Assembly (NCBI RefSeq): GCF_000374305.1 | Contig: NZ_KB894096.1 | Location: 496,001-560,000 of the forward strand | Length of the DNA: 64,000 nucleotides | Direction of reading: 5' to 3' | Source: Actinomadura flavalba DSM 45200 | GTDB lineage: Bacteria > Actinomycetota > Actinomycetes > Streptosporangiales > Streptosporangiaceae | Part shown: one piece after another, positions 1-64,000 of the stretch | How positions within the stretch are numbered: the first letter of the stretch is position 1 | Layout: each line of letters starts with the position of its first letter | Notes under the pieces: model-generated | Told to the model about the DNA's origin: nothing | The model's database searches: none | What the model saw: only the letters and a program-made list of their open reading frames with translations | Program-made: the position numbers and the translations under genes

Positions 1-2
1 CG

Positions 3-911
3 GTGCCGCCGCCCGCGCTGGTGATGCTCGGCATCCTGTCGGTGCAGCTCGGCGCGGGGGTGGCCAAGAACCTGTTCCCCGTGCTGCCGCCGTCGGCCGT
101 GGTGTTCCTGCGGCTGCTCACCTCGGCGCTCGTGCTGGGGTTCCTCGCCCGCCGCGCGCTGCGGACGCTGTTCGCCGACCACTCGGCGCGCAGTCTGGCG
201 GTCGCGGCCGGGCTCGGGCTGTCGCTGTGCGTGATGAACGTGTCGATCTACCAGGCGTTCTCCCGCATCCCGCTCGGGGTCGCGGTGACGATCGAGTTCC
301 TCGGCCCGCTGGCGGTGGCGATCCTGGCGTCGCGGCGCGTCCTGGACGTCGGCTGGGCGCTGCTGGCGGCGGCGGGCGTGCTGCTGCTGACGCGCGGTGA
401 CGGCGCCCTCGACCCGGTCGGCGTCGGGTTCGCGCTGCTGGCGGGCGTGGCGTGGGGCGCCTACATCCTGCTCACCGCCGCCACCGGACGGCACTTCTCC
501 GGCCTGTCCGGACTGGCGGTGGCGAGCGTCTTCGCGGCGTTCGTGGCGCTGCCGCTGGGCGTCTCCGCCGGGGGCACCGCGCTGCTGGACCCCCGGCTGC
601 TGCTGCTCGGCCTCGGCGTCGGGCTGCTGTCGTCGGTGATCCCCTACACGCTGGAGATGGAGGCGCTGCGCCGGATGCCCGCGCGCGTCTTCGGCATCCT
701 GATGAGCCTGGAACCGGCCGCCGCCGCGCTCGTCGGGCTCGTCGTCCTCGGCGAGGCGCTGGCCGGACGGCAGTGGGCGGCGATCGTCTGCGTCATGATC
801 GCCTGCGCGGGCGCCACCCTCGGCGGACCGCGCGCCGCGCGCCGTTCGAGTGGCCCGGCGGGCGACGGGCATGGAAGGATCGAGGACGGCACGCGACCCG
901 CGAAGGAGTGA
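3..911 (+). CDS. EamA/DMT-family inner-membrane transporter (RhtA-like), 5' end probably cut
   Basis: About 300 residues with roughly ten hydrophobic segments and the two-fold EamA layout (first repeat ending near residue 130, second from about residue 140). Family members export amino acids or other small metabolites through the cytoplasmic membrane; the substrate cannot be read from sequence. The first visible codon is a GTG at base 3 that starts directly in the VPPPALVMLG segment just before TM1. Relatives usually have a few residues before it, so the true start may lie left of the window. The C-terminal tail is short and hydrophilic. The next gene starts 3 bases after the stop, so the two may be co-transcribed. 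The family call is firm, the function generic. Confidence 0.85.
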   Translation: MPPPALVMLGILSVQLGAGVAKNLFPVLPPSAVVFLRLLTSALVLGFLARRALRTLFADHSARSLAVAAGLGLSLCVMNVSIYQAFSRIPLGVAVTIEFLGPLAVAILASRRVLDVGWALLAAAGVLLLTRGDGALDPVGVGFALLAGVAWGAYILLTAATGRHFSGLSGLAVASVFAAFVALPLGVSAGGTALLDPRLLLLGLGVGLLSSVIPYTLEMEALRRMPARVFGILMSLEPAAAALVGLVVLGEALAGRQWAAIVCVMIACAGATLGGPRAARRSSGPAGDGHGRIEDGTRPAKE

Positions 912-914
912 GAC

Positions 915-1751
915 GTGAACGGCTGGTCCGACGAGCAGGGACTCTCCCCCGAACTCTTCGAGGCGGGCACGCCCTCCTTCGTGGACTTCCTCCGCCAGAA
1001 CGCGCCCGAGCTGCTGCCGGTCAACCGCGTCGCCGAGGCGGGCGCGGCCGCGCTGCCGCACGGCACGACCGTGCTCGCGCTGACGTTCCCCGGCGGCGTC
1101 ATCATGGCCGGTGACCGGCGCGCCACGGCCGGGAACGTCATCGCCTACCGCGAGCTGGACAAGGTGCAGCGCGCCGACGAGCACTCGGTCGTCGCGTTCG
1201 CCGGCACGGTCGGGCTCGCGCTGGAGATGGTGCGGCTGTTCCAGGTCGAGCTGGAGCACTACGAGAAGATGGAGACCGTGCCGCTGTCGCTGCCGGGCAA
1301 GGCCCGCCGGCTCGGCGCCGTCGTCCAGGCCAACTTCGCGCAGGCGCTCCAGGGGCTGGCGGTCGTGCCGCTGTTCGCCGGGTTCGACTCCGAGTCGGGT
1401 GAGGGCCGCATCTACAGCTACGACATCACCGGCTCCCCGCAGGAGACGCGCGACTACCACGCCGACGGCTCGGGCTCCCCGTACGCGCGCGGATCGCTGA
1501 AGAAGCTCTACCGTCCCGGCCTCTCGGAGGAGGACGCCGCGCTGGTGTGCGTCCAGGCGCTCTACGACGCCGCCGACGACGACGCGGCCACCGGCGGCCC
1601 CGACCGCACCCGCCGCATCTACCCGTCGCTGGCGGTCGTCACCGCCGACGGCTACCGGGCGCTGCCGCAGGACGAGGTCGCCCGGCTGGTCGACCTCGTC
1701 GTCGAGGCCCGGCTGGATCGTCCGGACGGGCCCGTCGCGCCGCTGACCTGA
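915..1751 (+). CDS. prcB: Proteasome beta subunit (PrcB family), solo copy
   Basis: Bacterial 20S proteasome beta subunit, the N-terminal-nucleophile protease of the core particle that degrades pupylated proteins in the cytoplasm. A propeptide of about 50 residues ends at HG|TTVLAL, making Thr51 the mature Thr1. Relative to Thr1, Asp17 and Lys33 are in place (AGDRR and LDKV), as are the GSGS motif and the DxATGG motif near the C-terminus, so the active site looks complete. Length (278 aa) is normal. Oddity: prcB normally sits directly upstream of prcA and downstream of pup. Here the neighbours are a transporter (3 bp upstream) and polX (49 bp downstream), with no room for prcA. It may be a second, paralogous beta subunit. 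Confidence 0.93.
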   Translation: MNGWSDEQGLSPELFEAGTPSFVDFLRQNAPELLPVNRVAEAGAAALPHGTTVLALTFPGGVIMAGDRRATAGNVIAYRELDKVQRADEHSVVAFAGTVGLALEMVRLFQVELEHYEKMETVPLSLPGKARRLGAVVQANFAQALQGLAVVPLFAGFDSESGEGRIYSYDITGSPQETRDYHADGSGSPYARGSLKKLYRPGLSEEDAALVCVQALYDAADDDAATGGPDRTRRIYPSLAVVTADGYRALPQDEVARLVDLVVEARLDRPDGPVAPLT

Positions 1752-1787
1752 GCGGACGGCGGCCGGGGAAACGTCCGACCCGGCTTC

Positions 1788-1793
1788 TAGACT
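1788..1793 (+). promoter_or_regulatory. -10 box TAGACT of a leaderless polX promoter
   Basis: TAGACT lies 7 nt before the ATG of polX and no Shine-Dalgarno sequence separates them. The expected transcription start therefore falls at or next to the A of ATG. This spacing recurs upstream of many genes in the window. Confidence 0.6.
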
Positions 1794-1800
1794 CGTGCCC

Positions 1801-3525
1801 ATGGCACGGGCGAACGACGAGGCTGCGGCCCTCATCCAGGAACTGGCCGACCTGCTCTCCATCACGGGCGGCGACGCGTTCAAGATCAGGGCGTACGAGA
1901 AGGCGGCGCGGGCGATCGCCGGACATCCCGACGACATCTCCGGCCTGTCGCTCACGGGGCTGAAGAAGATCCCGACGGTAGGCGAGGCCATCGCCAAGAA
2001 GGTCCAGGACTACCTGACCTCCGGGCAGATCCGGCAGGTGGAGGAGCTGCGGGCGCGCATCCCGGCGGGGGTGCGGGCGCTGACGTCGATTCCGGGCCTC
2101 GGGCCGAAGAAGGCGCTCGTCCTCTACGACGAGCTGGGCGTGTCCTCGGTCGAGGAGCTGGCCGACGCCATCGCGGCGGGGCGGCTGCGCGGGCTCAAGG
2201 GGTTCGGGCCGAAGACCGAGCAGAACATCGAGCACGGCATCGAGCTGCTGCGCTCGGCGGGCGACCGCGTCCTGCTCGACGCGGCGGCCGGGCTCGCCGA
2301 CGAGATCGTCGCCGCGCTGGAGAGGCTGCCGCAGGTCGAGCGGTGCACGTACGCGGGGTCGCTGCGCCGGATGCGCGAGACGATCGGCGACGTCGACATC
2401 CTGGCCGCGTCCGCCGACCCGAAGCCGATCATGGAGGCGTTCACCGCGCTGCCGTTCGTCACCGAGGTCATCGGCGGCGGCGACAAGAAGACGTCGGTGC
2501 GCACGTCGCGCGGGCTCCAGGTCGATCTGCGGGTCGTCCCGGTCGAGTCGTGGGGCGCGGCCCTGCAGTACTTCACCGGGTCGCAGGCGCACAACGTCCG
2601 CACCCGGGAGATCGCGGTGCGCGCCGGGCTGAAGCTGTCGGAGTACGGCGTCTTCGACGCGGAGTCCGGCGAGCAGATCGTGTCGCGCACCGAGGAGGAG
2701 GTGTACGCGCGTCTCGGCCTGCCGTGGATACCGCCGACGCTCCGGGAGGACGCGGGCGAGATCGAGGCCGCCCGCGACGACGCGCTCCCCCGGCTCGTCA
2801 CCGCCGCCGACATCCGCGGCGACCTGCACAGCCACACCGACCTCACCGACGGCATCGCCACGCTGGAGGAGATGGTCGGCGCGGCGCGCGAACGCGGCCT
2901 GGAGTACTACGCGATCACCGACCACGCCCCCGACCTGTTCATGCAGCGCATGACCGACGAGAAGATGCTGGCGCAGCGCGAGGAGGTCCGCCGTCTGAAC
3001 GAGAAGCTGGACGGGCTTACGCTGCTGCACGGCGCCGAACTGAACATCGGCCCGGACGGCTCGGTCGACTGGGACGAGGACTTCCTGTCCGGGTTCGACG
3101 TGTGCGTCGCCTCGGTCCACTCGCACTTCACCCAGGACCGCGCGGAGATGACGCGGCGGTTCGTCCGCGCCTGCGAGAACCCGTACGTGCACGTCATCGG
3201 CCACCCGACGGCGCGGCTGATCGGCCGCCGCGCCCCCGTCGACGCCGACTGGGACGAGGTCTTCCGCGTCGCGGCCCGCACCGGCACCGCCCTGGAGATC
3301 GACTGCTTCCCCGACCGCCTCGACCTGCCGTCCGACCTGATCCGCCGCGCCCTGCGGCTCGGCGTCAAGTTCTCCGTCGACACCGACGCGCACTCCCTGC
3401 GCGACCACGCCAACCTGCGCTACGGCGTGGGCACGGCCCAGCGCGGCTGGCTGACGCCCGACGACGTCATCAACACCTGGCCCCTCGACCGCCTCCGCGC
3501 CTTCCTCGCCGCCAAGTCCGGCTGA
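1801..3525 (+). CDS. polX: DNA polymerase X family protein with PHP domain (PolX)
   Basis: 574-residue bacterial PolX, a repair polymerase with 3'-5' exonuclease/AP-endonuclease activity used in gap filling. Order: N-terminal 8-kDa-like and helix-hairpin-helix region (about 1-150; note GLKKIPTVGEAIAKK and SIPGLGPKKA), nucleotidyltransferase palm with GS at 186-187 and metal-binding Asp197, Asp199 and Asp242, and a C-terminal PHP phosphoesterase domain from about residue 340 with DLHSH (His343, His345) and further His/Asp ligands. All catalytic residues looked for are present. The start was chosen at ATG 1801 rather than the GTG two codons earlier because of the -10 box at 1788. It ends 12 bp from the converging ctaA stop. 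Confidence 0.93.
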   Translation: MARANDEAAALIQELADLLSITGGDAFKIRAYEKAARAIAGHPDDISGLSLTGLKKIPTVGEAIAKKVQDYLTSGQIRQVEELRARIPAGVRALTSIPGLGPKKALVLYDELGVSSVEELADAIAAGRLRGLKGFGPKTEQNIEHGIELLRSAGDRVLLDAAAGLADEIVAALERLPQVERCTYAGSLRRMRETIGDVDILAASADPKPIMEAFTALPFVTEVIGGGDKKTSVRTSRGLQVDLRVVPVESWGAALQYFTGSQAHNVRTREIAVRAGLKLSEYGVFDAESGEQIVSRTEEEVYARLGLPWIPPTLREDAGEIEAARDDALPRLVTAADIRGDLHSHTDLTDGIATLEEMVGAARERGLEYYAITDHAPDLFMQRMTDEKMLAQREEVRRLNEKLDGLTLLHGAELNIGPDGSVDWDEDFLSGFDVCVASVHSHFTQDRAEMTRRFVRACENPYVHVIGHPTARLIGRRAPVDADWDEVFRVAARTGTALEIDCFPDRLDLPSDLIRRALRLGVKFSVDTDAHSLRDHANLRYGVGTAQRGWLTPDDVINTWPLDRLRAFLAAKSG

Positions 3526-3537
3526 CGCGGCCCGCCG

Positions 3538-4545
3538 TCAGGCCGGGACGGGCTGGTGCTCGTCGCGGGCCGGCGGGGCCGTCGCGGCGAGGGGGCCTCG
3601 GTCGCGCATCGAGAGGTACAGGCGCAGGCCGACGATCCACAGGATCACCGACACGGCCATGTGGAGGACGACCAGGGCTCCGGGGACGCCCAGGAAGTAC
3701 TGGACGTAGCCGATGGCGCCCTGGGCGACGAGCAGGCCGAGCAGGGCCAGGGCCCAGCGCCGGGTGGCGCGGGGGGCGTCGGCGCGGCGCACCCACAGCA
3801 GGACGGCGATCGACAGGATCACCGTCGCCCAGGCCAGCAGGGCGTGGACGCGGGCGACGTCCTCGATGGAGAAGCCGTAGCGGCGCGAGTCGGTGTCGCC
3901 CGAGTGCGGGCCGGTGCCGGTGACGACGGTGCCCGCCGCCAGGACCAGCCAGATCGCCGCCGCCAGCGCCAGGGACAGCCTGCGCAGGCCCTGCGGGACG
4001 AGCGGGCGCGGCGGCGCGTCGCCCTCGCCCGCGCGGACCCACAGCGCCACGCAGAAGATCAGCAGCGTCGGGGAGATGAGGAAGTGCACCGACACCGACG
4101 CCGGGTGCAGCTTGGTCAGCACCACGATGCCGCCGATGATCGCCTGGGCGACCACGCTCATCGGCTGGGCCAGCGCCAGCAGCAGCACGTCGCGGCGGCG
4201 GGGCCGCAGCCGCAGCGCGGCGACGAACACGGCCAGGCCCACGGCGAGCACCGCGAACGTCAGCATGCGGTTGCCGAACTCGATCGCCATGTTGATCGCC
4301 GCGTGGTCGGCGTGCGCGGTCGGGACGAAGCTGTCCCCCGTGCAGCGCGGCCACGTCGGGCAGCCGAGCCCCGACTTGGTGACGCGGACGGCGCCGCCCG
4401 TCGCGACGATGCCCGCGTTGCCGATGACGCCGAGCAGGGCCAGCACGCGCAGCGAGCGCGGCGTCGGCCGCCACACGGCATGCCACGCCCGCGTCAGCGG
4501 GTTCACGGAGGCGGGCACGGAAGCGGAAGCGGTGCGTTCGGACAC
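3538..4545 (-). CDS. ctaA: Heme A synthase (COX15/CtaA family)
   Basis: Eight-TM protein that oxidises the C8 methyl of heme O to a formyl group, giving heme A for aa3-type cytochrome oxidase. Visible hallmarks are GAxVRVTKSGLGCPTWPRC after TM1 (family Cys pair), HADHAAINMAIEFGNR with conserved His and Glu, and a second set of His-containing helices in the C-terminal half (SVHFL, HALLAW, VLHMAVS). Start: a GTG at 4551 extends the frame by two codons, but the hexamer TAACAT at 4557-4552 lies exactly 6 nt before the GTG at 4545, fitting the leaderless pattern of this window, so 4545 is preferred (335 aa). The functional partner ctaB lies beyond the intervening prsW-like gene on the same strand. 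Confidence 0.92.
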   Translation of the reverse strand: MSERTASASVPASVNPLTRAWHAVWRPTPRSLRVLALLGVIGNAGIVATGGAVRVTKSGLGCPTWPRCTGDSFVPTAHADHAAINMAIEFGNRMLTFAVLAVGLAVFVAALRLRPRRRDVLLLALAQPMSVVAQAIIGGIVVLTKLHPASVSVHFLISPTLLIFCVALWVRAGEGDAPPRPLVPQGLRRLSLALAAAIWLVLAAGTVVTGTGPHSGDTDSRRYGFSIEDVARVHALLAWATVILSIAVLLWVRRADAPRATRRWALALLGLLVAQGAIGYVQYFLGVPGALVVLHMAVSVILWIVGLRLYLSMRDRGPLAATAPPARDEHQPVPA

Positions 4546-4592
4546 GCACACATGTTATTGCCGAGGTCCGGTGACCGTGACCCGGCCCCTGC

Positions 4593-5795
4593 TCAGCGAC
4601 GTGGGGGCGGCAGGAAGCCGGACGGGCCGCCCGGGGCCCATGGCGGGCCGTCGCCCGGGGGGCGGCGGGACGGGGTGACCAGGAACGCCTCGCGGGCCAG
4701 GCGCATGAGGTGCAGCAGCGCGTCGCGGCGGGCCGCGAACCAGCGCGGGTCGGCGACGCCGCGTTCGGCGCGCTTGTGCAGCAGGGACAGCTCGGTCGCG
4801 GCGTGCTGGTAGTCGGCCATGGCGCGGACGGCGGGCGGCCCGCCGACGACCCGCGCCCAGCGGCGGGCGCCGCGCCGTCCGGGCACCGACCGGAGCATCC
4901 GCACGTCCTCGGCGGTGACGAGCCCGGTGGAGGCGTAGGCGGGCAGGTAGGTCTCGATGCGGCGGATCGTGGCGCGGCGCTCCACCGAGATGATGACGAC
5001 GAGGCCGATGAGGACGACGAACAGCAGCGCGTACACCAGCGCGAGCCCCGCCGCGCCGAAGATCGTCGAGCCGTTCCACAGCCCGTGCAGCACCATCGCG
5101 GCCAGCAGTCCCGCCAGCGGTGCGAGGATCTGCCCGCGCCGGTGCGTGGCGGCGTAGGCGACGCCGAGCCCGGTCATGGCGGTGAACAGCGGGTGGCTGA
5201 ACGGCAGGATGAGCCCGCGCAGGACGAACACGCCCTGGAGCGCCGCCGCGCCGCCCTCCTCGTAGGCGCGCATGTAGTAGGTGATGTTCTCCATCATCGC
5301 GAAGCCGAGGCCGACCATGGAGGCGTAGATGACGCCGTCCACGTACCCGTCGATCTCGGTGCGCCGCCACCACAGCATCCCGAACAGCACGGCGCCCTTG
5401 AGCGTCTCCTCGACGATGGGCGCCCCGACGGCGGCGCTGACGTACCGGCCGCGCTCCTGCCCGAACAGCGGCTCGGTGATGTAGAGCAGCCCGAGCGTGT
5501 TGAGCACGAGCGCGCCGAGCACCGCGACGCCCGCGCCCCACGCGAACGCGAACAGCAGGATGCGGGGCGGTTCGGGCTCCATCCGGTCCAGGGCGAGGAC
5601 GAGCGCGATCAGCAGCGGGATCGGCAGCAGCGCCAGCAGCAGCGAGGCCCAGAAGCCCCCGCCGCCGTAGACGATGTCGACGCCGAGCGCGGCCAGCGCG
5701 CACGCCGAGGTGATGACCAGCCCGACGATGAGCAGGACCGGGGGCCGCCCGGGCCTCCGTCCGTCCAGGACCGCCTGGGGATCGACGCGCGCCAT
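4593..5795 (-). CDS. PrsW-family intramembrane metalloprotease
   Basis: 400 residues with about eight TM helices. The PrsW/CAAX-protease-like motifs are visible: PIVEETLKG (EExxK, Glu129-Glu130-Lys133), the helix GFAMMENI, HPLFTAMTG, and HGLWNGS in a later helix. Bacillus PrsW performs site-1 cleavage of an anti-sigma factor, so a role in releasing a sigma factor is possible, but no anti-sigma/sigma pair is visible here. A soluble, basic C-terminal tail of about 110 residues follows the last helix. TACCCT at 5807-5802 is 6 nt upstream of the ATG, suggesting leaderless transcription. The gene sits between ctaA and ctaB. Confidence 0.87.
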   Translation of the reverse strand: MARVDPQAVLDGRRPGRPPVLLIVGLVITSACALAALGVDIVYGGGGFWASLLLALLPIPLLIALVLALDRMEPEPPRILLFAFAWGAGVAVLGALVLNTLGLLYITEPLFGQERGRYVSAAVGAPIVEETLKGAVLFGMLWWRRTEIDGYVDGVIYASMVGLGFAMMENITYYMRAYEEGGAAALQGVFVLRGLILPFSHPLFTAMTGLGVAYAATHRRGQILAPLAGLLAAMVLHGLWNGSTIFGAAGLALVYALLFVVLIGLVVIISVERRATIRRIETYLPAYASTGLVTAEDVRMLRSVPGRRGARRWARVVGGPPAVRAMADYQHAATELSLLHKRAERGVADPRWFAARRDALLHLMRLAREAFLVTPSRRPPGDGPPWAPGGPSGFLPPPRR

Positions 5796-5850
5796 ACCGC
5801 GAGGGTAATCAACCGCTCACCGGGGGCCCGCACCGGGGCCGGGGAAACGA

Positions 5851-6843
5851 TCAGTAGAGCAGCGGGTCGATCGCGACGACCGTGAACAGCAGCGCCAGGT
5901 AGACGTTCGACAGGTGGAAGAACCGCATCGGACGCAGGTGGACGCCGGTGACGCCCGCGCGGACGGCGCGCAGCAGCCGGTGCCCCTCGGCGAGGAACAC
6001 CAGGCCGAGCAGGACGGCGACGGCGCCGTACACCGGCCCCATGCCCGCGACCGGCCACAGCACCAGCGAGCAGGCGACGGTGGCGTAGGTGTAGACGAGG
6101 CTCTCGGTGACGACGCGCCGCTCGGTGGCCACGACCGGCAGCATCGGCACGCCCGCGACGGCGTAGTCCTCGCGGTAGCGCATGGCGAGCGTCCAGGTGT
6201 GCGGCGGCGTCCACAGGAACACGACGCCGAACAGCACGAACGGGGCGACGGCGAGGCTCTCGGTGATCGCGGCCCAGCCGATGAGGACGGGCATGCACCC
6301 GGCGATGCCGCCCCACACGACGTTCTGCGAGGTGCGCCGCTTGAGGATCAGCGAGTACACGACGATGTAGAACAGGATCGCGAAGACCGACAGCGCGGCG
6401 GCCAGCGGGTTCACCGTCAGCGCGAACCCGGCGGTGGACGCGACGGCGAGCGTGACGCCGAAGATCAGCGCGCGGGCCGGGGTGACCTGGTCGCGGGCCA
6501 GCGGACGGCGGCGGGTACGGCGCATCTTGGCGTCGATGTCGCGGTCGATGTAGCAGTTGATCGCGTTGGCGGCGCCGGCCGACATCGTCCCGAAGGCGAG
6601 CGTGAGCAGGACCGTGCCGAGCGGCGGCATGTCCCCGGCCGCCAGGAACATCACCGGCAGCGTGGTGATCAACAGCAGTTCGATCACGCGCGGCTTGGTG
6701 AGCGCGACGTAGGCGCGCACGCTGGCGGCGATCGACGGGCGGCCCGCCGGGACGACGGCGAGCGCGGGCGCCTGCGGCACCTGCTCGTCCAGTTCGACGG
6801 CGCGGGCGTTGCTGAGCAGCGTCACAATCGGGTCCACGTCCAA
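5851..6843 (-). CDS. ctaB: Protoheme IX farnesyltransferase (heme O synthase)
   Basis: UbiA-family prenyltransferase that adds a farnesyl group to heme b to make heme O, the substrate of CtaA. The first Asp-rich motif is NCYIDRDID in the first third, preceded by [14 protein letters not shown], and RTRRRPL follows, all typical of CtaB. Nine or so TM helices; length (about 330 aa) is normal. The longest frame begins with TTG at 6843. A GTG at 6837 or at 6825 are alternatives, none with a clear ribosome binding site, so the start is uncertain. It diverges from tkt across a 455-bp intergenic region, the usual ctaB-tkt arrangement in actinomycetes. Confidence 0.92.
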
Positions 6844-6933
6844 CTAGGCAGTGATGAAGTCGCGTGCCGTCCGTGCGGCGCCCCCGTGCTGCTGGGCCGC
6901 GCGTCGGCCTGCTGCGACCTCGGCTGGGTGAGA

Positions 6934-6971
6934 TCAACCGCGGCCACTGTCGTCAACCGCGTCATCACTGT
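6934..6971. repeat. Tandem direct repeat TCAACCGCG...CACTGT, 19-bp period
   Basis: TCAACCGCG occurs at 6934 and again at 6953. Each copy is followed by a C(C/AT)CACTGT segment (6945-6950 and 6964-6971). On the minus strand this reads ACAGTG...CGCGGTTGA twice. Two near-identical sites two helical turns apart in a divergent promoter suggest a regulator-binding region for ctaB and/or tkt; no regulator is identified. Confidence 0.5.
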
Positions 6972-7223
6972 AGTCCGACCCCTCCGGGGGTCGAGCACCG
7001 GGGCACCGGACGCGCCGGACAAGCCCGGGATCGGGTGTTCGCGGACGGCTCACCGGGGGGTCCGGACGTCCCCCTCGGGTTCACCCGGGCGGGGGGTTAG
7101 CGCGGGGCGGCTGAGGGCAAGGGTCACCTTATGCGGGCGCCGCGTCCGGCGACCGGGGTGATGACCCTGATCACCCTGGTCCGGCCCGCCCTCCGCGGCC
7201 CGGTCGGGACACGCCCGTTTCGG

Positions 7224-7229
7224 TAGGCT
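7224..7229 (+). promoter_or_regulatory. -10 box TAGGCT, probable tkt operon promoter
   Basis: TAGGCT matches the TAnnnT pattern used across the window. It lies 70 bp upstream of the tkt GTG, leaving a leader with a ribosome binding site (GAAGGAG, 7281-7287). No convincing -35 was found. It would drive the tkt-tal-PGI-like-zwf-opcA-pgl run. Confidence 0.4.
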
Positions 7230-7298
7230 CGCGGCCGACCGTCGATGACGCACCGTGTTTTCCATAGACAGTGTTTTCCGGAAGGAGCCTGGCGTTCC

Positions 7299-9419
7299 GT
7301 GAGCAAGGACGACAGCACGTTTGAATGGTCCGACCTGGACCGGCGGGCGGTGGACACGGTCCGCGCCCTGGCCATGGACGCGGTCGAGGAGGCCGGTTCG
7401 GGGCACCCGGGCACGGCCATGAGCCTGGCGCCGGCCGCCTACCTGCTCTTCCAGCGGTTCCTGCGGCACGACCCGACCGACCCGGGCTGGGCCGGTCGCG
7501 ACCGGTTCGTCCTGTCGTGCGGGCACTCCAGCCTCACCCTGTACATCCAGCTCTACCTGTCGGGCTACCCGCTGACGCTGGACGACCTGAAGTCGCTGCG
7601 CAAGTGGGACAGCCTCACCCCCGGCCACCCCGAGCACGGCCACACCGCCGGTGTGGAGACGACGACCGGGCCGCTCGGCCAGGGCATCGCCAACGCCGTC
7701 GGCATGGCGATGGCGGCGCGCCGCGAGCGCGGCCTGTTCGACCCGGACGCCGCGCCGGGCGAGTCCCCCTTCGACCACACCATCTGGGCGTTCTGCTCCG
7801 ACGGTGACATCCAGGAGGGCATCAGCCACGAGGCCAGCGCGCTGGCCGCGCACCAGCGCCTCGGCAACCTGATCGTGGTGTGGGACGACAACCACATCTC
7901 CATCGAGGACGACACCGCCATCGCGTTCTCCGAGGACGTCGGCGCCCGGTACGAGGCGTACGGGTGGGACGTCCACACCGTCGACTGGACCAAGGACGGC
8001 GACTACTCCGAGAACGTCGGCGAGCTGGCGGCGGCGCTGGAGGCGGCCAAGGCCGAGACGGGCCGCCCGTCGTTCGTCAAGCTGCGCACGATCATCGGCT
8101 GGCCCGCGCCGAACAAGAAGAACACCGGCAAGATCCACGGTTCGGCGCTCGGCGCCGACGAGGTCGCCGCCACCAAGAAGGTTCTCAAGCTCGACCCGGC
8201 CAAGACGTTCGACGTTCCCGCCGACGTGCTGGAGCACTCCCACGAGGTGTCGGCGCGCGGCCGCGAGGCGCACGCCGCGTGGCAGGAGACGTTCGACGCG
8301 TGGCGGTCGGCGAACCCCGAGCGCGCCACCGAGTACGACCGCGTCGCGATCCGGGCGCTGCCGGCGGGCTGGACGTCGGCGCTGCCGGAGTTCGAGGCCG
8401 GCAAGGACATCGCGACCCGCGCGGCGTCCGGGCAGATCCTCGCCGCGCTGGCGCCGGTGCTGCCCGAGCTGTGGGGCGGCTCGGCCGACCTGGCCGAGAG
8501 CAACAACACGACGATGAAGGGCGAGCCGTCGTTCGTCCCCGAGGAGTTCCAGACCAAGGAGTTCCCCGGTGGGCCGTACGGCCGCACGCTGCACTTCGGC
8601 GTGCGCGAGCACGCGATGGCGGCGATCTGCAACGGCATCGCGCTGCACGGCGGCACCCGCCCCTACGGCGGCACGTTCCTCATCTTCAGCGACTACATGC
8701 GCCCGGCGGTGCGCCTGGCCGCGCTGATGAAGCTGCCGGTGACGTTCGTGTGGACGCACGACTCGATCGGCCTCGGCGAGGACGGCCCCACCCACCAGCC
8801 GGTGGAGCAGCTCTGGTCGCTGCGGGCCATCCCGGGGCTGGACGTCGTCCGCCCGGCCGACGCGAACGAGACGGTCGTGGCCTGGCGCACGATCCTGGAG
8901 CACACCGACCGCCCGGCGGGCATCGCGCTGACCCGGCAGAAGCTGCCGGTGTACGCGCGCGGCGCCGAGCTGGCCTCCGCCGAGGGCGTCACCAAGGGCG
9001 GGTACACGCTCGCCGACGCCAGTAACGGGCAGCCCGAGGTGATCATCATCGCGACCGGGTCGGAGGTGGAGCTGGCGCTGGAGGCCCGCGCGACGCTGGA
9101 GGCCGACGGCACGCCCACCCGCGTGGTGTCGATGCCGTGCGTCGAGTGGTTCGACGCCCAGGACGACGCCTACCGCCAGCAGGTGCTGCCGCCCGGCGTG
9201 AAGGCGCGGGTGTCGGTGGAGGCCGGGATCGCGCTCGGCTGGCGCGCTTACATCGGCGAGGCCGGGGAAGCGGTGAGCCTGGAGCACTTCGGTGCCTCGG
9301 CCGACTACAAGACGCTGTTCCAGCAGTTCGGGATCACGTCGGAGCGGGTCGTGGCCGCCGCGCGTTCCAGCCTGGTGAAGGCCAACGTCGCCGGGCGCGG
9401 GACGACCACCGGCAACTGA
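7299..9419 (+). CDS. tkt: Transketolase
   Basis: 706-residue thiamine-diphosphate enzyme that moves two-carbon ketol units between pentose, tetrose, hexose and triose phosphates in the non-oxidative pentose phosphate pathway. Visible motifs: [11 protein letters not shown] near the N-terminus (phosphate/TPP region), [19 protein letters not shown] with the following [11 protein letters not shown] (TPP/Mg-binding GDG...N), and the central pyrimidine domain [19 protein letters not shown] with catalytic Glu. The frame runs open upstream to an ATG at 7245, but the ribosome binding site GAAGGAG at 7281-7287 and the family N-terminus point to GTG 7299. tal follows after 49 bp. Confidence 0.96.
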
Positions 9420-9468
9420 AGGGGCGCCCGTCCGCGGCCGGGCCGCGGGCATCCGACGAGAGGAAACG

Positions 9469-10596
9469 ATGAGCGAGATCTTGAAGAGGCTCTCCGACGA
9501 GGGCGTGTCCATCTGGCTCGACGACATCAGCCGCGAGCGGCTGCGGACGGGCAACCTGGCCGAGCTGGTCCGCGACAAGCACGTCGTCGGGGTCACCTCC
9601 AACCCGACGATCTTCCAGAAGGCGCTGGGGCAGGGGTCGGCCTACGACGACCAGGTCCGCGACCTGGCCGTGCGGGGCGTCGACGTGGAGGAGGCCGTGC
9701 GGGCCATCACCACCTACGACATCCGGTGGGGCTGCGACGTCCTGCGGCCGGTGCACGAGCGAACCCAGGGGCTCGACGGCCGGGTGTCGATCGAGGTCGA
9801 CCCGCGGCTGGCGCACGAGTCCGAGCGCACGGCCGCCGAGGCGCGCGCGCTGTGGTGGCTGGTCGACCGGCCGAACCTGTACATCAAGATCCCGGCGACC
9901 GAGGCGGGGCTGCCCGCGATCACGGCGGCGCTGGCGGAGGGCATCAGCGTGAACGTGACGCTGATCTTCTCGCTGGAGCGCTACGGCAAGGTCATCGACG
10001 CGTTCTTCGCGGGCCTGGAGCAAGCGCGCGACAACGGGCACGACCTGACCGAGATCGCGTCGGTGGCGTCGTTCTTCGTGAGCCGGGTCGACACCGAGAT
10101 CGACAAGCGGCTCGACAAGATCGGCTCGGACGCGGCCGGGAAGCTGAAGGCGCAGGCGGGCCTGGCGAACGCGCGGCTCGCGTACGCGCTGTACGAGGAG
10201 AAGTTCGGCGGCGACCGCTGGCAGGCGCTCAAGGACGCGGGGGCGCGTCCGCAGCGTCCGCTGTGGGCGTCCACCGGCGTGAAGGACCCCGACCTGCCCG
10301 ACACGCTCTACGTCGACCAGCTCATCGCGCCCGGCACCGTGAACACGATGCCGGAGGCGACGCTGCTGGCCGAGGCCGAGCACGGCGACCCGCGCGGCGA
10401 CACGGTGACGAACGGCTACGACGCGGCGCGGGCGCACATGGCCGCGCTGAAGGACGTCGGCGTCGACTACGACGACGTGGTGAAGGTGCTGGAGGAGGAG
10501 GGCGTCGAGAAGTTCGAGACGTCCTGGACGGACCTCCTCAAGACCGTCGAGCAGGAACTGAAGGACAAGGCGCCGAAGAAGGCCGGCCCCGCATGA
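9469..10596 (+). CDS. tal: Transaldolase
   Basis: 375-residue class I aldolase-fold enzyme transferring dihydroxyacetone units between sedoheptulose-7-P and glyceraldehyde-3-P. The actinobacterial-type N-terminus ([17 protein letters not shown]) leads into [12 protein letters not shown]. The Schiff-base lysine is in [16 protein letters not shown], followed by [18 protein letters not shown] at 9469 has a GAGAGGAAACG ribosome binding region just before it. The stop overlaps the next ATG (ATGA at 10593-10596), indicating translational coupling with the first PGI-like gene. Confidence 0.96.
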
Positions 10597-12254
10597 CCTC
10601 GGTGGTGACCGCCGGGGGTGTCTCGGTCACCACGCACGGCGTCGTCGTGGACGAGACGGAGACCGTGCTGTCCCGTCTCGTCTCCGACGGGGTCCCGCGG
10701 TCGCTGGGCCGCCGCAGCACGACGCTGTGGGGGCCCGACGCCGCGTCGCTGGCGGCGCGGCGGCTCGGCTGGCTGGACGCTCCCGGGTCGTCCCGGGAGC
10801 TGGCGGCGTCGTTGGGCGTGCTGGCCGAGGAGACCGCCGACCTGACGCGGGTGGTGCTGGCCGGGACGGGGGGTTCGGTCCCGGCCGCCGCCGCGCTGGC
10901 GGCGGCCGCGGGCGCGGAGCTGACCGTCCTGTCCGGCACCGACCCGCAGCGGGTCGCGGCGGTGCTCGGCGACGACCTGGAGCGCACGCTCGTCGTGCTG
11001 CCCGGCGACGCGGGCGGCCGCACCGTGACCGACGCGCTGCGCCGCGTCTTCGAGCAGGCGTTCTGGGAGGCGGGCGTCTCGGGCGCCGACCTCGCGCGCC
11101 GCTTCGTGGCGGTCGCCGAGCCGGGGTCGGCTCCGGCGGCGCTGGCGCAGGAGGCGGGCTACCGGCTGGTGACGGCCGAGCCCGACACCGGCGGGCGGTT
11201 CGGCGCGCTCGGCCCGTACGCGCTGGTCCCGGCGGCGCTGGCGGGCGTCGACGTGGACGCCGTGCTGGACGACGCCGCCGCGCTGCTGCCCGCGCTGGAC
11301 CAGCTCCACGGCAATCCGGCGCTGGCGCTCGGCGCGGCGCTGGGCGCGGCGGGGCTGCGCGGGCGCGACAAGCTCGTCCTGGCCGACCACGGGTCGGGGC
11401 TGCGCGGGCTGCCCGCGTGGACGGCGCAGTTGCTGGCCGAGTCGACCGGCAAGGACGGCCGGGGGCTGCTGCCGGTCGTCGTCGAGGGCGTGGAGGCGCC
11501 GGGGTTCGCGCTCGCGCCGGACATGCGGCGGGTGATCTTCGGCCGCCGCCCGGACGAGCCGGGCCCGGCGCGCGAGGCGGGGCTGAGCGTGGCGGGACCG
11601 CTGGGCGCGCAGTTCCTGCTGTGGGAGTACGCGACGGCGGTCGCCGGGCGGGTGCTCGGCGTCAACCCGTTCGACGCGCCGGAGCTGGCCGAGGTCAGCG
11701 CGACGACGGCGGCGCTGCTGCGCGTCGAGGAGGGCACCGCGCCGACCGTGATCACGCGCGCGCCGATCCTGGTGGACGGCGCGGTCGAGGTGCACGGCGC
11801 CGACGACCTGCTGGCCGACGCCGCCGATCTGCGGGCCGTGTTCGACCTGCTGCTCGACGCGGTCCCGGCCGGCGGCTACCTGGCCGTGGCGGCCTACCTG
11901 GACCCGTCCGGCGACGCGGCGGTCGCGCAGGCGCGTTCGCTGCTGGCGGCGCGGAGCGAGGCGTCCCGGCGGCATCCGGCGCCGGTCACGTTCGGGTGGG
12001 GGCCGGACGTCGTGCACGCGGCGGGCCAGTACCACCGGGGCGGCCCGCAGAACGGCGTCTTCGTCCAGCTCACCGGCGACGTCCAGGCCGATCTGCCGGT
12101 CCCGGGACGCCCGTACACGCTGGGTCAGCTCCAGCTCGCGCAGGCGTTCGGCGATCTGCGTTCGCTGCGCGGGCGGCGGCGCCCGGCGGTGCGGCTGCAT
12201 CTGCGCGATCGTGCCGAGGGCGTGGCGCAGATCATCGAGGCCCTCAAGGATTGA
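10593..12254 (+). CDS. Glucose-6-phosphate isomerase-like protein, paralogue 1 of 3
   Basis: 553-residue SIS-fold protein of the PGI family, closest in layout to the PGI half of actinobacterial TAL-PGI proteins. It keeps the sugar-binding Arg (GGRFGAL, Arg202) and the catalytic Glu (AESTGK, Glu283). The SIS phosphate loop normally reading SKSGTT is replaced by PGDAGGRT (about 137-144), and the NPFDQ...K signature reads NPFDAP (358-363) without the Lys. Direct isomerase activity is therefore uncertain; automated annotation would still call it pgi. The start codon overlaps the tal stop. The second paralogue follows after 89 bp. Position between tal and zwf suggests a role in hexose-phosphate entry to the pentose phosphate pathway, possibly with its sister proteins. 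Confidence 0.8.
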
Positions 12255-12343
12255 CCACGCGCTTGCGGCCATATCGTCACGGAATGGTGGGTTGGGTCGC
12301 GGTTGTCGGTTGAATCCTGGAACGATGGGCTCCGGGAGGTACG

Positions 12344-13993
12344 GTGCCGGGATTCGACGTATTGACGCGCGGCGACGTGCTGCACGCCGCGCTCCAGGCG
12401 CGTGACTACCTGGTGAGCTGCGGCGTGCCCGCCGCGCTGGCGGGCAAGGACCCCCGGCTGTGGGGGCGCAGCGCCGTGGACCACAGCCGGCTCGGCTGGC
12501 TCGACCTGCCGTCGGCGTCGCGCGGGCTCCTCGCCCAGGTCGAGAACCTGGTCGCGGAGGCGCGCTACTCGGGCCTGGACCACGTGGTGCTGCTGGCGGT
12601 CGGCGCCGAGGCGCTGGCCGCGCAGGCGATCGTGGCGGCGCGGCCGCCCGGGTCGGGCGGCGAGCTGACCGTGCTGGACGGCGGCGACACGGCCGGGCTG
12701 GCGTTCGCGCTGGAGCGGCTGGACCGCACGATGGTCGTGCTGGCCAGCAAGTCCGGCGTGTCGCTGGAGGGCGACGCCTACCGGCGGATCTTCACCGCCG
12801 CGTTCCGCGAGCACGGGCTGTCCGAACGGGAGATCGCGGGCCGGTTCCTGGTCGTCACCGACCACGGCAGCCCGCTGCACGGCTTCGCGCGCCAGTGCGG
12901 CTACCGCATCGGCCTCACCGACCCGTACCTGCCGGGGCACTTCGGGGCGCTGTCGGCCTACGGCATCGTGCCGTCGGTGCTGGCGGGCGCGGACGTGGCG
13001 ACGCTGCTGGACGAGGCCGCCGACGTCCTGCCGTCGCTGGGCCGCGACGAGGACAACCCCGGGCTGCTGCTCGGCGCGATCCTCGGCGGCTGCGCGCAGC
13101 AGGGCCCCGAGGGGCTCGCCCGCGACAAGCTGCTGCTGCGCGAGCCCGGCGGCTCCGGGCCGCTCACCGCGTGGATCTCGCAGCTCCTGGCCGTGGGCAC
13201 CGGCAAGCGCGGCCGGGGCATCCTGACCTTCGACAAGCCGGGCTGCCCGATCTCCTTCCCCGACATGCACGGCCTGACGATCAACCCGCAGGGCGCGGCC
13301 ACCGGCGAGGACGACGACACCTCGGTGTGGGGTCCGCTCGGCGCGCAGTTCCTGGTGTGGGAGTACGCCACGGCCGTCGCCGGGTGGCTGCTCGGCGTCA
13401 ACCCGTTCGAGGTGCCCGGCCCGGCCGTGCAGGAGGCCGAGGACGACGCCGCGACGATGCTCCAGACGCCCGGCGGGCGGCCGGAGACGGGCCGTCCGGT
13501 CGTCGTGGACGGCGGCGTGGAGGTCCACACGGACCTGCCGTGGCTGGGCGGCTCCGACCTCGGCTCGGTGCTGGCGATGCTGCTCGACCGCGTCCCGGGC
13601 ACCGGGTACCTGTCGGTGGCCAGCTACCTGTCCGGTGAGTTCTCCGGCCGCTACCTGGCCCCGGCGCTGGCGCGCGGGGCGCGCCGCCCGGTCGCCTACG
13701 GCCCGGGGCCCGGCTATCTGCACGCGACCGGCTCGGTCCACAAGGACGGTCCCGGCACCGGCGCGTTCCTGATCATCACCGGCGACCCGGCGCCCGGCGA
13801 CCCCTACGGCGACCACCCGGTGCCGGGCCGCTCCTACGGCCTCGGGACGCTCCAGCTCACCCGGGGCCTGGCCGAGGCGCGCACGCTGCGGCGCCGGGGG
13901 CTGCCGGTCGTCCACCTGCACCTGCGCGATCCGGTCGAGGGCGCCGGGAAGCTGGCGGAGGCGGCGCGGGCCGTGGCCGTCGCGATGTCGTGA
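12344..13993 (+). CDS. Glucose-6-phosphate isomerase-like protein, paralogue 2 of 3
   Basis: 549 residues, clearly homologous to its neighbours over the full length (compare WGRSAVDHSRLGWLDLP with [19 protein letters not shown] upstream, and [16 protein letters not shown] in both). It retains the SIS phosphate loop as SKSGVSLEG (Ser135-Gly138), but the Arg of GGRF is His199 (PGHFGALS) and the catalytic Glu is Val284 (AVGTGK). The C-terminal signature is NPFEVPG. Its losses are thus roughly complementary to those of paralogue 1. GTG start with GGGAGGT at 12334-12340. The stop overlaps the GTG of paralogue 3. A catalytically altered or regulatory PGI-fold subunit is the best reading. Confidence 0.78.
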   Translation: MPGFDVLTRGDVLHAALQARDYLVSCGVPAALAGKDPRLWGRSAVDHSRLGWLDLPSASRGLLAQVENLVAEARYSGLDHVVLLAVGAEALAAQAIVAARPPGSGGELTVLDGGDTAGLAFALERLDRTMVVLASKSGVSLEGDAYRRIFTAAFREHGLSEREIAGRFLVVTDHGSPLHGFARQCGYRIGLTDPYLPGHFGALSAYGIVPSVLAGADVATLLDEAADVLPSLGRDEDNPGLLLGAILGGCAQQGPEGLARDKLLLREPGGSGPLTAWISQLLAVGTGKRGRGILTFDKPGCPISFPDMHGLTINPQGAATGEDDDTSVWGPLGAQFLVWEYATAVAGWLLGVNPFEVPGPAVQEAEDDAATMLQTPGGRPETGRPVVVDGGVEVHTDLPWLGGSDLGSVLAMLLDRVPGTGYLSVASYLSGEFSGRYLAPALARGARRPVAYGPGPGYLHATGSVHKDGPGTGAFLIITGDPAPGDPYGDHPVPGRSYGLGTLQLTRGLAEARTLRRRGLPVVHLHLRDPVEGAGKLAEAARAVAVAMS

Positions 13994-15561
13994 CGGCCCG
14001 GGAGGTCATGGCGTCCCGCGAGCCGGTCAGCGACGCCGCGTCGGTGACCGCCGGGGACGTCACGGTGACGGCGCGCGGCGAGGTGCGGGCCGCCGCCGAG
14101 CGGATGCTCGGGCGGCTGTGGATCGACCGGATCGCCGAGCGGTTCGCCGCCGGGGACGCGGCGTCCGGCGAGCGGGCGGTGTGCGGTCCGGCCGCGCCGG
14201 TCGACGTCCCGGCGACGCCGCCCGCGCCCGGCGCCGTCGTGGTGCTGGGCGAGGGGCCGAGCGTGCGGGCCGCGGCGCTGCTGGCGCGGCGGTTCGGCGG
14301 CGCGTCCCCGATCGTGGTGGACGGCGCCGAGCCCGGCCCGCTGCGGCGGCTGGCCGACGACCCGATGCGGCTGCGCGAGGCGCACGCCGTCGTCACCGGC
14401 GGCGTGCGGTGCGAACCGGCGCGGCGGGCGTTCACCGGGCTGCTGCGCGCGGCGGGGGTGCCCGCCGCGGAGATCGCCGCGCGGGTGACCGTCGTCGCCG
14501 AACCGGGCTCGGCCGCGGCGGCCGTCGCCGGACGCGAGGGGCACCGGCTGGTGGCGGCGCCCGCCCCGGCGGTGTTCGGCGCGCTGTCCCCGTACGCGCT
14601 GGTGCCCGCCGCGCTCGCGGGCGCGGACCTGACGTGGGCGCTGGAGGAGGCCGCGACGGTCTCGGCCGCGCTGGCGGCGCCGGACGGCAACCCCGGGCTG
14701 GCGCTCGGCGCGGTCCTCGGCGGTGCCGCGCGGGCGGGCCGGGGCGTGGTCGTCCTGGCGGCGTCGCCGGGCACCCCGGCGGGCCTGGCCGAGTGGACCG
14801 CCGAGCTGTTCGCGGGGGCGACGCGCGGGCGGCTGCTGCCGGTCGTGCAGTTCGGCGGGATGCCGCTGCGGCCCGGCCCGGACCGGTTCCTGCTGAGCTT
14901 CGGCGGGCGCCCGCACCAGGACGACGCGACGATCAGCGGCTCCCCCGCCGCGCGGCTGGCCGTCCTGGAGTACGCGGCGGCCGTCGCCGCGCACCTGCTC
15001 GGCGTCGAGCCACCGGTCGCCGAACTGCCCGGGGCCCAGGCGATCGGAACGGTCCACGGCCCGTTCCCCGAGCCGCCGCCCGCCTTCACCGACGGCTACG
15101 GCCGCGACGCCGTCGAGGTCCGCACCCACGACGCGGCGTTCGCGGCGGCCGGGGCACTGCGCCCGCTGCTGGACGAGGTCGCGCGCCGCGCCGGGGACGG
15201 CCATCTGGCGCTCACCGCCTTCCTGGACGCCGATCCCGTGTACGGGCAGGGAACGCGGGTACGGCGCCTGGCCGGGGTGCTGGCGGCCCGCGCCGCCCGG
15301 CCCGTGACGGTCGCCTGGGGTTGCCGTTACCCGGCGATCGGGCATGATCTTTCGGAGAAGGGTGTGCATGTGGTGCTGACGGGGGAGGCGGGCCGCGACG
15401 TCGCGGTGCCGGGCCTGCCGGGGATCGGCCTCGGCCCGGTGCGGCGCGCCGAGGCGGCGCCGCTGGGCGCGGGCGGCGCCCGGCCGGTGGTGCGGCTGCA
15501 CCTGCGCGACCGCGAGGCCGGGCTGCACCGGCTGCTGGAGTGCGCACGGAGCGGAACATGA
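13990..15561 (+). CDS. Glucose-6-phosphate isomerase-like protein, paralogue 3 of 3 (most degenerate)
   Basis: 523 residues. Homology to paralogues 1 and 2 is visible in [32 protein letters not shown], and the C-terminal run VPGLPGIGLGPV...RPVVRLHLRD. The phosphate loop is gone (VVTGGVRCEPA), the Arg position is Val195 (PAVFGAL), the catalytic Glu position is Gly276 (FAGATRG), and NPFDQ is replaced by VEPPVAEL. It is therefore very unlikely to be an isomerase on its own. GTG 13990 overlaps the preceding stop (GTGA); an ATG at 14008 is an alternative but sits only 2 nt after a GGGAGG. The frame is fully open, so it is a maintained gene, not a decayed one. zwf follows after 100 bp. Confidence 0.7.
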   Translation: MTAREVMASREPVSDAASVTAGDVTVTARGEVRAAAERMLGRLWIDRIAERFAAGDAASGERAVCGPAAPVDVPATPPAPGAVVVLGEGPSVRAAALLARRFGGASPIVVDGAEPGPLRRLADDPMRLREAHAVVTGGVRCEPARRAFTGLLRAAGVPAAEIAARVTVVAEPGSAAAAVAGREGHRLVAAPAPAVFGALSPYALVPAALAGADLTWALEEAATVSAALAAPDGNPGLALGAVLGGAARAGRGVVVLAASPGTPAGLAEWTAELFAGATRGRLLPVVQFGGMPLRPGPDRFLLSFGGRPHQDDATISGSPAARLAVLEYAAAVAAHLLGVEPPVAELPGAQAIGTVHGPFPEPPPAFTDGYGRDAVEVRTHDAAFAAAGALRPLLDEVARRAGDGHLALTAFLDADPVYGQGTRVRRLAGVLAARAARPVTVAWGCRYPAIGHDLSEKGVHVVLTGEAGRDVAVPGLPGIGLGPVRRAEAAPLGAGGARPVVRLHLRDREAGLHRLLECARSGT

Positions 15562-15661
15562 CGAATCGGCACGGTGAGCGGACGCCGCGACGGCGGGCTT
15601 GCGAGAGTGGGCACCGACGCCCGCATCGAGGGTCGACAGTGCGAGAAGAGAGGGCGCCCAC

Positions 15662-17194
15662 GTGACGACGACACCCAATCCGCTCCGGGACCCCCGGGAC
15701 AAGCGGCTCCCCCGTGTGGCGGGGCCGAGTGTGCTGGTGTTGTTCGGGGTGACCGGCGACCTGTCCCGCAAGAAGCTGCTGCCGGCGATCTACGACCTCG
15801 CCAACCGGGGCCTGCTGCCGCCGGGATTCTCGCTGGTGGGCTTCGCCCGCCGCGAGTGGGACCACCAGGACTTCCGGCAGATCGCCTACGAGTCGGTCAA
15901 GGAGCACGCCCGCACGCCGTTCCGCGAGGACGTCTGGACGCACCTGGCCGAGGGCATGCACTTCGTCCCCGGCGAGTTCAGCGACCCGGGCGCGTTCGAG
16001 GCGCTGGCGATGGCCGTCAAGGAGCTGGACGAGAGCCGCGGCACCGGCGGCAACTACGCGTTCTACCTGTCGATCCCGCCCAAGTTCTTCCCGCAGGTGG
16101 TCGAGCGGCTGCGCGAGAGCGGCCTGGCCGACCGCGAGGGCGGGCACCCCGGGTTCCGCCGCGTGGTCATCGAGAAGCCGTTCGGCCACGACCTGAAGTC
16201 CGCGCGGGAGCTGAACGCGACCGTGCACCGCGTCTTCCCCGAGGAGTCGATCTTCCGGATCGACCACTACCTCGGCAAGGAGACGGTGCAGAACATCCTG
16301 GCGCTGCGGTTCGCCAACACGATGTTCGAGCCGATCTGGAACCGCGGCTTCGTCGACCACGTGCAGATCACCATGGCCGAGGACATCGGCATCGGCGGCC
16401 GGGCCGGGTACTACGACGGCATCGGCGCCGCCCGCGACGTCATCCAGAACCACCTGCTGCAACTGCTGGCGCTCACCGCGATGGAGGAGCCCACCTCGTT
16501 CAGCGCCGAGGCCGTCCGCGCCGAGAAGGCGAAGATCCTCGCGTCGGTCGTGGTCCCCGGCGACCTGGCGCAGTCCACGGCGCGCGGCCAGTACGCGGCC
16601 GGGTGGCAGGGCGGCGTGAGCGTCCGCGGCTACCTGGAGGAGGAGGGCATCCCCGCCGACTCGCGCACCGAGACGTACGCGGCGGTGAAGCTGGAGATCC
16701 AGAACCGGCGGTGGGCGGGCGTCCCGTTCTACCTGCGCACCGGCAAGCGGCTGAGCCGCCGGGTGACCGAGGTCGCGATCGTCTTCCAGAAGGCGCCGCA
16801 CCTGCCGTTCTCGCACACCGACACCGAGGAGCTGGGGCAGAACGCCCTGGTGATGCGGATTCAGCCGGACGAGGGCATCACCATACGGTTCGGGTCCAAG
16901 GTGCCCGGCACGTCGATGGAGATCCGCGACGTCAACATGGACTTCGCCTACGGCGAGTCGTTCACCGAGTCCTCCCCCGAGGCGTACGAGCGGCTGCTGC
17001 TGGACGTCCTCATCGGCGACCCGCCGCTGTTCCCCCGCCAGGAGGAGGTCGAGCTGTCCTGGAAGATCCTCGACCCGATCGAGGAGTACTGGGCGGGGCG
17101 CGGCAAGGTCGACCAGTACCGCTCGGGCGGGTACGGGCCCGATAGCGCCGACGAACTGATGGCCCGCGACGGACGCGCGTGGAGGCGGCTCTGA
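15662..17194 (+). CDS. zwf: Glucose-6-phosphate 1-dehydrogenase
   Basis: 510-residue NADP-dependent enzyme oxidising glucose-6-phosphate to 6-phosphogluconolactone, first step of the oxidative pentose phosphate pathway. The dinucleotide-binding motif is FGVTGDLSRKKLLPAIYDL near residue 28-46, and the active-site signature RIDHYLGKE carries Asp201, His202 and Lys206. Length is typical. The open frame extends upstream to 15599, but GAGAGG at 15648-15653 sits 8 nt before GTG 15662, and the resulting N-terminus (TTTPNPLRDP) resembles actinobacterial Zwf. The stop overlaps the opcA ATG (TGATG), so zwf, opcA and pgl form a coupled unit; OpcA is required for full Zwf activity in actinomycetes. Confidence 0.97.
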   Translation: MTTTPNPLRDPRDKRLPRVAGPSVLVLFGVTGDLSRKKLLPAIYDLANRGLLPPGFSLVGFARREWDHQDFRQIAYESVKEHARTPFREDVWTHLAEGMHFVPGEFSDPGAFEALAMAVKELDESRGTGGNYAFYLSIPPKFFPQVVERLRESGLADREGGHPGFRRVVIEKPFGHDLKSARELNATVHRVFPEESIFRIDHYLGKETVQNILALRFANTMFEPIWNRGFVDHVQITMAEDIGIGGRAGYYDGIGAARDVIQNHLLQLLALTAMEEPTSFSAEAVRAEKAKILASVVVPGDLAQSTARGQYAAGWQGGVSVRGYLEEEGIPADSRTETYAAVKLEIQNRRWAGVPFYLRTGKRLSRRVTEVAIVFQKAPHLPFSHTDTEELGQNALVMRIQPDEGITIRFGSKVPGTSMEIRDVNMDFAYGESFTESSPEAYERLLLDVLIGDPPLFPRQEEVELSWKILDPIEEYWAGRGKVDQYRSGGYGPDSADELMARDGRAWRRL

Positions 17195-18204
17195 TGAACA
17201 TCGACCTCACCGGGACGAGCACCCGCAAGATCCAGGACGCGCTGACGCAGGCGCGGCACCTGATGGGCGGCCCGGCCGTCGGCATGGTGCTGACGCTGAT
17301 CATCGTGACCGACGAGTCCGCGCAGTACGACGCCGTCCGCGCCGCGACCGAGGCGGCGCGCGAGCACCCCTGCCGGGTGCTCACCGTCATCTCCCGCGAC
17401 GCGCGCGGCAGTTCCTCGCGGCTCGACGCCGAGATCCGCATGGGCGAGACGGGGCCGGGCGAGACCGTGCTGCTGCGCATGTACGGGCCGCTGGCCGAGC
17501 ACGCCGACTCGGTCGTGGTGCCGCTGCTGATGCCCGACACCCCGGTGGTGACGTGGTGGCCGGGCGGCAAGGTGCCCAAGGCGCCCGCGCAGGACCCGCT
17601 CGGGCGGCTGGCGGCGCGGCGCGTCACCGACGCCTACGCCGCCCGCGACCGGCTCGGCACGCTGTCGCGGCTCGCCGAGGGCTACCAGCCCGGCGACACC
17701 GACTTCTCGTGGACGCGCGTGACGTCGTGGCGGTCGCTGCTGGCCGCCGCGCTCGACCAGGACCACGCCGAGATCACCGGCGGCTCGGTGTCGGCCGAGC
17801 CCGACAGCCCGAGCGCGGAGCTGCTGGCGGCGTGGCTGGCGGTGCGGCTCGGCGTCAAGGTGGGCCGCGAGGTGTCGGACGGGCCGGGCATCACCGGCGT
17901 CACGCTGCGGACGGGTGAGGGCGACATCGTCGTGCTCCGCCCGGACGGGCGGGTCGCGACGCTGTCGCGGCCCGGCCAGCCGGACCGGCAGGTCGCGCTG
18001 CACCGGCGTCCGATGTCGGAGCTGCTGGCCGAGGAGCTGCGGCGGCTCGACCCCGACGAGGTCTACCAGGACGCGGCGACCCGGTTCGCCAAGGACCTCG
18101 CGGGCGAGAACGCGCGCGAGGAGTCCCGCGAGCAGGAGGCGCAGGCGTCCGCGCCGGCGCGCAAGGCGGCGTCGCGGAGCCGCAAGAAGGAGGACGGCTC
18201 GTGA
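17194..18204 (+). CDS. opcA: Glucose-6-phosphate dehydrogenase assembly protein OpcA
   Basis: 336-residue cytoplasmic protein that in corynebacteria and cyanobacteria activates or assembles Zwf. Recognised from the family N-terminus (DLTGTSTRKIQDAL), the VLTLIIVTDE strand, the block VVPLLMPDTPVVTWWPG, and the position immediately after zwf. The last 40 residues are a low-complexity, Ala/Arg/Lys-rich tail. The start at ATG 17194 overlaps the zwf stop, with GGAGG (17181-17185) at good spacing; a GTG 15 bp upstream is less likely. The stop overlaps the pgl GTG (GTGA). Confidence 0.95.
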   Translation: MNIDLTGTSTRKIQDALTQARHLMGGPAVGMVLTLIIVTDESAQYDAVRAATEAAREHPCRVLTVISRDARGSSSRLDAEIRMGETGPGETVLLRMYGPLAEHADSVVVPLLMPDTPVVTWWPGGKVPKAPAQDPLGRLAARRVTDAYAARDRLGTLSRLAEGYQPGDTDFSWTRVTSWRSLLAAALDQDHAEITGGSVSAEPDSPSAELLAAWLAVRLGVKVGREVSDGPGITGVTLRTGEGDIVVLRPDGRVATLSRPGQPDRQVALHRRPMSELLAEELRRLDPDEVYQDAATRFAKDLAGENAREESREQEAQASAPARKAASRSRKKEDGS

Positions 18205-18953
18205 GCGCGGCCCCTTCGGTGCTGGTGCACCGCGACCAGGAACTGCTGGCGCACGCGGCGGCGGCGCGGCTCGTCGGCGCGGTCGCCGACGCGCAGGCCG
18301 CGCACGGCACGGCGTCGGTGGTGCTGACCGGCGGCGGCGTCGGCACGGCGGTGCTGGCCGCGCTGGCGGCGAGCCCCGCGCGGGACGCGATCGACTGGCG
18401 CCGGGTGGACGTGTGGTGGGGCGACGAGCGGTTCCTGCCCGCCGGAGACCCCGAGCGCAACGAGACCGGCGCGCGGCTGGCGCTGCTCGACCACGTCGAC
18501 GTGGACCCGGCGCGGGTGCACGCGATGGCCGCGTCCGACGGCCCGGACGGCGACGACGCCGACAAGGCCGCCGAACGGTACGCGGCGGAGCTGGCGGCGG
18601 CCGTCCGGCCGGGCGAGCCGGGGCCGGTGCCCGCGTTCGACGTGGTGCTGCTCGGCGTCGGGCCGGACGCGCACGTCGCGTCGCTGTTCCCGGGGCTGCC
18701 GGGCACCCGCGACGGCCGTCCGGTGGTGGCGGTGCGCGACGCGCCCAAGCCGCCGCCGACGCGGATCTCGCTGACGTTCCCGTCGATCCGGTCGGCGGCC
18801 GAGGTGTGGCTGCTGGCGGCCGGAAGCGGGAAGGCCGAGGCGGTGCGCAAGGCGCTGACCGAGACCGGGCCGGTGGGCGTCCCGGCGGCGGGGGCGCGGG
18901 GCCGCCGCCGCACGCTCGCCCTGCTGGACGCCGAGGCCGCCGCGGAGCTGTAG
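18201..18953 (+). CDS. pgl: 6-Phosphogluconolactonase (DevB/SOL type)
   Basis: 250 residues; hydrolyses 6-phosphogluconolactone made by Zwf. Family features seen are VVLTGGGVGTAVL near residue 35, WRRVDVWWGDERFLPAGDPERNE (the classic W-GDER segment), DVVLLGVGPDAHVASLFPG, and RISLTFPSIRSA. It overlaps opcA by 4 bp and closes the pentose-phosphate operon. No gene for 6-phosphogluconate dehydrogenase follows; it must be elsewhere. Confidence 0.96.
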   Translation: MSAAPSVLVHRDQELLAHAAAARLVGAVADAQAAHGTASVVLTGGGVGTAVLAALAASPARDAIDWRRVDVWWGDERFLPAGDPERNETGARLALLDHVDVDPARVHAMAASDGPDGDDADKAAERYAAELAAAVRPGEPGPVPAFDVVLLGVGPDAHVASLFPGLPGTRDGRPVVAVRDAPKPPPTRISLTFPSIRSAAEVWLLAAGSGKAEAVRKALTETGPVGVPAAGARGRRRTLALLDAEAAAEL

Positions 18954-19038
18954 GCCGTTTTCTCCCCGCTCATGCGCATACTCCGGTGGGCGGGGGTACG
19001 ACCCTTCCACGTTCGGCCGAACCGTGAGGAGGGGAACC

Positions 19039-20214
19039 GTGCGGAGCAGACGGGCGGGAACGGCGGTCGCGGGGGCGGGGATTCTGCTGCTGAGCGGTTG
19101 CACGGGCGGCGGTCCGGGAGGCGTCGGGGCGAAGGACGAACCGGCCGCTCCCCCGGCCATCACCCCCGCCAACGGCACGAAGAACGTCGAACCGGACAAG
19201 CCGGTGACCGTCCGGGTCCGGGACGGGAGGCTGACCGAGGTGACCGTCGCGGACCCGCAGGGCCGCAAGGCGGCCGGGAAGTTGAGCGGCGACGGGAAGT
19301 CCTGGACGACGACGTGGGGCGTGCGGCCGTCCGCCACCTACACGGTCACCGCCAAGGGCGAGGCCGACGGCAAGCCGGTCACCGCGACGTCGACGTTCAC
19401 GACGCTGAAGCCGGCGAAGAAGCTGGAGAGCGGCATGTCGCCGCTGGACGGCGAGAAGGTCGGCGTCGGCATGCCGGTGCAGCTCATGCTGTCGCAGCCG
19501 GTCGCGGGCAAGGAGGCGCGGGCGGCGGTCGAGCGGCGGCTGGAGGTGCGGATGTCCCGGCCGGTGCCGGGCGCCTGGCACTGGATCAACGACCGCGAGG
19601 TGAACTTCCGGCCGCAGGAGTACTGGCCGTCCGGGCAGAAGGTCCGCGTCACCGCGCACCTGGCCGGGGTGAAGGTCGCTAACGGCGTGTACGGGACGAA
19701 GGACCGCACGCTGGACTTCACGGTCGGGGACCGGCACGTCACCACGGTGGACGCCAAGAAGTTCCGCGCGACCGTCACCGACGGCGGGAAGACCGTCCGC
19801 ACGATCAAGGTCAGTCTCGGCAAGCCCGGCGACGACACCTACAGCGGGACGATGATCGCGCAGGAGAAGAACCCGGCGATGGTCATGGACTCGGCCACCA
19901 CCGGCAACCCGGGCGAGTACCGGACGCCGACCAAGTGGAACGTCCGGATGACCTACAGCGGCACGTTCTTCCACTCCGCGCCGTGGTCCACCGGCTCGCA
20001 GGGGCGCGCCAACGTCAGCCACGGCTGCCTCAACGCCTCCCCCGCCGACGCCAAGTGGTTCTACGACTTCACCCGGCGCGGCGACGTCATCCAGGTCAGC
20101 GGCACCACGCGGAAGCTGAAGTTCGGCAACGGGCCGACGCCGTGGGCCAAGTCGTGGCAGGACTGGCTGGCGGGCAGCGCGCTCGGGCAGCCGGTCACGC
20201 CCGGCGGGCTGTGA
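19039..20214 (+). CDS. L,D-transpeptidase lipoprotein with Ig-like domains and YkuD catalytic domain
   Basis: 391 residues. The N-terminal lipoprotein signal ends in LLLSGC with the modified Cys at about residue 21. Two beta-rich Ig-like segments follow (about 40-130 and 130-230), then a YkuD domain. The catalytic set is His312 (TFFHSAPW) and Cys330 in NVSHGCLNAS, the normal HxnSHGC motif. These enzymes make 3-3 crosslinks in peptidoglycan outside the cytoplasmic membrane; this architecture is that of mycobacterial LdtMt2-like proteins. GTG 19039 is preferred over GTG 19024 because the ribosome binding site GAGGAGGGG lies between them. It is separate from the pgl operon. Confidence 0.93.
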   Translation: MRSRRAGTAVAGAGILLLSGCTGGGPGGVGAKDEPAAPPAITPANGTKNVEPDKPVTVRVRDGRLTEVTVADPQGRKAAGKLSGDGKSWTTTWGVRPSATYTVTAKGEADGKPVTATSTFTTLKPAKKLESGMSPLDGEKVGVGMPVQLMLSQPVAGKEARAAVERRLEVRMSRPVPGAWHWINDREVNFRPQEYWPSGQKVRVTAHLAGVKVANGVYGTKDRTLDFTVGDRHVTTVDAKKFRATVTDGGKTVRTIKVSLGKPGDDTYSGTMIAQEKNPAMVMDSATTGNPGEYRTPTKWNVRMTYSGTFFHSAPWSTGSQGRANVSHGCLNASPADAKWFYDFTRRGDVIQVSGTTRKLKFGNGPTPWAKSWQDWLAGSALGQPVTPGGL

Positions 20215-20228
20215 GGCGCCCGCCCGGT

Positions 20229-20234
20229 TAGCCT
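20229..20234 (+). promoter_or_regulatory. -10 box TAGCCT of a leaderless histidine-kinase promoter
   Basis: TAGCCT is followed by exactly 6 nt and then the GTG at 20241; no ribosome binding site intervenes. Confidence 0.6.
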
Positions 20235-20240
20235 GGGCGG

Positions 20241-21392
20241 GTGAGACTGAGGCGTTCGGCGCGGGAGTGGCGGGACGACGCCGTCCTGTTCGCGGTCACC
20301 GCGGCGCTGGGCGGCGTGCTGCTGCTCGGTTCGCTGGAGGACTATCCGGAGAGCAAGCCCGCGGGCGTCGTCCGCGACATCGTCATCGGCTCGGTCGCGG
20401 CGGTGGCGCTGCTGGTGTTCCGGCGGACGCGTCCGCTGGCGGTCGCGCTGGCCGCGTCGGCGGCGGCGCTAATCTCCTCGACGGCGCTGGGCGTGATGGC
20501 GGTGGCCGCCTACAACCTGGCCGCCCGCCGGACGTGGCGCCCCCTGGCCGTGGTCGTGGCGCTCAACCTCGCCTACATCGCGGCGATCTTCGCGTTCGGC
20601 CCGGCGCAGAGCACCCGGGAGCGCTGGGAGGGCGTGCTCGTCCTCGGCATGGGCTACCTGATCATCGTGGGCTGCGGGCTGCTCGTGCGGTCCCGCCGCC
20701 AGCTCATCGCCTCCCTGGAGGAGCGGGCGCGGCAGGCCGAGGAGGGGCAGCGGCTGCGGGTGGAGGAGGCGCGGCTGCTGGAGCGCGAGCGGATCGCCCG
20801 GGAGATGCACGACGTCCTCGGCCACCGGATCTCGCTGCTGGCCGTGCACGCCGGGGCGCTGGAGTTCCGGCCGGACGCCCCCCCGGACCAGCGCGAGGCG
20901 GCCGGGATCGTCCGGCAGAACGCCTACGAGGCCATGGAGGACCTGCGGGAGATCGTCGGGCTGCTGCGCGAGGGCCCGGCGCAGGACGGCGAGCGCCCGC
21001 AGCCGGGCCTGGCCGACCTGCCCGAGCTGGTGCAGGAGTCGCGGGCGGCCGGGGCGCGGGTGACGTTCGACGACGCGGTGCCCGGCGACGCCGAGGTGCC
21101 GGCGCGGATCGGGCGGCACGCCTACCGGATCGTGCAGGAGGGGCTGACCAACGCGCGCAAGCACGCGCCCGGCGCGCACGTGAGCGTGCGCGTCGCGCGC
21201 TCGGCCGGGGCGCGGCTCGTCGTGGAGGTCGCCAATCCGCTGCCGCCGGGGCCGGTCACGCCGCCGCTGCCGGGCGCGGGCGCCGGGCTGGTCGGGCTGC
21301 GCGAGCGGGTGACGCTGCTGGACGGCTCGCTGGAGCACGGCGTGACCGGGGACGGCCGGTTCGTCCTGCACGCCGAATTGCCGGTAAATTGA
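20241..21392 (+). CDS. Two-component sensor histidine kinase (HisKA_3 / NarL-type)
   Basis: 383 residues. About five TM helices with very short extracytoplasmic loops occupy residues 1-145, then a coiled linker (SLEERARQAEEGQRLRVEEA) and the dimerisation/phosphoacceptor motif REMHDVLGHRISLL with His190. The ATPase domain contains IVQEGLTNARKHAPGA (N box) and GAGLVGLRERV (G box). The lack of a large sensor domain suggests sensing within the membrane, as in LiaS/DesK-like kinases. The cognate LuxR-type regulator lies at 22514, separated from it by a sulfotransferase gene. Leaderless start, see 20229. Confidence 0.92.
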   Translation: MRLRRSAREWRDDAVLFAVTAALGGVLLLGSLEDYPESKPAGVVRDIVIGSVAAVALLVFRRTRPLAVALAASAAALISSTALGVMAVAAYNLAARRTWRPLAVVVALNLAYIAAIFAFGPAQSTRERWEGVLVLGMGYLIIVGCGLLVRSRRQLIASLEERARQAEEGQRLRVEEARLLERERIAREMHDVLGHRISLLAVHAGALEFRPDAPPDQREAAGIVRQNAYEAMEDLREIVGLLREGPAQDGERPQPGLADLPELVQESRAAGARVTFDDAVPGDAEVPARIGRHAYRIVQEGLTNARKHAPGAHVSVRVARSAGARLVVEVANPLPPGPVTPPLPGAGAGLVGLRERVTLLDGSLEHGVTGDGRFVLHAELPVN

Positions 21393-21426
21393 CCGGATAA
21401 CTGGAGAATCTGCGGTTATCGGCGCC

Positions 21427-21446
21427 ATTTCTCAGTGATTTCTCAG
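21427..21446. repeat. Direct repeat ATTTCTCAG x2, 11-bp period
   Basis: ATTTCTCAG occurs at 21427-21435 and 21438-21446 in the 101-bp gap upstream of the sulfotransferase gene. One helical turn separates the copies, as in tandem sites for a response regulator. The surrounding sequence is unusually A+T-rich for this window. Confidence 0.4.
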
Positions 21447-21493
21447 GTTTCCCGCGCCGGAACCATCAGGTTCGGCGGTCATGCTGTGCAGCT

Positions 21494-22504
21494 ATGACGC
21501 TCCCGACCCACCGGCCGATCATCGTGCTCGGCTGCCCGCGTTCGGGCACGACGCTGCTCCAGCAGATGCTGCACTGCCACGCCCGCATCGCGCTCCCCAG
21601 CGAGACCCGGCTCGTCCAGCCCGCCTACCGGCACCGGCTCGGCTTCGGCGACCTCGCCGTCCCCGGCAACCGGCAGGCGTTCGCGTCCTGGCTGGTGGAG
21701 CGCAAGCGCGCCAAGTTCGAGGCGCTCGCCCCGCTGGAGACCGGTGACGCCGTCGCCGCGATCGCCGCCGCTCCCCCGACCGTCGGGTCCGCGCTGGCGG
21801 CCGTGTTCCGCGCCTACGCCCGCGCGCACGGCAAGGCCCGCTGGGGCGACAAGCGGCCCGGCTACTTCCGCCAGGTGCCGACGCTGCTGCGGCTGTTCCC
21901 CGACGCCCAGTTCGTCCACCTCATCCGCGACGGCCGCGACGCCGTCGCCTCACTGCGCTCCATGCCCTGGTACGAGGGCGACCTGTACACCGCCGCGCTG
22001 ACCTGGCGGGAGGCGATCGACACCGGCGAGCGGATGGCGCGGCGGCTCGGCCCGGGCACCTACCACCAGATGCGCTACGAGGAACTGACCGCCGAGCCCG
22101 AACGGGCGCTGCGCGCGCTGTGCGCCTTCCTCGGCGAGGAGTACGACCCGGCGATGACCGAGCCGCAGCACCACGCCCGCGCGACGATCCCGGCCGCCCG
22201 CCGCTGGCACCTGCGCACGCTGGAGGAGGTCAACACCCGCCACGTCGGCGCGTGGGCCGACCGGCTGGAGCCGTGGGAGGTCGGGCTGATCGAGCGGACC
22301 GCCGGAGACCGGCTCACCGCGCTCGGCTACGGCCTGTCGGACGCGCCGCGCCCGCCCGCGCAGGACCTGGCCCGGTTCCGCCAGGCCGAGGTGCGGCGCT
22401 GGCGCGTCCAGCGCGGCCAGGCCGTCATGGACCGCACCCGGCGGCTGCGCGAGCCGAACCCCGTCGCGTCCGAGCTGACCGGGCCCGCGCTCGAACCCGT
22501 CTAG
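21494..22504 (+). CDS. PAPS-dependent sulfotransferase family protein
   Basis: 336 residues. The N-terminal loop IIVLGCPRSGTTLLQQML matches the 5'-phosphosulfate-binding motif of sulfotransferases, and VHLIRDGRDAVASLRSMPW matches the 3'-phosphate-binding motif, so it probably transfers sulfate from PAPS to a hydroxyl or amine of an unknown acceptor. No signal peptide or TM segment is seen. The gene sits between a histidine kinase (101 bp upstream) and its presumed response regulator (9 bp downstream), all on one strand. That is unusual and suggests a functional link. Confidence 0.85.
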   Translation: MTLPTHRPIIVLGCPRSGTTLLQQMLHCHARIALPSETRLVQPAYRHRLGFGDLAVPGNRQAFASWLVERKRAKFEALAPLETGDAVAAIAAAPPTVGSALAAVFRAYARAHGKARWGDKRPGYFRQVPTLLRLFPDAQFVHLIRDGRDAVASLRSMPWYEGDLYTAALTWREAIDTGERMARRLGPGTYHQMRYEELTAEPERALRALCAFLGEEYDPAMTEPQHHARATIPAARRWHLRTLEEVNTRHVGAWADRLEPWEVGLIERTAGDRLTALGYGLSDAPRPPAQDLARFRQAEVRRWRVQRGQAVMDRTRRLREPNPVASELTGPALEPV

Positions 22505-22507
22505 GCT
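22502..22507 (+). promoter_or_regulatory. -10 box TAGGCT of a leaderless response-regulator promoter
   Basis: TAGGCT overlaps the TAG stop of the sulfotransferase gene and is followed by 6 nt and the ATG at 22514. The regulator can therefore be transcribed on its own. Confidence 0.6.
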
Positions 22508-22513
22508 GGCCGG

Positions 22514-23191
22514 ATGGAGCGACCCGTCCGCGTGCTGATCGTCGACGACGACGCGCTCGTGCGGCGCGGCCTGACGATGATGCTCGCCGGTGCCGACGAT
22601 GTGGAGGTCGTCGGGGACGTGGCCGACGGCGCCGAGGTGATGGGCGCGGTGAACGCGCTGTCCCCCGACGTCGTCCTGATGGACGTGCGGATGCCCCGCG
22701 TCGACGGCCTGGCCGCCACCGAGCGGCTGCGCGCCCGCACCGATCCGCCCGAGGTCGTCATCCTCACGACGTTCGACACCGACGACCACATCCTGCGCGC
22801 GATGCGGGCGGGCGCGAGCGGCTTCCTGCTCAAGCACACGCCCCCGCCGGAGATCGTCCGGGCCATCCGCCAGGTCGCGGCGGGCGAGCCGATGCTCTCC
22901 CCCACCGTCCTGCGCCGCATGATGGGCTACGTCGCCCGCACCGACACCGACCCGCGCCGCAGCCGGGCCCGCGCTCTGCTGGACCGGCTGAGCGAGGGCG
23001 AACGGGCCGTGGCCGCCCTGGTCGGGCAGGGCCGTACCAACAGTGAGATCGGTGCGGAACTCTCCCTCTCCGTCGCGACCGTCAAGGCGTACGTGTCGCG
23101 GCTGCTGACCAAGCTGGAGCTCAACAACCGCGTCCAGATCGCGCTGCTCGTCCACGACGCCGCCGAACGGCCCGAGCCCGGCCGCCCCTAG
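22514..23191 (+). CDS. LuxR/NarL-family response regulator
   Basis: 225 residues. Receiver domain 1-120 has the acidic pocket VDDDALVRRG, phosphoacceptor Asp57 in VLMDVRMPRVDG, and the conserved Lys in GFLLKHTPP. The C-terminal LuxR-type helix-turn-helix reads LSEGERAVAALVGQGRTNSE, then IGAELSLSVATVKAYVSRLL. It is presumably phosphorylated by the kinase at 20241 and probably controls the ABC exporter genes that follow (83 bp downstream); the target assignment is inference. Confidence 0.93.
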   Translation: MERPVRVLIVDDDALVRRGLTMMLAGADDVEVVGDVADGAEVMGAVNALSPDVVLMDVRMPRVDGLAATERLRARTDPPEVVILTTFDTDDHILRAMRAGASGFLLKHTPPPEIVRAIRQVAAGEPMLSPTVLRRMMGYVARTDTDPRRSRARALLDRLSEGERAVAALVGQGRTNSEIGAELSLSVATVKAYVSRLLTKLELNNRVQIALLVHDAAERPEPGRP

Positions 23192-23274
23192 TCGGCCCTC
23201 CGGTCGACCTTGGTCCACGCGGTGCCGACCTTCGGCCGCTGCCGGGGCACCGGCCGCGCGGCGAGGGTGGAGCC

Positions 23275-24177
23275 ATGATCGAAGTTCATGGGCTCGGCAA
23301 GCGGTACGGCGACGTCGCCGCCGTGCAGGACGTGTCGTTCCGGTGCGAACCGGGGACCGTCACCGGATTCCTCGGGCCGAACGGGGCCGGCAAGTCGACG
23401 ACTCTGCGGATGGTGTGCGGGCTGACGCCGCCGACCACCGGGACCACCGCCGTGTGCGGCGTCCCCTACCGGCGGATCGCCAATCCGGGGCGGCACGTCG
23501 GGGTGCTGCTGGACGCGAGTGCCATGCATCCGGGGCGGAGCGGGCGGGAGACGCTGGCGCTGACCGCCCGGGTGCTCGGGGTGGACACCGCCCGCGCCGA
23601 CGAGCTGCTGGGGCGGGTCGGGCTGCCCGCCAAGGCGGCGGGACGACGGGTGCGCGGCTACTCGCTGGGGATGCGGCAGCGGCTCGGCATCGCGCAGGCG
23701 CTCGTCGGTGACCCCGGCGTGCTCATCCTGGACGAGCCCGCCAACGGCCTCGACCCCGAGGGCATCTTCTGGATGCGCACGCTGCTGCGCGAGTTCGCCG
23801 ACCGGGGCGGCACGGTGCTGCTGTCCTCCCACCTGCTGCGCGAGGTCGAGGCCGTCGCCGACCGGATCGTCGTCATCGCCGGAGGCCGGATCGCCGCGCA
23901 GGGCGACGCGCGCGAACTGCTCGCCGGGACGGACGGCACCCGCGTCCGCGCCGCCGACCCGGCCGCCCTCGGCGCCGCCCTGGCCGCCGAGGGCATCACC
24001 GGCGCCCCGGACACCACCGGCGCCTTCACCGTCGCCGCCGACGCCGCCGCGGTCGGCCGCGCCGCCGCCGCGCACGGCGTCGCCCTGCTGGAACTCCGTC
24101 CCGCCGCCGACGGCGGCCTGGAAGCGCTGTTCCTGTCCCTGACCGCCCGCGACACCGCGCTGGAGACCGCATCATGA
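23275..24177 (+). CDS. ABC-2 type exporter, ATP-binding protein
   Basis: 300 residues. Walker A GPNGAGKST (from residue 34), signature YSLGMRQRLGIAQAL, Walker B VLILDEPANGLDPEG and switch His (LLSSHLL) are intact. The C-terminal 80 residues are an accessory domain typical of drug/lantibiotic exporter ATPases. Overlaps the permease by 4 bp (ATGA). A kinase-regulator pair next to an exporter is the usual arrangement for envelope-stress or antimicrobial-responsive efflux; the substrate is unknown. Confidence 0.92.
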   Translation: MIEVHGLGKRYGDVAAVQDVSFRCEPGTVTGFLGPNGAGKSTTLRMVCGLTPPTTGTTAVCGVPYRRIANPGRHVGVLLDASAMHPGRSGRETLALTARVLGVDTARADELLGRVGLPAKAAGRRVRGYSLGMRQRLGIAQALVGDPGVLILDEPANGLDPEGIFWMRTLLREFADRGGTVLLSSHLLREVEAVADRIVVIAGGRIAAQGDARELLAGTDGTRVRAADPAALGAALAAEGITGAPDTTGAFTVAADAAAVGRAAAAHGVALLELRPAADGGLEALFLSLTARDTALETAS

Positions 24178-24956
24178 GCACCCTGACCGCACCCCGGGCC
24201 GCGGTGACCGAGGCGCCCCCGGCGCCGGGCCTGGCACGGCTCACCGAGGTCGAGCTGCGCAAGATGACCGACACCCGGTCGGGCCGCTGGCTGCTGGCGC
24301 TCGTCGCCGTGACGGCCGTCGTCATGATGCCCGTGATGATCTTCGCGGCGCCGCCGGAGGAGCGGACGTTCGCGAACATGGTCAGCGCCGCGCAGCTCGG
24401 CGGGGCGCTGCTGCTGCCCGTCGTCGGCATCCTGTCGGTGACCTCGGAGTGGTCGCAGCGCACCGCGCTCACCACGTTCGCGCTCGTCCCGAACCGCCAC
24501 CGGGTGCTGGTCGCCAAGCTGCTCGCGGGGGCGCTGCTCGGCACCGCGTTCACGGTGGTCTCGCTGGGCGTCGCGGCCCTCGGCCGCGCCGTCGCGGGCC
24601 TGCTCGGCCGCACCGGCGGCGGCTGGACGATCCCGCCGCAGGTGCTGGCCGGGACGGTGTTCCTGGCGATCGTGGGCGTGGTGTCGGGCCTGGCGTTCGG
24701 CGCGCTGCTCACCAACGCGCCGCTGGCGATCACGCTGTCGTTCGTCCTGCCGGTCGTCCTGACGACGCTGACCGAGACGGTCCGCCGCCTCCGCGAACCC
24801 CTCGGCTGGATCGACGTCACCCGCGCCCTGGCCCCGCTGGAGACGACGGGCGTCACGGCGGGCGAGTGGGCGCGCGCGGCGACGTCGCTGGCGGTCTGGG
24901 TGGCGCTCCCCCTCGCGGCGGGCTTCTACCGGCTCGCCCGCCGCGAGATCACCTGA
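24174..24956 (+). CDS. ABC-2 type exporter, permease protein
   Basis: 260 residues with about six TM helices. The first helix (RWLLALVAVTAVVMMPVMI) follows a cytoplasmic segment with LTEVELRKMTDTRSGRW, the usual ABC-2 permease opening. The ATG overlaps the stop of the ATP-binding gene. The pair should form a 2+2 exporter in the cytoplasmic membrane. Confidence 0.87.
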   Translation: MSTLTAPRAAVTEAPPAPGLARLTEVELRKMTDTRSGRWLLALVAVTAVVMMPVMIFAAPPEERTFANMVSAAQLGGALLLPVVGILSVTSEWSQRTALTTFALVPNRHRVLVAKLLAGALLGTAFTVVSLGVAALGRAVAGLLGRTGGGWTIPPQVLAGTVFLAIVGVVSGLAFGALLTNAPLAITLSFVLPVVLTTLTETVRRLREPLGWIDVTRALAPLETTGVTAGEWARAATSLAVWVALPLAAGFYRLARREIT

Positions 24957-25033
24957 CACGATCCCGTCACGGAAGGACGGCGTTCCGGTGTTCGGGTGGC
25001 GGCGGGCCCCGGATCGCTTGGACAATGCCCGGC

Positions 25034-25615
25034 ATGCCCAGCAGTAGTGATCAGTACCAGACGCCGCGGCGAGTGCTCCGGCCCGGCACGACGGTCGAGG
25101 ACGTGGACGCCTTCGCGCAACTGCTGCGCTGGCCCGTGGCCGAGGTGACCGAACGCGACCGGGCGGCCGGCACCGACGGCCGGGTCACCTGGCGGGGCGA
25201 CGGCCCGGCCGCTCTGCACTACCTGGAAGACGCCATGTTCGGGATCGGGCACTACGTGGTGTCGGGCCCGCGCGCCGCCGCCGAGGACACCGCCGCGCAG
25301 GCCGCCGAGGCGCTGGACGCGTTCACCGTCAAGGAGCTGTGCGCCGCCGTGGACGAGGCGCCCGACGCGCGGGCGCGCGGGCAGGCCACCGTCTGGCTCG
25401 GCCTGGCGGCGGGCGGGGACGACGACGCCGACGCGCGGTCCCGGCTGGCGGTCGCCCTCACCGACCGCGAGGCGCTGGTCCGCTACGCGGCCCTGTTCGC
25501 CGTCGCGTACGCCGGTGCCGCCCCGTTCGCCGCGACGATCCGCAAGATGGCCGAGGGCGATCCCGAGCCCCGCGTCCGCGACCGCGCGGCCGAGCTGCTC
25601 CGTGACGCACGGTAA
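25034..25615 (+). CDS. HEAT-repeat-like hypothetical protein
   Basis: 193 residues, acidic and Ala-rich, with no signal peptide or TM helix. The C-terminal third looks like HEAT/armadillo helical repeats (EALVRYAALFAVAYAG followed by DPEPRVRDRAAELLRD). The N-terminal part contains no recognised motif. ATG 25034 is preceded by GACAAT (25021-25026) at leaderless-like spacing (7 nt); an in-frame ATG at 25025 is possible. No function is proposed beyond a scaffold-type helical protein. Confidence 0.7.
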   Translation: MPSSSDQYQTPRRVLRPGTTVEDVDAFAQLLRWPVAEVTERDRAAGTDGRVTWRGDGPAALHYLEDAMFGIGHYVVSGPRAAAEDTAAQAAEALDAFTVKELCAAVDEAPDARARGQATVWLGLAAGGDDDADARSRLAVALTDREALVRYAALFAVAYAGAAPFAATIRKMAEGDPEPRVRDRAAELLRDAR

Positions 25616-25690
25616 CGGCCCGGCGTGATTTCCGGTGCGGGCCGGGGTATACCGACCCGGACCGGACGATCACCGAAGGGACTTCTCGGC

Positions 25691-26128
25691 ATGGCGGAGC
25701 TGCGGTTCGACGACCTCCCGCTGGACCTCGCCTTCACCGACGTGCGCGGCGACGGCGCCCGCGTCCTCGCCCTGTTCGGCGACCCGCAGGACCCCTACAC
25801 CCGGCGTCTCGTCCGCGACGAGCTGACGCAGGTGGAGGACCTGACCGTGCACACGCTGCTGCTCCCGCTGGAGATCTATCCAGGCTCCGACGACCTGGCC
25901 CGGCGCATCTGGGCGGCGCCCGACCGCGCCGCCGCCTGGTACCGGTGGATGCTGGAGGAGATCCCGCCGGAGCAGGAGGCCGATCCGCACGCGCCGATCG
26001 CGCGGCTGCGGCTGGCCGCCGAGGAGCTGCGGGTGCTGTCCACGCCGACGCTCGTCTTCCCCGGCGGGGAGATGATGGCCGGTGCCACCCCGGCGCCGGA
26101 GATCGAGCGGCTGCTGTCGGGGCGCTGA
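25691..26128 (+). CDS. Thioredoxin-fold protein of DsbC type lacking all cysteines
   Basis: 145 residues, no signal peptide, not a single Cys. The pattern is that of the DsbC/DsbG catalytic domain: LALFGDPQDPYTRRL where the family has DxxCPYC (here Asp34-Pro-Tyr-Thr37), then a LLPLEIYPGSDDLARRIW helix-lead, and the cis-Pro segment STPTLVFPGG with Pro119. CPYC is replaced by DPYT and the IWCA cysteine by IWAA, so thiol-disulfide exchange is excluded. Fold-based binding or chaperone function in the cytoplasm is possible. Ribosome binding site GAAGGGA at 25675-25681; a -10 candidate TATACC lies at 25648-25653. Confidence 0.75.
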   Translation: MAELRFDDLPLDLAFTDVRGDGARVLALFGDPQDPYTRRLVRDELTQVEDLTVHTLLLPLEIYPGSDDLARRIWAAPDRAAAWYRWMLEEIPPEQEADPHAPIARLRLAAEELRVLSTPTLVFPGGEMMAGATPAPEIERLLSGR

Positions 26129-26132
26129 GGCG

Positions 26133-26651
26133 TCAGCGGCCCGGGACGGGCGTCCGCTCGGCCGCGTAGTGCGCGGTCCCGTCCGCGTCGCGCCGTTCGG
26201 CGCGCATCCCGATGCGTTCCGCCAGCGACCCCGACGCGGTGTTGCCCGCGTCCACCTCGGCGGTGACGCGGCGCAGCCCGACGACCTCCAGCGCGTAGCC
26301 GAGCACGGCGGCGGCCGCCTCCTCGGCCAGGCCCTGCCCCCAGAACCCCGGATCGAGGCTGTAGAGGATCTCGGGGTCGGGGCCGCCGTGGTCGCGCAGC
26401 CCGGCGACGCCGAGCAGCGGCGCGCCCGGCCCGGCGGCGGCGTCGCGCAGCGCCCACAGGCCGTATCCGGCGACGGCGAAGTCGTGCCGGCTCGACGCGA
26501 TGATCTCCGCGACGTGCGCGGCCGTGACCGGCGCGTCGTCGAACAGGTGGTGGCGGACCAGCGGCGCCGACCAGTGCGCGAGCAGCGCGGCGTGGTCGGC
26601 CGGGGTCACCGGGCGCAGCGACAGCCGGGGCGTGCGCAGCCGCTCACCCAT
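26133..26651 (-). CDS. GNAT N-acetyltransferase (RimJ/RimL type)
   Basis: 172 residues with the RimJ/L opening LRTPRLSLRPVTPADHAALLAHW, the strand EILYSLDPGFWGQGLAEEA that carries the acetyl-CoA pyrophosphate loop (GQGLA), and VTAEVDAGNTASGSLAERIG near the C-terminus. The substrate is unknown; relatives modify protein N-termini or small amines. Its ATG overlaps the end of the upstream carboxymuconolactone-decarboxylase-family gene by 8 bp, so the two form one transcript. Confidence 0.88.
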   Translation of the reverse strand: MGERLRTPRLSLRPVTPADHAALLAHWSAPLVRHHLFDDAPVTAAHVAEIIASSRHDFAVAGYGLWALRDAAAGPGAPLLGVAGLRDHGGPDPEILYSLDPGFWGQGLAEEAAAAVLGYALEVVGLRRVTAEVDAGNTASGSLAERIGMRAERRDADGTAHYAAERTPVPGR

Positions 26652-27321
26652 GCGGGCCGCCGTTCGGCGTCCCGGGCACGGCGTCCTCGTCCCAGCACGG
26701 CGCGGGCTCGCCCTCGGGCACGCCGACGCGGAACACCCGCATCTGGAGCGCCAGCGCGGCGTAGTGCCCGACGAGCGTGACCAGCTCGACCAGCGCGGCG
26801 CGGCCCAGCGTGGCGACGGCCTCGGTGTGCACGGCGTCGCCGAGGTCGCGGTCGGCGGCGAGCTGTTCGGCGGCCTCGTACACGACGCGTTCGCGGACGT
26901 CCGCGAGCATCGGCGCGCGGCCCGCCCGCAGCGCGGCCAGTTCCGCGTCGGTGAGCCCGGCGCGGCGGCCGACGCGCTCGTGCGCGTACCACTCGAAGTC
27001 CGAGCGCCAGTGCCGCGCGACGACGAGGATCGCGATCTCCCGTTCGCGGCGGGTGAACGCGGTGCGGAACCGCAGCGCGGCGCCGAGTTCCTGGAGCGGC
27101 ATGCCGATCTGCGGGCTGTAGAGCATCGCGTTGAAGGGCCCGTGCAGGCGGCCCTCGGCGTCGGTCAGCGGGAAGGCGGGGCTGCCGGCGGCGCGGGGGC
27201 CGCCGGTCACCGCGTCGTAGACCTCGCGCTGTTCGTCGCTGAGCAGGCCGGGCGGCAGGGCGGGGAGCCGCCCGGCGCGCCGGTGGTCGTTGCCGTGGTC
27301 ACCGCGCAGGGGGTCGATCAC
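26644..27321 (-). CDS. Carboxymuconolactone decarboxylase (AhpD-like) family protein
   Basis: 225 residues, all-helical CMD fold: FNAMLYSPQIGMPLQELGAALRF, then REREIAILVVARHWRSDFEWYAHERVG, the core CMD helix pair. The CxxC of peroxidase-active AhpD is absent (RHWRSDFEW occupies the spot), so an AhpD-type peroxidase role is unlikely; the family also includes decarboxylases and proteins of unknown activity. GTG 27321 is preceded at 7 nt by TAGCGT (27334-27329), a leaderless-type promoter. Confidence 0.85.
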   Translation of the reverse strand: MIDPLRGDHGNDHRRAGRLPALPPGLLSDEQREVYDAVTGGPRAAGSPAFPLTDAEGRLHGPFNAMLYSPQIGMPLQELGAALRFRTAFTRREREIAILVVARHWRSDFEWYAHERVGRRAGLTDAELAALRAGRAPMLADVRERVVYEAAEQLAADRDLGDAVHTEAVATLGRAALVELVTLVGHYAALALQMRVFRVGVPEGEPAPCWDEDAVPGTPNGGPHG

Positions 27322-27468
27322 CTACCGCACGCTAGGCGCTCTTCCCCGGTCGCTCAAGTCCCCTTCCGGTATCTGAAACCGTTGCCTCATGCCCGCGTAG
27401 CGGTGCCGTAACAGCGGTGCCGCACGGTGGGTGCGGTGGGAGTCCGCCGTCTCCGGAAGGAACGTTCC

Positions 27469-28533
27469 ATGGCGCTGCTGCGCATCCGTACCGCGATCGA
27501 CGACCGGCCGGGCAGGCTCGCCGAGCTGACCGCCGCGCTCGCCCGCCGGGGCGCGAACATCCTCGGCCTGTCGGTGCAGGTCGGCCGGGACGGGGTGGTG
27601 GACGAGTTCGTGGTGGACGTCCCGCCCGGCGGCGCCACCGCCGCCGACCTGGCCGCCGCGCTCACCGGCGCGGGCGGCGCGGCCCCGGCGGTGGTGCCCG
27701 CCCGGCCGCGCGAGCTGCTGGACGAGCCCACGCACGCGCTCGTGCTCGCGGCGCGGCTGCGGGCCGAGCCGCGCGCCCTGCCCGAGGTGCTGGCCGAGCT
27801 GCTGCGCGCGCGGACGGCGACGTGGACGTCGGCGGGCGACGAGCCCGACGACGCCGAGACCCTGTCGGTGCCGGTCGGGCAGCGCCGCGCCGTCCGGCTG
27901 CACCGGCCGGGCCTGCCGTTCACCACGACCGAGTCCGCCCGCGCCGACGCGATGGTGCGGGCCGTGCTGCCGCCCGCCGCGCCGCTGCCCGCGTCCCGGG
28001 TCGTCGTGCTGCGCGACGGCACCCGCGCGACCGTCCGCCCGATCACGATGGCCGACGCGGACGCCGTGCGGGCGCTGCACGAGCGCTGCTCGCTCGCCAC
28101 CCGCCGGATGCGGTACTTCAGCGCCAAGCCGTATCCGCCGCGCCGCGTCGTCGAGCGGTTCTGCGACCCGTGGCACGGGCTGACGCTCGTCGCCGAGGGC
28201 CCGGACGGCTCGCTGCTCGGCATGGCCCACCTGATCCACGTGCTGGACCCGGGCGTGGCCGAGCTGGCGTTCCTGGTCGAGGACGACTGGCAGGGCCGGG
28301 GGCTCGGGTCGGCGCTCGTCCGGCTGCTCGTCGAGCTGGCCCGCGACCGGGGCCTGGCCGAGCTGCGCGCCACGACGCTGAGCGAGAACGCCCGGATGCG
28401 GCGGTTGCTGACCCGGATGGGCGGCCGGACGCGGCGCACCGACGAGCCCGCGATCGTCGAGGTCAGGGTCGCGCTGGACGGCCGGGGGGTGACCCCGGCG
28501 CTGGCAGGATGGCCGGGTGACCGGTATCTATGA
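27469..28533 (+). CDS. ACT-domain GNAT acetyltransferase (amino-acid-responsive protein acetyltransferase type)
   Basis: 354 residues. Residues 1-80 form an ACT domain (LLRIRTAIDDRPGRLAELTA, then RRGANILGLSVQVG), a classic amino-acid-binding module. A linker of about 110 residues leads to a GNAT domain from about residue 185, with the acetyl-CoA loop WQGRGLGSALV at 274-284. This ACT-GNAT fusion matches the actinomycete allosteric protein acetyltransferases described from Micromonospora (AAPatA type), which acetylate proteins such as acetyl-CoA synthetase in response to amino acids; substrate and ligand here are inferred. GGAAGGA (27455-27461) precedes ATG 27469. The 3' end overlaps the methyltransferase start by 17 bp. 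Confidence 0.88.
   Translation: MALLRIRTAIDDRPGRLAELTAALARRGANILGLSVQVGRDGVVDEFVVDVPPGGATAADLAAALTGAGGAAPAVVPARPRELLDEPTHALVLAARLRAEPRALPEVLAELLRARTATWTSAGDEPDDAETLSVPVGQRRAVRLHRPGLPFTTTESARADAMVRAVLPPAAPLPASRVVVLRDGTRATVRPITMADADAVRALHERCSLATRRMRYFSAKPYPPRRVVERFCDPWHGLTLVAEGPDGSLLGMAHLIHVLDPGVAELAFLVEDDWQGRGLGSALVRLLVELARDRGLAELRATTLSENARMRRLLTRMGGRTRRTDEPAIVEVRVALDGRGVTPALAGWPGDRYL
28505..28510 (+). promoter_or_regulatory. -10 box CAGGAT of a leaderless methyltransferase promoter
   Basis: CAGGAT lies inside the 3' end of the ACT-GNAT gene, 6 nt before the GTG at 28517. The same hexamer and spacing precede the GNAT gene at 49660. Confidence 0.45.
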
Positions 28534-29290
28534 CGATCCCTGGGCGTACGAGCTGGCGTGCGCGTTCCGCGACGTGCCCGCCGAGGTGGACGCCGTCCTC
28601 GGCTGGTGCGCCGGGCTCGGCGGGGCCGCGCCGCGCACCGTCCTGGAGCTGGCGGCGGGTCCGGCCGAGCACGCCCGCGCGTTCGCCCGCCGGGGCCTGA
28701 CCGCGACCGCGCTGGACCTGCATCCGGCGATGTGCGCCTACGCGGCGCGGTGCGCTTCGGACGACGGCGTGGCCCTGGAGGTCGTGCGCGACGACATGAC
28801 GACGTTCGCGCTGGACCGCCGCTTCGACGTCGTCGTGACGATGCTCGACTCGACGTCCCACCTGATGACGCTGGACGCGTTCACCGCGCACCTGACGCGC
28901 GCCGCCGCGCATCTGGCCCCCGGCGGGCTGTACGTGCTGGAGATGTCGCATCCGCGCGACCGGATCGGCGCCGAGCCGAGCGTCGCGACGGAGTGGACGG
29001 TCGAGCGGGGCGGCGTGCGCGCGGCCGTCCGGTGGGGCGGCGAACCCCTCGACCCGGTCACGCAGGTCGCGGACGACCGGGTCGTCATGACGATCGAGGA
29101 GCCGGGGGCGGCGCCGCGCACGATCCGCGACCTCGTCCCGTATCGGTTCTGGTCGGCGACCGAGCTGGACGCCGCGCTCCGGCTCTGCGGGGAACTGGAG
29201 AAGGTCGCGCAGTACGGCGACTTCGGGCCGGTGGCGCTGGACGACCCGGAGGCGTGGCGCATGATCACCGTGCTGCGGGCCGCGCGCTGA
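28517..29290 (+). CDS. Class I SAM-dependent methyltransferase
   Basis: 257 residues. Motif I TVLELAAGPAEHARAFARRG, then ATALDLHPAMCAYA (acidic end of strand 2), FDVVVTMLDSTSHL (motif for strand 4) and LAPGGLYVLEMSHP, all of the Rossmann-fold methyltransferase type. The C-terminal half is beta-rich, resembling small-molecule methyltransferases. The substrate is unknown. The start overlaps the ACT-GNAT gene but has its own putative promoter. Confidence 0.87.
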   Translation: MTGIYDDPWAYELACAFRDVPAEVDAVLGWCAGLGGAAPRTVLELAAGPAEHARAFARRGLTATALDLHPAMCAYAARCASDDGVALEVVRDDMTTFALDRRFDVVVTMLDSTSHLMTLDAFTAHLTRAAAHLAPGGLYVLEMSHPRDRIGAEPSVATEWTVERGGVRAAVRWGGEPLDPVTQVADDRVVMTIEEPGAAPRTIRDLVPYRFWSATELDAALRLCGELEKVAQYGDFGPVALDDPEAWRMITVLRAAR

Positions 29291-29303
29291 ACCAATCTCC
29301 GTC

Positions 29304-29331
29304 TTGCCGGAATTCCGGATTTACGTAATAT
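29304..29331 (+). promoter_or_regulatory. Probable principal-sigma promoter, TTGCCG-N16-TAATAT
   Basis: TTGCCG (29304-29309) and TAATAT (29326-29331) are separated by 16 bp in the gap upstream of the M23 peptidase. This is one of the few good -35/-10 pairs in the window. The leader of about 35 nt carries GGAGG (29362-29366) ahead of ATG 29374. Confidence 0.55.
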
Positions 29332-29373
29332 TGGAGGAGGAAGCACCGCCCGTCCCGAACCGGAGGTCCGACC

Positions 29374-30285
29374 ATGAGCGTCCTGAGAGCCGTGTCGCGG
29401 TTCCGCACCGTGTTCATCATCGTCGGCGTGCTGCTGGCGCTGGCCGGAGGATGGCTCGGCGCGTCCGGATGGCTGAGCGTGGCCGGACTGGCCTGCATCG
29501 GCGCGGGCATGGTCCTGATCTTCCTGCCGAGCGGGAGCGGCGGTCGCGCCGCCGTCGCGGTGGCCAGCCCCGTGCGCGGCCGGTGGATTCCGGTGAACAG
29601 CCCGGCCGACAAGGTCCCCAGTCACGGCACCCACGAACTCGGCCAGACCTACGCGATCGACCTGGTCTACGCGCCCGAGCCGGCCCAGGAGTGGAAGGCG
29701 ATCGTGCCGGGGTTCCTGCCCGCCCGCGCCGACGCCTTCCCCGCGTTCGGGCAGCCGATCCACGCGCCCGCCGACGGCGTCGTCGTGCAGGCGAGCGGAC
29801 GGCAGCGCGACCACCGGGCCCGCAACACCTGGCCCGCGCTGGCCTACCTGATGGTCGAGGGCATGGTCTTCCGCGCGCTCGGCTCGCTGCTGACGCTGTC
29901 GGGCGGCCGGTTCGTGCTCGGCAACCACGTCGTCGTCGACCACGGCGACGGCGTATACGGCGTCTTCGCGCACCTGCGGCGCGGGAGCGTCGCCGTCCGC
30001 CGGGGCGAGCGCGTCACCGCCGGGCAGGTGCTCGGCCAGGTCGGCAACTCGGGTAACAGCTCCGAACCGCACCTGCACTTCCACCTGTCGGACACACCGC
30101 GCCATCTCGTCGCGGCGGGCATCCCGTTCACCTGGGAGTACGCCGAGGAGGACGCGGACGGCACGCGGGGGCCCGTTCGCACCGGTGTCCCCGGCGGGCG
30201 GCGTCCCTTCCACGCGGACGCGCCCGCCGGGGCCGCCGCTCAGGACTCCGGCGAGGGCGCCGGGGCCCAGCCCGGCATCGGGTAA
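29374..30285 (+). CDS. Membrane-anchored M23 (LytM) peptidase
   Basis: 303 residues. Two N-terminal TM helices (about 12-30 and 33-52) precede an extracytoplasmic M23 domain. Metal-site residues seen are His84/His87 and Asp96 in VPSHGTHELGQTYAID, and the HLHFHL motif (His233, 235, 237). An insertion of about 60 residues between them includes a hydrophobic stretch (LAYLMVEGMVFRALGS). Zinc is probably bound and the target is likely a peptidoglycan peptide; a degenerate regulatory LytM is possible because the first motif is slightly atypical. Converges with glyA and overlaps its 3' end by 46 bp. Confidence 0.85.
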   Translation: MSVLRAVSRFRTVFIIVGVLLALAGGWLGASGWLSVAGLACIGAGMVLIFLPSGSGGRAAVAVASPVRGRWIPVNSPADKVPSHGTHELGQTYAIDLVYAPEPAQEWKAIVPGFLPARADAFPAFGQPIHAPADGVVVQASGRQRDHRARNTWPALAYLMVEGMVFRALGSLLTLSGGRFVLGNHVVVDHGDGVYGVFAHLRRGSVAVRRGERVTAGQVLGQVGNSGNSSEPHLHFHLSDTPRHLVAAGIPFTWEYAEEDADGTRGPVRTGVPGGRRPFHADAPAGAAAQDSGEGAGAQPGIG

Positions 30286-31535
30286 CCGGCCAGCAGTTCG
30301 CGGATCTCCTCCGCCACCCGCGCCGTGACGGCCGCCAGCGCGTCGGCGTCGCCGCGCGCGGCGGCCGTCACGACCGCGTCGATCCACGCCGCGACCGCGG
30401 GCATGTGCGCGGGCGTCAGGCCCCGCGTGGTGACGGCGGCGGTGCCGACGCGCAGGCCGGACGGGTCGAACGGCTTGCGCGGATCGAACGGGACGGCGTT
30501 GTAGTTGAGTTCGAGGCCCGCCGCGTCCAGCGCCTGCGCGGCGGGCTTGCCCGGAACGCCCTTGTTCGTCAGGTCGATGAGGACCAGGTGGTTGTCGGTG
30601 CCGCCGGACACCAGGTCGTAGCCGAGGTCCAGCAGGGCGTCGGCGAGCGCCCGCGCGTTGGCGACGACGGTGCGCGCGTAGACGGCGAAGTCGGGCCGGG
30701 CCGCCTCCGCCAGCGCCACCGCGATCGCCGCCGTCGTGTGGTCGTGCGGGCCGCCCTGGAGGCCGGGGAAGACCGCCCGGTCGACGGCCTTGGCGTGCTC
30801 GGCGGCGGACAGGATCATCGCGCCGCGCGGGCCGCGCAGCGTCTTGTGCGTCGTCGTGGTGATCACGTCGGCGTGCCCGGCGGGCGACGGGTGGGCGCCG
30901 CCCGCGATCAGGCCCGCGATGTGCGCGACGTCGGCGGCCAGCACCGCGCCGCACTCGCGCGCGATCTCGGCGAACGCCGGGAAGTCGATCGTGCGCGGGA
31001 TCGCGGTGCCGCCGCACCAGATGACCTTCGGCCGCTCCCGCAGCGCCAGGTCGCGGACCTGGTCCATGTCGACGCGGCCGGTGTCGCGGCGCACCTCGTA
31101 GCGGACGGCGTTGAACCACCGGCCGGTGGCCGACACCGTCCAGCCGTGCGTCAGGTGCCCGCCCATCGGCAGCGACAGGCCCAGCACCGTGTCGCCCGGC
31201 GAGCAGAACGCCAGGTAGACGGCGAGGTTGGCGGGCGAGCCCGAGTACGGCTGCACGTTGGCGTGCTCGACGCCGAACAGCGACGTGGCCCGCTCGATCG
31301 CCAGCCGCTCGATCGGGTCGACGTACTGCTGGCCCTCGTAGTAGCGGCGGCCCGCGTAGCCCTCGGAGTACTTGTTGGTGAGGACCGAGCCCGTCGCCTC
31401 CAGCACGGCCGGGGACACGTAGTTCTCCGACGCGATGAGGCGGATCTTGGCGAACTGGCGCTCGGCCTCGGCCTCCACGAGCCCGGCGATGTCCGGGTCC
31501 TGCGCGGCGAGACGGGTGAGCGGCGGCTGATGCAT
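30240..31535 (-). CDS. glyA: Serine hydroxymethyltransferase
   Basis: 431-residue PLP enzyme interconverting serine and glycine with one-carbon transfer to tetrahydrofolate. Features: LIASENYVSPAVLEA, NKYSEGYAGRRYYEGQQYVD, and the Schiff-base Lys in TTTTHKTLRGPRGAM. The frame stays open 144 bp further to 31679, but that segment is a ZTP riboswitch; the true start is ATG 31535 with GGAGG at 31545-31541 and the family N-terminus HQPPLTRLAAQDPDI. Minor deviation: WCGGTAIPRTIDF where most SHMTs have AGxSAYxR, so it may be the second, divergent GlyA. Regulated by ZTP (AICAR triphosphate), the alarm signal for folate shortage. Confidence 0.95.
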   Translation of the reverse strand: MHQPPLTRLAAQDPDIAGLVEAEAERQFAKIRLIASENYVSPAVLEATGSVLTNKYSEGYAGRRYYEGQQYVDPIERLAIERATSLFGVEHANVQPYSGSPANLAVYLAFCSPGDTVLGLSLPMGGHLTHGWTVSATGRWFNAVRYEVRRDTGRVDMDQVRDLALRERPKVIWCGGTAIPRTIDFPAFAEIARECGAVLAADVAHIAGLIAGGAHPSPAGHADVITTTTHKTLRGPRGAMILSAAEHAKAVDRAVFPGLQGGPHDHTTAAIAVALAEAARPDFAVYARTVVANARALADALLDLGYDLVSGGTDNHLVLIDLTNKGVPGKPAAQALDAAGLELNYNAVPFDPRKPFDPSGLRVGTAAVTTRGLTPAHMPAVAAWIDAVVTAAARGDADALAAVTARVAEEIRELLAGYPMPGWAPAPSPES

Positions 31536-31597
31536 GGCGGCCTCCACGGCGTTCACGCCGGGGCACGGACGGTGCCGGACCCCGGTCAGGGGCCCGT

Positions 31598-31673
31598 ACA
31601 CCCAGGCGCGCGGTGTGCGGACGATTCGCTTCCCGGTGGTCGGATCCACCTTGACTGCGCCAGTCGCGTTGCC
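31598..31673 (-). ncRNA. ZTP (pfl) riboswitch controlling glyA
   Basis: The minus-strand leader contains, in order, CGACUGGCG, the hairpin GGUGGA...ACCACCGGGAAGCG, and the distal CCGCGCGCCUGGGU. These are the conserved subdomains of the ZTP/pfl riboswitch, including the pseudoknot-forming halves. A -10 box (TAGGGT, 31683-31678) sits just upstream, so transcription would begin about at the first aptamer base. A G+C-rich stem GGCAC...GTGCC (31576-31562) lies between aptamer and the glyA ribosome binding site; without a U-tract, control is probably at translation. Known family logic: ZTP binding turns one-carbon genes on. Confidence 0.93.
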
Positions 31674-31677
31674 GTCC

Positions 31678-31683
31678 ACCCTA
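31678..31683 (-). promoter_or_regulatory. -10 box TAGGGT of the glyA promoter
   Basis: TAGGGT on the minus strand, 5-7 nt before the first base of the ZTP aptamer. No clear -35. Confidence 0.5.
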
Positions 31684-31692
31684 GCGGGAACG

Positions 31693-31734
31693 ACGTCGGC
31701 CCGGCATCCGGGATTCCGGACGCCGGGCCGACGT
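31693..31734 (-). terminator. Strong hairpin terminator between rbpA-like gene and glyA
   Basis: Perfect 13-bp arms ACGTCGGCCCGGC (31693-31705) and GCCGGGCCGACGT (31722-31734) with a 16-nt loop. It lies 17 bp beyond the rbpA-like stop and just upstream of the glyA promoter. A U-tract is poor, as usual in actinomycetes. Confidence 0.65.
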
Positions 31735-31751
31735 GATGTCGCGGGGAACGG

Positions 31752-32126
31752 TCAGCCGCGGGCCGCCGCCTCCATCGCCTTCTTCACCGCGGCGCGCTTC
31801 TGCCGCAGCTTGGCCAGGGCCTCTTCCAGGATGGCCTCGCCGTCGGCGTCGCTGCGCCGCTCCTTCACGTACGCGAGGTGCGTCTTGTAGGGCTCGGTCT
31901 TCGGCGGCGCCGGGGGGTTGTCCTTGTCCTGCCCGGCGGGGAACCCGCAGCGCGGGCAGTCCCACGTGTCGGGCACCGCGACGTCCGTCGCGAAGCTCGG
32001 CCGGGTCTCGTGCCGGTTGGCGCAGTAGAAGGTCACCCAGACGCGGGGCGCCGCGTCCCCGCGCTCGGCCTCTCCCATCGGGCCGGCCCCGACGCGGCTG
32101 CCCCGAATCGCGTTGCCACTACCCAC
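31752..32126 (-). CDS. RbpA-family RNA polymerase-binding protein (divergent paralogue)
   Basis: 124 residues. The N-terminal basic segment IRGSRVGAG matches the (R)GxRL start of RbpA, followed by a small beta domain with FYCANRH and WDCPRCGFPAG (three Cys plus His, a zinc site as in Streptomyces RbpA), then KTEPYKTHLAYVKERRS, where canonical RbpA has RTHWDMLLERR, the sigma-binding region. The C-terminus is a Lys/Arg/Ala-rich helix. The differences suggest a paralogue rather than the main RbpA. It would bind RNA polymerase/principal sigma factor. GTG start with GAGGAG upstream. Located between secG and glyA. Confidence 0.82.
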   Translation of the reverse strand: MGSGNAIRGSRVGAGPMGEAERGDAAPRVWVTFYCANRHETRPSFATDVAVPDTWDCPRCGFPAGQDKDNPPAPPKTEPYKTHLAYVKERRSDADGEAILEEALAKLRQKRAAVKKAMEAAARG

Positions 32127-32215
32127 GGACTACTCCTCGCTCAGTATGCCGCGACCTGCCCGGGACGTCCCGGGCCGTTGCCGCGGCGGTTCGTACGTCG
32201 TCTACCGGTGGCCCG

Positions 32216-32458
32216 CTACTCGACGCCCTGGCCCTTGAACAGCAGACCGAGGACGATGATCGACGCGAACCAGACCACGCCGACGCCGACGGTCAGCCGG
32301 TCCAGGTTGCGCTCCACGACCGAAGAACCGCCGAGCGACGACGAGACGCCGCCGCCGAACATGTCCGACAGTCCGCCGCCCTTGCCCTTGTGCATCAGGA
32401 CGAGGACGATCATCAACAGGCTCGTGACGATGAGCACGATGGACGATGCGATGATCAC
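32216..32458 (-). CDS. secG: Preprotein translocase subunit SecG
   Basis: 80 residues with two TM helices (about 2-22 and 57-76) and the conserved loop HKGKGGGLSDMFGGG. It is a non-essential third subunit of the SecYEG channel. The tpiA-secG neighbourhood is conserved across many bacteria. It ends 89 bp before the rbpA-like gene. Confidence 0.95.
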   Translation of the reverse strand: MIIASSIVLIVTSLLMIVLVLMHKGKGGGLSDMFGGGVSSSLGGSSVVERNLDRLTVGVGVVWFASIIVLGLLFKGQGVE

Positions 32459-32559
32459 AGTTCAGCGCCTTCTTCGGGCCCGCTCGCGCGGGACGTTCTC
32501 TGGATGCCGGGTCGATGGGGCCGGGCCGGGCGTTTACCCGTCACGTACGAAGGGTACGA

Positions 32560-32622
32560 CGAACCGGCGTGCGGTTCGGCAAGAACCCCCGGTCCGCGAC
32601 CGAATTGATCGAAAAACGATCA
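32560..32622 (-). terminator. Two small hairpins after tpiA
   Basis: TGATCG/CGATCA with an A5 (T5 on the transcript) loop (32606-32622) overlaps the tpiA stop, and CGAACCG/CGGTTCG (32560-32578) follows. Either could partly terminate or process the gap-pgk-tpiA message before secG. Modest stems, so only tentative. Confidence 0.35.
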
Positions 32623-33411
32623 GGCGGGCAGGTCACGATACCGGCAGATCTTGACGAACTCCCCCGCGTCGAGACTGGCACCACCCACCAGCGCCCCGTC
32701 CACGTCGGCCTGCGCCATGATCGCCGCGATGTTGCCGCCCTTGACCGAACCGCCGTACAGCACGCGGACCTTCTCGGCCACGTCGGCGTCGTACAGCTCG
32801 GCGACGCGGCCGCGCACCGCCGCGCACACCTCCTGCGCGTCCTGCGGGGTGGCGGTCTTGCCGGTGCCGATCGCCCACACCGGCTCGTAGGCGATGACCA
32901 GGCCCGCGACCTGCTCGGCGGTCAGCCCGGACAGCGCGCCGTCCACCTGTTTGACGCAGTGCTCGATCTGGCCGCCCGCCTCGCGGACCTCCAGCCGCTC
33001 CCCCACGCAGACGATCGGCGTGATGTTCTGGCCGAGCGCCGCCTTGGCCTTGGCGTTGACGAGCGTGTCGTCCTCGGCGTGGTACTCGCGGCGCTCGGAG
33101 TGCCCGACCGTGACGTACCGGCACCCGAGCTTGGCGAGCATCGACGCGGCGACCTCGCCGGTGTAGGCGCCCGACGCGTGCGCGGACACGTCCTGCGCGC
33201 CGTACACGATCTTGAGCTTGTCGGCGTCGACGCAGGTCTGCACCGAGCGGATGTCGGTGAAGGGCGGCAGCACCGCGACGTCCACGGACTCGAAGTCGTC
33301 CTTCTTCAGGCCGAAGGCGAGCTTCTGGACGAGCGCGATGGCCTCCAGGTGGTTGTTGTTCATCTTCCAGTTGCCCGCCATGAGCGGCTTGCGCGCCGGG
33401 GTGGGAGCCAT
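32620..33411 (-). CDS. tpiA: Triosephosphate isomerase
   Basis: 263 residues, TIM barrel interconverting dihydroxyacetone phosphate and glyceraldehyde-3-phosphate. Catalytic residues visible: Lys in GNWKMN, His in VTVGHSERR, Glu in [12 protein letters not shown]; the phosphate loop is [11 protein letters not shown]. Starts 3 bp after the pgk stop, so gap-pgk-tpiA is one glycolytic unit. Confidence 0.97.
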
Positions 33412-33414
33412 GCG

Positions 33415-34608
33415 TCAGTCCTCCAGAGCCTGGAGACCGGGCAGCGTCTTGCCCTCGAGGTATTCGAGGCTGGCGCCGCCGCCGGTCGAGATGTGAGAGA
33501 AGGCGTTCTCGTCGAAGCCGAGCGTGCGGACCGCGGCGGCCGAGTCGCCGCCGCCGACGACGGTGAACGCGCCGGAGTCGATGAGGCCCTGCGCGACGGC
33601 GCGGGTGCCGTTCGCGTACGGGGCCAGCTCGAACACGCCCATCGGGCCGTTCCAGAACACCGTGCGGGCGTCGGCCAGGCGCTCGGCGAACAGCTTGCCG
33701 GACTCGGGGCCGATGTCCAGGCCGAGGCGGTCGGCCGGGATGGCGTCGGCGGCGACCACGTCGTGCTCGGCGTCGGCCGAGAACGCGGTGGCGGCGACGA
33801 CGTCGACCGGCAGCACGAACTCCACGCCGTTCTCCTCCGCGCGCGCCAGGTAGGCGCGGACGGTGTCGAGCTGGTCCTCCTCCAGGAGGCTCTTGCCGAC
33901 CTCGTGGCCCTGGGCCTTGAGGAACGTGAACACCATGCCGCCGCCGATGAGGATGCGGTCGGCCTTGCCGAGCAGGTTGTCGATCACGCCGAGCTTGTCG
34001 GACACCTTGGAGCCGCCGAGGACGACGGCGTAGGGGCGCTCGACGTCGTCGGTGAGGCGGCGCAGCACGCCGACCTCGGTGGCGATGAGGCCGCCCGCGG
34101 CGTGCGGCAGCCGGGCCGGGACGTCGAAGACGCTGGCGTGCTTGCGGTGCACGGCGCCGAAGCCGTCGCCGACGTAGGCGTCGGCCAGGGCGGCGAGGCG
34201 GTCGGCGAACGCGCCGCGCTCGGCGTCGTCCTTGCTGGTCTCGCCCGGCTCGAAGCGCAGGTTCTCCAGCAGCGCGACCTGACCGTCGGCCAGGCCGTCC
34301 ACGGTGGCGCGGGCGGACTCGCCGGCGGTGTCGGCGGCGAACGCCACCTCGGTGCCGAGCAGTTCGCCGAGGCGGGCCGCGACCGGCGCCAGCGAGAACT
34401 CGGGCTTGGCCTCGCCCTTGGGGCGGCCGAGGTGGGCGCAGACGACGACGCGGGCGCCGCGCTCGCGCAGCGCCTCGATGGTGGGCAGGCTCGCCCGGAT
34501 ACGGCCGTCGTCGGTGATCTTCCCGTCGTCCAGCGGGACGTTCAGGTCGGAGCGGACCAGCACCCGCTTCCCGGCGAGGTCGAGATCGTCGATGGTGCGC
34601 ATCGGCAT
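33415..34608 (-). CDS. pgk: Phosphoglycerate kinase
   Basis: 397 residues. N-domain: [32 protein letters not shown]; hinge and C-domain: [25 protein letters not shown], and the terminal GGGDSAAAV and [14 protein letters not shown]. Makes ATP from 1,3-bisphosphoglycerate. Two ATGs (34608 and 34602) follow an AGGAG; 34608 has 5-nt spacing and 34602 has 11-nt spacing, so either is possible. The frame continues open far upstream through gap in another register, which is not coding. Confidence 0.96.
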
Positions 34609-34676
34609 GCGGACTCCTGTCGGATACACGGCCGCCGTGGCCGCGCGGTGCGCGCGGCCACGGCGGATGCGGGAGG

Positions 34677-35723
<1,047 letters not shown>

Positions 35724-35855
35724 TCATCGGTGCTGCCGGGGTGCTCCCCACGCCCGATCCTATCGAATGCGGGGCTCGCCGCCCGACACCGGCGGCGTGG
35801 GATTCGGGGGTGAGGCCGACTCCCCCACCTGGGGGATTCGGGCGCCCGGCGGCGG

Positions 35856-35880
35856 GGTCTAGACCTCTGTGTCTAGACCA
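35856..35880. promoter_or_regulatory. Twin GTCTAGAC palindromic operators (DasR/GntR-HutC-like)
   Basis: GGTCTAGACC at 35856-35865 is a perfect 10-bp palindrome. A second GTCTAGAC at 35871-35878 is followed by CA. Centres are 14 bp apart. TGGTCTAGACCA is the core of DasR-responsive elements, used by GntR/HutC regulators that sense amino-sugar phosphates in streptomycetes. The motif occurs nowhere else in the window. It lies about 100 bp upstream of the putative gap start site and about 170 bp upstream of the divergent cassette. Confidence 0.6.
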
Positions 35881-36047
35881 ATCCCGCGGTCGTCCCGCGT
35901 GGCGGCGGGCGCGCCGGGCGGAGACGGGGCCCGTCGTCCGTTTCGTTCCCCTGAGTGCCTTTCGCCGAGGCGCCGCCGATGGGACGTAACGTGGCGCCGA
36001 TCACGCCGGACAGTCCGGGCGCCTCGGAAGGGAACGTCCGAAACCCC

Positions 36048-36053
36048 TACACT
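36048..36053 (+). promoter_or_regulatory. -10 box TACACT of a leaderless promoter for the membrane cassette
   Basis: TACACT-N6-ATG (start at 36060). It fixes the start of the first cassette gene at the signal-peptide Met rather than an upstream ATG at 35955. Confidence 0.6.
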
Positions 36054-36059
36054 TCGGCT

Positions 36060-36752
36060 ATGCGCCGCGGTCTCCTCCTCCCGCTCCTGCTCCCGGCACT
36101 GCTGCTGCCCGGCGCCGCGCCCGCGCTCGCCGACGACGACGCCTACCCCGTCACCCCCTCCACGCGCGCCGACCGGATCGCGTCCCTGTGGAAACGGGAC
36201 CGCGTCGTCGTCACCGACCACGCGCCGCGCTCGCTGCCGCCCGACGCCAAGGCCCGCATCACCGCCGCGACCGAGAAGCTCGGCGCGCCGGTGTACGTCG
36301 CCGTCGAACCCCGGCTGCGGGCCGTCCTGGACGCCCGCGCGCTCCTCCCGCTGCTGCGCGACCGCATGAACGGCGACGGGGTCTACATCGTCCTGGAGGC
36401 GAGCGGCTCGCTCGGCGAGGCGCTCGTCGCCGGGAGCGCCACCGCCGTGATCCCCGAGAAGGCGTGGCGGACCGCCGACTTCGAGCTGGCGTCCGGGGTG
36501 GGCGCCGTCGCCGTCGTCGAGCGGTTCGCCGAGGTCGTCCGGTCCGGGAACGTCGAGGCCCGCTACCGCGCCGCGGTGGAGGCCGAGCGCCCCAAGTCCG
36601 CCACCCGCAAGCGCCTCGACGCCTACGAACGGGCCCGCTCGGAGGAGTCCGCCGTCCAGTGGACCGCCTTCGGCGCCGGGACCGCCGCGAGCGCCGGAGC
36701 CGTTCTGCTGTTCGCGTTCCTGCGCCGCCGCACCCGCCGGACGAGACGATGA
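36060..36752 (+). CDS. Secreted/membrane protein with TPM-like domain, cassette member A
   Basis: 230 residues. A signal peptide (MRRGLLLPLLLPALLLPGAA, Ala-x-Ala near 25-27), an extracytoplasmic domain of about 170 residues, one TM helix (about 201-221), and a basic tail RRRTRRTRR that should stay cytoplasmic. The external domain contains LGAPVYVAVEP...RMNGDGVYIVLEASG, reminiscent of TPM domains, and aligns with the N-terminal domains of the next two genes. It lacks the Cys-containing C-terminal module of those genes. ATGA overlap with member B. I do not recognise a characterised homologue; no function is assigned. Confidence 0.75.
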   Translation: MRRGLLLPLLLPALLLPGAAPALADDDAYPVTPSTRADRIASLWKRDRVVVTDHAPRSLPPDAKARITAATEKLGAPVYVAVEPRLRAVLDARALLPLLRDRMNGDGVYIVLEASGSLGEALVAGSATAVIPEKAWRTADFELASGVGAVAVVERFAEVVRSGNVEARYRAAVEAERPKSATRKRLDAYERARSEESAVQWTAFGAGTAASAGAVLLFAFLRRRTRRTRR

Positions 36753-38026
36753 CCCGTCCCCGGACGCCGCCGCTCGCGCGCCGCATCGACGCCGTCCTCG
36801 CCGCCGCGCTGCTCACTGTTCTCGTCGCCGTGCTCGCATCGGTCACGGCCGCCCGCGCGCACGCCGAGCCCATGCCCCCGCACGCGTACCAGCGGCTCGA
36901 CCGGGTCGGCGCCGCGCTCGCCAAGGACCCGCTGTTCGTCGACCCGGACCTCGCGCCGCTGCTCGGCCGAGCCGACCGGGAACGCGTCCGGGCCGCCATG
37001 ACGGCAGCCACGGCCGCCACCGGGGCGCCCGTCCGCGTCGTCGTGCTGCCCAACCCGACGGACTCCGAGTCCCGCGGCGACGACGACGTGTTCCTCCAGA
37101 TGCTGCACGAGCGGACCGGCCGGGACGCCTACCACGTGCTCGTGACCGACCGCGGCTACATCACCGCCGCCGCCTACGGCGTCCCCGGCGTCCGCTACGG
37201 CGGCTACGACGACGGCTTCCCTCCCGACACCTCCGCCCCGGCCGCGCAGCTCACCGAGCGGATCGTCCACCAGCTCGACGGCTACCGCCTCGGCGCCCGC
37301 CGCGACCGCGCCGTCACACCCCGCGTGCGCACCCCCGCGCCGTGGAACGAGGAGGATCGCCCGCTGCGCAGCCGCGACGACGGCCCCGAGATCGCCGCGC
37401 CCCTGCTCACCGGCCTGCTGCTCGCCGGGCCGCTGCTCGGGCTCCTCCTGCTCGGCGTCCCGCCGCTGGCACGCGCCCTCGGCGCGCGCCGCCGCCGCGC
37501 CACCGGGCGGGACGCGCCGCTGCGCGCCACCCCGCGCCACCTGAGCCGCACCGCCGCCCGCGAGATCGACGGCCTGCGCGGCGACCTCGCCGCCGCCGAC
37601 GGCAACCCCGGCGAGGCGTTCGCCGGGGCCGCCTACGACGCCGCGCACCTGCTGCTGGAGGACGTCACCCGCTCCGGCGGCGCCGAACGCTCCGGCGACC
37701 TGCTCACCGCGCTCGTCCTGGCCCGCCGGGGCCGCCGCGCCCTCGCCGACCGCGACGCGCGGCCCGCGACGCCCTGCTTCATCAACCCGCTGCACGGCCC
37801 GTCCGCGCGCAAGCGCCCGATCCCGGGCCGGGGCGCGTCCCGCCGCGTCTGCGGCGCCTGCGCCGACGCGCCGCGCGGCGCCCTCGCCGGACGCTACCTG
37901 CGCGTCCACGACGACCGGGGTCGCTTCGTCCGGCACGACGACCTCGGCGGGCTGTGGGCCGCCACCGGCCACGGCACCCGGCACGACCCCGCCCCGCGCA
38001 TCCTGGAGCATCTCGGTGTGGACTGA
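36749..38026 (+). CDS. Membrane protein with TPM-like domain and CFxNPLHG/CxxC module, cassette member B
   Basis: 425 residues. N-terminal signal or signal-anchor (about 17-37), external domain (about 45-205) with FVDPDLAPLLGRADRERVR, GAPVRVVVLP and RDAYHVLVTDRGYI, a TM segment near 214-243, then about 180 cytoplasmic residues. The last 90 residues hold CFINPLHG (Cys343), RRVCGAC (Cys368, Cys371) and LWAATGHG, a possible zinc-binding Cys/His/Cys/Cys set. Homologous to member C in both domains and to member A in the external one. Overlaps A by 4 bp and C by 11 bp. Unknown function. Confidence 0.75.
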   Translation: MTRPRTPPLARRIDAVLAAALLTVLVAVLASVTAARAHAEPMPPHAYQRLDRVGAALAKDPLFVDPDLAPLLGRADRERVRAAMTAATAATGAPVRVVVLPNPTDSESRGDDDVFLQMLHERTGRDAYHVLVTDRGYITAAAYGVPGVRYGGYDDGFPPDTSAPAAQLTERIVHQLDGYRLGARRDRAVTPRVRTPAPWNEEDRPLRSRDDGPEIAAPLLTGLLLAGPLLGLLLLGVPPLARALGARRRRATGRDAPLRATPRHLSRTAAREIDGLRGDLAAADGNPGEAFAGAAYDAAHLLLEDVTRSGGAERSGDLLTALVLARRGRRALADRDARPATPCFINPLHGPSARKRPIPGRGASRRVCGACADAPRGALAGRYLRVHDDRGRFVRHDDLGGLWAATGHGTRHDPAPRILEHLGVD

Positions 38027-39239
38027 ACCCTCCCCCGGCGAGCGGCTCGCCGCCGCGCTGCGCCGCTCCCCCGTCCACGTCGACCCGTCGCTGGCGGCGG
38101 CGCTGCCCGCCGCCGACCGCGCCCGGCTGCTCGCCAAGATGCGCGCCGCGCCCGTGCCCGTCTACGTCGTCGTGGTGCCGCTCATCACCGGCGGCACCTG
38201 GTCCGACGCCCGCGAGATGCTGGAGGTCGTGCACGACCGCCTCGGCCGCGACGGCGTCTACGTCACCGCCGGGGGCGACCTCAACCGGCTCACCGCCCGG
38301 CAGTGGGGCGGCGGCGCCGACCCCTACGGCGACGGCGGACGGCACGCGCGCAAGGCCGCCAACGCGATCGGCCTCGATCCGGCGCTGCGCAAGGCCCCGC
38401 CCGGCACCCTGCTCGACCGCTTCCTCGACCTGATCATCGCGGGCACCGGGGAGCAGGAGTACAAGCGGCAGTCCGCCGACCTGGAACGGCGCGTCAGGTC
38501 CCGGTCCGCGTCGCCGATCCCCGGCGCACGCGGCGACGACTCGGCCTGGCCGGTCGTGGGCGGCGCCGCCGGGCTCGCCGTCGCCGGTGTCGCGGGCCTG
38601 CTGCTGTGGCGGCACCGCCGGATGCGGGTCGCCCGCCCGGCGGGCAGCGCGCTGCTGCTGCCCCGGACCGTGTTCACCACCGCCGGGCACGCCTCGCAGG
38701 AGGAGCTGCGCGCGCAGGCGTCCCGCGAGGTCGTCGCGTTCGGCGAGGCACTGGACGCCGCCGACGTCCCCGGCACCGCCGAGCGCCCCCGCGAACTGCT
38801 CACCCTCGCCCTGGACGCCTACCAGGCCGCCGGGACCACGCTCGACGCCGCGCGCGGCATGCCCGACCTCGCCGGTGTGCTCGTCCTGGTCGACCTGGGC
38901 CGCGACGCCCTCGCCTCCGCCACGTCCGTCGCGGCGGGAGGGCCGGAGATCCCGCTCGAACCGCTGTGCTTCTTCAACCCGCTGCACGGCGACGCCACCG
39001 TCCGCGTCGACTGGCGCCCCCTCGGCTCCCGCGAACGCCTCAACGTCCGCGCCTGCGCCGACTGCGCCCGCGCCGTCAAGCAGCGCCGCACCCCCGACGT
39101 CCTCCTCGACCGCACGGGCCCCGACCCGATCCCCTACTTCGAGTCCGACCCCGCCCACAGCATCTGGGCCGCCACCGGCTACGGCCAGTTCGCCACCGAC
39201 CTGGTACCCCGCATCCTCCGCGGCGACCTCCACCGCTGA
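38016..39239 (+). CDS. Membrane protein with TPM-like domain and CFxNPLHG/CxxC module, cassette member C
   Basis: 407 residues. The TPM-like domain (VHVDPSLAAALPAADRARLL, PVYVVVVPL, RLGRDGVYVTAGGD) starts right at the N-terminus with no signal peptide. One TM helix lies at about 177-198 followed by RHRRMR, which by the positive-inside rule would place the first domain outside. The C-terminal module has CFFNPLHG (Cys318), RACADC (Cys347, Cys350) and IWAATGYG, matching member B. Either the N-terminal domain is cytoplasmic and topology is inverted, or export relies on partners. GTG start inside the end of member B. A long hairpin (39362-39389) follows. Confidence 0.75.
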   Translation: MWTEPSPGERLAAALRRSPVHVDPSLAAALPAADRARLLAKMRAAPVPVYVVVVPLITGGTWSDAREMLEVVHDRLGRDGVYVTAGGDLNRLTARQWGGGADPYGDGGRHARKAANAIGLDPALRKAPPGTLLDRFLDLIIAGTGEQEYKRQSADLERRVRSRSASPIPGARGDDSAWPVVGGAAGLAVAGVAGLLLWRHRRMRVARPAGSALLLPRTVFTTAGHASQEELRAQASREVVAFGEALDAADVPGTAERPRELLTLALDAYQAAGTTLDAARGMPDLAGVLVLVDLGRDALASATSVAAGGPEIPLEPLCFFNPLHGDATVRVDWRPLGSRERLNVRACADCARAVKQRRTPDVLLDRTGPDPIPYFESDPAHSIWAATGYGQFATDLVPRILRGDLHR

Positions 39240-39361
39240 ACCCATCCCCGGAAGCCCGGAAGCCGCCGACCTCCGGGCAGAACGGCCCCGCCGTCTTCGA
39301 GAGACATCACGTCCACGGGGACACCTGGACGCGGTTTCGGATGACCGCCTTGACGTAGTAA

Positions 39362-39389
39362 GGCCGCCTCCGGGGTTTCGGAGGCGGCC
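39362..39389. terminator. Bidirectional hairpin between cassette and whiA
   Basis: 11-bp perfect arms GGCCGCCTCCG (39362-39372) and CGGAGGCGGCC (39379-39389) with a 6-nt loop. It lies between the converging member C and whiA genes, 25 bp from the whiA stop. Confidence 0.7.
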
Positions 39390-39413
39390 GTGGTGCGGCG
39401 GTGCGGTGGGTGG

Positions 39414-40394
39414 TCAGGGTGAGAGCATGTCGGCGGTGAGGTTGGCCTCGGTGCCGGGGACGCCCTGGTCGCCCGCGCGCTTGTCGGCCATCGCCAGCAG
39501 ACGCCTTATACGGCCGGCGATGGCGTCCTTGGTGAGCGGCGGGTCGGCGAGCTGGCCCAGCTCCTCCAGGGACGCCTGCTTGTGCTCCAGGCGGAGGCGG
39601 CCCGCGTTCACCAGGTGCTCGGGCGCGTCGTCGCCGAGGATCTCCAGGGCGCGCGCCACGCGGGCGCCCGCCGCGACGGCCGCGCGGGCCGAGCGGCGCA
39701 GGTTCGCGTCGTCGAAGTTGGCCAGGCGGTTCGCCGTCGCGCGGACCTCGCGGCGCATCCGCCGCTCCTCCCAGGCCAGCACGCTGTCGTGCGCGCCGAG
39801 GCGGGTGAGCAGCGCGCTGATCGCGTCGCCGTCGCGCACGACGACGCGGTCGACGCCGCGCACCTCGCGGGCCTTGGCGTGGATCTTCAGGCGGCGGGCC
39901 GCGCCGACGAGCGCCAGCGCCGCCTCCGGACCCGGGCAGGTGACCTCCAGCGACATCGACCGGCCCGGCTCGGTCAGCGAACCGTGCGCCAGGAACGCCC
40001 CCCGCCACGCCGACTCGGCGTCGCACGCCGCCCCCGCCACCACGTGCCGGGGCAGCCCCCGCACCGGACGGCCGTTGTTGTCGATCAGACCGGTCTGCCG
40101 GGCGAGGGACTCACCGTCGCGGAAGACCCGCACCACGTAGCGGTTGCCCTTGCGCAACCCGCTCGGCGCCAGCACCACGACCTCGGAGGTGTGGCCGAAC
40201 ACCTCGACGATGTCCTTGCGCAGCCGGCGCGCCGCCACCCCGGTGTCGATCTCCGCCTCGACCACGATCCGCCCGCTGACCAGATGCAGGCCGCCCGCGA
40301 ACCGCAGCAGCGTCGAGACCTCCGCCTTGCGGCAGCAGGGCCGCAACACCGTGAGCCTGCTCAGCTCGTCCTTCACCACGCCGGTCATCGCCAT
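39414..40394 (-). CDS. whiA: DNA-binding protein WhiA
   Basis: 326 residues. N-terminal LAGLIDADG-like fold ([20 protein letters not shown], then [18 protein letters not shown]) and C-terminal helix-turn-helix ([20 protein letters not shown], then [20 protein letters not shown]). In streptomycetes WhiA acts with WhiB to switch growing hyphae into sporulation septation; in other Gram-positives it influences division. Start: ATG 40394 has GAGAGGG 7 nt upstream; the ATG two codons later is an alternative. Downstream of yvcK by 63 bp in the conserved uvrC-rapZ-yvcK-whiA run. Confidence 0.96.
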
Positions 40395-40457
40395 AGATGA
40401 ACCCTCTCCCCCTATCGGACTCCCGGTCAGTCTGGCCGATGACGGCACCGCCGGGCG

Positions 40458-41465
40458 TCACTGCGCGAATATCTGTACGAAGGCTTGGGCCAGCAGGGCG
40501 GGATCATGACGCGGCGCGCCACCCGGATCGGCGACGTCCGCCAGCACCAGCCTCCCGCCGAGCGCCGTCACGGCCTTGTCGAGCGCCCCGGTGTCCTCCA
40601 CGACGTTGCCGTCGGCGAGGACGACGTCGATGCGCAGATCGGGCGCGTGCGCCTGGAGGACCTCCAGGTGGGCCTGGGGGGAGAAGCCCTCGGTCTCGCC
40701 CGGCTGCGGCACCAGGTTCAGCGCCACCACCCGGCGTGCCGCCGTGCGCGTCAGCGCCCGCGCCAGCGCCGGGACCTTCAGGTGCGGGAGCACGCTGGTG
40801 AACCACGAGCCGGGTCCGAACACGACCCAGTCGGCGTCCTCCACGGCCGTCAGCGTCTCCACGCAGGCGGGCGGATCGGACGGAACCAGGTCGATGCCGA
40901 GCACCCGGCCGGGCGTGCCCGCGCACGCCACCTGGCCCTTCACCCGGCTGACGTCGTCGGGACGGTCGGGATCGGCGCCGCGCACCTCGGCGACGATGTC
41001 CATCGGGACCGCCGCCATCGGCAGCACCCGGCCGTGCGCGCCGAGCAGCCGCCCGACCCACTCCAGCCCCTCGACCGTGGAGCCGGTGCGCTCGGACAGC
41101 AGCTCCCACAGCGCGACGATGAGCAGGTTCCCGACGGCGTGGTCGTGCAGCGCTCCCCGGCTGCGGAACCGGTGCTGCACCACGTCGCGCCAGGTCTGGC
41201 CCCACTCGTCGTCGCCGCACAGCGCGGCCAGCGCCATCCGCAGGTCGCCCGGGGGAAGGACGCCCAGCTCGGCGCGTAAGCGGCCGCTGGAGCCGCCGTC
41301 GTCGGCGACGGTGACGACGGCGGTCAACCGGTCGGTGACCCGCCGGAGCGCCGACAGCGACGCGTAGAGCCCGTGGCCGCCGCCGAGCGCCACGACCTTC
41401 GGTGACTGGCCCTCCACCGTGCCGCGCATCTCCTCGTTCCCGGCCCGCGCACGGGCCACGCTCAC
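40458..41465 (-). CDS. yvcK: YvcK/CofD-like gluconeogenesis factor
   Basis: 335 residues of the 2-phospho-L-lactate transferase (CofD) fold. Motifs: KVVALGGGHGLYASLSAL, VVTVADDGGSSGRLR, GVLPPGDLRMALAAL, and FGPGSWFTSVLPHL. B. subtilis YvcK binds UDP-GlcNAc and is needed on gluconeogenic carbon sources; the mycobacterial homologue (CuvA) links nutrient use to cell-wall growth. GTG start overlaps the rapZ stop (GTGA), so both are translated together. Confidence 0.95.
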   Translation of the reverse strand: MSVARARAGNEEMRGTVEGQSPKVVALGGGHGLYASLSALRRVTDRLTAVVTVADDGGSSGRLRAELGVLPPGDLRMALAALCGDDEWGQTWRDVVQHRFRSRGALHDHAVGNLLIVALWELLSERTGSTVEGLEWVGRLLGAHGRVLPMAAVPMDIVAEVRGADPDRPDDVSRVKGQVACAGTPGRVLGIDLVPSDPPACVETLTAVEDADWVVFGPGSWFTSVLPHLKVPALARALTRTAARRVVALNLVPQPGETEGFSPQAHLEVLQAHAPDLRIDVVLADGNVVEDTGALDKAVTALGGRLVLADVADPGGAPRHDPALLAQAFVQIFAQ

Positions 41466-42329
41466 TCCCGGCCGAGGTCGCGGTGGGCGACCTGCACCTC
41501 GATGCCGTCGTCCCTCAGCCGGGCGGCGATCTGTTCCGCCATGGCCACACTACGGTGTTTACCGCCGGTACACCCCACGGCGAGTGTCACGTAGTGCTTG
41601 CCCTCGCGGTCGTAGCCCTCGGCGAGCAGCCGCAGCACCTCGGTGTAGGCGTCCAGGAACTCCTTGGCGCCGGGACGGCTCAGCACGTAGTCGCGGACGT
41701 CGGTGTCGCGGCCGGTCTTGGGGCGCAGTTCGGGCACCCAGTGCGGGTTCGGCAGGAACCGGCAGTCGACGACGAGGTCGGCGTCGACGGGCAGGCCGTA
41801 CTTGTAGCCGAACGAGACGACGGTCGCGCGCAGGCTGGACTCGCCGGTGTCGTGGCCGAAGAACCCGACGATCTTCGCCCGCAGCTCGTGCACGTTCAGG
41901 CCGCTGGTGTCGATGACCAGGTCGGCCTCGGCGCGGACCTCGCGGACGAGGTCGCGTTCGCGGGCGATGCCGTCGACCAGGCGCCCGTCGCCCTGGAGCG
42001 GGTGCGGACGGCGGACGCTCTCGAACCGCCGCACCAGGTCGGCGTCGCCCGCCTCCAGGAAGACGACGCGCGGGTGCACGCCGCGCGCCTCCAGCTCGGC
42101 GATCGAGGTGTGCAGGTCGGCGGTGAAGCCGCGGCTGCGCACGTCGACCACGACGGCGATGCGGGGCACCGCGTCCTTCACCCGGCCGCCCAGGTCGGCC
42201 ATGGTGGCCAGCAGCCCCGGCGGCAGGTTGTCGACCACGAACCAGTCGAGGTCTTCCAGGGCCTTGGCCGCCGTACTGCGTCCCGCGCCGGACATGCCCG
42301 TCACGATGATGATGTCGGGCACGTTCGTC

Positions 42330-42340
<11 letters not shown>
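41462..42340 (-). CDS. rapZ: RNase adapter / nucleotide-binding protein RapZ
   Basis: 292 residues. N-terminal P-loop [16 protein letters not shown], a Walker-B-like region ([11 protein letters not shown]), and the C-terminal [18 protein letters not shown], the domain that binds GlcN6P-pathway signals in E. coli RapZ. In Gram-positives its direct role is less clear; the fixed linkage to yvcK suggests control of amino-sugar and cell-wall precursor supply. The frame extends upstream to 42412, but ATG 42340 has GGGGGAG 6 nt upstream and the expected N-terminus. It overlaps the uvrC stop by 11 bp. Confidence 0.95.
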
Positions 42341-44348
<2,008 letters not shown>

Positions 44349-44354
44349 GCTTCC

Positions 44355-44360
44355 AGCGTA
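44355..44360 (-). promoter_or_regulatory. -10 box TACGCT of a leaderless uvrC promoter
   Basis: TACGCT-N6-GTG on the minus strand. It would start the uvrC-rapZ-yvcK-whiA transcript. Confidence 0.6.
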
Positions 44361-44398
44361 GTCGGCACCACCGACAACCGGGGACGGGCGACGGGCCG

Positions 44399-45004
44399 CT
44401 ACGCCGGGCCGGGCGCGTCGTGCGGCGGCGTGGTCCCGGCGGGGCGGTCGAGCAGGAGGTCGGTGGCGCGGGCGAGGACCTGTGCGCGGGTGCGGTCGCC
44501 GTGGTCGGCGGCGAGGAAGTGCTGCCCGATCGCCGCGCAGAAGGCCAGCAGGCTCCGGGCCTCGACCTCGTCGGGGTCGGCGCAGAAGGTGCCGATCACC
44601 TCGCGCAGCAGCCCCATGCGGCGGCCGTCGACGCGGCGCAGCCGGGCGGCGACCACCTCGTCGCGCCGGGCCCAGTCGCGGACGGCGAGGTCGATGGGCA
44701 GCAGGCGGTCGTCGGAGAACGTGAGCGCGCCCGCGCGCCGGATCTTGGTCCTGGGGTCGCCGCCCTCGTGCTCGACGCGGTCGAGCACCTCGTCGACGCT
44801 CTCGTGCTCCCAGGCGTCCAGCATCGCCTCCAGCAGGGCGCCACGGTCGGCGAAGTGCCCGTAGAACCCGCCCTTGGTGACGCCGAGCCGCTTGGCCAGC
44901 ACCTCGACGCGCACGGCGTCGACGCCTCCCTCCGCGAGGACCCGCAGTCCTTCGTCGACCCACCGGTCGCGCGGTGTGCGCGTCACGGCCACGGTGTGAC
45001 CCAC
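44399..45004 (-). CDS. TetR-family transcriptional regulator
   Basis: 201 residues. N-terminal helix-turn-helix [20 protein letters not shown] followed by [11 protein letters not shown], a textbook TetR DNA-binding domain; the C-terminal ligand domain is helical and unremarkable. It diverges from a DUF2867-like gene, with two TATACG-N4-CGTATA palindromes in the 86-bp gap, so autoregulation and control of that neighbour are likely. GTG 45004 chosen; no good ribosome binding site, start approximate. Confidence 0.92.
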
Positions 45005-45019
45005 CTCACTTCACAGTTG

Positions 45020-45072
45020 TATATACGGAGCCGTATATATCGGTCTAGCGTCGAGTTATACGCCACCGTATA
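45020..45072. promoter_or_regulatory. Two TetR-type operators TATACG-N4-CGTATA
   Basis: Site 1 (45020-45039) is a perfect inverted repeat with 9-bp arms TATATACGG/CCGTATATA and a 2-bp centre. Site 2 (45057-45072) is TATACG-CCAC-CGTATA. Centres are 35 bp apart, between the divergent TetR and DUF2867-like genes. The A+T-rich arms probably overlap the -10 regions of both promoters. Confidence 0.75.
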
Positions 45073-45090
45073 CAAGGACGGAGACCACCG

Positions 45091-45561
45091 ATGACCGTGC
45101 ACGGAACCGTGGGAGCCCACGCCGTCCCCGCCTCCCTCCGCACGCTCGGCACCCTGCCCGCCGTCGACTACGCCGACGACTTCGTCTTCGCCACGGACGT
45201 CGCCGCCACCCCGGAAAGGTGGGCGCGGGCGATGTTCGGCGACGTGCCGAGCCCCGGCGAACGGTTCATCTGGCGCGGCCTGCTCGGGCTCCGGCTCGCC
45301 CGCGGGCGCTCGCCGGAGACGGTCGCCGGATGGCGGGTCACCGGACGCGGCCCGGACTGGATCAGGCTGGAGGCCGCCTCCCGGTCGCTGACCGCCAACC
45401 TCGTCGTCCGGGCGGGCGGCGGCCAGGTGGCGCTGGGCACGCTGATGCACTACCGCCGGCCGCTCGGGCGCCTGGTGTGGACGCCGCTGTCCGCCGTCCA
45501 CCGGCGCCTGGCGCCGGGCGTGTTCGGCCCCGCAGCGGCGACGATCCGGGCGGACGGCTAG
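45091..45561 (+). CDS. DUF2867-like hypothetical protein
   Basis: 156 residues, no signal peptide or TM helix. Contents: ATPERWARAMFGDVPSPGER, GWRVTGRGPDWIRLEA and LMHYRRPLGRLVWTPLSAVH, which resembles the SRPBCC-like DUF2867 fold. The function is unknown. Its only visible link is to the divergent TetR regulator, suggesting a small inducible cytoplasmic protein. GGACGGAG precedes the ATG. The stop overlaps the converging Rieske stop by 4 bp. Confidence 0.75.
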   Translation: MTVHGTVGAHAVPASLRTLGTLPAVDYADDFVFATDVAATPERWARAMFGDVPSPGERFIWRGLLGLRLARGRSPETVAGWRVTGRGPDWIRLEAASRSLTANLVVRAGGGQVALGTLMHYRRPLGRLVWTPLSAVHRRLAPGVFGPAAATIRADG

Positions 45562-45986
45562 GCGCCGACGATCGCGTCGCCGTCGAGCCGGACGGGGTAC
45601 TCCTTCAGCGGCGCCTTCGCCGGACCCTTCTTGACGGACCCGTCGGCGATGGCGAACGCGCTCTTGTGGCACGGGCACTCCACCAGGCCGTCGGCGACCC
45701 GGTCGGTCTGGCAGCCCTGATGGGTGCAGGTGGAGTCGAACGCCTTGAACTCGCCCCGCGCGGGCTGGGTGACGACGACCTTGAGGGCGCTGTTGATCGT
45801 GCCACCGCCCACCGGGACGTCGGCCGCCTTCGCCAGCTCCCTGCCCGCCAGCGCGCTCGCGTCGCGGGCGGGCTCGGCCGTGGGCGCGCACGCGCCCAGG
45901 ACGGCCGCCGCGCACGCGGCGCCGCCGCCCGCCAGCACCGTGCGGCGCGGCGGTCCGCCGGGCACCGCGGTCACGTCATCGCTCAT
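45558..45986 (-). CDS. Rieske [2Fe-2S] protein with Tat signal
   Basis: 142 residues. A twin-arginine signal ([20 protein letters not shown]) with a possible lipobox Cys (LGAC), then a Rieske domain with CTHQGC and CPCHKSAF, the two Cys-x-His clusters binding the 2Fe-2S centre. It would be folded before Tat export and attached outside the membrane. The redox partner is unknown. An ATG at 45995 gives three more residues. Located between uvrA and the TetR pair, as often seen in actinomycetes. Confidence 0.9.
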
Positions 45987-46042
45987 GGTCCACATGATGA
46001 CCCATACGCGCCGGTGCGCGGGCCGGGTTCAGCGCCCGGGGC

Positions 46043-48877
<2,835 letters not shown>

Positions 48878-49006
48878 GGCGTTGTTCCCGGTCCTTTGCG
48901 TTGCGGGCGCGACCCGTCGGGACGCGACGCGTCCCCGGTTGGGGCTGACGAGAGGGGCTGGCACTCTCCCCGACATGTAACAGCGGCCCCCGTCGCTTCA
49001 TTTCGA

Positions 49007-49022
49007 CCGTACACGTGTTCGA
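49007..49022 (-). promoter_or_regulatory. LexA/SOS-box-like site upstream of uvrA
   Basis: On the minus strand TCGAAC-ACGT-GTACGG matches the actinobacterial SOS consensus TCGAAC-N4-GTTCGA at 10 of 12 positions. It sits in the 182-bp gap between uvrA and a divergent-side GNAT gene, the expected place for SOS control of uvrA. Confidence 0.6.
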
Positions 49023-49066
49023 ACATCACCCGCCACCGGAACGCGCCCCTCCCCCGCGCCCGCGCC

Positions 49067-49660
49067 TCAGCTCCGGCGCGGGCCGCCGGCCAGCACGAAG
49101 CGCATCCGGCGGCCCGTCTCGGCGTGCGCGACGGGCGGATGGTCGAAGCACCCGGCGAGCGTGTAGCCGAGCCGCCGGGCGACGGCGGCGCTGGCGGCGT
49201 TGCCGACGTCACAGTGGATCTCCAGCCGCCGGACGCCCGGCAGCGCCAGGCCCGCCCGGGTGAGCGCGCCCGCCGCGCCGGTCGCGAGGCCGCGCCCGGT
49301 GTGGGCCGAGTGGACCCAGTAGCCGATCTCCAGGACGCCGGGGCCGCCCCGGGCGTGCAGCGCGCAGCCGCCGAGGACGCGCGGCGCGGCGCCGCCGTCC
49401 GGCGCGAAGATCCCGTAGGAGAAGGCGGTGCAGGCGTCCCAGTCGCGCCGGGCACCGCGCACGAAGTCGGCGCGCTCCCCCGGCGCGGACGGCGCGGTGG
49501 CCCACGCCATCCACGCGTGCAGCTCGGTGAACGACTCGGTGACGGCGCGGTCGACGGCGGGGGCGTCCCCGTCGCGCCAGCGGCGCAGCACGGCCGCGCC
49601 GAGGACGAACCGCTCCGGCGGCCGTCCGCCGGGCCGCCACGCCTGCGGGTCCGTCGTCAT
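49067..49660 (-). CDS. GNAT N-acetyltransferase
   Basis: 197 residues with the RimJ/L-like layout: LRRWRDGDAPAVDRAV, then LEIGYWVHSAHTGRGLATGA (acetyl-CoA loop GRGLA) and VRRLEIHCDVGNAASAAVAR. Substrate unknown. ATG 49660 is 6 nt after CAGGAT (49672-49667), so leaderless; a longer open frame upstream is not coding. Confidence 0.88.
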   Translation of the reverse strand: MTTDPQAWRPGGRPPERFVLGAAVLRRWRDGDAPAVDRAVTESFTELHAWMAWATAPSAPGERADFVRGARRDWDACTAFSYGIFAPDGGAAPRVLGGCALHARGGPGVLEIGYWVHSAHTGRGLATGAAGALTRAGLALPGVRRLEIHCDVGNAASAAVARRLGYTLAGCFDHPPVAHAETGRRMRFVLAGGPRRS

Positions 49661-49783
49661 CTCCTCATCCTGTCCCGCCGCGCCCGTCCCGGCCACCGGA
49701 ATACGCGCCCCGGCCCGGACCGCGGCCATGATCGCTAGTTTGGGAGCGTTCCACCCGCCCCGGAGTACCGAAGGAGTCCCCCC

Positions 49784-50203
49784 GTGACCACCACCCGCAC
49801 CCCCGACGACCTGTTCGCCGAGTTCCAGCGCGGCGTCCTCGGCGACGGGCTTCCGCTGACCGAGGACATGCTGGCCGAGGACGTCGTCGTGGAGATGCCG
49901 TTCCTGCCCGCCGGGATGCCCCGGCGGATCGAGGGGCGGGACGCCTACCTGGCGTTCTCCGAAGCGGCCGACGCCGGGCACGTCGTGCGGTTCACCGAGT
50001 TCCGCGACGTCGTCGTGCACCGCACCGCCGACCCCGAGGTGATCATCGCCGAGTACGAGCTGGCCGGGACGCGTACCGACACCGGCGCGACCGGCTCCAG
50101 CGGCTTCGTCATCGTGCTGCGGGCGCGCGACGGCCGGATCGCGCACTGGCGCGAGTACCAGAACGTCCCGGCCATGGGCGACCTGATGGGCGGCCTCGGC
50201 TAG
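49784..50203 (+). CDS. NTF2/SnoaL-like fold protein
   Basis: 139 residues of the cone-shaped SnoaL fold: FAEFQRGVLGD, DVVVEMPFLPAG, GRDAYLAFSEAA, then FVIVLRARDGRIAHWREYQN. Family members are isomerases, cyclases or simple binding proteins; no catalytic pair can be assigned. GTG start with a GAAGGAG ribosome binding site. No obvious operon partner. Confidence 0.85.
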   Translation: MTTTRTPDDLFAEFQRGVLGDGLPLTEDMLAEDVVVEMPFLPAGMPRRIEGRDAYLAFSEAADAGHVVRFTEFRDVVVHRTADPEVIIAEYELAGTRTDTGATGSSGFVIVLRARDGRIAHWREYQNVPAMGDLMGGLG

Positions 50204-50211
50204 CGCGTCCG

Positions 50212-50694
50212 TCACCGCACCGGGATCTCCGCCGCGATCAGCGTCCAGGCCAGGAAGACGACGGCGGTCCCGAGCGCCCACGCCAGGGCCGCCGCCGCCA
50301 GGGCGCAGCAGCGGTGCGCGGCGGCGGCGAGGCGGCGCAGCTCGGTGTCGCGGACGGCGGCGGGCAGCGCGGCGCCCAGGCTGGACGGCGTCCACGGCAC
50401 GTCCGGCTCGGCGGGCGCGCCGGTGCGTCCGCGGAATTCACCGAGCGCGGCGAGCATCCCGCGCCGCGCCCGGACCGCGCAGCCCGCCGCGACGCCGAAC
50501 GGGACGGCGGGCCCGGCCAGCAGGACCAGCCCGGCCGGGCCGGTGCCCGCCGCCAGCCGCGCCGCGACACCGGCCAGCACGAGGGCCAGCAGGACGCCCG
50601 TCACCTCCGCGTCGCGGACGCACAGCCGCAGCAGGGCGCAGGCGTGGCCGAGGGGATCGTCCCGGTCGTCCACCCGGTACGGGGCCGTCGTCAT
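50212..50694 (-). CDS. Small membrane protein of unknown function
   Basis: 160 residues with about four TM helices in two pairs (about 33-75 and 125-155) and short cytoplasmic ends. No motif recognised. GGAGAGGAG sits 9 nt before ATG 50694; the frame's GTG two codons upstream is less likely. It converges with the SnoaL-like gene, 8 bp apart. Confidence 0.65.
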   Translation of the reverse strand: MTTAPYRVDDRDDPLGHACALLRLCVRDAEVTGVLLALVLAGVAARLAAGTGPAGLVLLAGPAVPFGVAAGCAVRARRGMLAALGEFRGRTGAPAEPDVPWTPSSLGAALPAAVRDTELRRLAAAAHRCCALAAAALAWALGTAVVFLAWTLIAAEIPVR

Positions 50695-50854
50695 GAGCAC
50701 CGGCTCCTCTCCGGCCGGGAGCGTCCCGGCCGTCCGGCCTCAGCATGCGTCCGTTCCGCCCCGGATTCCGCGTGATGTGACACGGTTCGACGGAGTCGCG
50801 GGCCACACCGGCGTCACCGATGCGCGAGGATGGCCACCGGCGACGGGAGGCGAC

Positions 50855-51517
50855 ATGAGTTACACCGGACACGTCCAGGCCGGCGGACGGCCGGACGTGC
50901 GCGAACTGCCCGGACTGACCGTCACCAAGGTGTCGGTGGGCCCCTACGACAACAACGCGTACCTGCTGCGCTGCACGGCGACCGGCGAGCGGCTGCTGAT
51001 CGACGCCGCCAACGAGGCGGCCCGGCTGCTGGAGCTGGTCGGGGACGGGCCGCTCGGCCGCGTCGTCACCACGCACCGCCACCAGGACCACTGGGAGGCG
51101 CTGGCCGAGGTGGCGGACGCGACCGGGGCGGCGGTGACGGCGCATCCGTTCGACGCCGAGCCGCTACCGGTCCCGGTGACCGACCCGGTCGAGCACGGCG
51201 ACACGATCGCGTTCGGCGCGGTGACGCTGGAGGTGATCCACCTGCGCGGTCACACGCCGGGCTCGATCGCGCTGCTGTACGACGCCGAGGGCGCGGCGGG
51301 CCATCCGCACCTGTTCACCGGCGACAGCCTGTTCCCCGGCGGCGTCGGCAACACCTGGGGCGACCCGACGCGGTTCGCGCAGTTGCTCGGCGACGTCGAG
51401 GAGCGCGTGTTCGACCGTCTCCCCGACACCACGTGGTTCTACCCGGGCCACGGCGACGACTCCACGCTCGGCCGCGAGCGCCCGTCCCTGCCGGAGTGGC
51501 GCCGCCGCGGCTGGTGA
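50855..51517 (+). CDS. Metallo-beta-lactamase-fold hydrolase
   Basis: 220 residues. Metal motif THRHQDHWEAL (HxHxDH), further ligands in RGHTPGS (His), FTGDSLF (Asp) and YPGHGDD (His), the glyoxalase-II-like set. Probably a thioester hydrolase such as a mycothiol-dependent glyoxalase II; substrate not provable. GGGAGG lies 4 nt before ATG 50855. A second MBL-fold gene occurs at 53743 with the same C-terminal region (GHGDSTT versus GHGDDST). Confidence 0.9.
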   Translation: MSYTGHVQAGGRPDVRELPGLTVTKVSVGPYDNNAYLLRCTATGERLLIDAANEAARLLELVGDGPLGRVVTTHRHQDHWEALAEVADATGAAVTAHPFDAEPLPVPVTDPVEHGDTIAFGAVTLEVIHLRGHTPGSIALLYDAEGAAGHPHLFTGDSLFPGGVGNTWGDPTRFAQLLGDVEERVFDRLPDTTWFYPGHGDDSTLGRERPSLPEWRRRGW

Positions 51518-51561
51518 CGGCGCGGCCCGCGCCACCGGCCGGACCGCTCCGGAAACGGGCG

Positions 51562-51591
51562 CGGCCCGCGTGCGAGTTCGCACGCGGGCCG
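51562..51591. terminator. Bidirectional hairpin terminator
   Basis: Perfect 14-bp arms CGGCCCGCGTGCGA / TCGCACGCGGGCCG around a 2-nt centre, between the converging MBL-fold gene (+) and the GPGG small protein (-). Confidence 0.75.
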
Positions 51592-51638
51592 TCTGGGTGG
51601 ATGGAGGGGAATCGAGGTGCGGGGCTCCTGGCCCCGCG

Positions 51639-51788
51639 TCATACGTTGAAGATGCTGACGCCACCCGGGCCCACGAGCAGGCCGAGGACGATCAGAACGA
51701 TGCCCCAGAGGAGGTCGCGCCGGGCGACGATGACGTAGATACCGAAGATGACGAGGGCGACGGCGATGAGCCACAGGATCGTAACCAT
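51639..51788 (-). CDS. GPGG-motif small membrane protein
   Basis: 49 residues. Two TM segments (about 2-20 and 26-41) joined by a short basic loop (VARRDLLW), ending in LLVGPGGVSIFNV. Actinomycete genomes carry similar tiny proteins with a conserved GPGG near the C-terminus; the role is unknown. ATG 51788 with a weak ribosome binding site (GGGGAT). Confidence 0.75.
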   Translation of the reverse strand: MVTILWLIAVALVIFGIYVIVARRDLLWGIVLIVLGLLVGPGGVSIFNV

Positions 51789-51984
51789 GGCGGCGAAATC
51801 CCCTAAGCGGGACACCCCAAACCATGAATCACGTTCTCGCAGGTCAGAGCCATCATTTTCCGTCTCTCGGAATGATCGGATTTCCCCGGGCCACCGGCTC
51901 GCCCGCCGAACCCGGAACCGCCCGCGACGGTCGTTCGTCGTATCCACCGTCAACCGAAGAACGGCGCGAGGGCGGGAGACGGCC

Positions 51985-52587
51985 ATCCACGAACTCGACG
52001 CGGCGGGCGCCGGCGCGGTCCGGGACACCGTGCTGCGCTATCCGGCCGGATCGCTGGTCCTGGTCGCCGGGCTGCCGGGCGCGGGCAAGAGCCACCTGCT
52101 CGACCGCGTCTACCGGATGCGCGGCGACGAGACGCGCCCCTTCGACACCGGCTCGGTGCTGGTGATCGACTCGCGGCAGTCCCGCAACTGGTGGGCGCGC
52201 CCGCTCACGATCTTCCCGCCGCGCTGGCGCGTCCCGCTGGTGCACCTCACGCACGTGTGGCGCATCGCGCGCGCCGTCGCGCAGGGCCGCTCGGTCGTCG
52301 CACACACGCGCGGCACCTGGCCGCATCTGCTGCGCTGGTTCGCGCGGCTGGCGCGGCGGCACGGCGGCGAACTGCACCTCGTCCTGCTGTCGGTCCCGCC
52401 CGAGACGGCGCGCGCGGGCCAGCTCGCCCGCGGCCGCGTCGTCCTGGACCGCACCTTCGCCCGTCACTGCCGCCGCTGGGAACCCCTCGTCCGCCGGGCC
52501 GAGGCGGGCGACACCGCCCCCGCCGCGGGCGCCACCGTCCTCGACCGCGCCGCCGCCGACCGCATCGCCCGCATCACCTTCCGCTGA
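51985..52587 (+). CDS. P-loop ATPase/kinase-like protein, start codon unclear
   Basis: About 200 residues. Walker A VAGLPGAGKSHLLDR, then SVLVIDSRQSRNWWARPL, the pattern of AAA-type or zeta-toxin/kinase-like P-loop proteins. The protein-like sequence IHELDAAGAGAVRDTVL extends upstream of the first usable start (GTG 52030), and GGGAG stands 7 nt before an ATC at 51985. No ATG, GTG or TTG occurs in frame between 51787 and 52030. Either a rare ATC start is used or the protein begins at 52030 (185 aa, P-loop intact). Function unknown. Confidence 0.65.
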   Translation: MHELDAAGAGAVRDTVLRYPAGSLVLVAGLPGAGKSHLLDRVYRMRGDETRPFDTGSVLVIDSRQSRNWWARPLTIFPPRWRVPLVHLTHVWRIARAVAQGRSVVAHTRGTWPHLLRWFARLARRHGGELHLVLLSVPPETARAGQLARGRVVLDRTFARHCRRWEPLVRRAEAGDTAPAAGATVLDRAAADRIARITFR

Positions 52588-52621
52588 TCCGCACCCGGCG
52601 GGAACGGAGCGCCGGGGTGCC

Positions 52622-52627
52622 TAGACT
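52622..52627 (+). promoter_or_regulatory. -10 box TAGACT of the mscR promoter
   Basis: TAGACT lies 30 bp upstream of ATG 52658, with a ribosome binding site GAAAGG at 52645-52650 between them. Here the transcript would have a short leader. Confidence 0.5.
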
Positions 52628-52657
52628 CGGGCGGGACGAACGACGAAAGGTGCCGCA

Positions 52658-53743
52658 ATGACGCAGCAGGTCAGAGGGGTGATCGCCGCCGGTAAGGGGG
52701 CGCCGGTCACGGTGGAGACGATCAACGTCCCGGACCCGGGGCCGGGCGAGGCCGTCGTCCGGGTCCAGGCGTGCGGGGTGTGCCACACCGACCTGCACTA
52801 CCGGGAGGGCGGGATCAACGACGAGTTCCCGTTCCTGCTCGGCCACGAGGCCGCCGGGATCGTGGAGGAGGTCGGCGCCGGGGTCACCGACGTCGAGCCG
52901 GGCGACTTCGTCGTGCTGAACTGGCGGGCCGTGTGCGGGCAGTGCCGGGCCTGTAAGCGCGGCCGCCCGTGGTACTGCTTCGCCACGCACAACGCCCGGC
53001 AGAAGATGACGCTGGCGGACGGCACCGAGCTGTCCCCCGCGCTCGGCATCGGCGCGTTCGCGGAGAAGACGCTGGTGGCCGCCGGGCAGTGCACCAAGGT
53101 CGACCCGGCGGCGCGGCCGGAGGTCGCGGGGCTGCTCGGCTGCGGCGTCATGGCCGGGCTCGGCGCGGCGCTCAACACCGGGAACGCGCAGCGCGGCGAC
53201 ACCGTCGCCGTCATCGGCTGCGGCGGCGTGGGCGCCGCGTCGGTGCTCGGCGCGCGGCTGGCCGGGGCGGCGCGGATCATCGCCGTCGACCTGGACGAGC
53301 GCAAGCTCGCCACCGCGACGGCGCTCGGCGCCACCGACACGGTCGCGGCCCGTGACACCGACGTGGTCGAGGCCGTCCGCGACCTGACCGGCGGGTTCGG
53401 CGCCGACCTCGTCATCGACGCGGTCGGCCGCCCGGAGACCTACGAGCAGGCGTTCTACGCCCGCGACCTGGCCGGGACGGTCGTGCTCGTCGGCGTCCCG
53501 ACGCCGGAGATGCGGCTGGACCTGCCGCTGCTGGACGTGTTCGGGCGGGGCGGGTCGCTGAAGTCGTCCTGGTACGGCGACTGCCTGCCCTCCCGCGACT
53601 TCCCGATGCTCATCGACCTGTACCTCCAGGGCCGTCTCGACCTGGACGCGTTCGTGTCCGAGACGATCCCGCTGGACGGCGTCGAGGACGCGTTCGCCAA
53701 GATGCACCACGGCGACGTGCTGCGCTCGGTGGTGGTGTTCTGA
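52658..53743 (+). CDS. S-(hydroxymethyl)mycothiol dehydrogenase (MscR)
   Basis: 361-residue zinc alcohol dehydrogenase. Catalytic-zinc Cys/His in [10 protein letters not shown] and GHEAAG; structural-zinc Cys set in [22 protein letters not shown] motif [14 protein letters not shown]. The long match to the mycothiol-dependent formaldehyde dehydrogenase group ([20 protein letters not shown]) supports oxidation of the formaldehyde-mycothiol adduct; some members also reduce S-nitrosomycothiol. The stop overlaps the next ATG (TGATG), pairing it with an MBL-fold gene as in mycobacteria. Confidence 0.93.
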
Positions 53744-54372
53744 TGACGGCCCGCATCGACCATCTCGTCACCTCCGGGACGTTCTCGCTGGACGGCGGCA
53801 CCTGGGACGTCGACAACAACGTGTGGATCGTCGGCGACGACCGGGAGGCGATCGTCATCGACGCCGCGCACGACGCCGACGCGATCGCGGCGGCCGTCGG
53901 CGACCGGCACCTGGTGGCGATCGTGTCCACGCACGGCCACGACGACCACATCGACGCCGCGCCCGCCCTCGCGGTGCGGACGGGTGCCCCGATCCTGCTG
54001 CACCCCGACGACCTGATGCTGTGGAAGCACCGGCACCCGGGCACGGCCCCGCACGGGCCGCTGGAGGACGGCCAGGTGATCACGGTCGCCGGGACCGAGC
54101 TGACCGTGCTGCACACCCCGGGCCACTCCCCCGGCGCGGTCTGCCTGTACGCGCCCGGTCTCGGCACGGTGTTCTCCGGCGACACGCTGTTCTCGGGCGG
54201 GCCGGGCGCGACGGGCCGGTCCTACTCCGACTTCGGCGTCATCATCGGCTCCATCCGGGAGCGGCTGCTGACGCTGCCGCCGGAGACGGTCGTGCGCACC
54301 GGCCACGGCGACTCCACGACGATCGGCGGCGAGGCGCCGCATCTGGAGGAGTGGATCGCGCGCGGTCACTGA
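53743..54372 (+). CDS. Metallo-beta-lactamase-fold hydrolase, mycothiol pathway partner
   Basis: 209 residues. Metal motif STHGHDDHIDAA (HxHxDH), His in TPGHSPGAV, Asp in FSGDTLF, and GHGDSTT at the C-terminus. Co-translated with MscR; a plausible job is hydrolysis of S-formylmycothiol to release formate, completing formaldehyde detoxification. That substrate is inferred from context. Confidence 0.9.
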   Translation: MTARIDHLVTSGTFSLDGGTWDVDNNVWIVGDDREAIVIDAAHDADAIAAAVGDRHLVAIVSTHGHDDHIDAAPALAVRTGAPILLHPDDLMLWKHRHPGTAPHGPLEDGQVITVAGTELTVLHTPGHSPGAVCLYAPGLGTVFSGDTLFSGGPGATGRSYSDFGVIIGSIRERLLTLPPETVVRTGHGDSTTIGGEAPHLEEWIARGH

Positions 54373-54414
54373 CCGGGTTAAGGTCCCTGGGAACGTCGTG
54401 ACCGGGAGGTGCGA

Positions 54415-55140
54415 GTGCGTCCCAGGGGCCTTGCCGCCGCCGCGCTGGGCGTCGCGGCGCTGGCGGGCTGCGGCACGCCGGGCGCCGCGTCGCCCCCGGC
54501 CGCGCCGCCGACGGCCGCCGTCCCCGCGGCGAGCCCGTCCGCCGCGTGGACGCCGCCGCCCGATCCGGCCCGGACGGCCCGTCCGCTCGGGAAGCCGGGG
54601 CGCTGGCGCGTCACGACGTACTACACGGCCGTCGAGAAGTACCACGGCGGAGAGCCGAAGGCCGTGCGGGGCTGCCCGCGACTGCACTGCAAGTGGGGCA
54701 GCACGCCGCTCGGCTCCTATCCCGAGGACTTCCTGAAGATCATCCGGGTGGAGGGCAGCGGGCGCATCACCGAGGGCCCCCGCGCGGGCCGCTACCTCAA
54801 CTGGTCCAGCAGCACCGGCTGGTGGCTCGACACCACTCCGCGCGACTCGGGCGCCCGCCCGCTGCGCGCCTGGGAGTCGGCGGCGGCCGACCGCGACGTC
54901 CTCGCGCGCGGGCAGCGCTTCACGATCGCGGGCTGCGGGAGGAACGGCACCGGCAAGACCGTGCCCGCGCCGGTCTGCACGCTGTTCCAGCGCGCCACCT
55001 GGACGGTGACCGACGTGTTCCGCCCCGGCTGGGGCGGCGAGCACCACGCCGACCTCTACCTCGGCGAGGAGACCGGGCCGGGCTTCACCCGGTCACCGCA
55101 GTACACCACGCTCCACGGCGCCACCCTCGTCGTCGCGTAG
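54415..55140 (+). CDS. Lipoprotein with a 3D/double-psi-beta-barrel-like domain
   Basis: 241 residues. Lipoprotein signal with VAALAGC (Cys about 17), a Pro/Ala-rich linker to about residue 55, then a domain with WRVTTYYTAVEKYHGG, GCPRLHC, and GGEHHADLYLGEE, resembling the 3D/RlpA-type barrel of peptidoglycan-active proteins. Cys residues in the domain may form disulfides outside the cell. GTG 54415 (5 nt after GGGAGG) is preferred over 54409. The 3' end overlaps the converging cyclase gene by 48 bp. The exact enzymatic role is uncertain. Confidence 0.75.
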   Translation: MRPRGLAAAALGVAALAGCGTPGAASPPAAPPTAAVPAASPSAAWTPPPDPARTARPLGKPGRWRVTTYYTAVEKYHGGEPKAVRGCPRLHCKWGSTPLGSYPEDFLKIIRVEGSGRITEGPRAGRYLNWSSSTGWWLDTTPRDSGARPLRAWESAAADRDVLARGQRFTIAGCGRNGTGKTVPAPVCTLFQRATWTVTDVFRPGWGGEHHADLYLGEETGPGFTRSPQYTTLHGATLVVA

Positions 55141-56688
55141 GCCCGGGTCGCGGGGCGAGGCGAGCCGGGTGGGGCGGCCGCGTCCGCGCAGCACGACCTC
55201 GTCGCCGAGGTCCCAGTGCTCCGCCTCGCCGGGGGCGGCGGTGAGCACCGCGCCGGACGCCAGCACGCGGGCGGGCGTGGACTTGGCGAGGTCGGTGAGG
55301 CGGGCGGCCTCGTTCACCGGGTCACCGATGACGGTGTACTCGAAGCGCTCCTCGGCGCCGATGTGCCCGGCGACGGCCTCGCCCGCCGACACCCCGATGG
55401 CCGCCCGGACGGCCGGGACGTCGGCGCGCAGCCGGGTGCCCAGCTCGCGGGCGGCGGCGAGCGCGCGGCCGGGAGCGTCCGGCAGGTCCAGCGGGGCGCC
55501 GAAGATCGCCAGCGCGGCGTCGCCCTCGAACTTGTTGATCCAGCCGCCGTGCGCGCCGACGACCTCCACCACGACGGCGAAGAACGCGTTCAGCAGCCCG
55601 ACGACCTCGGTCGGCGGACGGTCGGCGGCCAGCTCGGTGGAGCCGATGAGGTCGACGAACAGCACGGCGACCTCGCGCTGCTCGCCGCCGAGGTCGATGC
55701 CGTGCTCCAGCGCGACGCGGGCGACGTCCACGCCGACCTGGCGGCCGAACAGGTCGCGCAGGCGCTCGTGCTCGCGCAGCCCGGCGGCCATGTGGTTGAA
55801 CCCGACCTGGAGGCGGCCGATCTCGCTGGCGTCGTAGACGGGCACCTCGACGTCCAGGTCGCCGCGCTCGACGCGCGCCAGCCCGAGCCGGACCGACTCG
55901 ACCGGCGCCGCGATGGCGCGGGCGGCGCCGTAGGTGACGCCGAAGCCGACGGCGAGCGCGGTGCCGCCGAGGATGAGGACGGCGACGGCGAAGTCCACCA
56001 GCGAGACGGTGCGCAGCACGAGCGCGGCGGCGGCCAGCACGATCAGGCCGAGGATCGGCACGACCGTGCCGAGCGCCCAGGCCAGCACCGACCGCGCGAC
56101 GACGCCCGGCAGCCCCGTACGCGTCGGCACGCCCTCGCGCAGCGCGGTCGTGACGGCGCGGCGCAGCATCCGTTCGGTGAGCAGGTAGACGATCGCGCAG
56201 GTGGTGAGGCCGCCGAGCAGGCTCGTCACGCCGAGCTTGGCGGCCAGCAGCGGCGAGAACGGCAGGTTGATCGCGATCCAGCCGACGGTGCCGACCGACC
56301 AGAGCGCCAGGTGGACGCCCATCAGCCGCAGCGGGGCGTAGATGAGCAGCGAGCGGGCGCGTCCGCCGTCCTCACCGGCCAGGAAGACGGCGCTGATGCG
56401 CCGGTACAGCCGGGCGCCGAGCAGCAGGCCGAGCGGCAGCGCCAGCGCGAGGTAGGCGCTGAACAGCCACAGGTTGACGTCGCGCAGCCGTTCGGGGGCC
56501 TCGCCGCCTGGATCGGGCAGCACGACGGTGAACACCAGGACGACGAGGGCGCCGATGAGGTTGGCGAGCCCGGCCGCGATGGTGAGGAGGACGCGGGCGC
56601 GCCGCGCGACGGCCGGGCGCCCGGCACCGGGCGGGCCGTCGATCAGGCGCCAGAGCCCGATCGGCCGCGGCGGCTCGTCACTTCCCAT
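55093..56688 (-). CDS. Membrane-bound class III adenylate/guanylate cyclase with HAMP domain
   Basis: 531 residues. Six TM helices (about 25-265), a HAMP segment (APVESVRLGLARVERGDLDV, then EIGRLQVGFNHM), then a class III cyclase domain. Key residues: metal Asp in LFVDLIGSTELA and FEGDAALAIFG, substrate-selecting Lys in NKFEGD, and the transition-state Asn/Arg in NEAARL, so it should be an active adenylate cyclase. This six-TM-HAMP architecture is that of mycobacterial Rv1318c/Rv3645-type cyclases. ATG 56688 has TACGCT 8 nt upstream. It overlaps the converging lipoprotein gene by 48 bp. Confidence 0.93.
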   Translation of the reverse strand: MGSDEPPRPIGLWRLIDGPPGAGRPAVARRARVLLTIAAGLANLIGALVVLVFTVVLPDPGGEAPERLRDVNLWLFSAYLALALPLGLLLGARLYRRISAVFLAGEDGGRARSLLIYAPLRLMGVHLALWSVGTVGWIAINLPFSPLLAAKLGVTSLLGGLTTCAIVYLLTERMLRRAVTTALREGVPTRTGLPGVVARSVLAWALGTVVPILGLIVLAAAALVLRTVSLVDFAVAVLILGGTALAVGFGVTYGAARAIAAPVESVRLGLARVERGDLDVEVPVYDASEIGRLQVGFNHMAAGLREHERLRDLFGRQVGVDVARVALEHGIDLGGEQREVAVLFVDLIGSTELAADRPPTEVVGLLNAFFAVVVEVVGAHGGWINKFEGDAALAIFGAPLDLPDAPGRALAAARELGTRLRADVPAVRAAIGVSAGEAVAGHIGAEERFEYTVIGDPVNEAARLTDLAKSTPARVLASGAVLTAAPGEAEHWDLGDEVVLRGRGRPTRLASPRDPGLRDDEGGAVERGVLR

Positions 56689-56761
56689 GGTCGTGGAGCG
56701 TAGCCGGTCGCCTCCGCTGTTCCGTACGTCACACCGAGGGCGATTCGTCACATTGACGCGG

Positions 56762-57259
56762 TCAGGTGCGGAGCGGCTCCAGCAGCCGGTGCGGCTTGCG
56801 CAGCGCGACGCTCACGGGGTCGTCGCGGCCCGGCTCGCCGGGTCCGGGGTGGACCTCGACGTCGGCGACGGGCGGCCGTTCCCCGCAGGACGTGCAGGAA
56901 CTGTCGGCGCGCAGGCTCCCGCCGCAGCCCGCGTGGACGAACGTCCGCTGCACGGGCCCCCGGGCGTGATGCCGCAGGCCCCAGCCGCCCAGCGCCATGA
57001 TCACCGGGAACAGTTCGAGTCCGGCGGGGGTCGGCGTGTACTCGGCGCCGGACTTGGCGAGGACGCCGTCGCGGACGAGCGCGGCCAGCCGCGCCGACAG
57101 CACCGCGCGCGGGATGTCCAGGTGGGAGTGGAAGTCGCTGAACCGGCGGACGCCGTAGAGCGCGTCCCGCACGATCAGCAGCGTCCACCGCTCGCCGACG
57201 ATCTCCAGCGCGCGGGCGACGGCGCAGTCCTGCGCGGCGTAGTCCTTGCCGAGTGCCAT
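56762..57259 (-). CDS. HxlR-family transcriptional regulator with C-terminal Cys cluster
   Basis: 165 residues. HxlR winged helix with CAVARALEIVGERWTLLIVRDAL and FSDFHSHLDIPRAVLSARL. The C-terminal extension has HAGCGGSLRADSSCTSCGE, a possible zinc-binding or redox-sensing cluster. Divergent from an MFS exporter, with two GTTCGGTnACCGAAC palindromes in the gap; it probably represses that exporter and itself. ATG is 6 nt after TAGGCT (57271-57266), leaderless. Confidence 0.92.
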   Translation of the reverse strand: MALGKDYAAQDCAVARALEIVGERWTLLIVRDALYGVRRFSDFHSHLDIPRAVLSARLAALVRDGVLAKSGAEYTPTPAGLELFPVIMALGGWGLRHHARGPVQRTFVHAGCGGSLRADSSCTSCGERPPVADVEVHPGPGEPGRDDPVSVALRKPHRLLEPLRT

Positions 57260-57282
57260 GGCCCCAGCCTACCCCGATCGCG

Positions 57283-57339
57283 GTTCGGTGACCGAACTTC
57301 GCTGTGTTACGGTTCCCGTGGTTCGGTCACCGAACCACG
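57283..57339. promoter_or_regulatory. Two HxlR-type operators GTTCGGTnACCGAAC
   Basis: Site 1 (57283-57297) has 7-bp arms; site 2 (57317-57339) is a perfect palindrome with 11-bp arms CGTGGTTCGGT/ACCGAACCACG around one base. Centres are 38 bp apart. They lie between the divergent HxlR and MFS genes. Confidence 0.75.
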
Positions 57340-57358
57340 ATTCCCCCGAGGAGCACCC

Positions 57359-58732
57359 GTGACGACGACTCTGCCGCGTCCTCCCCGCACGGCCACGGCC
57401 GTGCTCGCCCTGCCCGCCGCCGCGACCCTGCTCGCGCTGATGAACTACACCGCCCCGATCGCGACCCTGCACGGCACCGCCACCGCGCTCGGCGCGGGCG
57501 CCGGCGGCACGATCTGGATCCTGTCCGCCGTCAACCTCGGCCTGGCCGCCGCGCTGCTCCCCGCCGGGAGCCTCGCCGACGACCACGGCCGCCGCCGCGT
57601 CTTCGTCCTCGGCGCGCTGCTGCTGGCCGCGACGAGCCTGCTGTGCGCGGCGGCGCCCGACGTCGTCTGGTACTCGGCCGGGCGGATCGGCCAGGGCGCC
57701 GCCAGCGCCGCGCTGCTCGCGGCGGGGCTCGGCGTCATCGGGGCGTCCGCGCACGGCGAGCAGCGCGCCCGGGGCACGACGCTGTGGGGGGCGATGCTCG
57801 GCCTCGGCATCGCGCTCGGCCCGCTCGCCGCCGCCGTCCTGGACGCGGCCGGCTGGCGGCTCTGGTACGTCGTGACGGCGCTCGCCGCGCTCGCCCTCGC
57901 GGCCGTCGCGCGGCGGACGCTGCCCGAGTCCCGCGCGGCGCACCGGCGCGGGCTGGACGTGCCCGGCGTCCTCACCCTCGCGGGCGGGTCGGCGGCGCTG
58001 CTCACCGCCGTGACGCTCGGCCGCACCGGCTGGCGCGCCCCCGGCGTCGCGGTCGCGTTCGCGCTCGCCGCGCTGCTGCTCGCCGCGTTCACGGTCATCG
58101 AGCTACGGCGGGCGCGGCCCATGCTCGACCCCCGGCTGCTGCGCCGCCCGCTGTTCCTGCTGTCGGTCACCGGCGCGTTCGTCGTCGGCGTGGGCGTCAT
58201 CGGCGGCATGAGCCTGCTCGCCCCCGTCCTCGACCAGGGTCTCGGCCTGTCCACGCTCGGTGCCGCGCTGCTGTTCACCGTCTGGTCCGGGGTGTCGTTC
58301 GTCGCCGCGCTCGGCGTCCGGCGGCTGCCGCCGCACTGGCACCCCGGCAGCCTGCTCGCCCTGGCCCTGGCGCTGTCCGGGATCGGCACGCTGGCGCTGC
58401 TGGGCCTCGACGCCGGGACGCGGTGGTGGACGCTCGTGCCGGGCCTGGTCATCGCGGGCGTCGGCAGCGGCGTCGGCAACGCGATGCTGGCCCGGCTGGC
58501 GCTGGAGGGCGTCCCGCCCGAGCAGGCGGGCATGGGCTCGGGCGCGGCCAACACCGCGCGCTACGTCGGCGCGTCCGTGGGCGTCGCCGTGATGATCGCG
58601 ATCGCGTCGGCGGCGGGCGGCGACGACCCGGCCGGGCTGCTGCGCGGCACCCCCGTGGCGCTGGGCGTCGGCGGGGTCCTGTGCCTGCTGGGCGCGGGGC
58701 TCGCGCTCGTCGTCAGGCGAGTTCCTCGATGA
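57359..58732 (+). CDS. MFS drug exporter (DHA2-like)
   Basis: 457 residues with about 14 TM helices. Motif A GSLADDHGRRRVFVLG after TM2, and motif C-like GLGIALGPLAAAVL in TM5, both typical of drug:H+ antiporters. GTG start with GAGGAG 5 nt upstream. Divergent from and probably repressed by the HxlR regulator. It overlaps the converging VWA gene by 20 bp. Confidence 0.92.
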   Translation: MTTTLPRPPRTATAVLALPAAATLLALMNYTAPIATLHGTATALGAGAGGTIWILSAVNLGLAAALLPAGSLADDHGRRRVFVLGALLLAATSLLCAAAPDVVWYSAGRIGQGAASAALLAAGLGVIGASAHGEQRARGTTLWGAMLGLGIALGPLAAAVLDAAGWRLWYVVTALAALALAAVARRTLPESRAAHRRGLDVPGVLTLAGGSAALLTAVTLGRTGWRAPGVAVAFALAALLLAAFTVIELRRARPMLDPRLLRRPLFLLSVTGAFVVGVGVIGGMSLLAPVLDQGLGLSTLGAALLFTVWSGVSFVAALGVRRLPPHWHPGSLLALALALSGIGTLALLGLDAGTRWWTLVPGLVIAGVGSGVGNAMLARLALEGVPPEQAGMGSGAANTARYVGASVGVAVMIAIASAAGGDDPAGLLRGTPVALGVGGVLCLLGAGLALVVRRVPR

Positions 58733-60104
58733 ACGCGGTGAGCTGCACCAGGTTGCGGCACTCGAACATCGGGACGACCGCGCCGTAGCGGGAGGCGGCC
58801 GAGTCGCCGGTGTCCCAGACGCCGCGCGGCTCGGGGTTCAGCCAGTAGGCGTGCCGGGCGCGGCCCGCCAGCTCGCGCAGGATCGGCAGCGACAGCTCGC
58901 CGTAGTTGGAGCGGGCGTCGCCGAGGACCAGCAGCGTCGCGTTCGGGCCGACGGCGTCGCCCCACTTCTCGTCGAACACCTTGATCGCGTGGCCGTAGTT
59001 GCTGCGGCCGGTGATCCAGACGAGGTCGGCCTCGCGCGCCATCCGCGTCATCGCGTCCGCCACGTCCACGCCCGGCGCGAAGAACCGGGTGATCTCGTCG
59101 GTGCCGTCGATGAACGCGAACGCCCGCACCTTGCTGAACTGCTCGCGCAGCGCGAACGTCAGCAGCAGTGTGAAGTGCGCGAACGCCGACACCGAGTCGC
59201 TGGCGTCGCACAGGATCACCAGCTCGGGTCGGTGCGGGCGGCGCGGCCGGTGGACGGTGGTGAGCGGCACGCCGCCGCTGCCGAGCGACGCCCGGACGGT
59301 CCGGCGGAAGTCCAGGCGGCCCCGGTTCCCCGCCCGCTGCTTCTGCGCGAGCCGCGTCGCCAGCCGCCGCGCCAGCGGATGCACCTCGCGGCGCAGCGCG
59401 TCCAGCTCGGCGCGGCCCGCCCGGCCGAAGTCGAGCCGCTCCAGCGGCGGGCGGACCACCAGCCGCGCGGTGCGCTCGGTGCCGGTGTCCTCGGCGATGC
59501 GGCGGCGCACCTCGGTCGCGACCATGCCCTCGAACCGGGCGATCCGGTCGCGGAACGTGCGGCGCGCCACCCGCTCGGCCAGCCCGCCGCGCTCCCGCCC
59601 GGCCAGCACCGAGCGCAGCAGCCCCGCCATCAGCGTCTCGGGCGACAGCGAGCGCAGCACCCCCGTCGAGAACCACGACTCCTGGCCGGGGGTGCGGCCG
59701 AACGACGCGACGGCGTCGCGGGCGAACTGCCGCAGCGCCGCCTCGTCGCCGTCCAGCAGCAGCCCCTCCAGCTCCGCGCGCCGCTCCTGGACGACCGGGT
59801 CCAGCGGGGCGGGGACGGGGGCGCCCTCCGCGTCCAGCGTCCGGCCCGGACGGTCCGGGACGTGCGCGGCGCCGTCCCCCAGCGCCGCCGGGTACCACAG
59901 GTCGAACAGCGTGTCGAAGGTGTCGCGGTGCGCGGGCCGCTTCACCAGCGTCGCCGCGTACGCGGCCCGCAGTGACGCCCGGTCCAGCAGGTCGACGGCG
60001 CCCAGCGCCCGCACCGCGTCGAGCCCCTCGGCGACCGACACCGGCAGCCCCGCCTCGCGCAGCGCGGCGACGAACGCGGTGTGCCGGTCGACGAGCGAGC
60101 CCAC
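58713..60104 (-). CDS. VWA domain protein, CoxE-like
   Basis: 463 residues. The N-terminal half is a helical region with LPVSVAEGLDAVRALGAVDL and KRPAHRDTFDTLFDLWY; the C-terminal half is a von Willebrand A domain with the MIDAS motif ILCDASDSVSAFAHF and later ITGRSNYGHA. In CoxDE/MoxR-VWA pairs the two proteins act as a metal-cofactor insertion or protein-remodelling machine. Starts 5 bp after the MoxR stop. Confidence 0.88.
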   Translation of the reverse strand: MGSLVDRHTAFVAALREAGLPVSVAEGLDAVRALGAVDLLDRASLRAAYAATLVKRPAHRDTFDTLFDLWYPAALGDGAAHVPDRPGRTLDAEGAPVPAPLDPVVQERRAELEGLLLDGDEAALRQFARDAVASFGRTPGQESWFSTGVLRSLSPETLMAGLLRSVLAGRERGGLAERVARRTFRDRIARFEGMVATEVRRRIAEDTGTERTARLVVRPPLERLDFGRAGRAELDALRREVHPLARRLATRLAQKQRAGNRGRLDFRRTVRASLGSGGVPLTTVHRPRRPHRPELVILCDASDSVSAFAHFTLLLTFALREQFSKVRAFAFIDGTDEITRFFAPGVDVADAMTRMAREADLVWITGRSNYGHAIKVFDEKWGDAVGPNATLLVLGDARSNYGELSLPILRELAGRARHAYWLNPEPRGVWDTGDSAASRYGAVVPMFECRNLVQLTAFIEELA

Positions 60105-60108
60105 CGCC

Positions 60109-60978
60109 TCAGCCCTTCAGGCCCAGCTCGGCCTCGGCGCGCCGCTGGTCGGAGACGTGCTTGAGCACGACGCCGAGGGTGCGGGCGACGGCGGCCTCGT
60201 CCAGCTCGTCCAGGCCGAGCGCCAGCAGCGTGCGGGCCCAGTCGATCGTCTCGGCGATCGACGGCGCCTTCTTGACGTCCAGCGACCGCAGCGTGCCGAC
60301 GGTCGCGACGAGCTGCGCCGCCAGCCCCGCCTCGATGCCCGGCACCCGCTCCAGCACGATCGCCCGTTCGCGCTCGGGCGACGGGTAGTCCAGGTGCAGG
60401 TACAGGCAGCGCCGCTTGAGCGCCTCGGACAGCTCCCGCGCCGCGTTGGAGGTGATGACGACGAACGGCCGCCGCACGGCGGCGATCGTGCCCAGCTCGG
60501 GGATCGTCACCTGGTAGTCCGACAGCACCTCCAGCAGCAGGCCCTCCACCTCGACGTCGGCCTTGTCGGCCTCGTCGATGAGCAGCACCGTCGGCTCGGC
60601 GCGGCGGATCGCCGCCAGCAGCGGGCGCTCCAGCAGGAAGTCGGCGGAGAAGATGTCGTCGTGGGTCTCCTGCCAGGCCCGGTCGGCGGGCGCGGCCTGG
60701 ATCGCCAGGAGCTGCTTCTTGTAGTTGAACTCGTACAGCGCGCGGGCCTCGTCCAGGCCCTCGTAGCACTGGAGCCGGATCAGCCCGGCGCCGGTCGCGG
60801 CGGCGACCGCCTTGGCCAGCTCGGTCTTGCCGACGCCCGCCGGGCCCTCCACCAGCAGCGGCTTGCCCAGCTCCTGCGCCAGGAACACCGTGGTGGCGAT
60901 GTCCGGATCGGTCAGGTAGCCGGTGCCGGCGAGCCGCAGCGCGGCGTCGTCGGGCGAGGCGAACAGCGGATCGGTCAT
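60109..60978 (-). CDS. MoxR-family AAA+ ATPase
   Basis: 289 residues. Walker A VEGPAGVGKTELAKA, Walker B VLLIDEADKADVE, sensor ITSNAARELSEALKRRC. Companion of the VWA protein downstream; such pairs assist maturation of specific enzyme complexes, here not identifiable because no oxidoreductase follows. ATG 60978; a longer frame upstream is not coding. Confidence 0.92.
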   Translation of the reverse strand: MTDPLFASPDDAALRLAGTGYLTDPDIATTVFLAQELGKPLLVEGPAGVGKTELAKAVAAATGAGLIRLQCYEGLDEARALYEFNYKKQLLAIQAAPADRAWQETHDDIFSADFLLERPLLAAIRRAEPTVLLIDEADKADVEVEGLLLEVLSDYQVTIPELGTIAAVRRPFVVITSNAARELSEALKRRCLYLHLDYPSPERERAIVLERVPGIEAGLAAQLVATVGTLRSLDVKKAPSIAETIDWARTLLALGLDELDEAAVARTLGVVLKHVSDQRRAEAELGLKG

Positions 60979-61013
60979 CCCCCGCCCTTCCTGGTCGGGC
61001 CGCGGACCGGCCG

Positions 61014-61412
61014 TCACCGCTTGCTCTTGACGTACTTCTGGTTCGTTCCCGAGAAGATGAACGCGCCCTTCTCCAGCGTCGCGCCCCAGTACGACGCCGT
61101 CTGCGGGTCGCCACCCTGCCAGGAGAACCGGAACTTGTCGTCGCCCTCGGGGATGGCCTGGCCGGTCCACAGCGTCTGGCCGTCCTTCTTCCAGACGCCG
61201 GTGCCGTCGCCCTTGAACTCGAAGTAGTCCTTCTGCGGGCTCACCCAGCGGCCCACCAGGGCCTTGACCTGCGCGGGCTTCACCTCGGGCGGCGGCGGCA
61301 GGCTCGTGGACGGCGCCGCGGCGGGCGCCTTGGGGGCGTGGCCGCCGCACGCGCTCAGCGCGAGGACCGCGCCGAGACCGACGGCGGCGAGAGGACGGGA
61401 CCGCACACGCAC
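61014..61412 (-). CDS. Small lipoprotein of unknown function
   Basis: 132 residues. Signal with VLALSAC (Cys about 22), a Pro/Ala linker, then a compact beta domain with VGRWVSPQKDYFEFKGDGTG and KFRFSWQGG, a lipocalin-like or GW-type beta pattern. GTG 61412 is 5 nt after GGAGG; the frame extends to 61436. -10 candidate TAAACT at 61444-61439. Upstream of moxR on the same strand by 35 bp. Confidence 0.7.
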   Translation of the reverse strand: MRVRSRPLAAVGLGAVLALSACGGHAPKAPAAAPSTSLPPPPEVKPAQVKALVGRWVSPQKDYFEFKGDGTGVWKKDGQTLWTGQAIPEGDDKFRFSWQGGDPQTASYWGATLEKGAFIFSGTNQKYVKSKR

Positions 61413-61485
61413 GAGCACCTCCGGAGCGAAGTTCACGCAGTTTACCGACGGGTACCGTATCCGACCCGGCGCTGTGAAAGCGGGC

Positions 61486-61507
61486 GTCTCACCCCACGGT
61501 GTGAGAC
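61486..61507. promoter_or_regulatory. Inverted repeat GTCTCAC-N8-GTGAGAC
   Basis: Perfect 7-bp arms in the divergent gap between the lipoprotein gene (-) and the small membrane protein gene (+). Candidate operator; no regulator is visible nearby. Confidence 0.45.
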
Positions 61508-61552
61508 CTGATCTCGCGCCCTGGTGTGACGCACAGCGCGCCGCCCCGCGCC

Positions 61553-61558
61553 TATAAC
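61553..61558 (+). promoter_or_regulatory. -10 box TATAAC of a leaderless promoter
   Basis: TATAAC followed by 6 nt and the ATG at 61565; no ribosome binding site. Confidence 0.5.
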
Positions 61559-61564
61559 GGACCC

Positions 61565-61885
61565 ATGACGATCCCGCGCCTGCCCCGCGACGACCTCGCC
61601 GCCGCGATGGCCGCCCGCCGCGAACTCGGCCCCGACTACGACGACGCCTTCGTGCAGAGCATCGTGGACCGCGTCGAGGAGACGCTGCGCGACCGGCCCA
61701 AGCCGCGCCCCCGCCGGGACGCCCCCGGCTGGGACACCGGCCTCGTGCTGCCGCTCGCCTCGCTGCTGGCGGCGATCCCGCTCAGCGCGATCGCCGTCGT
61801 CAACGCGGGGACGCTCGGGTTCGTCCTGTGCTGGGCCGCGATCGTGCTGATCAACGTGGTGCACGGCGCCTCCCGGCGCGGCTGA
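61565..61885 (+). CDS. Small two-TM membrane protein
   Basis: 106 residues. An N-terminal cytoplasmic helix region (RDDLAAAMAARRELGPDYDD, then VDRVEETLRDRPKPRPRR) and two TM helices (about 57-76 and 79-99). Resembles small actinobacterial integral-membrane proteins of unknown role. Start set by the leaderless promoter at 61553. The stop codon lies inside a terminator hairpin. Confidence 0.72.
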   Translation: MTIPRLPRDDLAAAMAARRELGPDYDDAFVQSIVDRVEETLRDRPKPRPRRDAPGWDTGLVLPLASLLAAIPLSAIAVVNAGTLGFVLCWAAIVLINVVHGASRRG

Positions 61886-61899
61886 GACCGCGCCGGGAG
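61870..61899. terminator. Bidirectional terminator hairpin spanning a stop codon
   Basis: Perfect 12-bp arms CTCCCGGCGCGG / CCGCGCCGGGAG with a 6-nt loop. The TGA of the small membrane gene (61883-61885) falls in the loop, and the converging acyl-CoA dehydrogenase stop is 10 bp away. Confidence 0.75.
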
Positions 61900-61909
61900 A
61901 CCGCCCGCG

Positions 61910-64000
61910 CTACTTGCCCGGCTCGGGGTCGCGGGGCAGGCCGAGGATGCGCTCACCGATGATGTTGAGCTGCACCTCGGTGGTGCCGCCGTAGATCGTC
62001 ATCGCGCGGCTGAACAGCATCGCGCGGGCGACGATCCCGCTCTCGGCCATCGTCACCTCGGTCGTCGCCGCCTCGCCCTGCGCCGCCCAGCAGTAGTCCG
62101 CGACGTCCTGGTTGAACTGGACGCCGAGGAGCTTGCGGACGCTGGCCTCCGCGCCCGGCTCCACGCCGTTGAGCTGCTTGAGCGTGGTGCGCAGCGACAG
62201 CAGGTCGATCGAGTGGCCCTGCGCCACCAGCTTGCCGATCTCCAGCACCTCGCCCGCGTCCGGCGTGCGCTCCTTGAAGAAGTCGAGCAGCTCCGGCACG
62301 CCCATGCCCATGCCGCTGCCCGTGGACAGCGACACGCGCTCGTTGGACAGCGTGTTGCGGGTGACCGCCCAGCCCTTGCCGACCTCGCCGACCACGCAGT
62401 CGTCCGGGACGAACACGCCGTCCAGGAAGACCTCGTTGAAGACGGCCTCGCCCGTCAGCTCCTTCAGCGGACGCACGTCCACGCCCTGCGACTTCATGTC
62501 CACGAGGAAGTAGGTGATGCCGTCGTGCTTGGAGCCGGAGGCGTCGGTGCGGGCGATGCAGAAGCCCCACTGGGCCCACTGCGCGACCGACGTCCAGATC
62601 TTCTGCCCGGTGAGCTTGAAGCCGCCCTCGACGCGCTCGGCCTTCATCGACAGCGACGCCAGGTCCGACCCGGCGCCCGGCTCGGAGAAGAGCTGGCACC
62701 ACATGAGCTGGCCGCGCAGCGTCGGCCGCAGGAACCGCTCCTTCTGCTCCTCGGTGCCGTAGCGGACCAGCGACGGCACCAGCCACGCGCCGATCACCAG
62801 GTTCGGGGCCTTGACCCCGGCGGCCTTCAGCTCCTGCTGGATGAGGATCTGCTCGACCGGCGACGCCTCGCGGCCCCACGGCTTGGGGAAGTGCGGGACC
62901 GTCCAGCCCTCGTCGCCCATCTTGGCGTTGAGGGCGCCCTTGTCGTCGATGGCGGCCAGCTCGGCGATCTCGGCGCGGATGCGCGCCCGGATCGGCTCGG
63001 TATCGTCGTCCAGCTCCAGCTCGATCGGGCGGCGCCCGCCGGCCAGCGCGATCTCGCCGACCTGCCGCGCCCAGCCCTTGGCCGGGCCGAGCAGCGCCCG
63101 CAGCGCCAGCGCGCGGCGCAGGTAGACGTGGGCGTCGTGCTCCCAGGTGAAGCCGATGCCGCCGAGGATCTGGATCGCGTCACGGGCCGTCCGCACACCC
63201 GCGTCGGGCGCGACGACCGCCGCGACGGCCGCCGCGAACGGGGCGTCCGGAGAGCCGTCACCGACGGCGCGGGCGGCGTCCCAGGTCGCGGCGCGGGCCT
63301 GCTCCAGCACGATCAGCATCCGGGCGGCCTTGTGCTTGACGCCCTGGAACTGGCCGATCGGGCGGCCGAACTGCTCGCGGACCTTGGCGTAGCCGGCGGC
63401 GGTCTGGACGAGCCACCCGGCGAGGCCGGTGGTCTCGGCGCCGAACAGCACGGCGGCCAGCTCCCGCACCCGCTCGGCGGTGAGGCCGTCGAGCACGCGG
63501 TCGGCGTCGACGCTCACGCCGGACGCCTCGACGCGCGCGACGCGGCGGACCCGGTCCAGGTTCTCGACCGGGGTGACCGTGAGCGCGGACGCCTCGGCCA
63601 CGGCCCACTCGATCGTGCCGTCCACGTCCACCGGCAGGACCAGCAGGTCGGCGAGGGACGCGCCGAGGACCGTCGCGGCCGAGCCGTCGATCACCAGCGC
63701 GCCGCCCTCGCGGCGGCCGGTGAAGGAGCCGGTGAGGGCGACGGCGCCGGTGCGGGAGCCGTCGGCCAGGCCGGGCAGCAGCTCGGCGCGGGCCTTGGGG
63801 TTGCTGGCGGCGTCGATCGCCGCGCTGGCGAACACCGTCGGCAGGAACGGTCCCGGCGCGGCGGCGCGGCCCAGCTCCTCCAGGACGACGGCCAGCTCCA
63901 GCAGGCCGTAGCCCGCGCCGCCGTGCTCCTCGTCCAGGTGCAGGCCCAGCAGGCCCTGCTCGGCGAGACCCGCCCAGAATCCGGGGCGGGTCTCTTCGTC
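61910..64000 (-). CDS. Double-domain acyl-CoA dehydrogenase, cut by the right edge
   Basis: The frame is open from the stop at 61910 through base 64000, giving 696 visible codons; a GTG at 63835 is internal, since coding sequence (FWAGLAEQGLLGLHLDEEHG) continues upstream. Two fused ACAD units: the first (up to about 285 of the visible part) ends with QILGGIGFTWEHDAHVYLRR, the second has LFSEPGAGSDLASLSMKAER (FAD region), GQKIWTSVAQWAQWG and IYGGTTEVQLNIIGERI. This is the layout of about 720-residue mycobacterial FadE6-like proteins. The expected role is flavin-dependent desaturation of an acyl-CoA, perhaps steroid or branched; the substrate is unknown. Confidence 0.92.
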   Translation of the reverse strand, partial: DEETRPGFWAGLAEQGLLGLHLDEEHGGAGYGLLELAVVLEELGRAAAPGPFLPTVFASAAIDAASNPKARAELLPGLADGSRTGAVALTGSFTGRREGGALVIDGSAATVLGASLADLLVLPVDVDGTIEWAVAEASALTVTPVENLDRVRRVARVEASGVSVDADRVLDGLTAERVRELAAVLFGAETTGLAGWLVQTAAGYAKVREQFGRPIGQFQGVKHKAARMLIVLEQARAATWDAARAVGDGSPDAPFAAAVAAVVAPDAGVRTARDAIQILGGIGFTWEHDAHVYLRRALALRALLGPAKGWARQVGEIALAGGRRPIELELDDDTEPIRARIRAEIAELAAIDDKGALNAKMGDEGWTVPHFPKPWGREASPVEQILIQQELKAAGVKAPNLVIGAWLVPSLVRYGTEEQKERFLRPTLRGQLMWCQLFSEPGAGSDLASLSMKAERVEGGFKLTGQKIWTSVAQWAQWGFCIARTDASGSKHDGITYFLVDMKSQGVDVRPLKELTGEAVFNEVFLDGVFVPDDCVVGEVGKGWAVTRNTLSNERVSLSTGSGMGMGVPELLDFFKERTPDAGEVLEIGKLVAQGHSIDLLSLRTTLKQLNGVEPGAEASVRKLLGVQFNQDVADYCWAAQGEAATTEVTMAESGIVARAMLFSRAMTIYGGTTEVQLNIIGERILGLPRDPEPGK

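Follow-up and report, generated by a model that had tools for sequence, protein, structure and literature searches.

Between the transaldolase gene tal and the glucose-6-phosphate dehydrogenase gene zwf, Actinomadura flavalba DSM 45200 carries three consecutive full-length genes of the phosphoglucose isomerase (PGI) family, called P1, P2, and P3 here. Two or more of the five elements of classical PGI catalysis are missing from each of them. We consider it reasonably probable that all three encode PGI-derived pseudoenzymes and that P2 has been retained for a task other than isomerization, probably a regulatory or structural one in the vicinity of Zwf, OpcA, or Tal. A canonical PGI is encoded elsewhere in every Actinomadura genome tested and was intact in those examined, which suggests that glucose-6-phosphate is isomerized by that enzyme and no longer by P1 to P3.

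Three PGI-like genes in a pentose-phosphate operon

The operon reads tkt-tal-P1-P2-P3-zwf-opcA-pgl in the window, i.e., the whole stretch of 64,000 nucleotides that was analyzed (Table 1). All three P frames are open, as an earlier sequence-only reading of this DNA had stated. The order tkt-tal-P-zwf-opcA-pgl holds throughout the loci compared, and tal lies upstream of the P genes throughout the genus Actinomadura. The translational linkage proposed for these genes would fit tal/P1 and P2/P3, which overlap by 4 bases, but not P1 and P2, which are 89 bp apart, or P3 and zwf, which are separated by about 100 bp. A scan of positions 9300-15800 found no promoter-like and no terminator-like site in the intergenic gaps. 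Alignments with relatives begin at residue 19 of the zwf open reading frame, whose true start is probably a GTG near 15662.

Table 1. Coordinates of genes and residues discussed in the text (positions in the window).
Feature	Positions	Strand	Basis
tkt, transketolase	7245..9419	+	Pfam Transketolase_N/pyr/C
tal, transaldolase	9469..10596	+	Pfam TAL_FSA; sequence; tal stop overlaps P1 start (ATGA)
P1, PGI-like paralogue 1, 553 aa	10593..12254	+	profile, alignment, AlphaFold model
P1 residues 136-147, SKSGTT phosphate loop remnant	10998..11033	+	alignment
P1 residues 465-492, C-terminal segment with ring-opening His	11985..12068	+	sequence comparison
P2, PGI-like paralogue 2, 549 aa	12344..13993	+	profile, alignment, AlphaFold model
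P2 Glu89, at phosphate-binding Ser of GGS motif	12608..12610	+	alignment
P2 residues 135-138, SKSG	12746..12757	+	alignment
P2 His199, at catalytic Arg position	12938..12940	+	alignment
P2 Val284, at catalytic base Glu position	13193..13195	+	alignment
P2 Glu366, at catalytic Lys position	13439..13441	+	alignment
P3, PGI-like paralogue 3, 523 aa	13990..15561	+	profile, alignment; 4-base overlap with P2 (GTGA)
zwf, glucose-6-phosphate dehydrogenase	15599..17194 (ORF)	+	Pfam G6PD_N/G6PD_C
opcA, G6PDH assembly/allosteric subunit	17179..18204	+	Pfam OpcA_G6PD domains
pgl, 6-phosphogluconolactonase	18201..18953	+	Pfam PF01182

As paralogues, all three belong to the PGI half of TAL/PGI proteins (NCBIfam PRK09533), which they match far beyond chance (E = 7e-93, 7e-65, and 2e-17 for P1, P2, and P3, respectively) with scores below the 712-bit cut-off that was set for the fused protein of 949 residues. 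The neighboring, overlapping tal gene is in line with this type. The Pfam model of canonical PGI (PF00342) matched none of them at E<1, and in this genome it matches the canonical gene alone. AlphaFold models of P1 and P2 (pLDDT 90-92) match PGI structures (1zzg, TM 0.72 by target length), while the PGI fold of P3 is assigned by sequence. Literature searches turned up no account of the three proteins.

The catalytic residues named by the sequence-only reading proved right upon alignment. P1 has Arg202 and Glu283 and no SKSG loop; P2 has SKSG at residues 135-138, without the Ser of the GGS motif or the TT, and carries His199 and Val284 at the positions of the catalytic Arg and Glu; P3 has Val195 and Gly276 at these positions, and its phosphate loop is deleted. 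The position of the catalytic Lys is changed in all three (Ser369 in P1, Glu366 in P2, and Gly348 in P3), i.e., the sites of rabbit Arg272, Glu357, and Lys518 read R/E/S, H/V/E, and V/G/G. P1 (HAAGQYHR) and P2 (LHATGSVHK) still have the segment that carries the ring-opening His, which reads LHSTGQYHKGGP in intact relatives, and P3 has lost it. The P1 segment is conserved even in decayed P1 of other species. By sequence, these are the marks of pseudoenzymes: catalytic residues are gone and the protein is conserved.

Relocation of the His segment to the C-terminus in tal-linked PGIs is only moderately supported. An hhalign comparison of the C-terminal segment with short classical PGIs gave the expected register at P = 0.0066 with a probability of only 5.7%, and a profile search of PDB sequences for this segment found none.

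Decay of the operon gene beside a canonical PGI

Among 88 genomes, the operon gene is decayed in 40 and intact in 9 of those with a canonical PGI, and intact in 38 and decayed in 1 of those without. The operon PGI is thus dead in 40/49 genomes that have a canonical PGI alongside and fully conserved in 38/39 genomes that lack one, though this association comprises about 3-5 independent events and a tree-based sign test was not significant. Genomes without the operon gene have a canonical PGI in 26 of 27 cases. Canonical PGIs coexisting with the operon copies were examined in 18 genomes and had kept the catalytic motifs, with the His motif as written in 16. In 30 single-copy relatives, the operon gene shows no variation at loop, Arg, or Glu. 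The unrelated genus g25, with one operon copy and no P2, appears to be an independent repeat of decay beside a canonical PGI (5 decayed and 2 intact genes, canonical PGI in 7/7).

P1, P2, and P3 each form one clade, and P2 and P3 are found in several genera. In general, P2 can be dispensed with: genus g73 retains a decayed gene of the P1 type without P2, and in many genera of the family the operon copy is missing altogether.

Sequence comparison supports the following history. An operon PGI of the TAL/PGI type served as the PGI of the cell. A duplication predating the genus Actinomadura gave rise to P2 and P3, both of which became catalytically inactive at a time when P1 still worked. In the Actinomadura lineage, a canonical PGI came to be present as well, and P1 lost its N-terminal pocket. 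The proteins have been retained as pseudoenzymes, with the strictest retention in P2, whose rebuilt pocket centers on Ser-Lys, His199, Glu89, and Glu366. P2 was the first to lose Arg and Glu, at a stage when the ancestral P1 had remained intact, and the P1 loop was lost later, in most sister species together with Glu; the complementary look of P1 and P2 is therefore a snapshot of this species.

Retention and remodeling of P2

The only paralogue present in all 40 Actinomadura loci fetched is P2, with its reading frame kept. All 50 P2 orthologues keep the Ser-Lys and Gly of SKSG and have His at position 199, Glu at position 366, and Asp or Glu at position 89, where the phosphate-binding Ser of GGS would be expected. 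The acidic residue at position 89 would occupy the phosphate-binding position, which argues against ordinary hexose-phosphate binding. Such replacement by one fixed residue rather than mere loss, together with retention of Ser135, Lys136, His460, and His466, could mean that P2 is a new enzyme whose rebuilt pocket acts on another sugar of the pentose-phosphate pathway or a derivative. We regard this as rather unlikely, as there is no candidate substrate, the phosphate-site Ser is now acidic, and the base Glu, gone in 50/50 orthologues, has no single substitute but Val, Thr, Ala, or Cys at position 284.

Pooled dN/dS of close pairs points to purifying selection, at 0.28 for P2, 0.34 for P1, and 0.43 for P3; values for P2 in close pairs are about 0.1-0.28, in the range of the neighboring enzyme genes, as a new enzyme would also show. 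The median ratio of P1 dN to zwf dN is 3.9 in Actinomadura vs. 1.8 in genera with intact P1, and the ratio for P2 is 2.6 vs. 2.8. P2 evolves under clear purifying selection. P1 and P3 persist as pseudoenzymes but are undergoing decay in the clade to which the window belongs. There, their branches are long (0.85 for P3; dN/dS 0.65 between P1 of the window and P1 of A. atramentaria). Neither gene is left in the sister genomes G011 (genus Actinomadura) and A. rayongensis G017, which retain P2 alone, and P3 is absent from about 15/40 Actinomadura loci, although contig ends truncate some of these. These losses would fit a trio that is a neutral or nearly neutral leftover, redundant beside the canonical PGI and drifting towards loss. 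We think this quite improbable given the presence of P2 in 40/40 Actinomadura loci, its low dN/dS and fixed derived residues, and the 94% of conserved C-terminal positions that P1 keeps. Decay of species-specific duplicates, named beforehand as a possible refutation, accordingly describes P1 and P3 of this clade in part, but the trio is not species-specific and P2 is under purifying selection. Since the paralogues are intact, not species-specific, and under purifying selection, a non-catalytic regulatory or scaffold role is conceivable.

A P1-P2 heterodimer could also form a new binding or catalytic site from the N-terminal pocket of P2 and the C-terminal His segment of P1, given that the ring-opening His of classical PGI is donated by the dimer partner (PMC8354745). 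Conservation of the N pocket vs. the C segment is indeed 0.73 vs. 0.94 in decayed P1 and reversed in P2 (0.70 vs. 0.63; interaction permutation p = 0.00015). However, genus g25 has the identical N-lost/C-kept pattern with one gene and no P2, the G011 and G017 lineages have no P1 to pair with, and trans action of the C segment in the tal-linked type would be an analogy with classical PGI, which makes such a composite site highly doubtful.

Restoration of PGI activity by complementation in a hetero-oligomer, raised by the sequence-only reading on the grounds that P1 has Arg and Glu and P2 has SKSG in this one species, is almost certainly wrong even though P3 keeps the Glu position in 17/27 species: loop, Arg, Glu, and Lys form one subunit's pocket with only the ring-opening His coming from the partner (PMC8354745), neither P1 nor P2 has Glu in 29/37 Actinomadura genomes, Lys is gone from all three window copies, Glu-bearing P3 lacks everything else, and the canonical PGI is intact.

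Putative role and comparison with known systems

Under the pseudoenzyme reading that we favor, P2, with P1 and P3 where they persist, would be a non-catalytic ligand-binding or scaffold subunit for Zwf-OpcA and Tal. A bolder version, which we put forward tentatively and do not hold to be likely, is that P2 is a regulatory subunit, so far undescribed, of the oxidative pentose-phosphate enzymes, i.e., a pseudo-PGI that reads a metabolite in its remodeled pocket and sets the activity of Zwf-OpcA (or Tal). P1 and P3 would then be additional subunits with partial redundancy. In broader terms, tal-linked actinobacterial PGI might have a hidden non-catalytic role that holds the gene in the operon once another enzyme has displaced its catalysis.

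Textbooks treat PGI as a housekeeping enzyme. In one of its types, catalysis has been lost repeatedly once the genome also had a second PGI. That the decayed type stayed in a pentose-phosphate operon under selection makes it a natural experiment on catalytic vs. non-catalytic roles. In practical terms, a gene that lies between tal and zwf in these genomes should not be counted as PGI even if its annotation reads glucose-6-phosphate isomerase, a warning that concerns metabolic models of antibiotic-producing actinomycetes.

The closest sequence family of P1 to P3 is the PGI half of bifunctional TAL/PGI proteins (NCBIfam NF007080, PRK09533). They share the transaldolase partner, here as a separate neighboring gene without fusion, and the C-terminal LHSTGQYHKGGP segment that is also present in intact tal-linked relatives, but the window has three copies and the catalytic set is gone in each. 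The single-copy tal-linked PGI of other Actinomycetota is orthologous to P1 and has the identical place in the operon. Unlike in P1, its SKSG, Arg, and Glu are invariant, and 95% or more of intact sequences have Lys and the LHS His. Unlike Actinomadura, these genomes mostly lack a canonical PGI. Canonical PGI (PF00342; rabbit, E. coli, and L001 here) has the fold and the order of phosphate loop, Arg, and Glu in common with the P1-P3 type, whereas its His segment directly follows Glu instead of lying at the C-terminus as in the tal-linked type. OpcA is likewise a non-catalytic protein of the same operon and modulates Zwf, but it belongs to other Pfam families (OpcA_G6PD domains) and no similarity to P1-P3 was seen. 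The putative working mode of P2 would be analogous to that of GKRP, a SIS-fold regulator (PMC4109836) in which a sugar-isomerase fold with a buried sugar-phosphate site regulates a sugar-handling enzyme, glucokinase; this is an analogy of working mode between proteins that have the fold class in common.

Three PGI-like genes without a complete catalytic site

The window belongs to an Actinomadura genome, with A. rayongensis, A. atramentaria and A. hibisca among the nearest named records. The three consecutive intact frames of the phosphoglucose isomerase (PGI) family that had been read between tal and zwf were borne out as P1, P2 and P3 (553, 549 and 523 codons; table). Translational linkage of the trio held only in part, because P1 and P3 each share 4 bases with the preceding gene but 89 bases separate P1 from P2. 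The paralogues are 42-46% identical to each other. All three hit PRK09533, the TAL/PGI family, over its PGI half (E-values of 7e-93, 7e-65 and 2e-17 for P1, P2 and P3), and none produces a hit with the Pfam PGI model. Alignment confirmed the residues assigned by the sequence-only reading, i.e., Arg and Glu without the phosphate loop in P1, the loop alone in P2, and none of these in P3. All three also lack the catalytic Lys (Ser369 in P1, Glu366 in P2, Gly348 in P3), and P3 additionally lacks the ring-opening His segment.

Coordinates of the PGI-like genes, the canonical PGI and neighboring ORFs
Feature	Position	Strand	Remark
CtaB-like membrane prenyltransferase-like ORF	5851-6843	-	divergent, upstream of tkt; read by eye
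P1	10593-12254	+	
P2	12344-13993	+	
P3	13990-15561	+	
Lipoprotein-like ORF	19024-20214		downstream of pgl; L,D-transpeptidase-like SHGCLN motif; translation read by eye only
Canonical PGI	G000:C4:134736-136220		every catalytic motif; ca. 370 kb from the operon

In classical PGI, the ring-opening His segment comes after Glu. Profile matches of the tal-linked type to classical PGI end at 302-303 and restart at 364-376, and the C-terminal segment aligns with the classical His region (P = 0.0066). In P1 (residues 413-553), and likewise in every tal-linked relative of alignment A4, the His segment seems to lie C-terminally, after the catalytic-Lys helix, in swapped order compared to classical PGI, where this His is donated by the dimer partner (PMC8354745). 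AlphaFold models of P1 and P2 (pLDDT 90.2 and 91.7) both match PGI structures, and a search by sequence found no solved structure of the tal-linked type.

Decay of the operon gene beside a canonical PGI

Besides the window genome (table), each of 38 other Actinomadura genomes tested carries a canonical PGI, as does A. hibisca, and the gene is intact in those examined. Across 30 actinobacterial loci with one copy at this operon position, there is no variation in the loop, Arg or Glu, and the genomes mostly lack a canonical PGI, which conversely is found in 26/27 genomes without the operon gene (the sole exception being a 1.4-Mb genome). In these single-copy organisms, the operon gene therefore provides the PGI. 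Among 88 genomes, the P1-type gene is decayed in 40 and intact in 9 where a canonical PGI is present, compared to 1 decayed and 38 intact where it is absent. The pattern is strong, yet it comprises only ca. 3-5 independent changes, so that a phylogenetic test was not significant. The single genome with a damaged P1 (L109) and no canonical PGI found, G148, has a 93%-complete assembly from which the gene may simply be missing; its congener G171 has one.

Two other genera, g25 (of the same family) and g73 (nested within the Actinomadura P1 clade), carry single tal-linked genes that decayed independently alongside a canonical PGI (L156-L162 and L152-L153). In g25, all 7 genomes encode a canonical PGI, and the one operon copy has lost catalytic residues in 5 but not in 2, which makes this genus suitable for studying the transition; g73 lacks P2 and has one P1-type gene, which is decayed. 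In g25, the C-terminal segment that carries LHSTGQYHKGGP is retained better than the N-terminal pocket (0.87-0.96 vs 0.66-0.82). Conservation of this segment therefore has a cause independent of P2, which argues against a composite P1/P2 site and favors a non-catalytic role common to these proteins. Canonical PGIs carry SKTFGT in Actinomadura and SKTFTT in g25 and g73 (L164-L179 vs L001, that of the window genome), so the second PGI may have more than one origin.

Successive losses and selection on P2

P1, P2 and P3 each form one clade, though that of P1 is weakly supported and has a close genus nested inside. P2 and P3 also occur in several genera beyond Actinomadura in which P1 is still intact and P2 has already lost Arg and Glu. 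The order is thus loss of Arg and Glu from P2, followed in Actinomadura by loss of the P1 loop, plus Glu in most species; only A. hibisca and G024 retain loop, Arg and Glu together in P1. The seemingly complementary loss of motifs is therefore a snapshot of two separate events, and Glu is absent from both P1 and P2 in 29/37 genomes. P3 has Glu at the catalytic column in 17/27 species but keeps no other element of the site.

Pooled over close pairs, dN/dS is 0.28 for P2, 0.34 for P1 and 0.43 for P3; medians over all pairs, not close pairs, are 0.29 for tal, 0.20 for zwf and 0.36 for opcA. Relative to zwf, the amino-acid rate of P1 roughly doubles from 1.8 in active-P1 genera to 3.9 in Actinomadura, whereas that of P2 is unchanged (2.8 vs 2.6). 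P2 is present in 40/40 Actinomadura loci, P1 in 38/40, and the full trio in at least 24 (including the window). Because two close relatives of the window, G011 and A. rayongensis G017, keep P2 alone, P1 of A. atramentaria is badly eroded, and the window P3 has the longest branch in the tree, P1 and P3 are being lost in the window's clade, and P2 is the part under selection. In Actinomadura sp. J1-007 (L100, L064), P1 and zwf are each broken into two reading frames, probably by sequencing errors.

A remodeled pocket and a possible non-catalytic role

P2 keeps Ser135, Lys136, Gly138, Glu142, Thr172, Asp173, Asp193 and Pro194 of the residues conserved in intact relatives. New residues are fixed in 50/50 sequences, with His199 replacing Arg and Glu366 replacing Lys, as are Thr192, Leu196, Pro197, Tyr206 and Arg507; His309 is fixed, yet also present in 14/30 single-copy relatives. 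Position 89 is Glu or Asp in 50/50, replacing a phosphate-site Ser. Equivalents of positions 89 and 135-137 coordinate phosphate in Bdellovibrio PGI (PMC8354745), so the acidic residue probably alters or closes this site. By its sequence, P2 thus looks remodeled beyond mere breakage, and the main alternative to a non-catalytic role is that it has gained a new enzymatic activity.

That enzyme duplicates can become pseudoenzymes is already known. The open-access papers searched did not describe a conserved tandem PGI-derived set in a pentose-phosphate operon with repeated loss of catalysis beside a second PGI. P1, P2 and P3 have lost catalytic residues, are conserved, and coexist with an intact PGI elsewhere in the genome. 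We infer that P1/P2/P3-type proteins may join Zwf-OpcA or Tal as non-catalytic subunits. The analogy is with the glucokinase regulatory protein GKRP, whose SIS fold and buried sugar-phosphate site serve to regulate glucokinase (PMC4109836).

Follow-up and report, generated by a model that had tools for sequence, protein, structure and literature searches.

The locus comprises three overlapping genes, here termed A, B and C, whose coordinates are given as positions within the window, i.e. the whole 64-kb stretch of DNA that was analysed. All three lie on the plus strand, flanked on one side by gap (34677–35675, minus strand) and on the other by whiA, also on the minus strand. Gene A (36060..36752) encodes a 230 aa protein with a signal peptide, a TPM-fold head, one TM helix and a basic tail. 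Its hydrophobic segments fall at residues 5–23 and 203–221, its C-terminal end reads RRRTRRTRR, and it lacks the C-terminal module present in the other two proteins, just as the first-pass annotation had described. Gene B (36749..38026, 425 aa) is predicted to encode a signal peptide, a TPM-fold head, a TM helix and a cytoplasmic module, with hydrophobic segments at residues 15–33 and 219–237. The module of B occupies 37532..38023, and its residues C343, H349, C368 and C371 are conserved according to the orthologue alignment and the hhalign comparison with the module of C. Gene C (38016..39239, 407 aa) has a GTG start and no signal peptide; a TPM-fold head, a TM helix and a cytoplasmic module are again predicted, the module (38688..39236) being supported by the secondary structure of the model and by the ligand columns over 105 modules. 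The overlaps of 4 bp (A/B) and 11 bp (B/C) agree exactly with those first reported.

The N-domains of the three proteins are homologous, as had been proposed. BLASTP relates the N-domain of C to those of A and B at E=2e-6 and 8e-8, respectively, and the profiles of the three N-domains match one another at 99.4–99.7 % in hhalign. An AlphaFold model of C built with 44 sequences reached a mean pLDDT of 88.5 and a pTM of 0.52. Its three best PDB matches in Foldseek, all located at the N-domain, are TPM domains (PG_0361, BA41 and BA42; prob 1.00, 0.99 and 0.95; TM 0.57–0.60 by target), with weak E-values of 0.04–0.36, in keeping with the TPM-like domain suggested initially. A Streptomyces A-B fusion, modelled at 80.2 with AlphaFold, shows two TPM-type heads and a module, with BA41 again the first PDB match and TLP18.3 among the matches. 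PF04536 (TPM_phosphatase) had 0 matches in the window's genome and none in the 44 C orthologues, and comparison of the heads with the Pfam TPM profile by hhalign gave 18–82 %, a weak similarity that varies with the profile used. Because of this weak sequence-profile link, the heads are termed TPM-fold here rather than members of PF04536. Among the acidic residues of the C head, D23 is the sole near-invariant one. Homology and models together support the N-domains being one duplicated domain with a predicted TPM-like fold.

The C-terminal modules of B (CFINPLHG...CGAC...LWAATG) and C (CFFNPLHG...CADC...IWAATG) contain the same motifs and align at 99.8 % in hhalign, which bears out the common module ascribed to them. 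In the AlphaFold model of C, helices at 228–248, 256–278 and 282–306 all precede a C-x5-H knuckle at 318–324 (C318, H324); a beta hairpin (329–333/342–346) and a last helix at 348–355 follow, with C347-x2-C350 at the start of that helix. The order of knuckle, beta hairpin and helix is likewise predicted in the model of the A-B fusion. Over 105 modules, the presumed ligand columns hold C in 105/105, H in 104/105, C in 105/105 and C or D at the fourth position in 105/105. B-type and C-type modules all have C as the fourth ligand; in the family of the paralogue D this position is C in 11 modules and D in 23. The D of the window's genome carries Asp at this position (CxxD), as do 23 of the 34 D-type modules. 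Restriction of the fourth position to two zinc-capable residues fits a metal site, and the single metal site originally suggested is plausible. By its modelled secondary structure the module may be treble-clef-like, each copy probably binding one zinc.

No Pfam, NCBIfam or PDB family was found for the module in single-protein and profile searches; A, B and C as a whole gave no Pfam or NCBIfam match, and their profiles find no PDB sequence. This accords with the idea of a self-contained cassette with a module of no known family. Weak matches to Luciferase, ResB, CcmH and GVDTG_CTERM were rejected, as they fall on the TM helix or on chance stretches. The module profile matched in 119 of the 297 genomes of the class and in 30 of the 297 genomes of the phylum sample, some of them from families beyond the class. 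The module is a phylum-wide domain that extends beyond the trio. The cassette is conserved and self-contained, and D carries the same module. In some genomes the only copies are of ~275 aa (L107, L108, L111, L116, L117) and consist of a TM helix (or a basic N-terminus) and the module, with no TPM-like head.

A simple scan found the TM helix of C in 43 of the 44 orthologues; in all 43 the flank after the helix is basic (+2 to +7), and the one before it ranges from −5 to +1. These flanks predict that the C head lies outside, as the first-pass annotation had proposed. In the A-B fusions the signal peptide of B has become an internal TM helix, which would place both heads on one side of the membrane and the module on the other. 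Heads outside and modules inside the cell is therefore the topology we infer. The lack of a signal peptide in C, also claimed from the outset, holds in two close relatives (L001, L036) in which an in-frame stop lies a few codons upstream of the C start, so that no hidden signal peptide exists there. C lacks a signal peptide throughout the window's clade (g1, g17, g48, g66, g67) and in family f19; the remaining C orthologues carry one directly before the same head. This observation covers 38016–38060 of the window and the regions upstream of C in L001 and L035–L042.

Full-length C was found in 33 of the 151 genomes of the window's family, and a C-type or D-type match (trio or D) in 128/151; G026 and G112 hold apparent remnants. 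B lies directly upstream of C in 28/28 loci with sufficient flank, A, B and C occur together in all 20 of the larger neighbourhoods, and cassettes related to the trio are present in three other families. Four lineages (Streptomyces, g9, g46 and g53) have A and B fused into a single reading frame. The cassette is patchily distributed in Streptomyces, in one case on a plasmid record. Its conservation between genera and between families places the trio far beyond chance. Full-length C is kept in those 33 genomes, but the trio is missing from G037, a genome of the same genus with D only, and this absence indicates that the trio is not essential in the genus. The position next to gap was confirmed only in part; the order gap–trio–whiA recurs in close relatives (L001, L002, L035, L036, L037) but not elsewhere, and since the linkage is confined to these, a functional link with gap or whiA is not supported. 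No constant partner gene was found among the trio neighbourhoods compared, neighbours varying between genera. The gene directly downstream of C in g17 encodes a P-type ATPase of ~1,480 aa that has a long extension at its N-terminus (L041:10959, L042:10729). In g46 the cassette lies beside genes for aconitase, a luciferase-like monooxygenase and a Ser/Thr kinase (L098, L102, L103), and one of these loci (L098) holds tandem cassette copies with two A-B fusions and three C-type modules. A Streptomyces locus (L101) contains two A-B plus C sets.

The closest paralogue of B and C by BLASTP, hhalign and the module tree is D, a single-copy gene in the window's genome (L005:955-2259, L056) that was out of sight of the first-pass annotation and encodes a signal peptide, head, TM helix, module and Gly/Met-rich tail. 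The module tree (FastTree, midpoint rooted, some nodes weak) separates B-type, C-type and D-type modules, with B and C clades that span genera and families. D-type is the most widespread of the three module types, and on the strength of this wide distribution D is probably the ancestor of the trio. Several families (f1, f2, f19, f42) have the biotin carboxylase gene bccA upstream, often immediately so, of D alone or of the trio together with D. Several genera of the window's family show the order bccA–A-B-C–D–lpd, in f19 the cassette has the order B-A-C and lies between bccA and D, and in one f26 locus (L109) it lies beside bccA. D of Streptomyces has cimA as its neighbour instead, and no bccA lies nearby in f26 and f43. 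These arrangements suggest that D, downstream of bccA, was duplicated in tandem to give the trio, which later moved to the gap/whiA site in the Actinomadura group. Beyond bccA adjoining D, the neighbours gave no clue to function. A WXG100-type gene adjoins bccA and D in several genera (L057, L060, L062, L063, L066), with an ORF of ~1,500 aa beyond it in some. Two ORFs adjoining D (L063:6822-8174, L066:7151-8707) score ~40 bits with the D-module profile and cluster with a pentapeptide-repeat protein (L060).

The anatomy of the trio is well supported, its function inferred. The reading ranked first, held tentatively and with a little less than even confidence, is that A, B and C form one membrane-spanning hetero-oligomer that, with no catalysis of its own, helps an envelope or membrane enzyme complex to assemble or to stay stable. 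In such a complex, the three proteins would bind one another through their heads and TM helices, the outer heads would hold a client, and the modules of B and C, each binding one zinc in a treble-clef-like site, would dock a cytoplasmic partner. The natural A-B fusions back a complex, and the TPM matches of the models, the constant placing of B before C, the joint presence of all three genes, the ligand columns and the basic flank after the TM helix also speak for this reading. A non-catalytic role in assembly or stability is favoured by the occurrence of TPM-fold proteins in membrane assemblies, by two papers that argue for an assembly role of TPM proteins rather than phosphatase activity (PMC11237479; PMC12419801) and by D23 being the only near-invariant acidic residue. 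Set against the complex are the varying neighbours, the need to export the C head with no signal peptide, the missing trio in G037 and the weak Foldseek E-values. A more far-reaching version, in which a phylum-wide treble-clef-like zinc domain beneath the membrane and a three-headed TPM complex couple cytoplasmic metal or redox state to the assembly of envelope complexes outside, is doubtful. Ranked next after the complex is a transmembrane sensor, an unlikely function, in which the TPM-like heads outside would perceive a signal in the envelope and the modules of B and C on the inside would relay it to a cytoplasmic partner. The predicted layout of outside head and inside module and the conserved cytoplasmic metal-type site would suit it, and a switch of the fourth ligand from C to D could adjust a response to metal or redox state. 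However, no kinase, regulator or sigma-factor gene is constantly linked across lineages, the Ser/Thr kinase gene lying beside the cassette in g46 only, and no TPM protein is known to be a demonstrated receptor.

The recurrence of bccA ahead of D, with or without the trio, in f1, f2, f19 and f42 raises the idea that acyl-CoA carboxylase or lipid supply has its accessory factors in the D family and the trio, which would tether the enzyme to the membrane or regulate it there. This is decidedly improbable, given that cimA takes the place next to Streptomyces D, that f26 and f43 have no nearby bccA and that the window's trio would have moved off to gap/whiA; the bccA-lpd-PNP-PGM run may also be mere ancestral gene order. 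Phosphatase or nucleotide-hydrolase activity of the heads, implied by the Pfam name TPM_phosphatase, would suit their TPM fold and a study of BA41/BA42-type proteins, cited in PMC11237479, reporting ATPase/ADPase activity of a TPM domain. Yet no acidic residue of the C head other than D23 is near-invariant, phosphatase activity of TPM domains is disputed (PMC12419801, PMC11237479), and hydrolysis is very improbable here. Scarcely credible is a recent random duplication with no function of its own. Local tandem copies in g46 and Streptomyces (L098, L101) and patchy presence in the window's family could be read in this way, but it is already contradicted by conservation across families, with distinct B and C clades across genera and families, and by the conserved order, the fusions and the conserved ligand set. 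The trio is not such a duplication.

In the trio, a widespread and so far undescribed family has been elaborated into a conserved cassette. A TPM head, a domain of disputed function, is joined in this one family to a probable zinc module that has no Pfam, NCBIfam or PDB entry in the searches made, and the module family is widespread in Actinomycetota. Additionally, the trio and its natural A-B fusions offer a defined partner set for testing the function of TPM proteins.

The literature searched describes no system laid out in this way, in agreement with the original claim that none is known. The D family, itself undescribed in the libraries searched, resembles B and C in TPM-fold head, TM helix and the same module, but differs from the trio in its Gly/Met-rich tail, in a fourth ligand that is Cys or Asp and in lying mostly beside bccA or cimA. 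TPM domain proteins (PF04536; PG_0361, BA41, BA42, TLP18.3, Psb32) share with the trio the head fold and the succession of signal peptide, head and TM helix, although the cytoplasmic module of B and C is not known to be part of them. Members of the Rv1476 family (PF20381) have, like A, a signal peptide, a TPM-like head and a TM helix. Assignment of A to this family was rejected, as the profile gave no match on A and the genome's best matches, at noise level (E=0.18), lie elsewhere. Treble-clef zinc fingers show the same predicted order of knuckle, beta hairpin and a helix that begins with two ligands; the knuckle of the C module is C-x5-H, and the module has no family or PDB match. Chain J of 8hcr, from the M. 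tuberculosis supercomplex, gives a weak match by fold (prob 0.25, TM 0.45). PRSAF1 was considered as its possible identity; PMC8267372 names MSMEG_4692 as the TPM-fold protein of the mycobacterial bcc:aa3 supercomplex, with C. jejuni CcoZ as its structural relative. A C-x5-H...C-x2-C module is not reported in MSMEG_4692-type subunits or CcoZ, which, like the trio, are TPM-fold and membrane-linked, and which function within a membrane enzyme complex.
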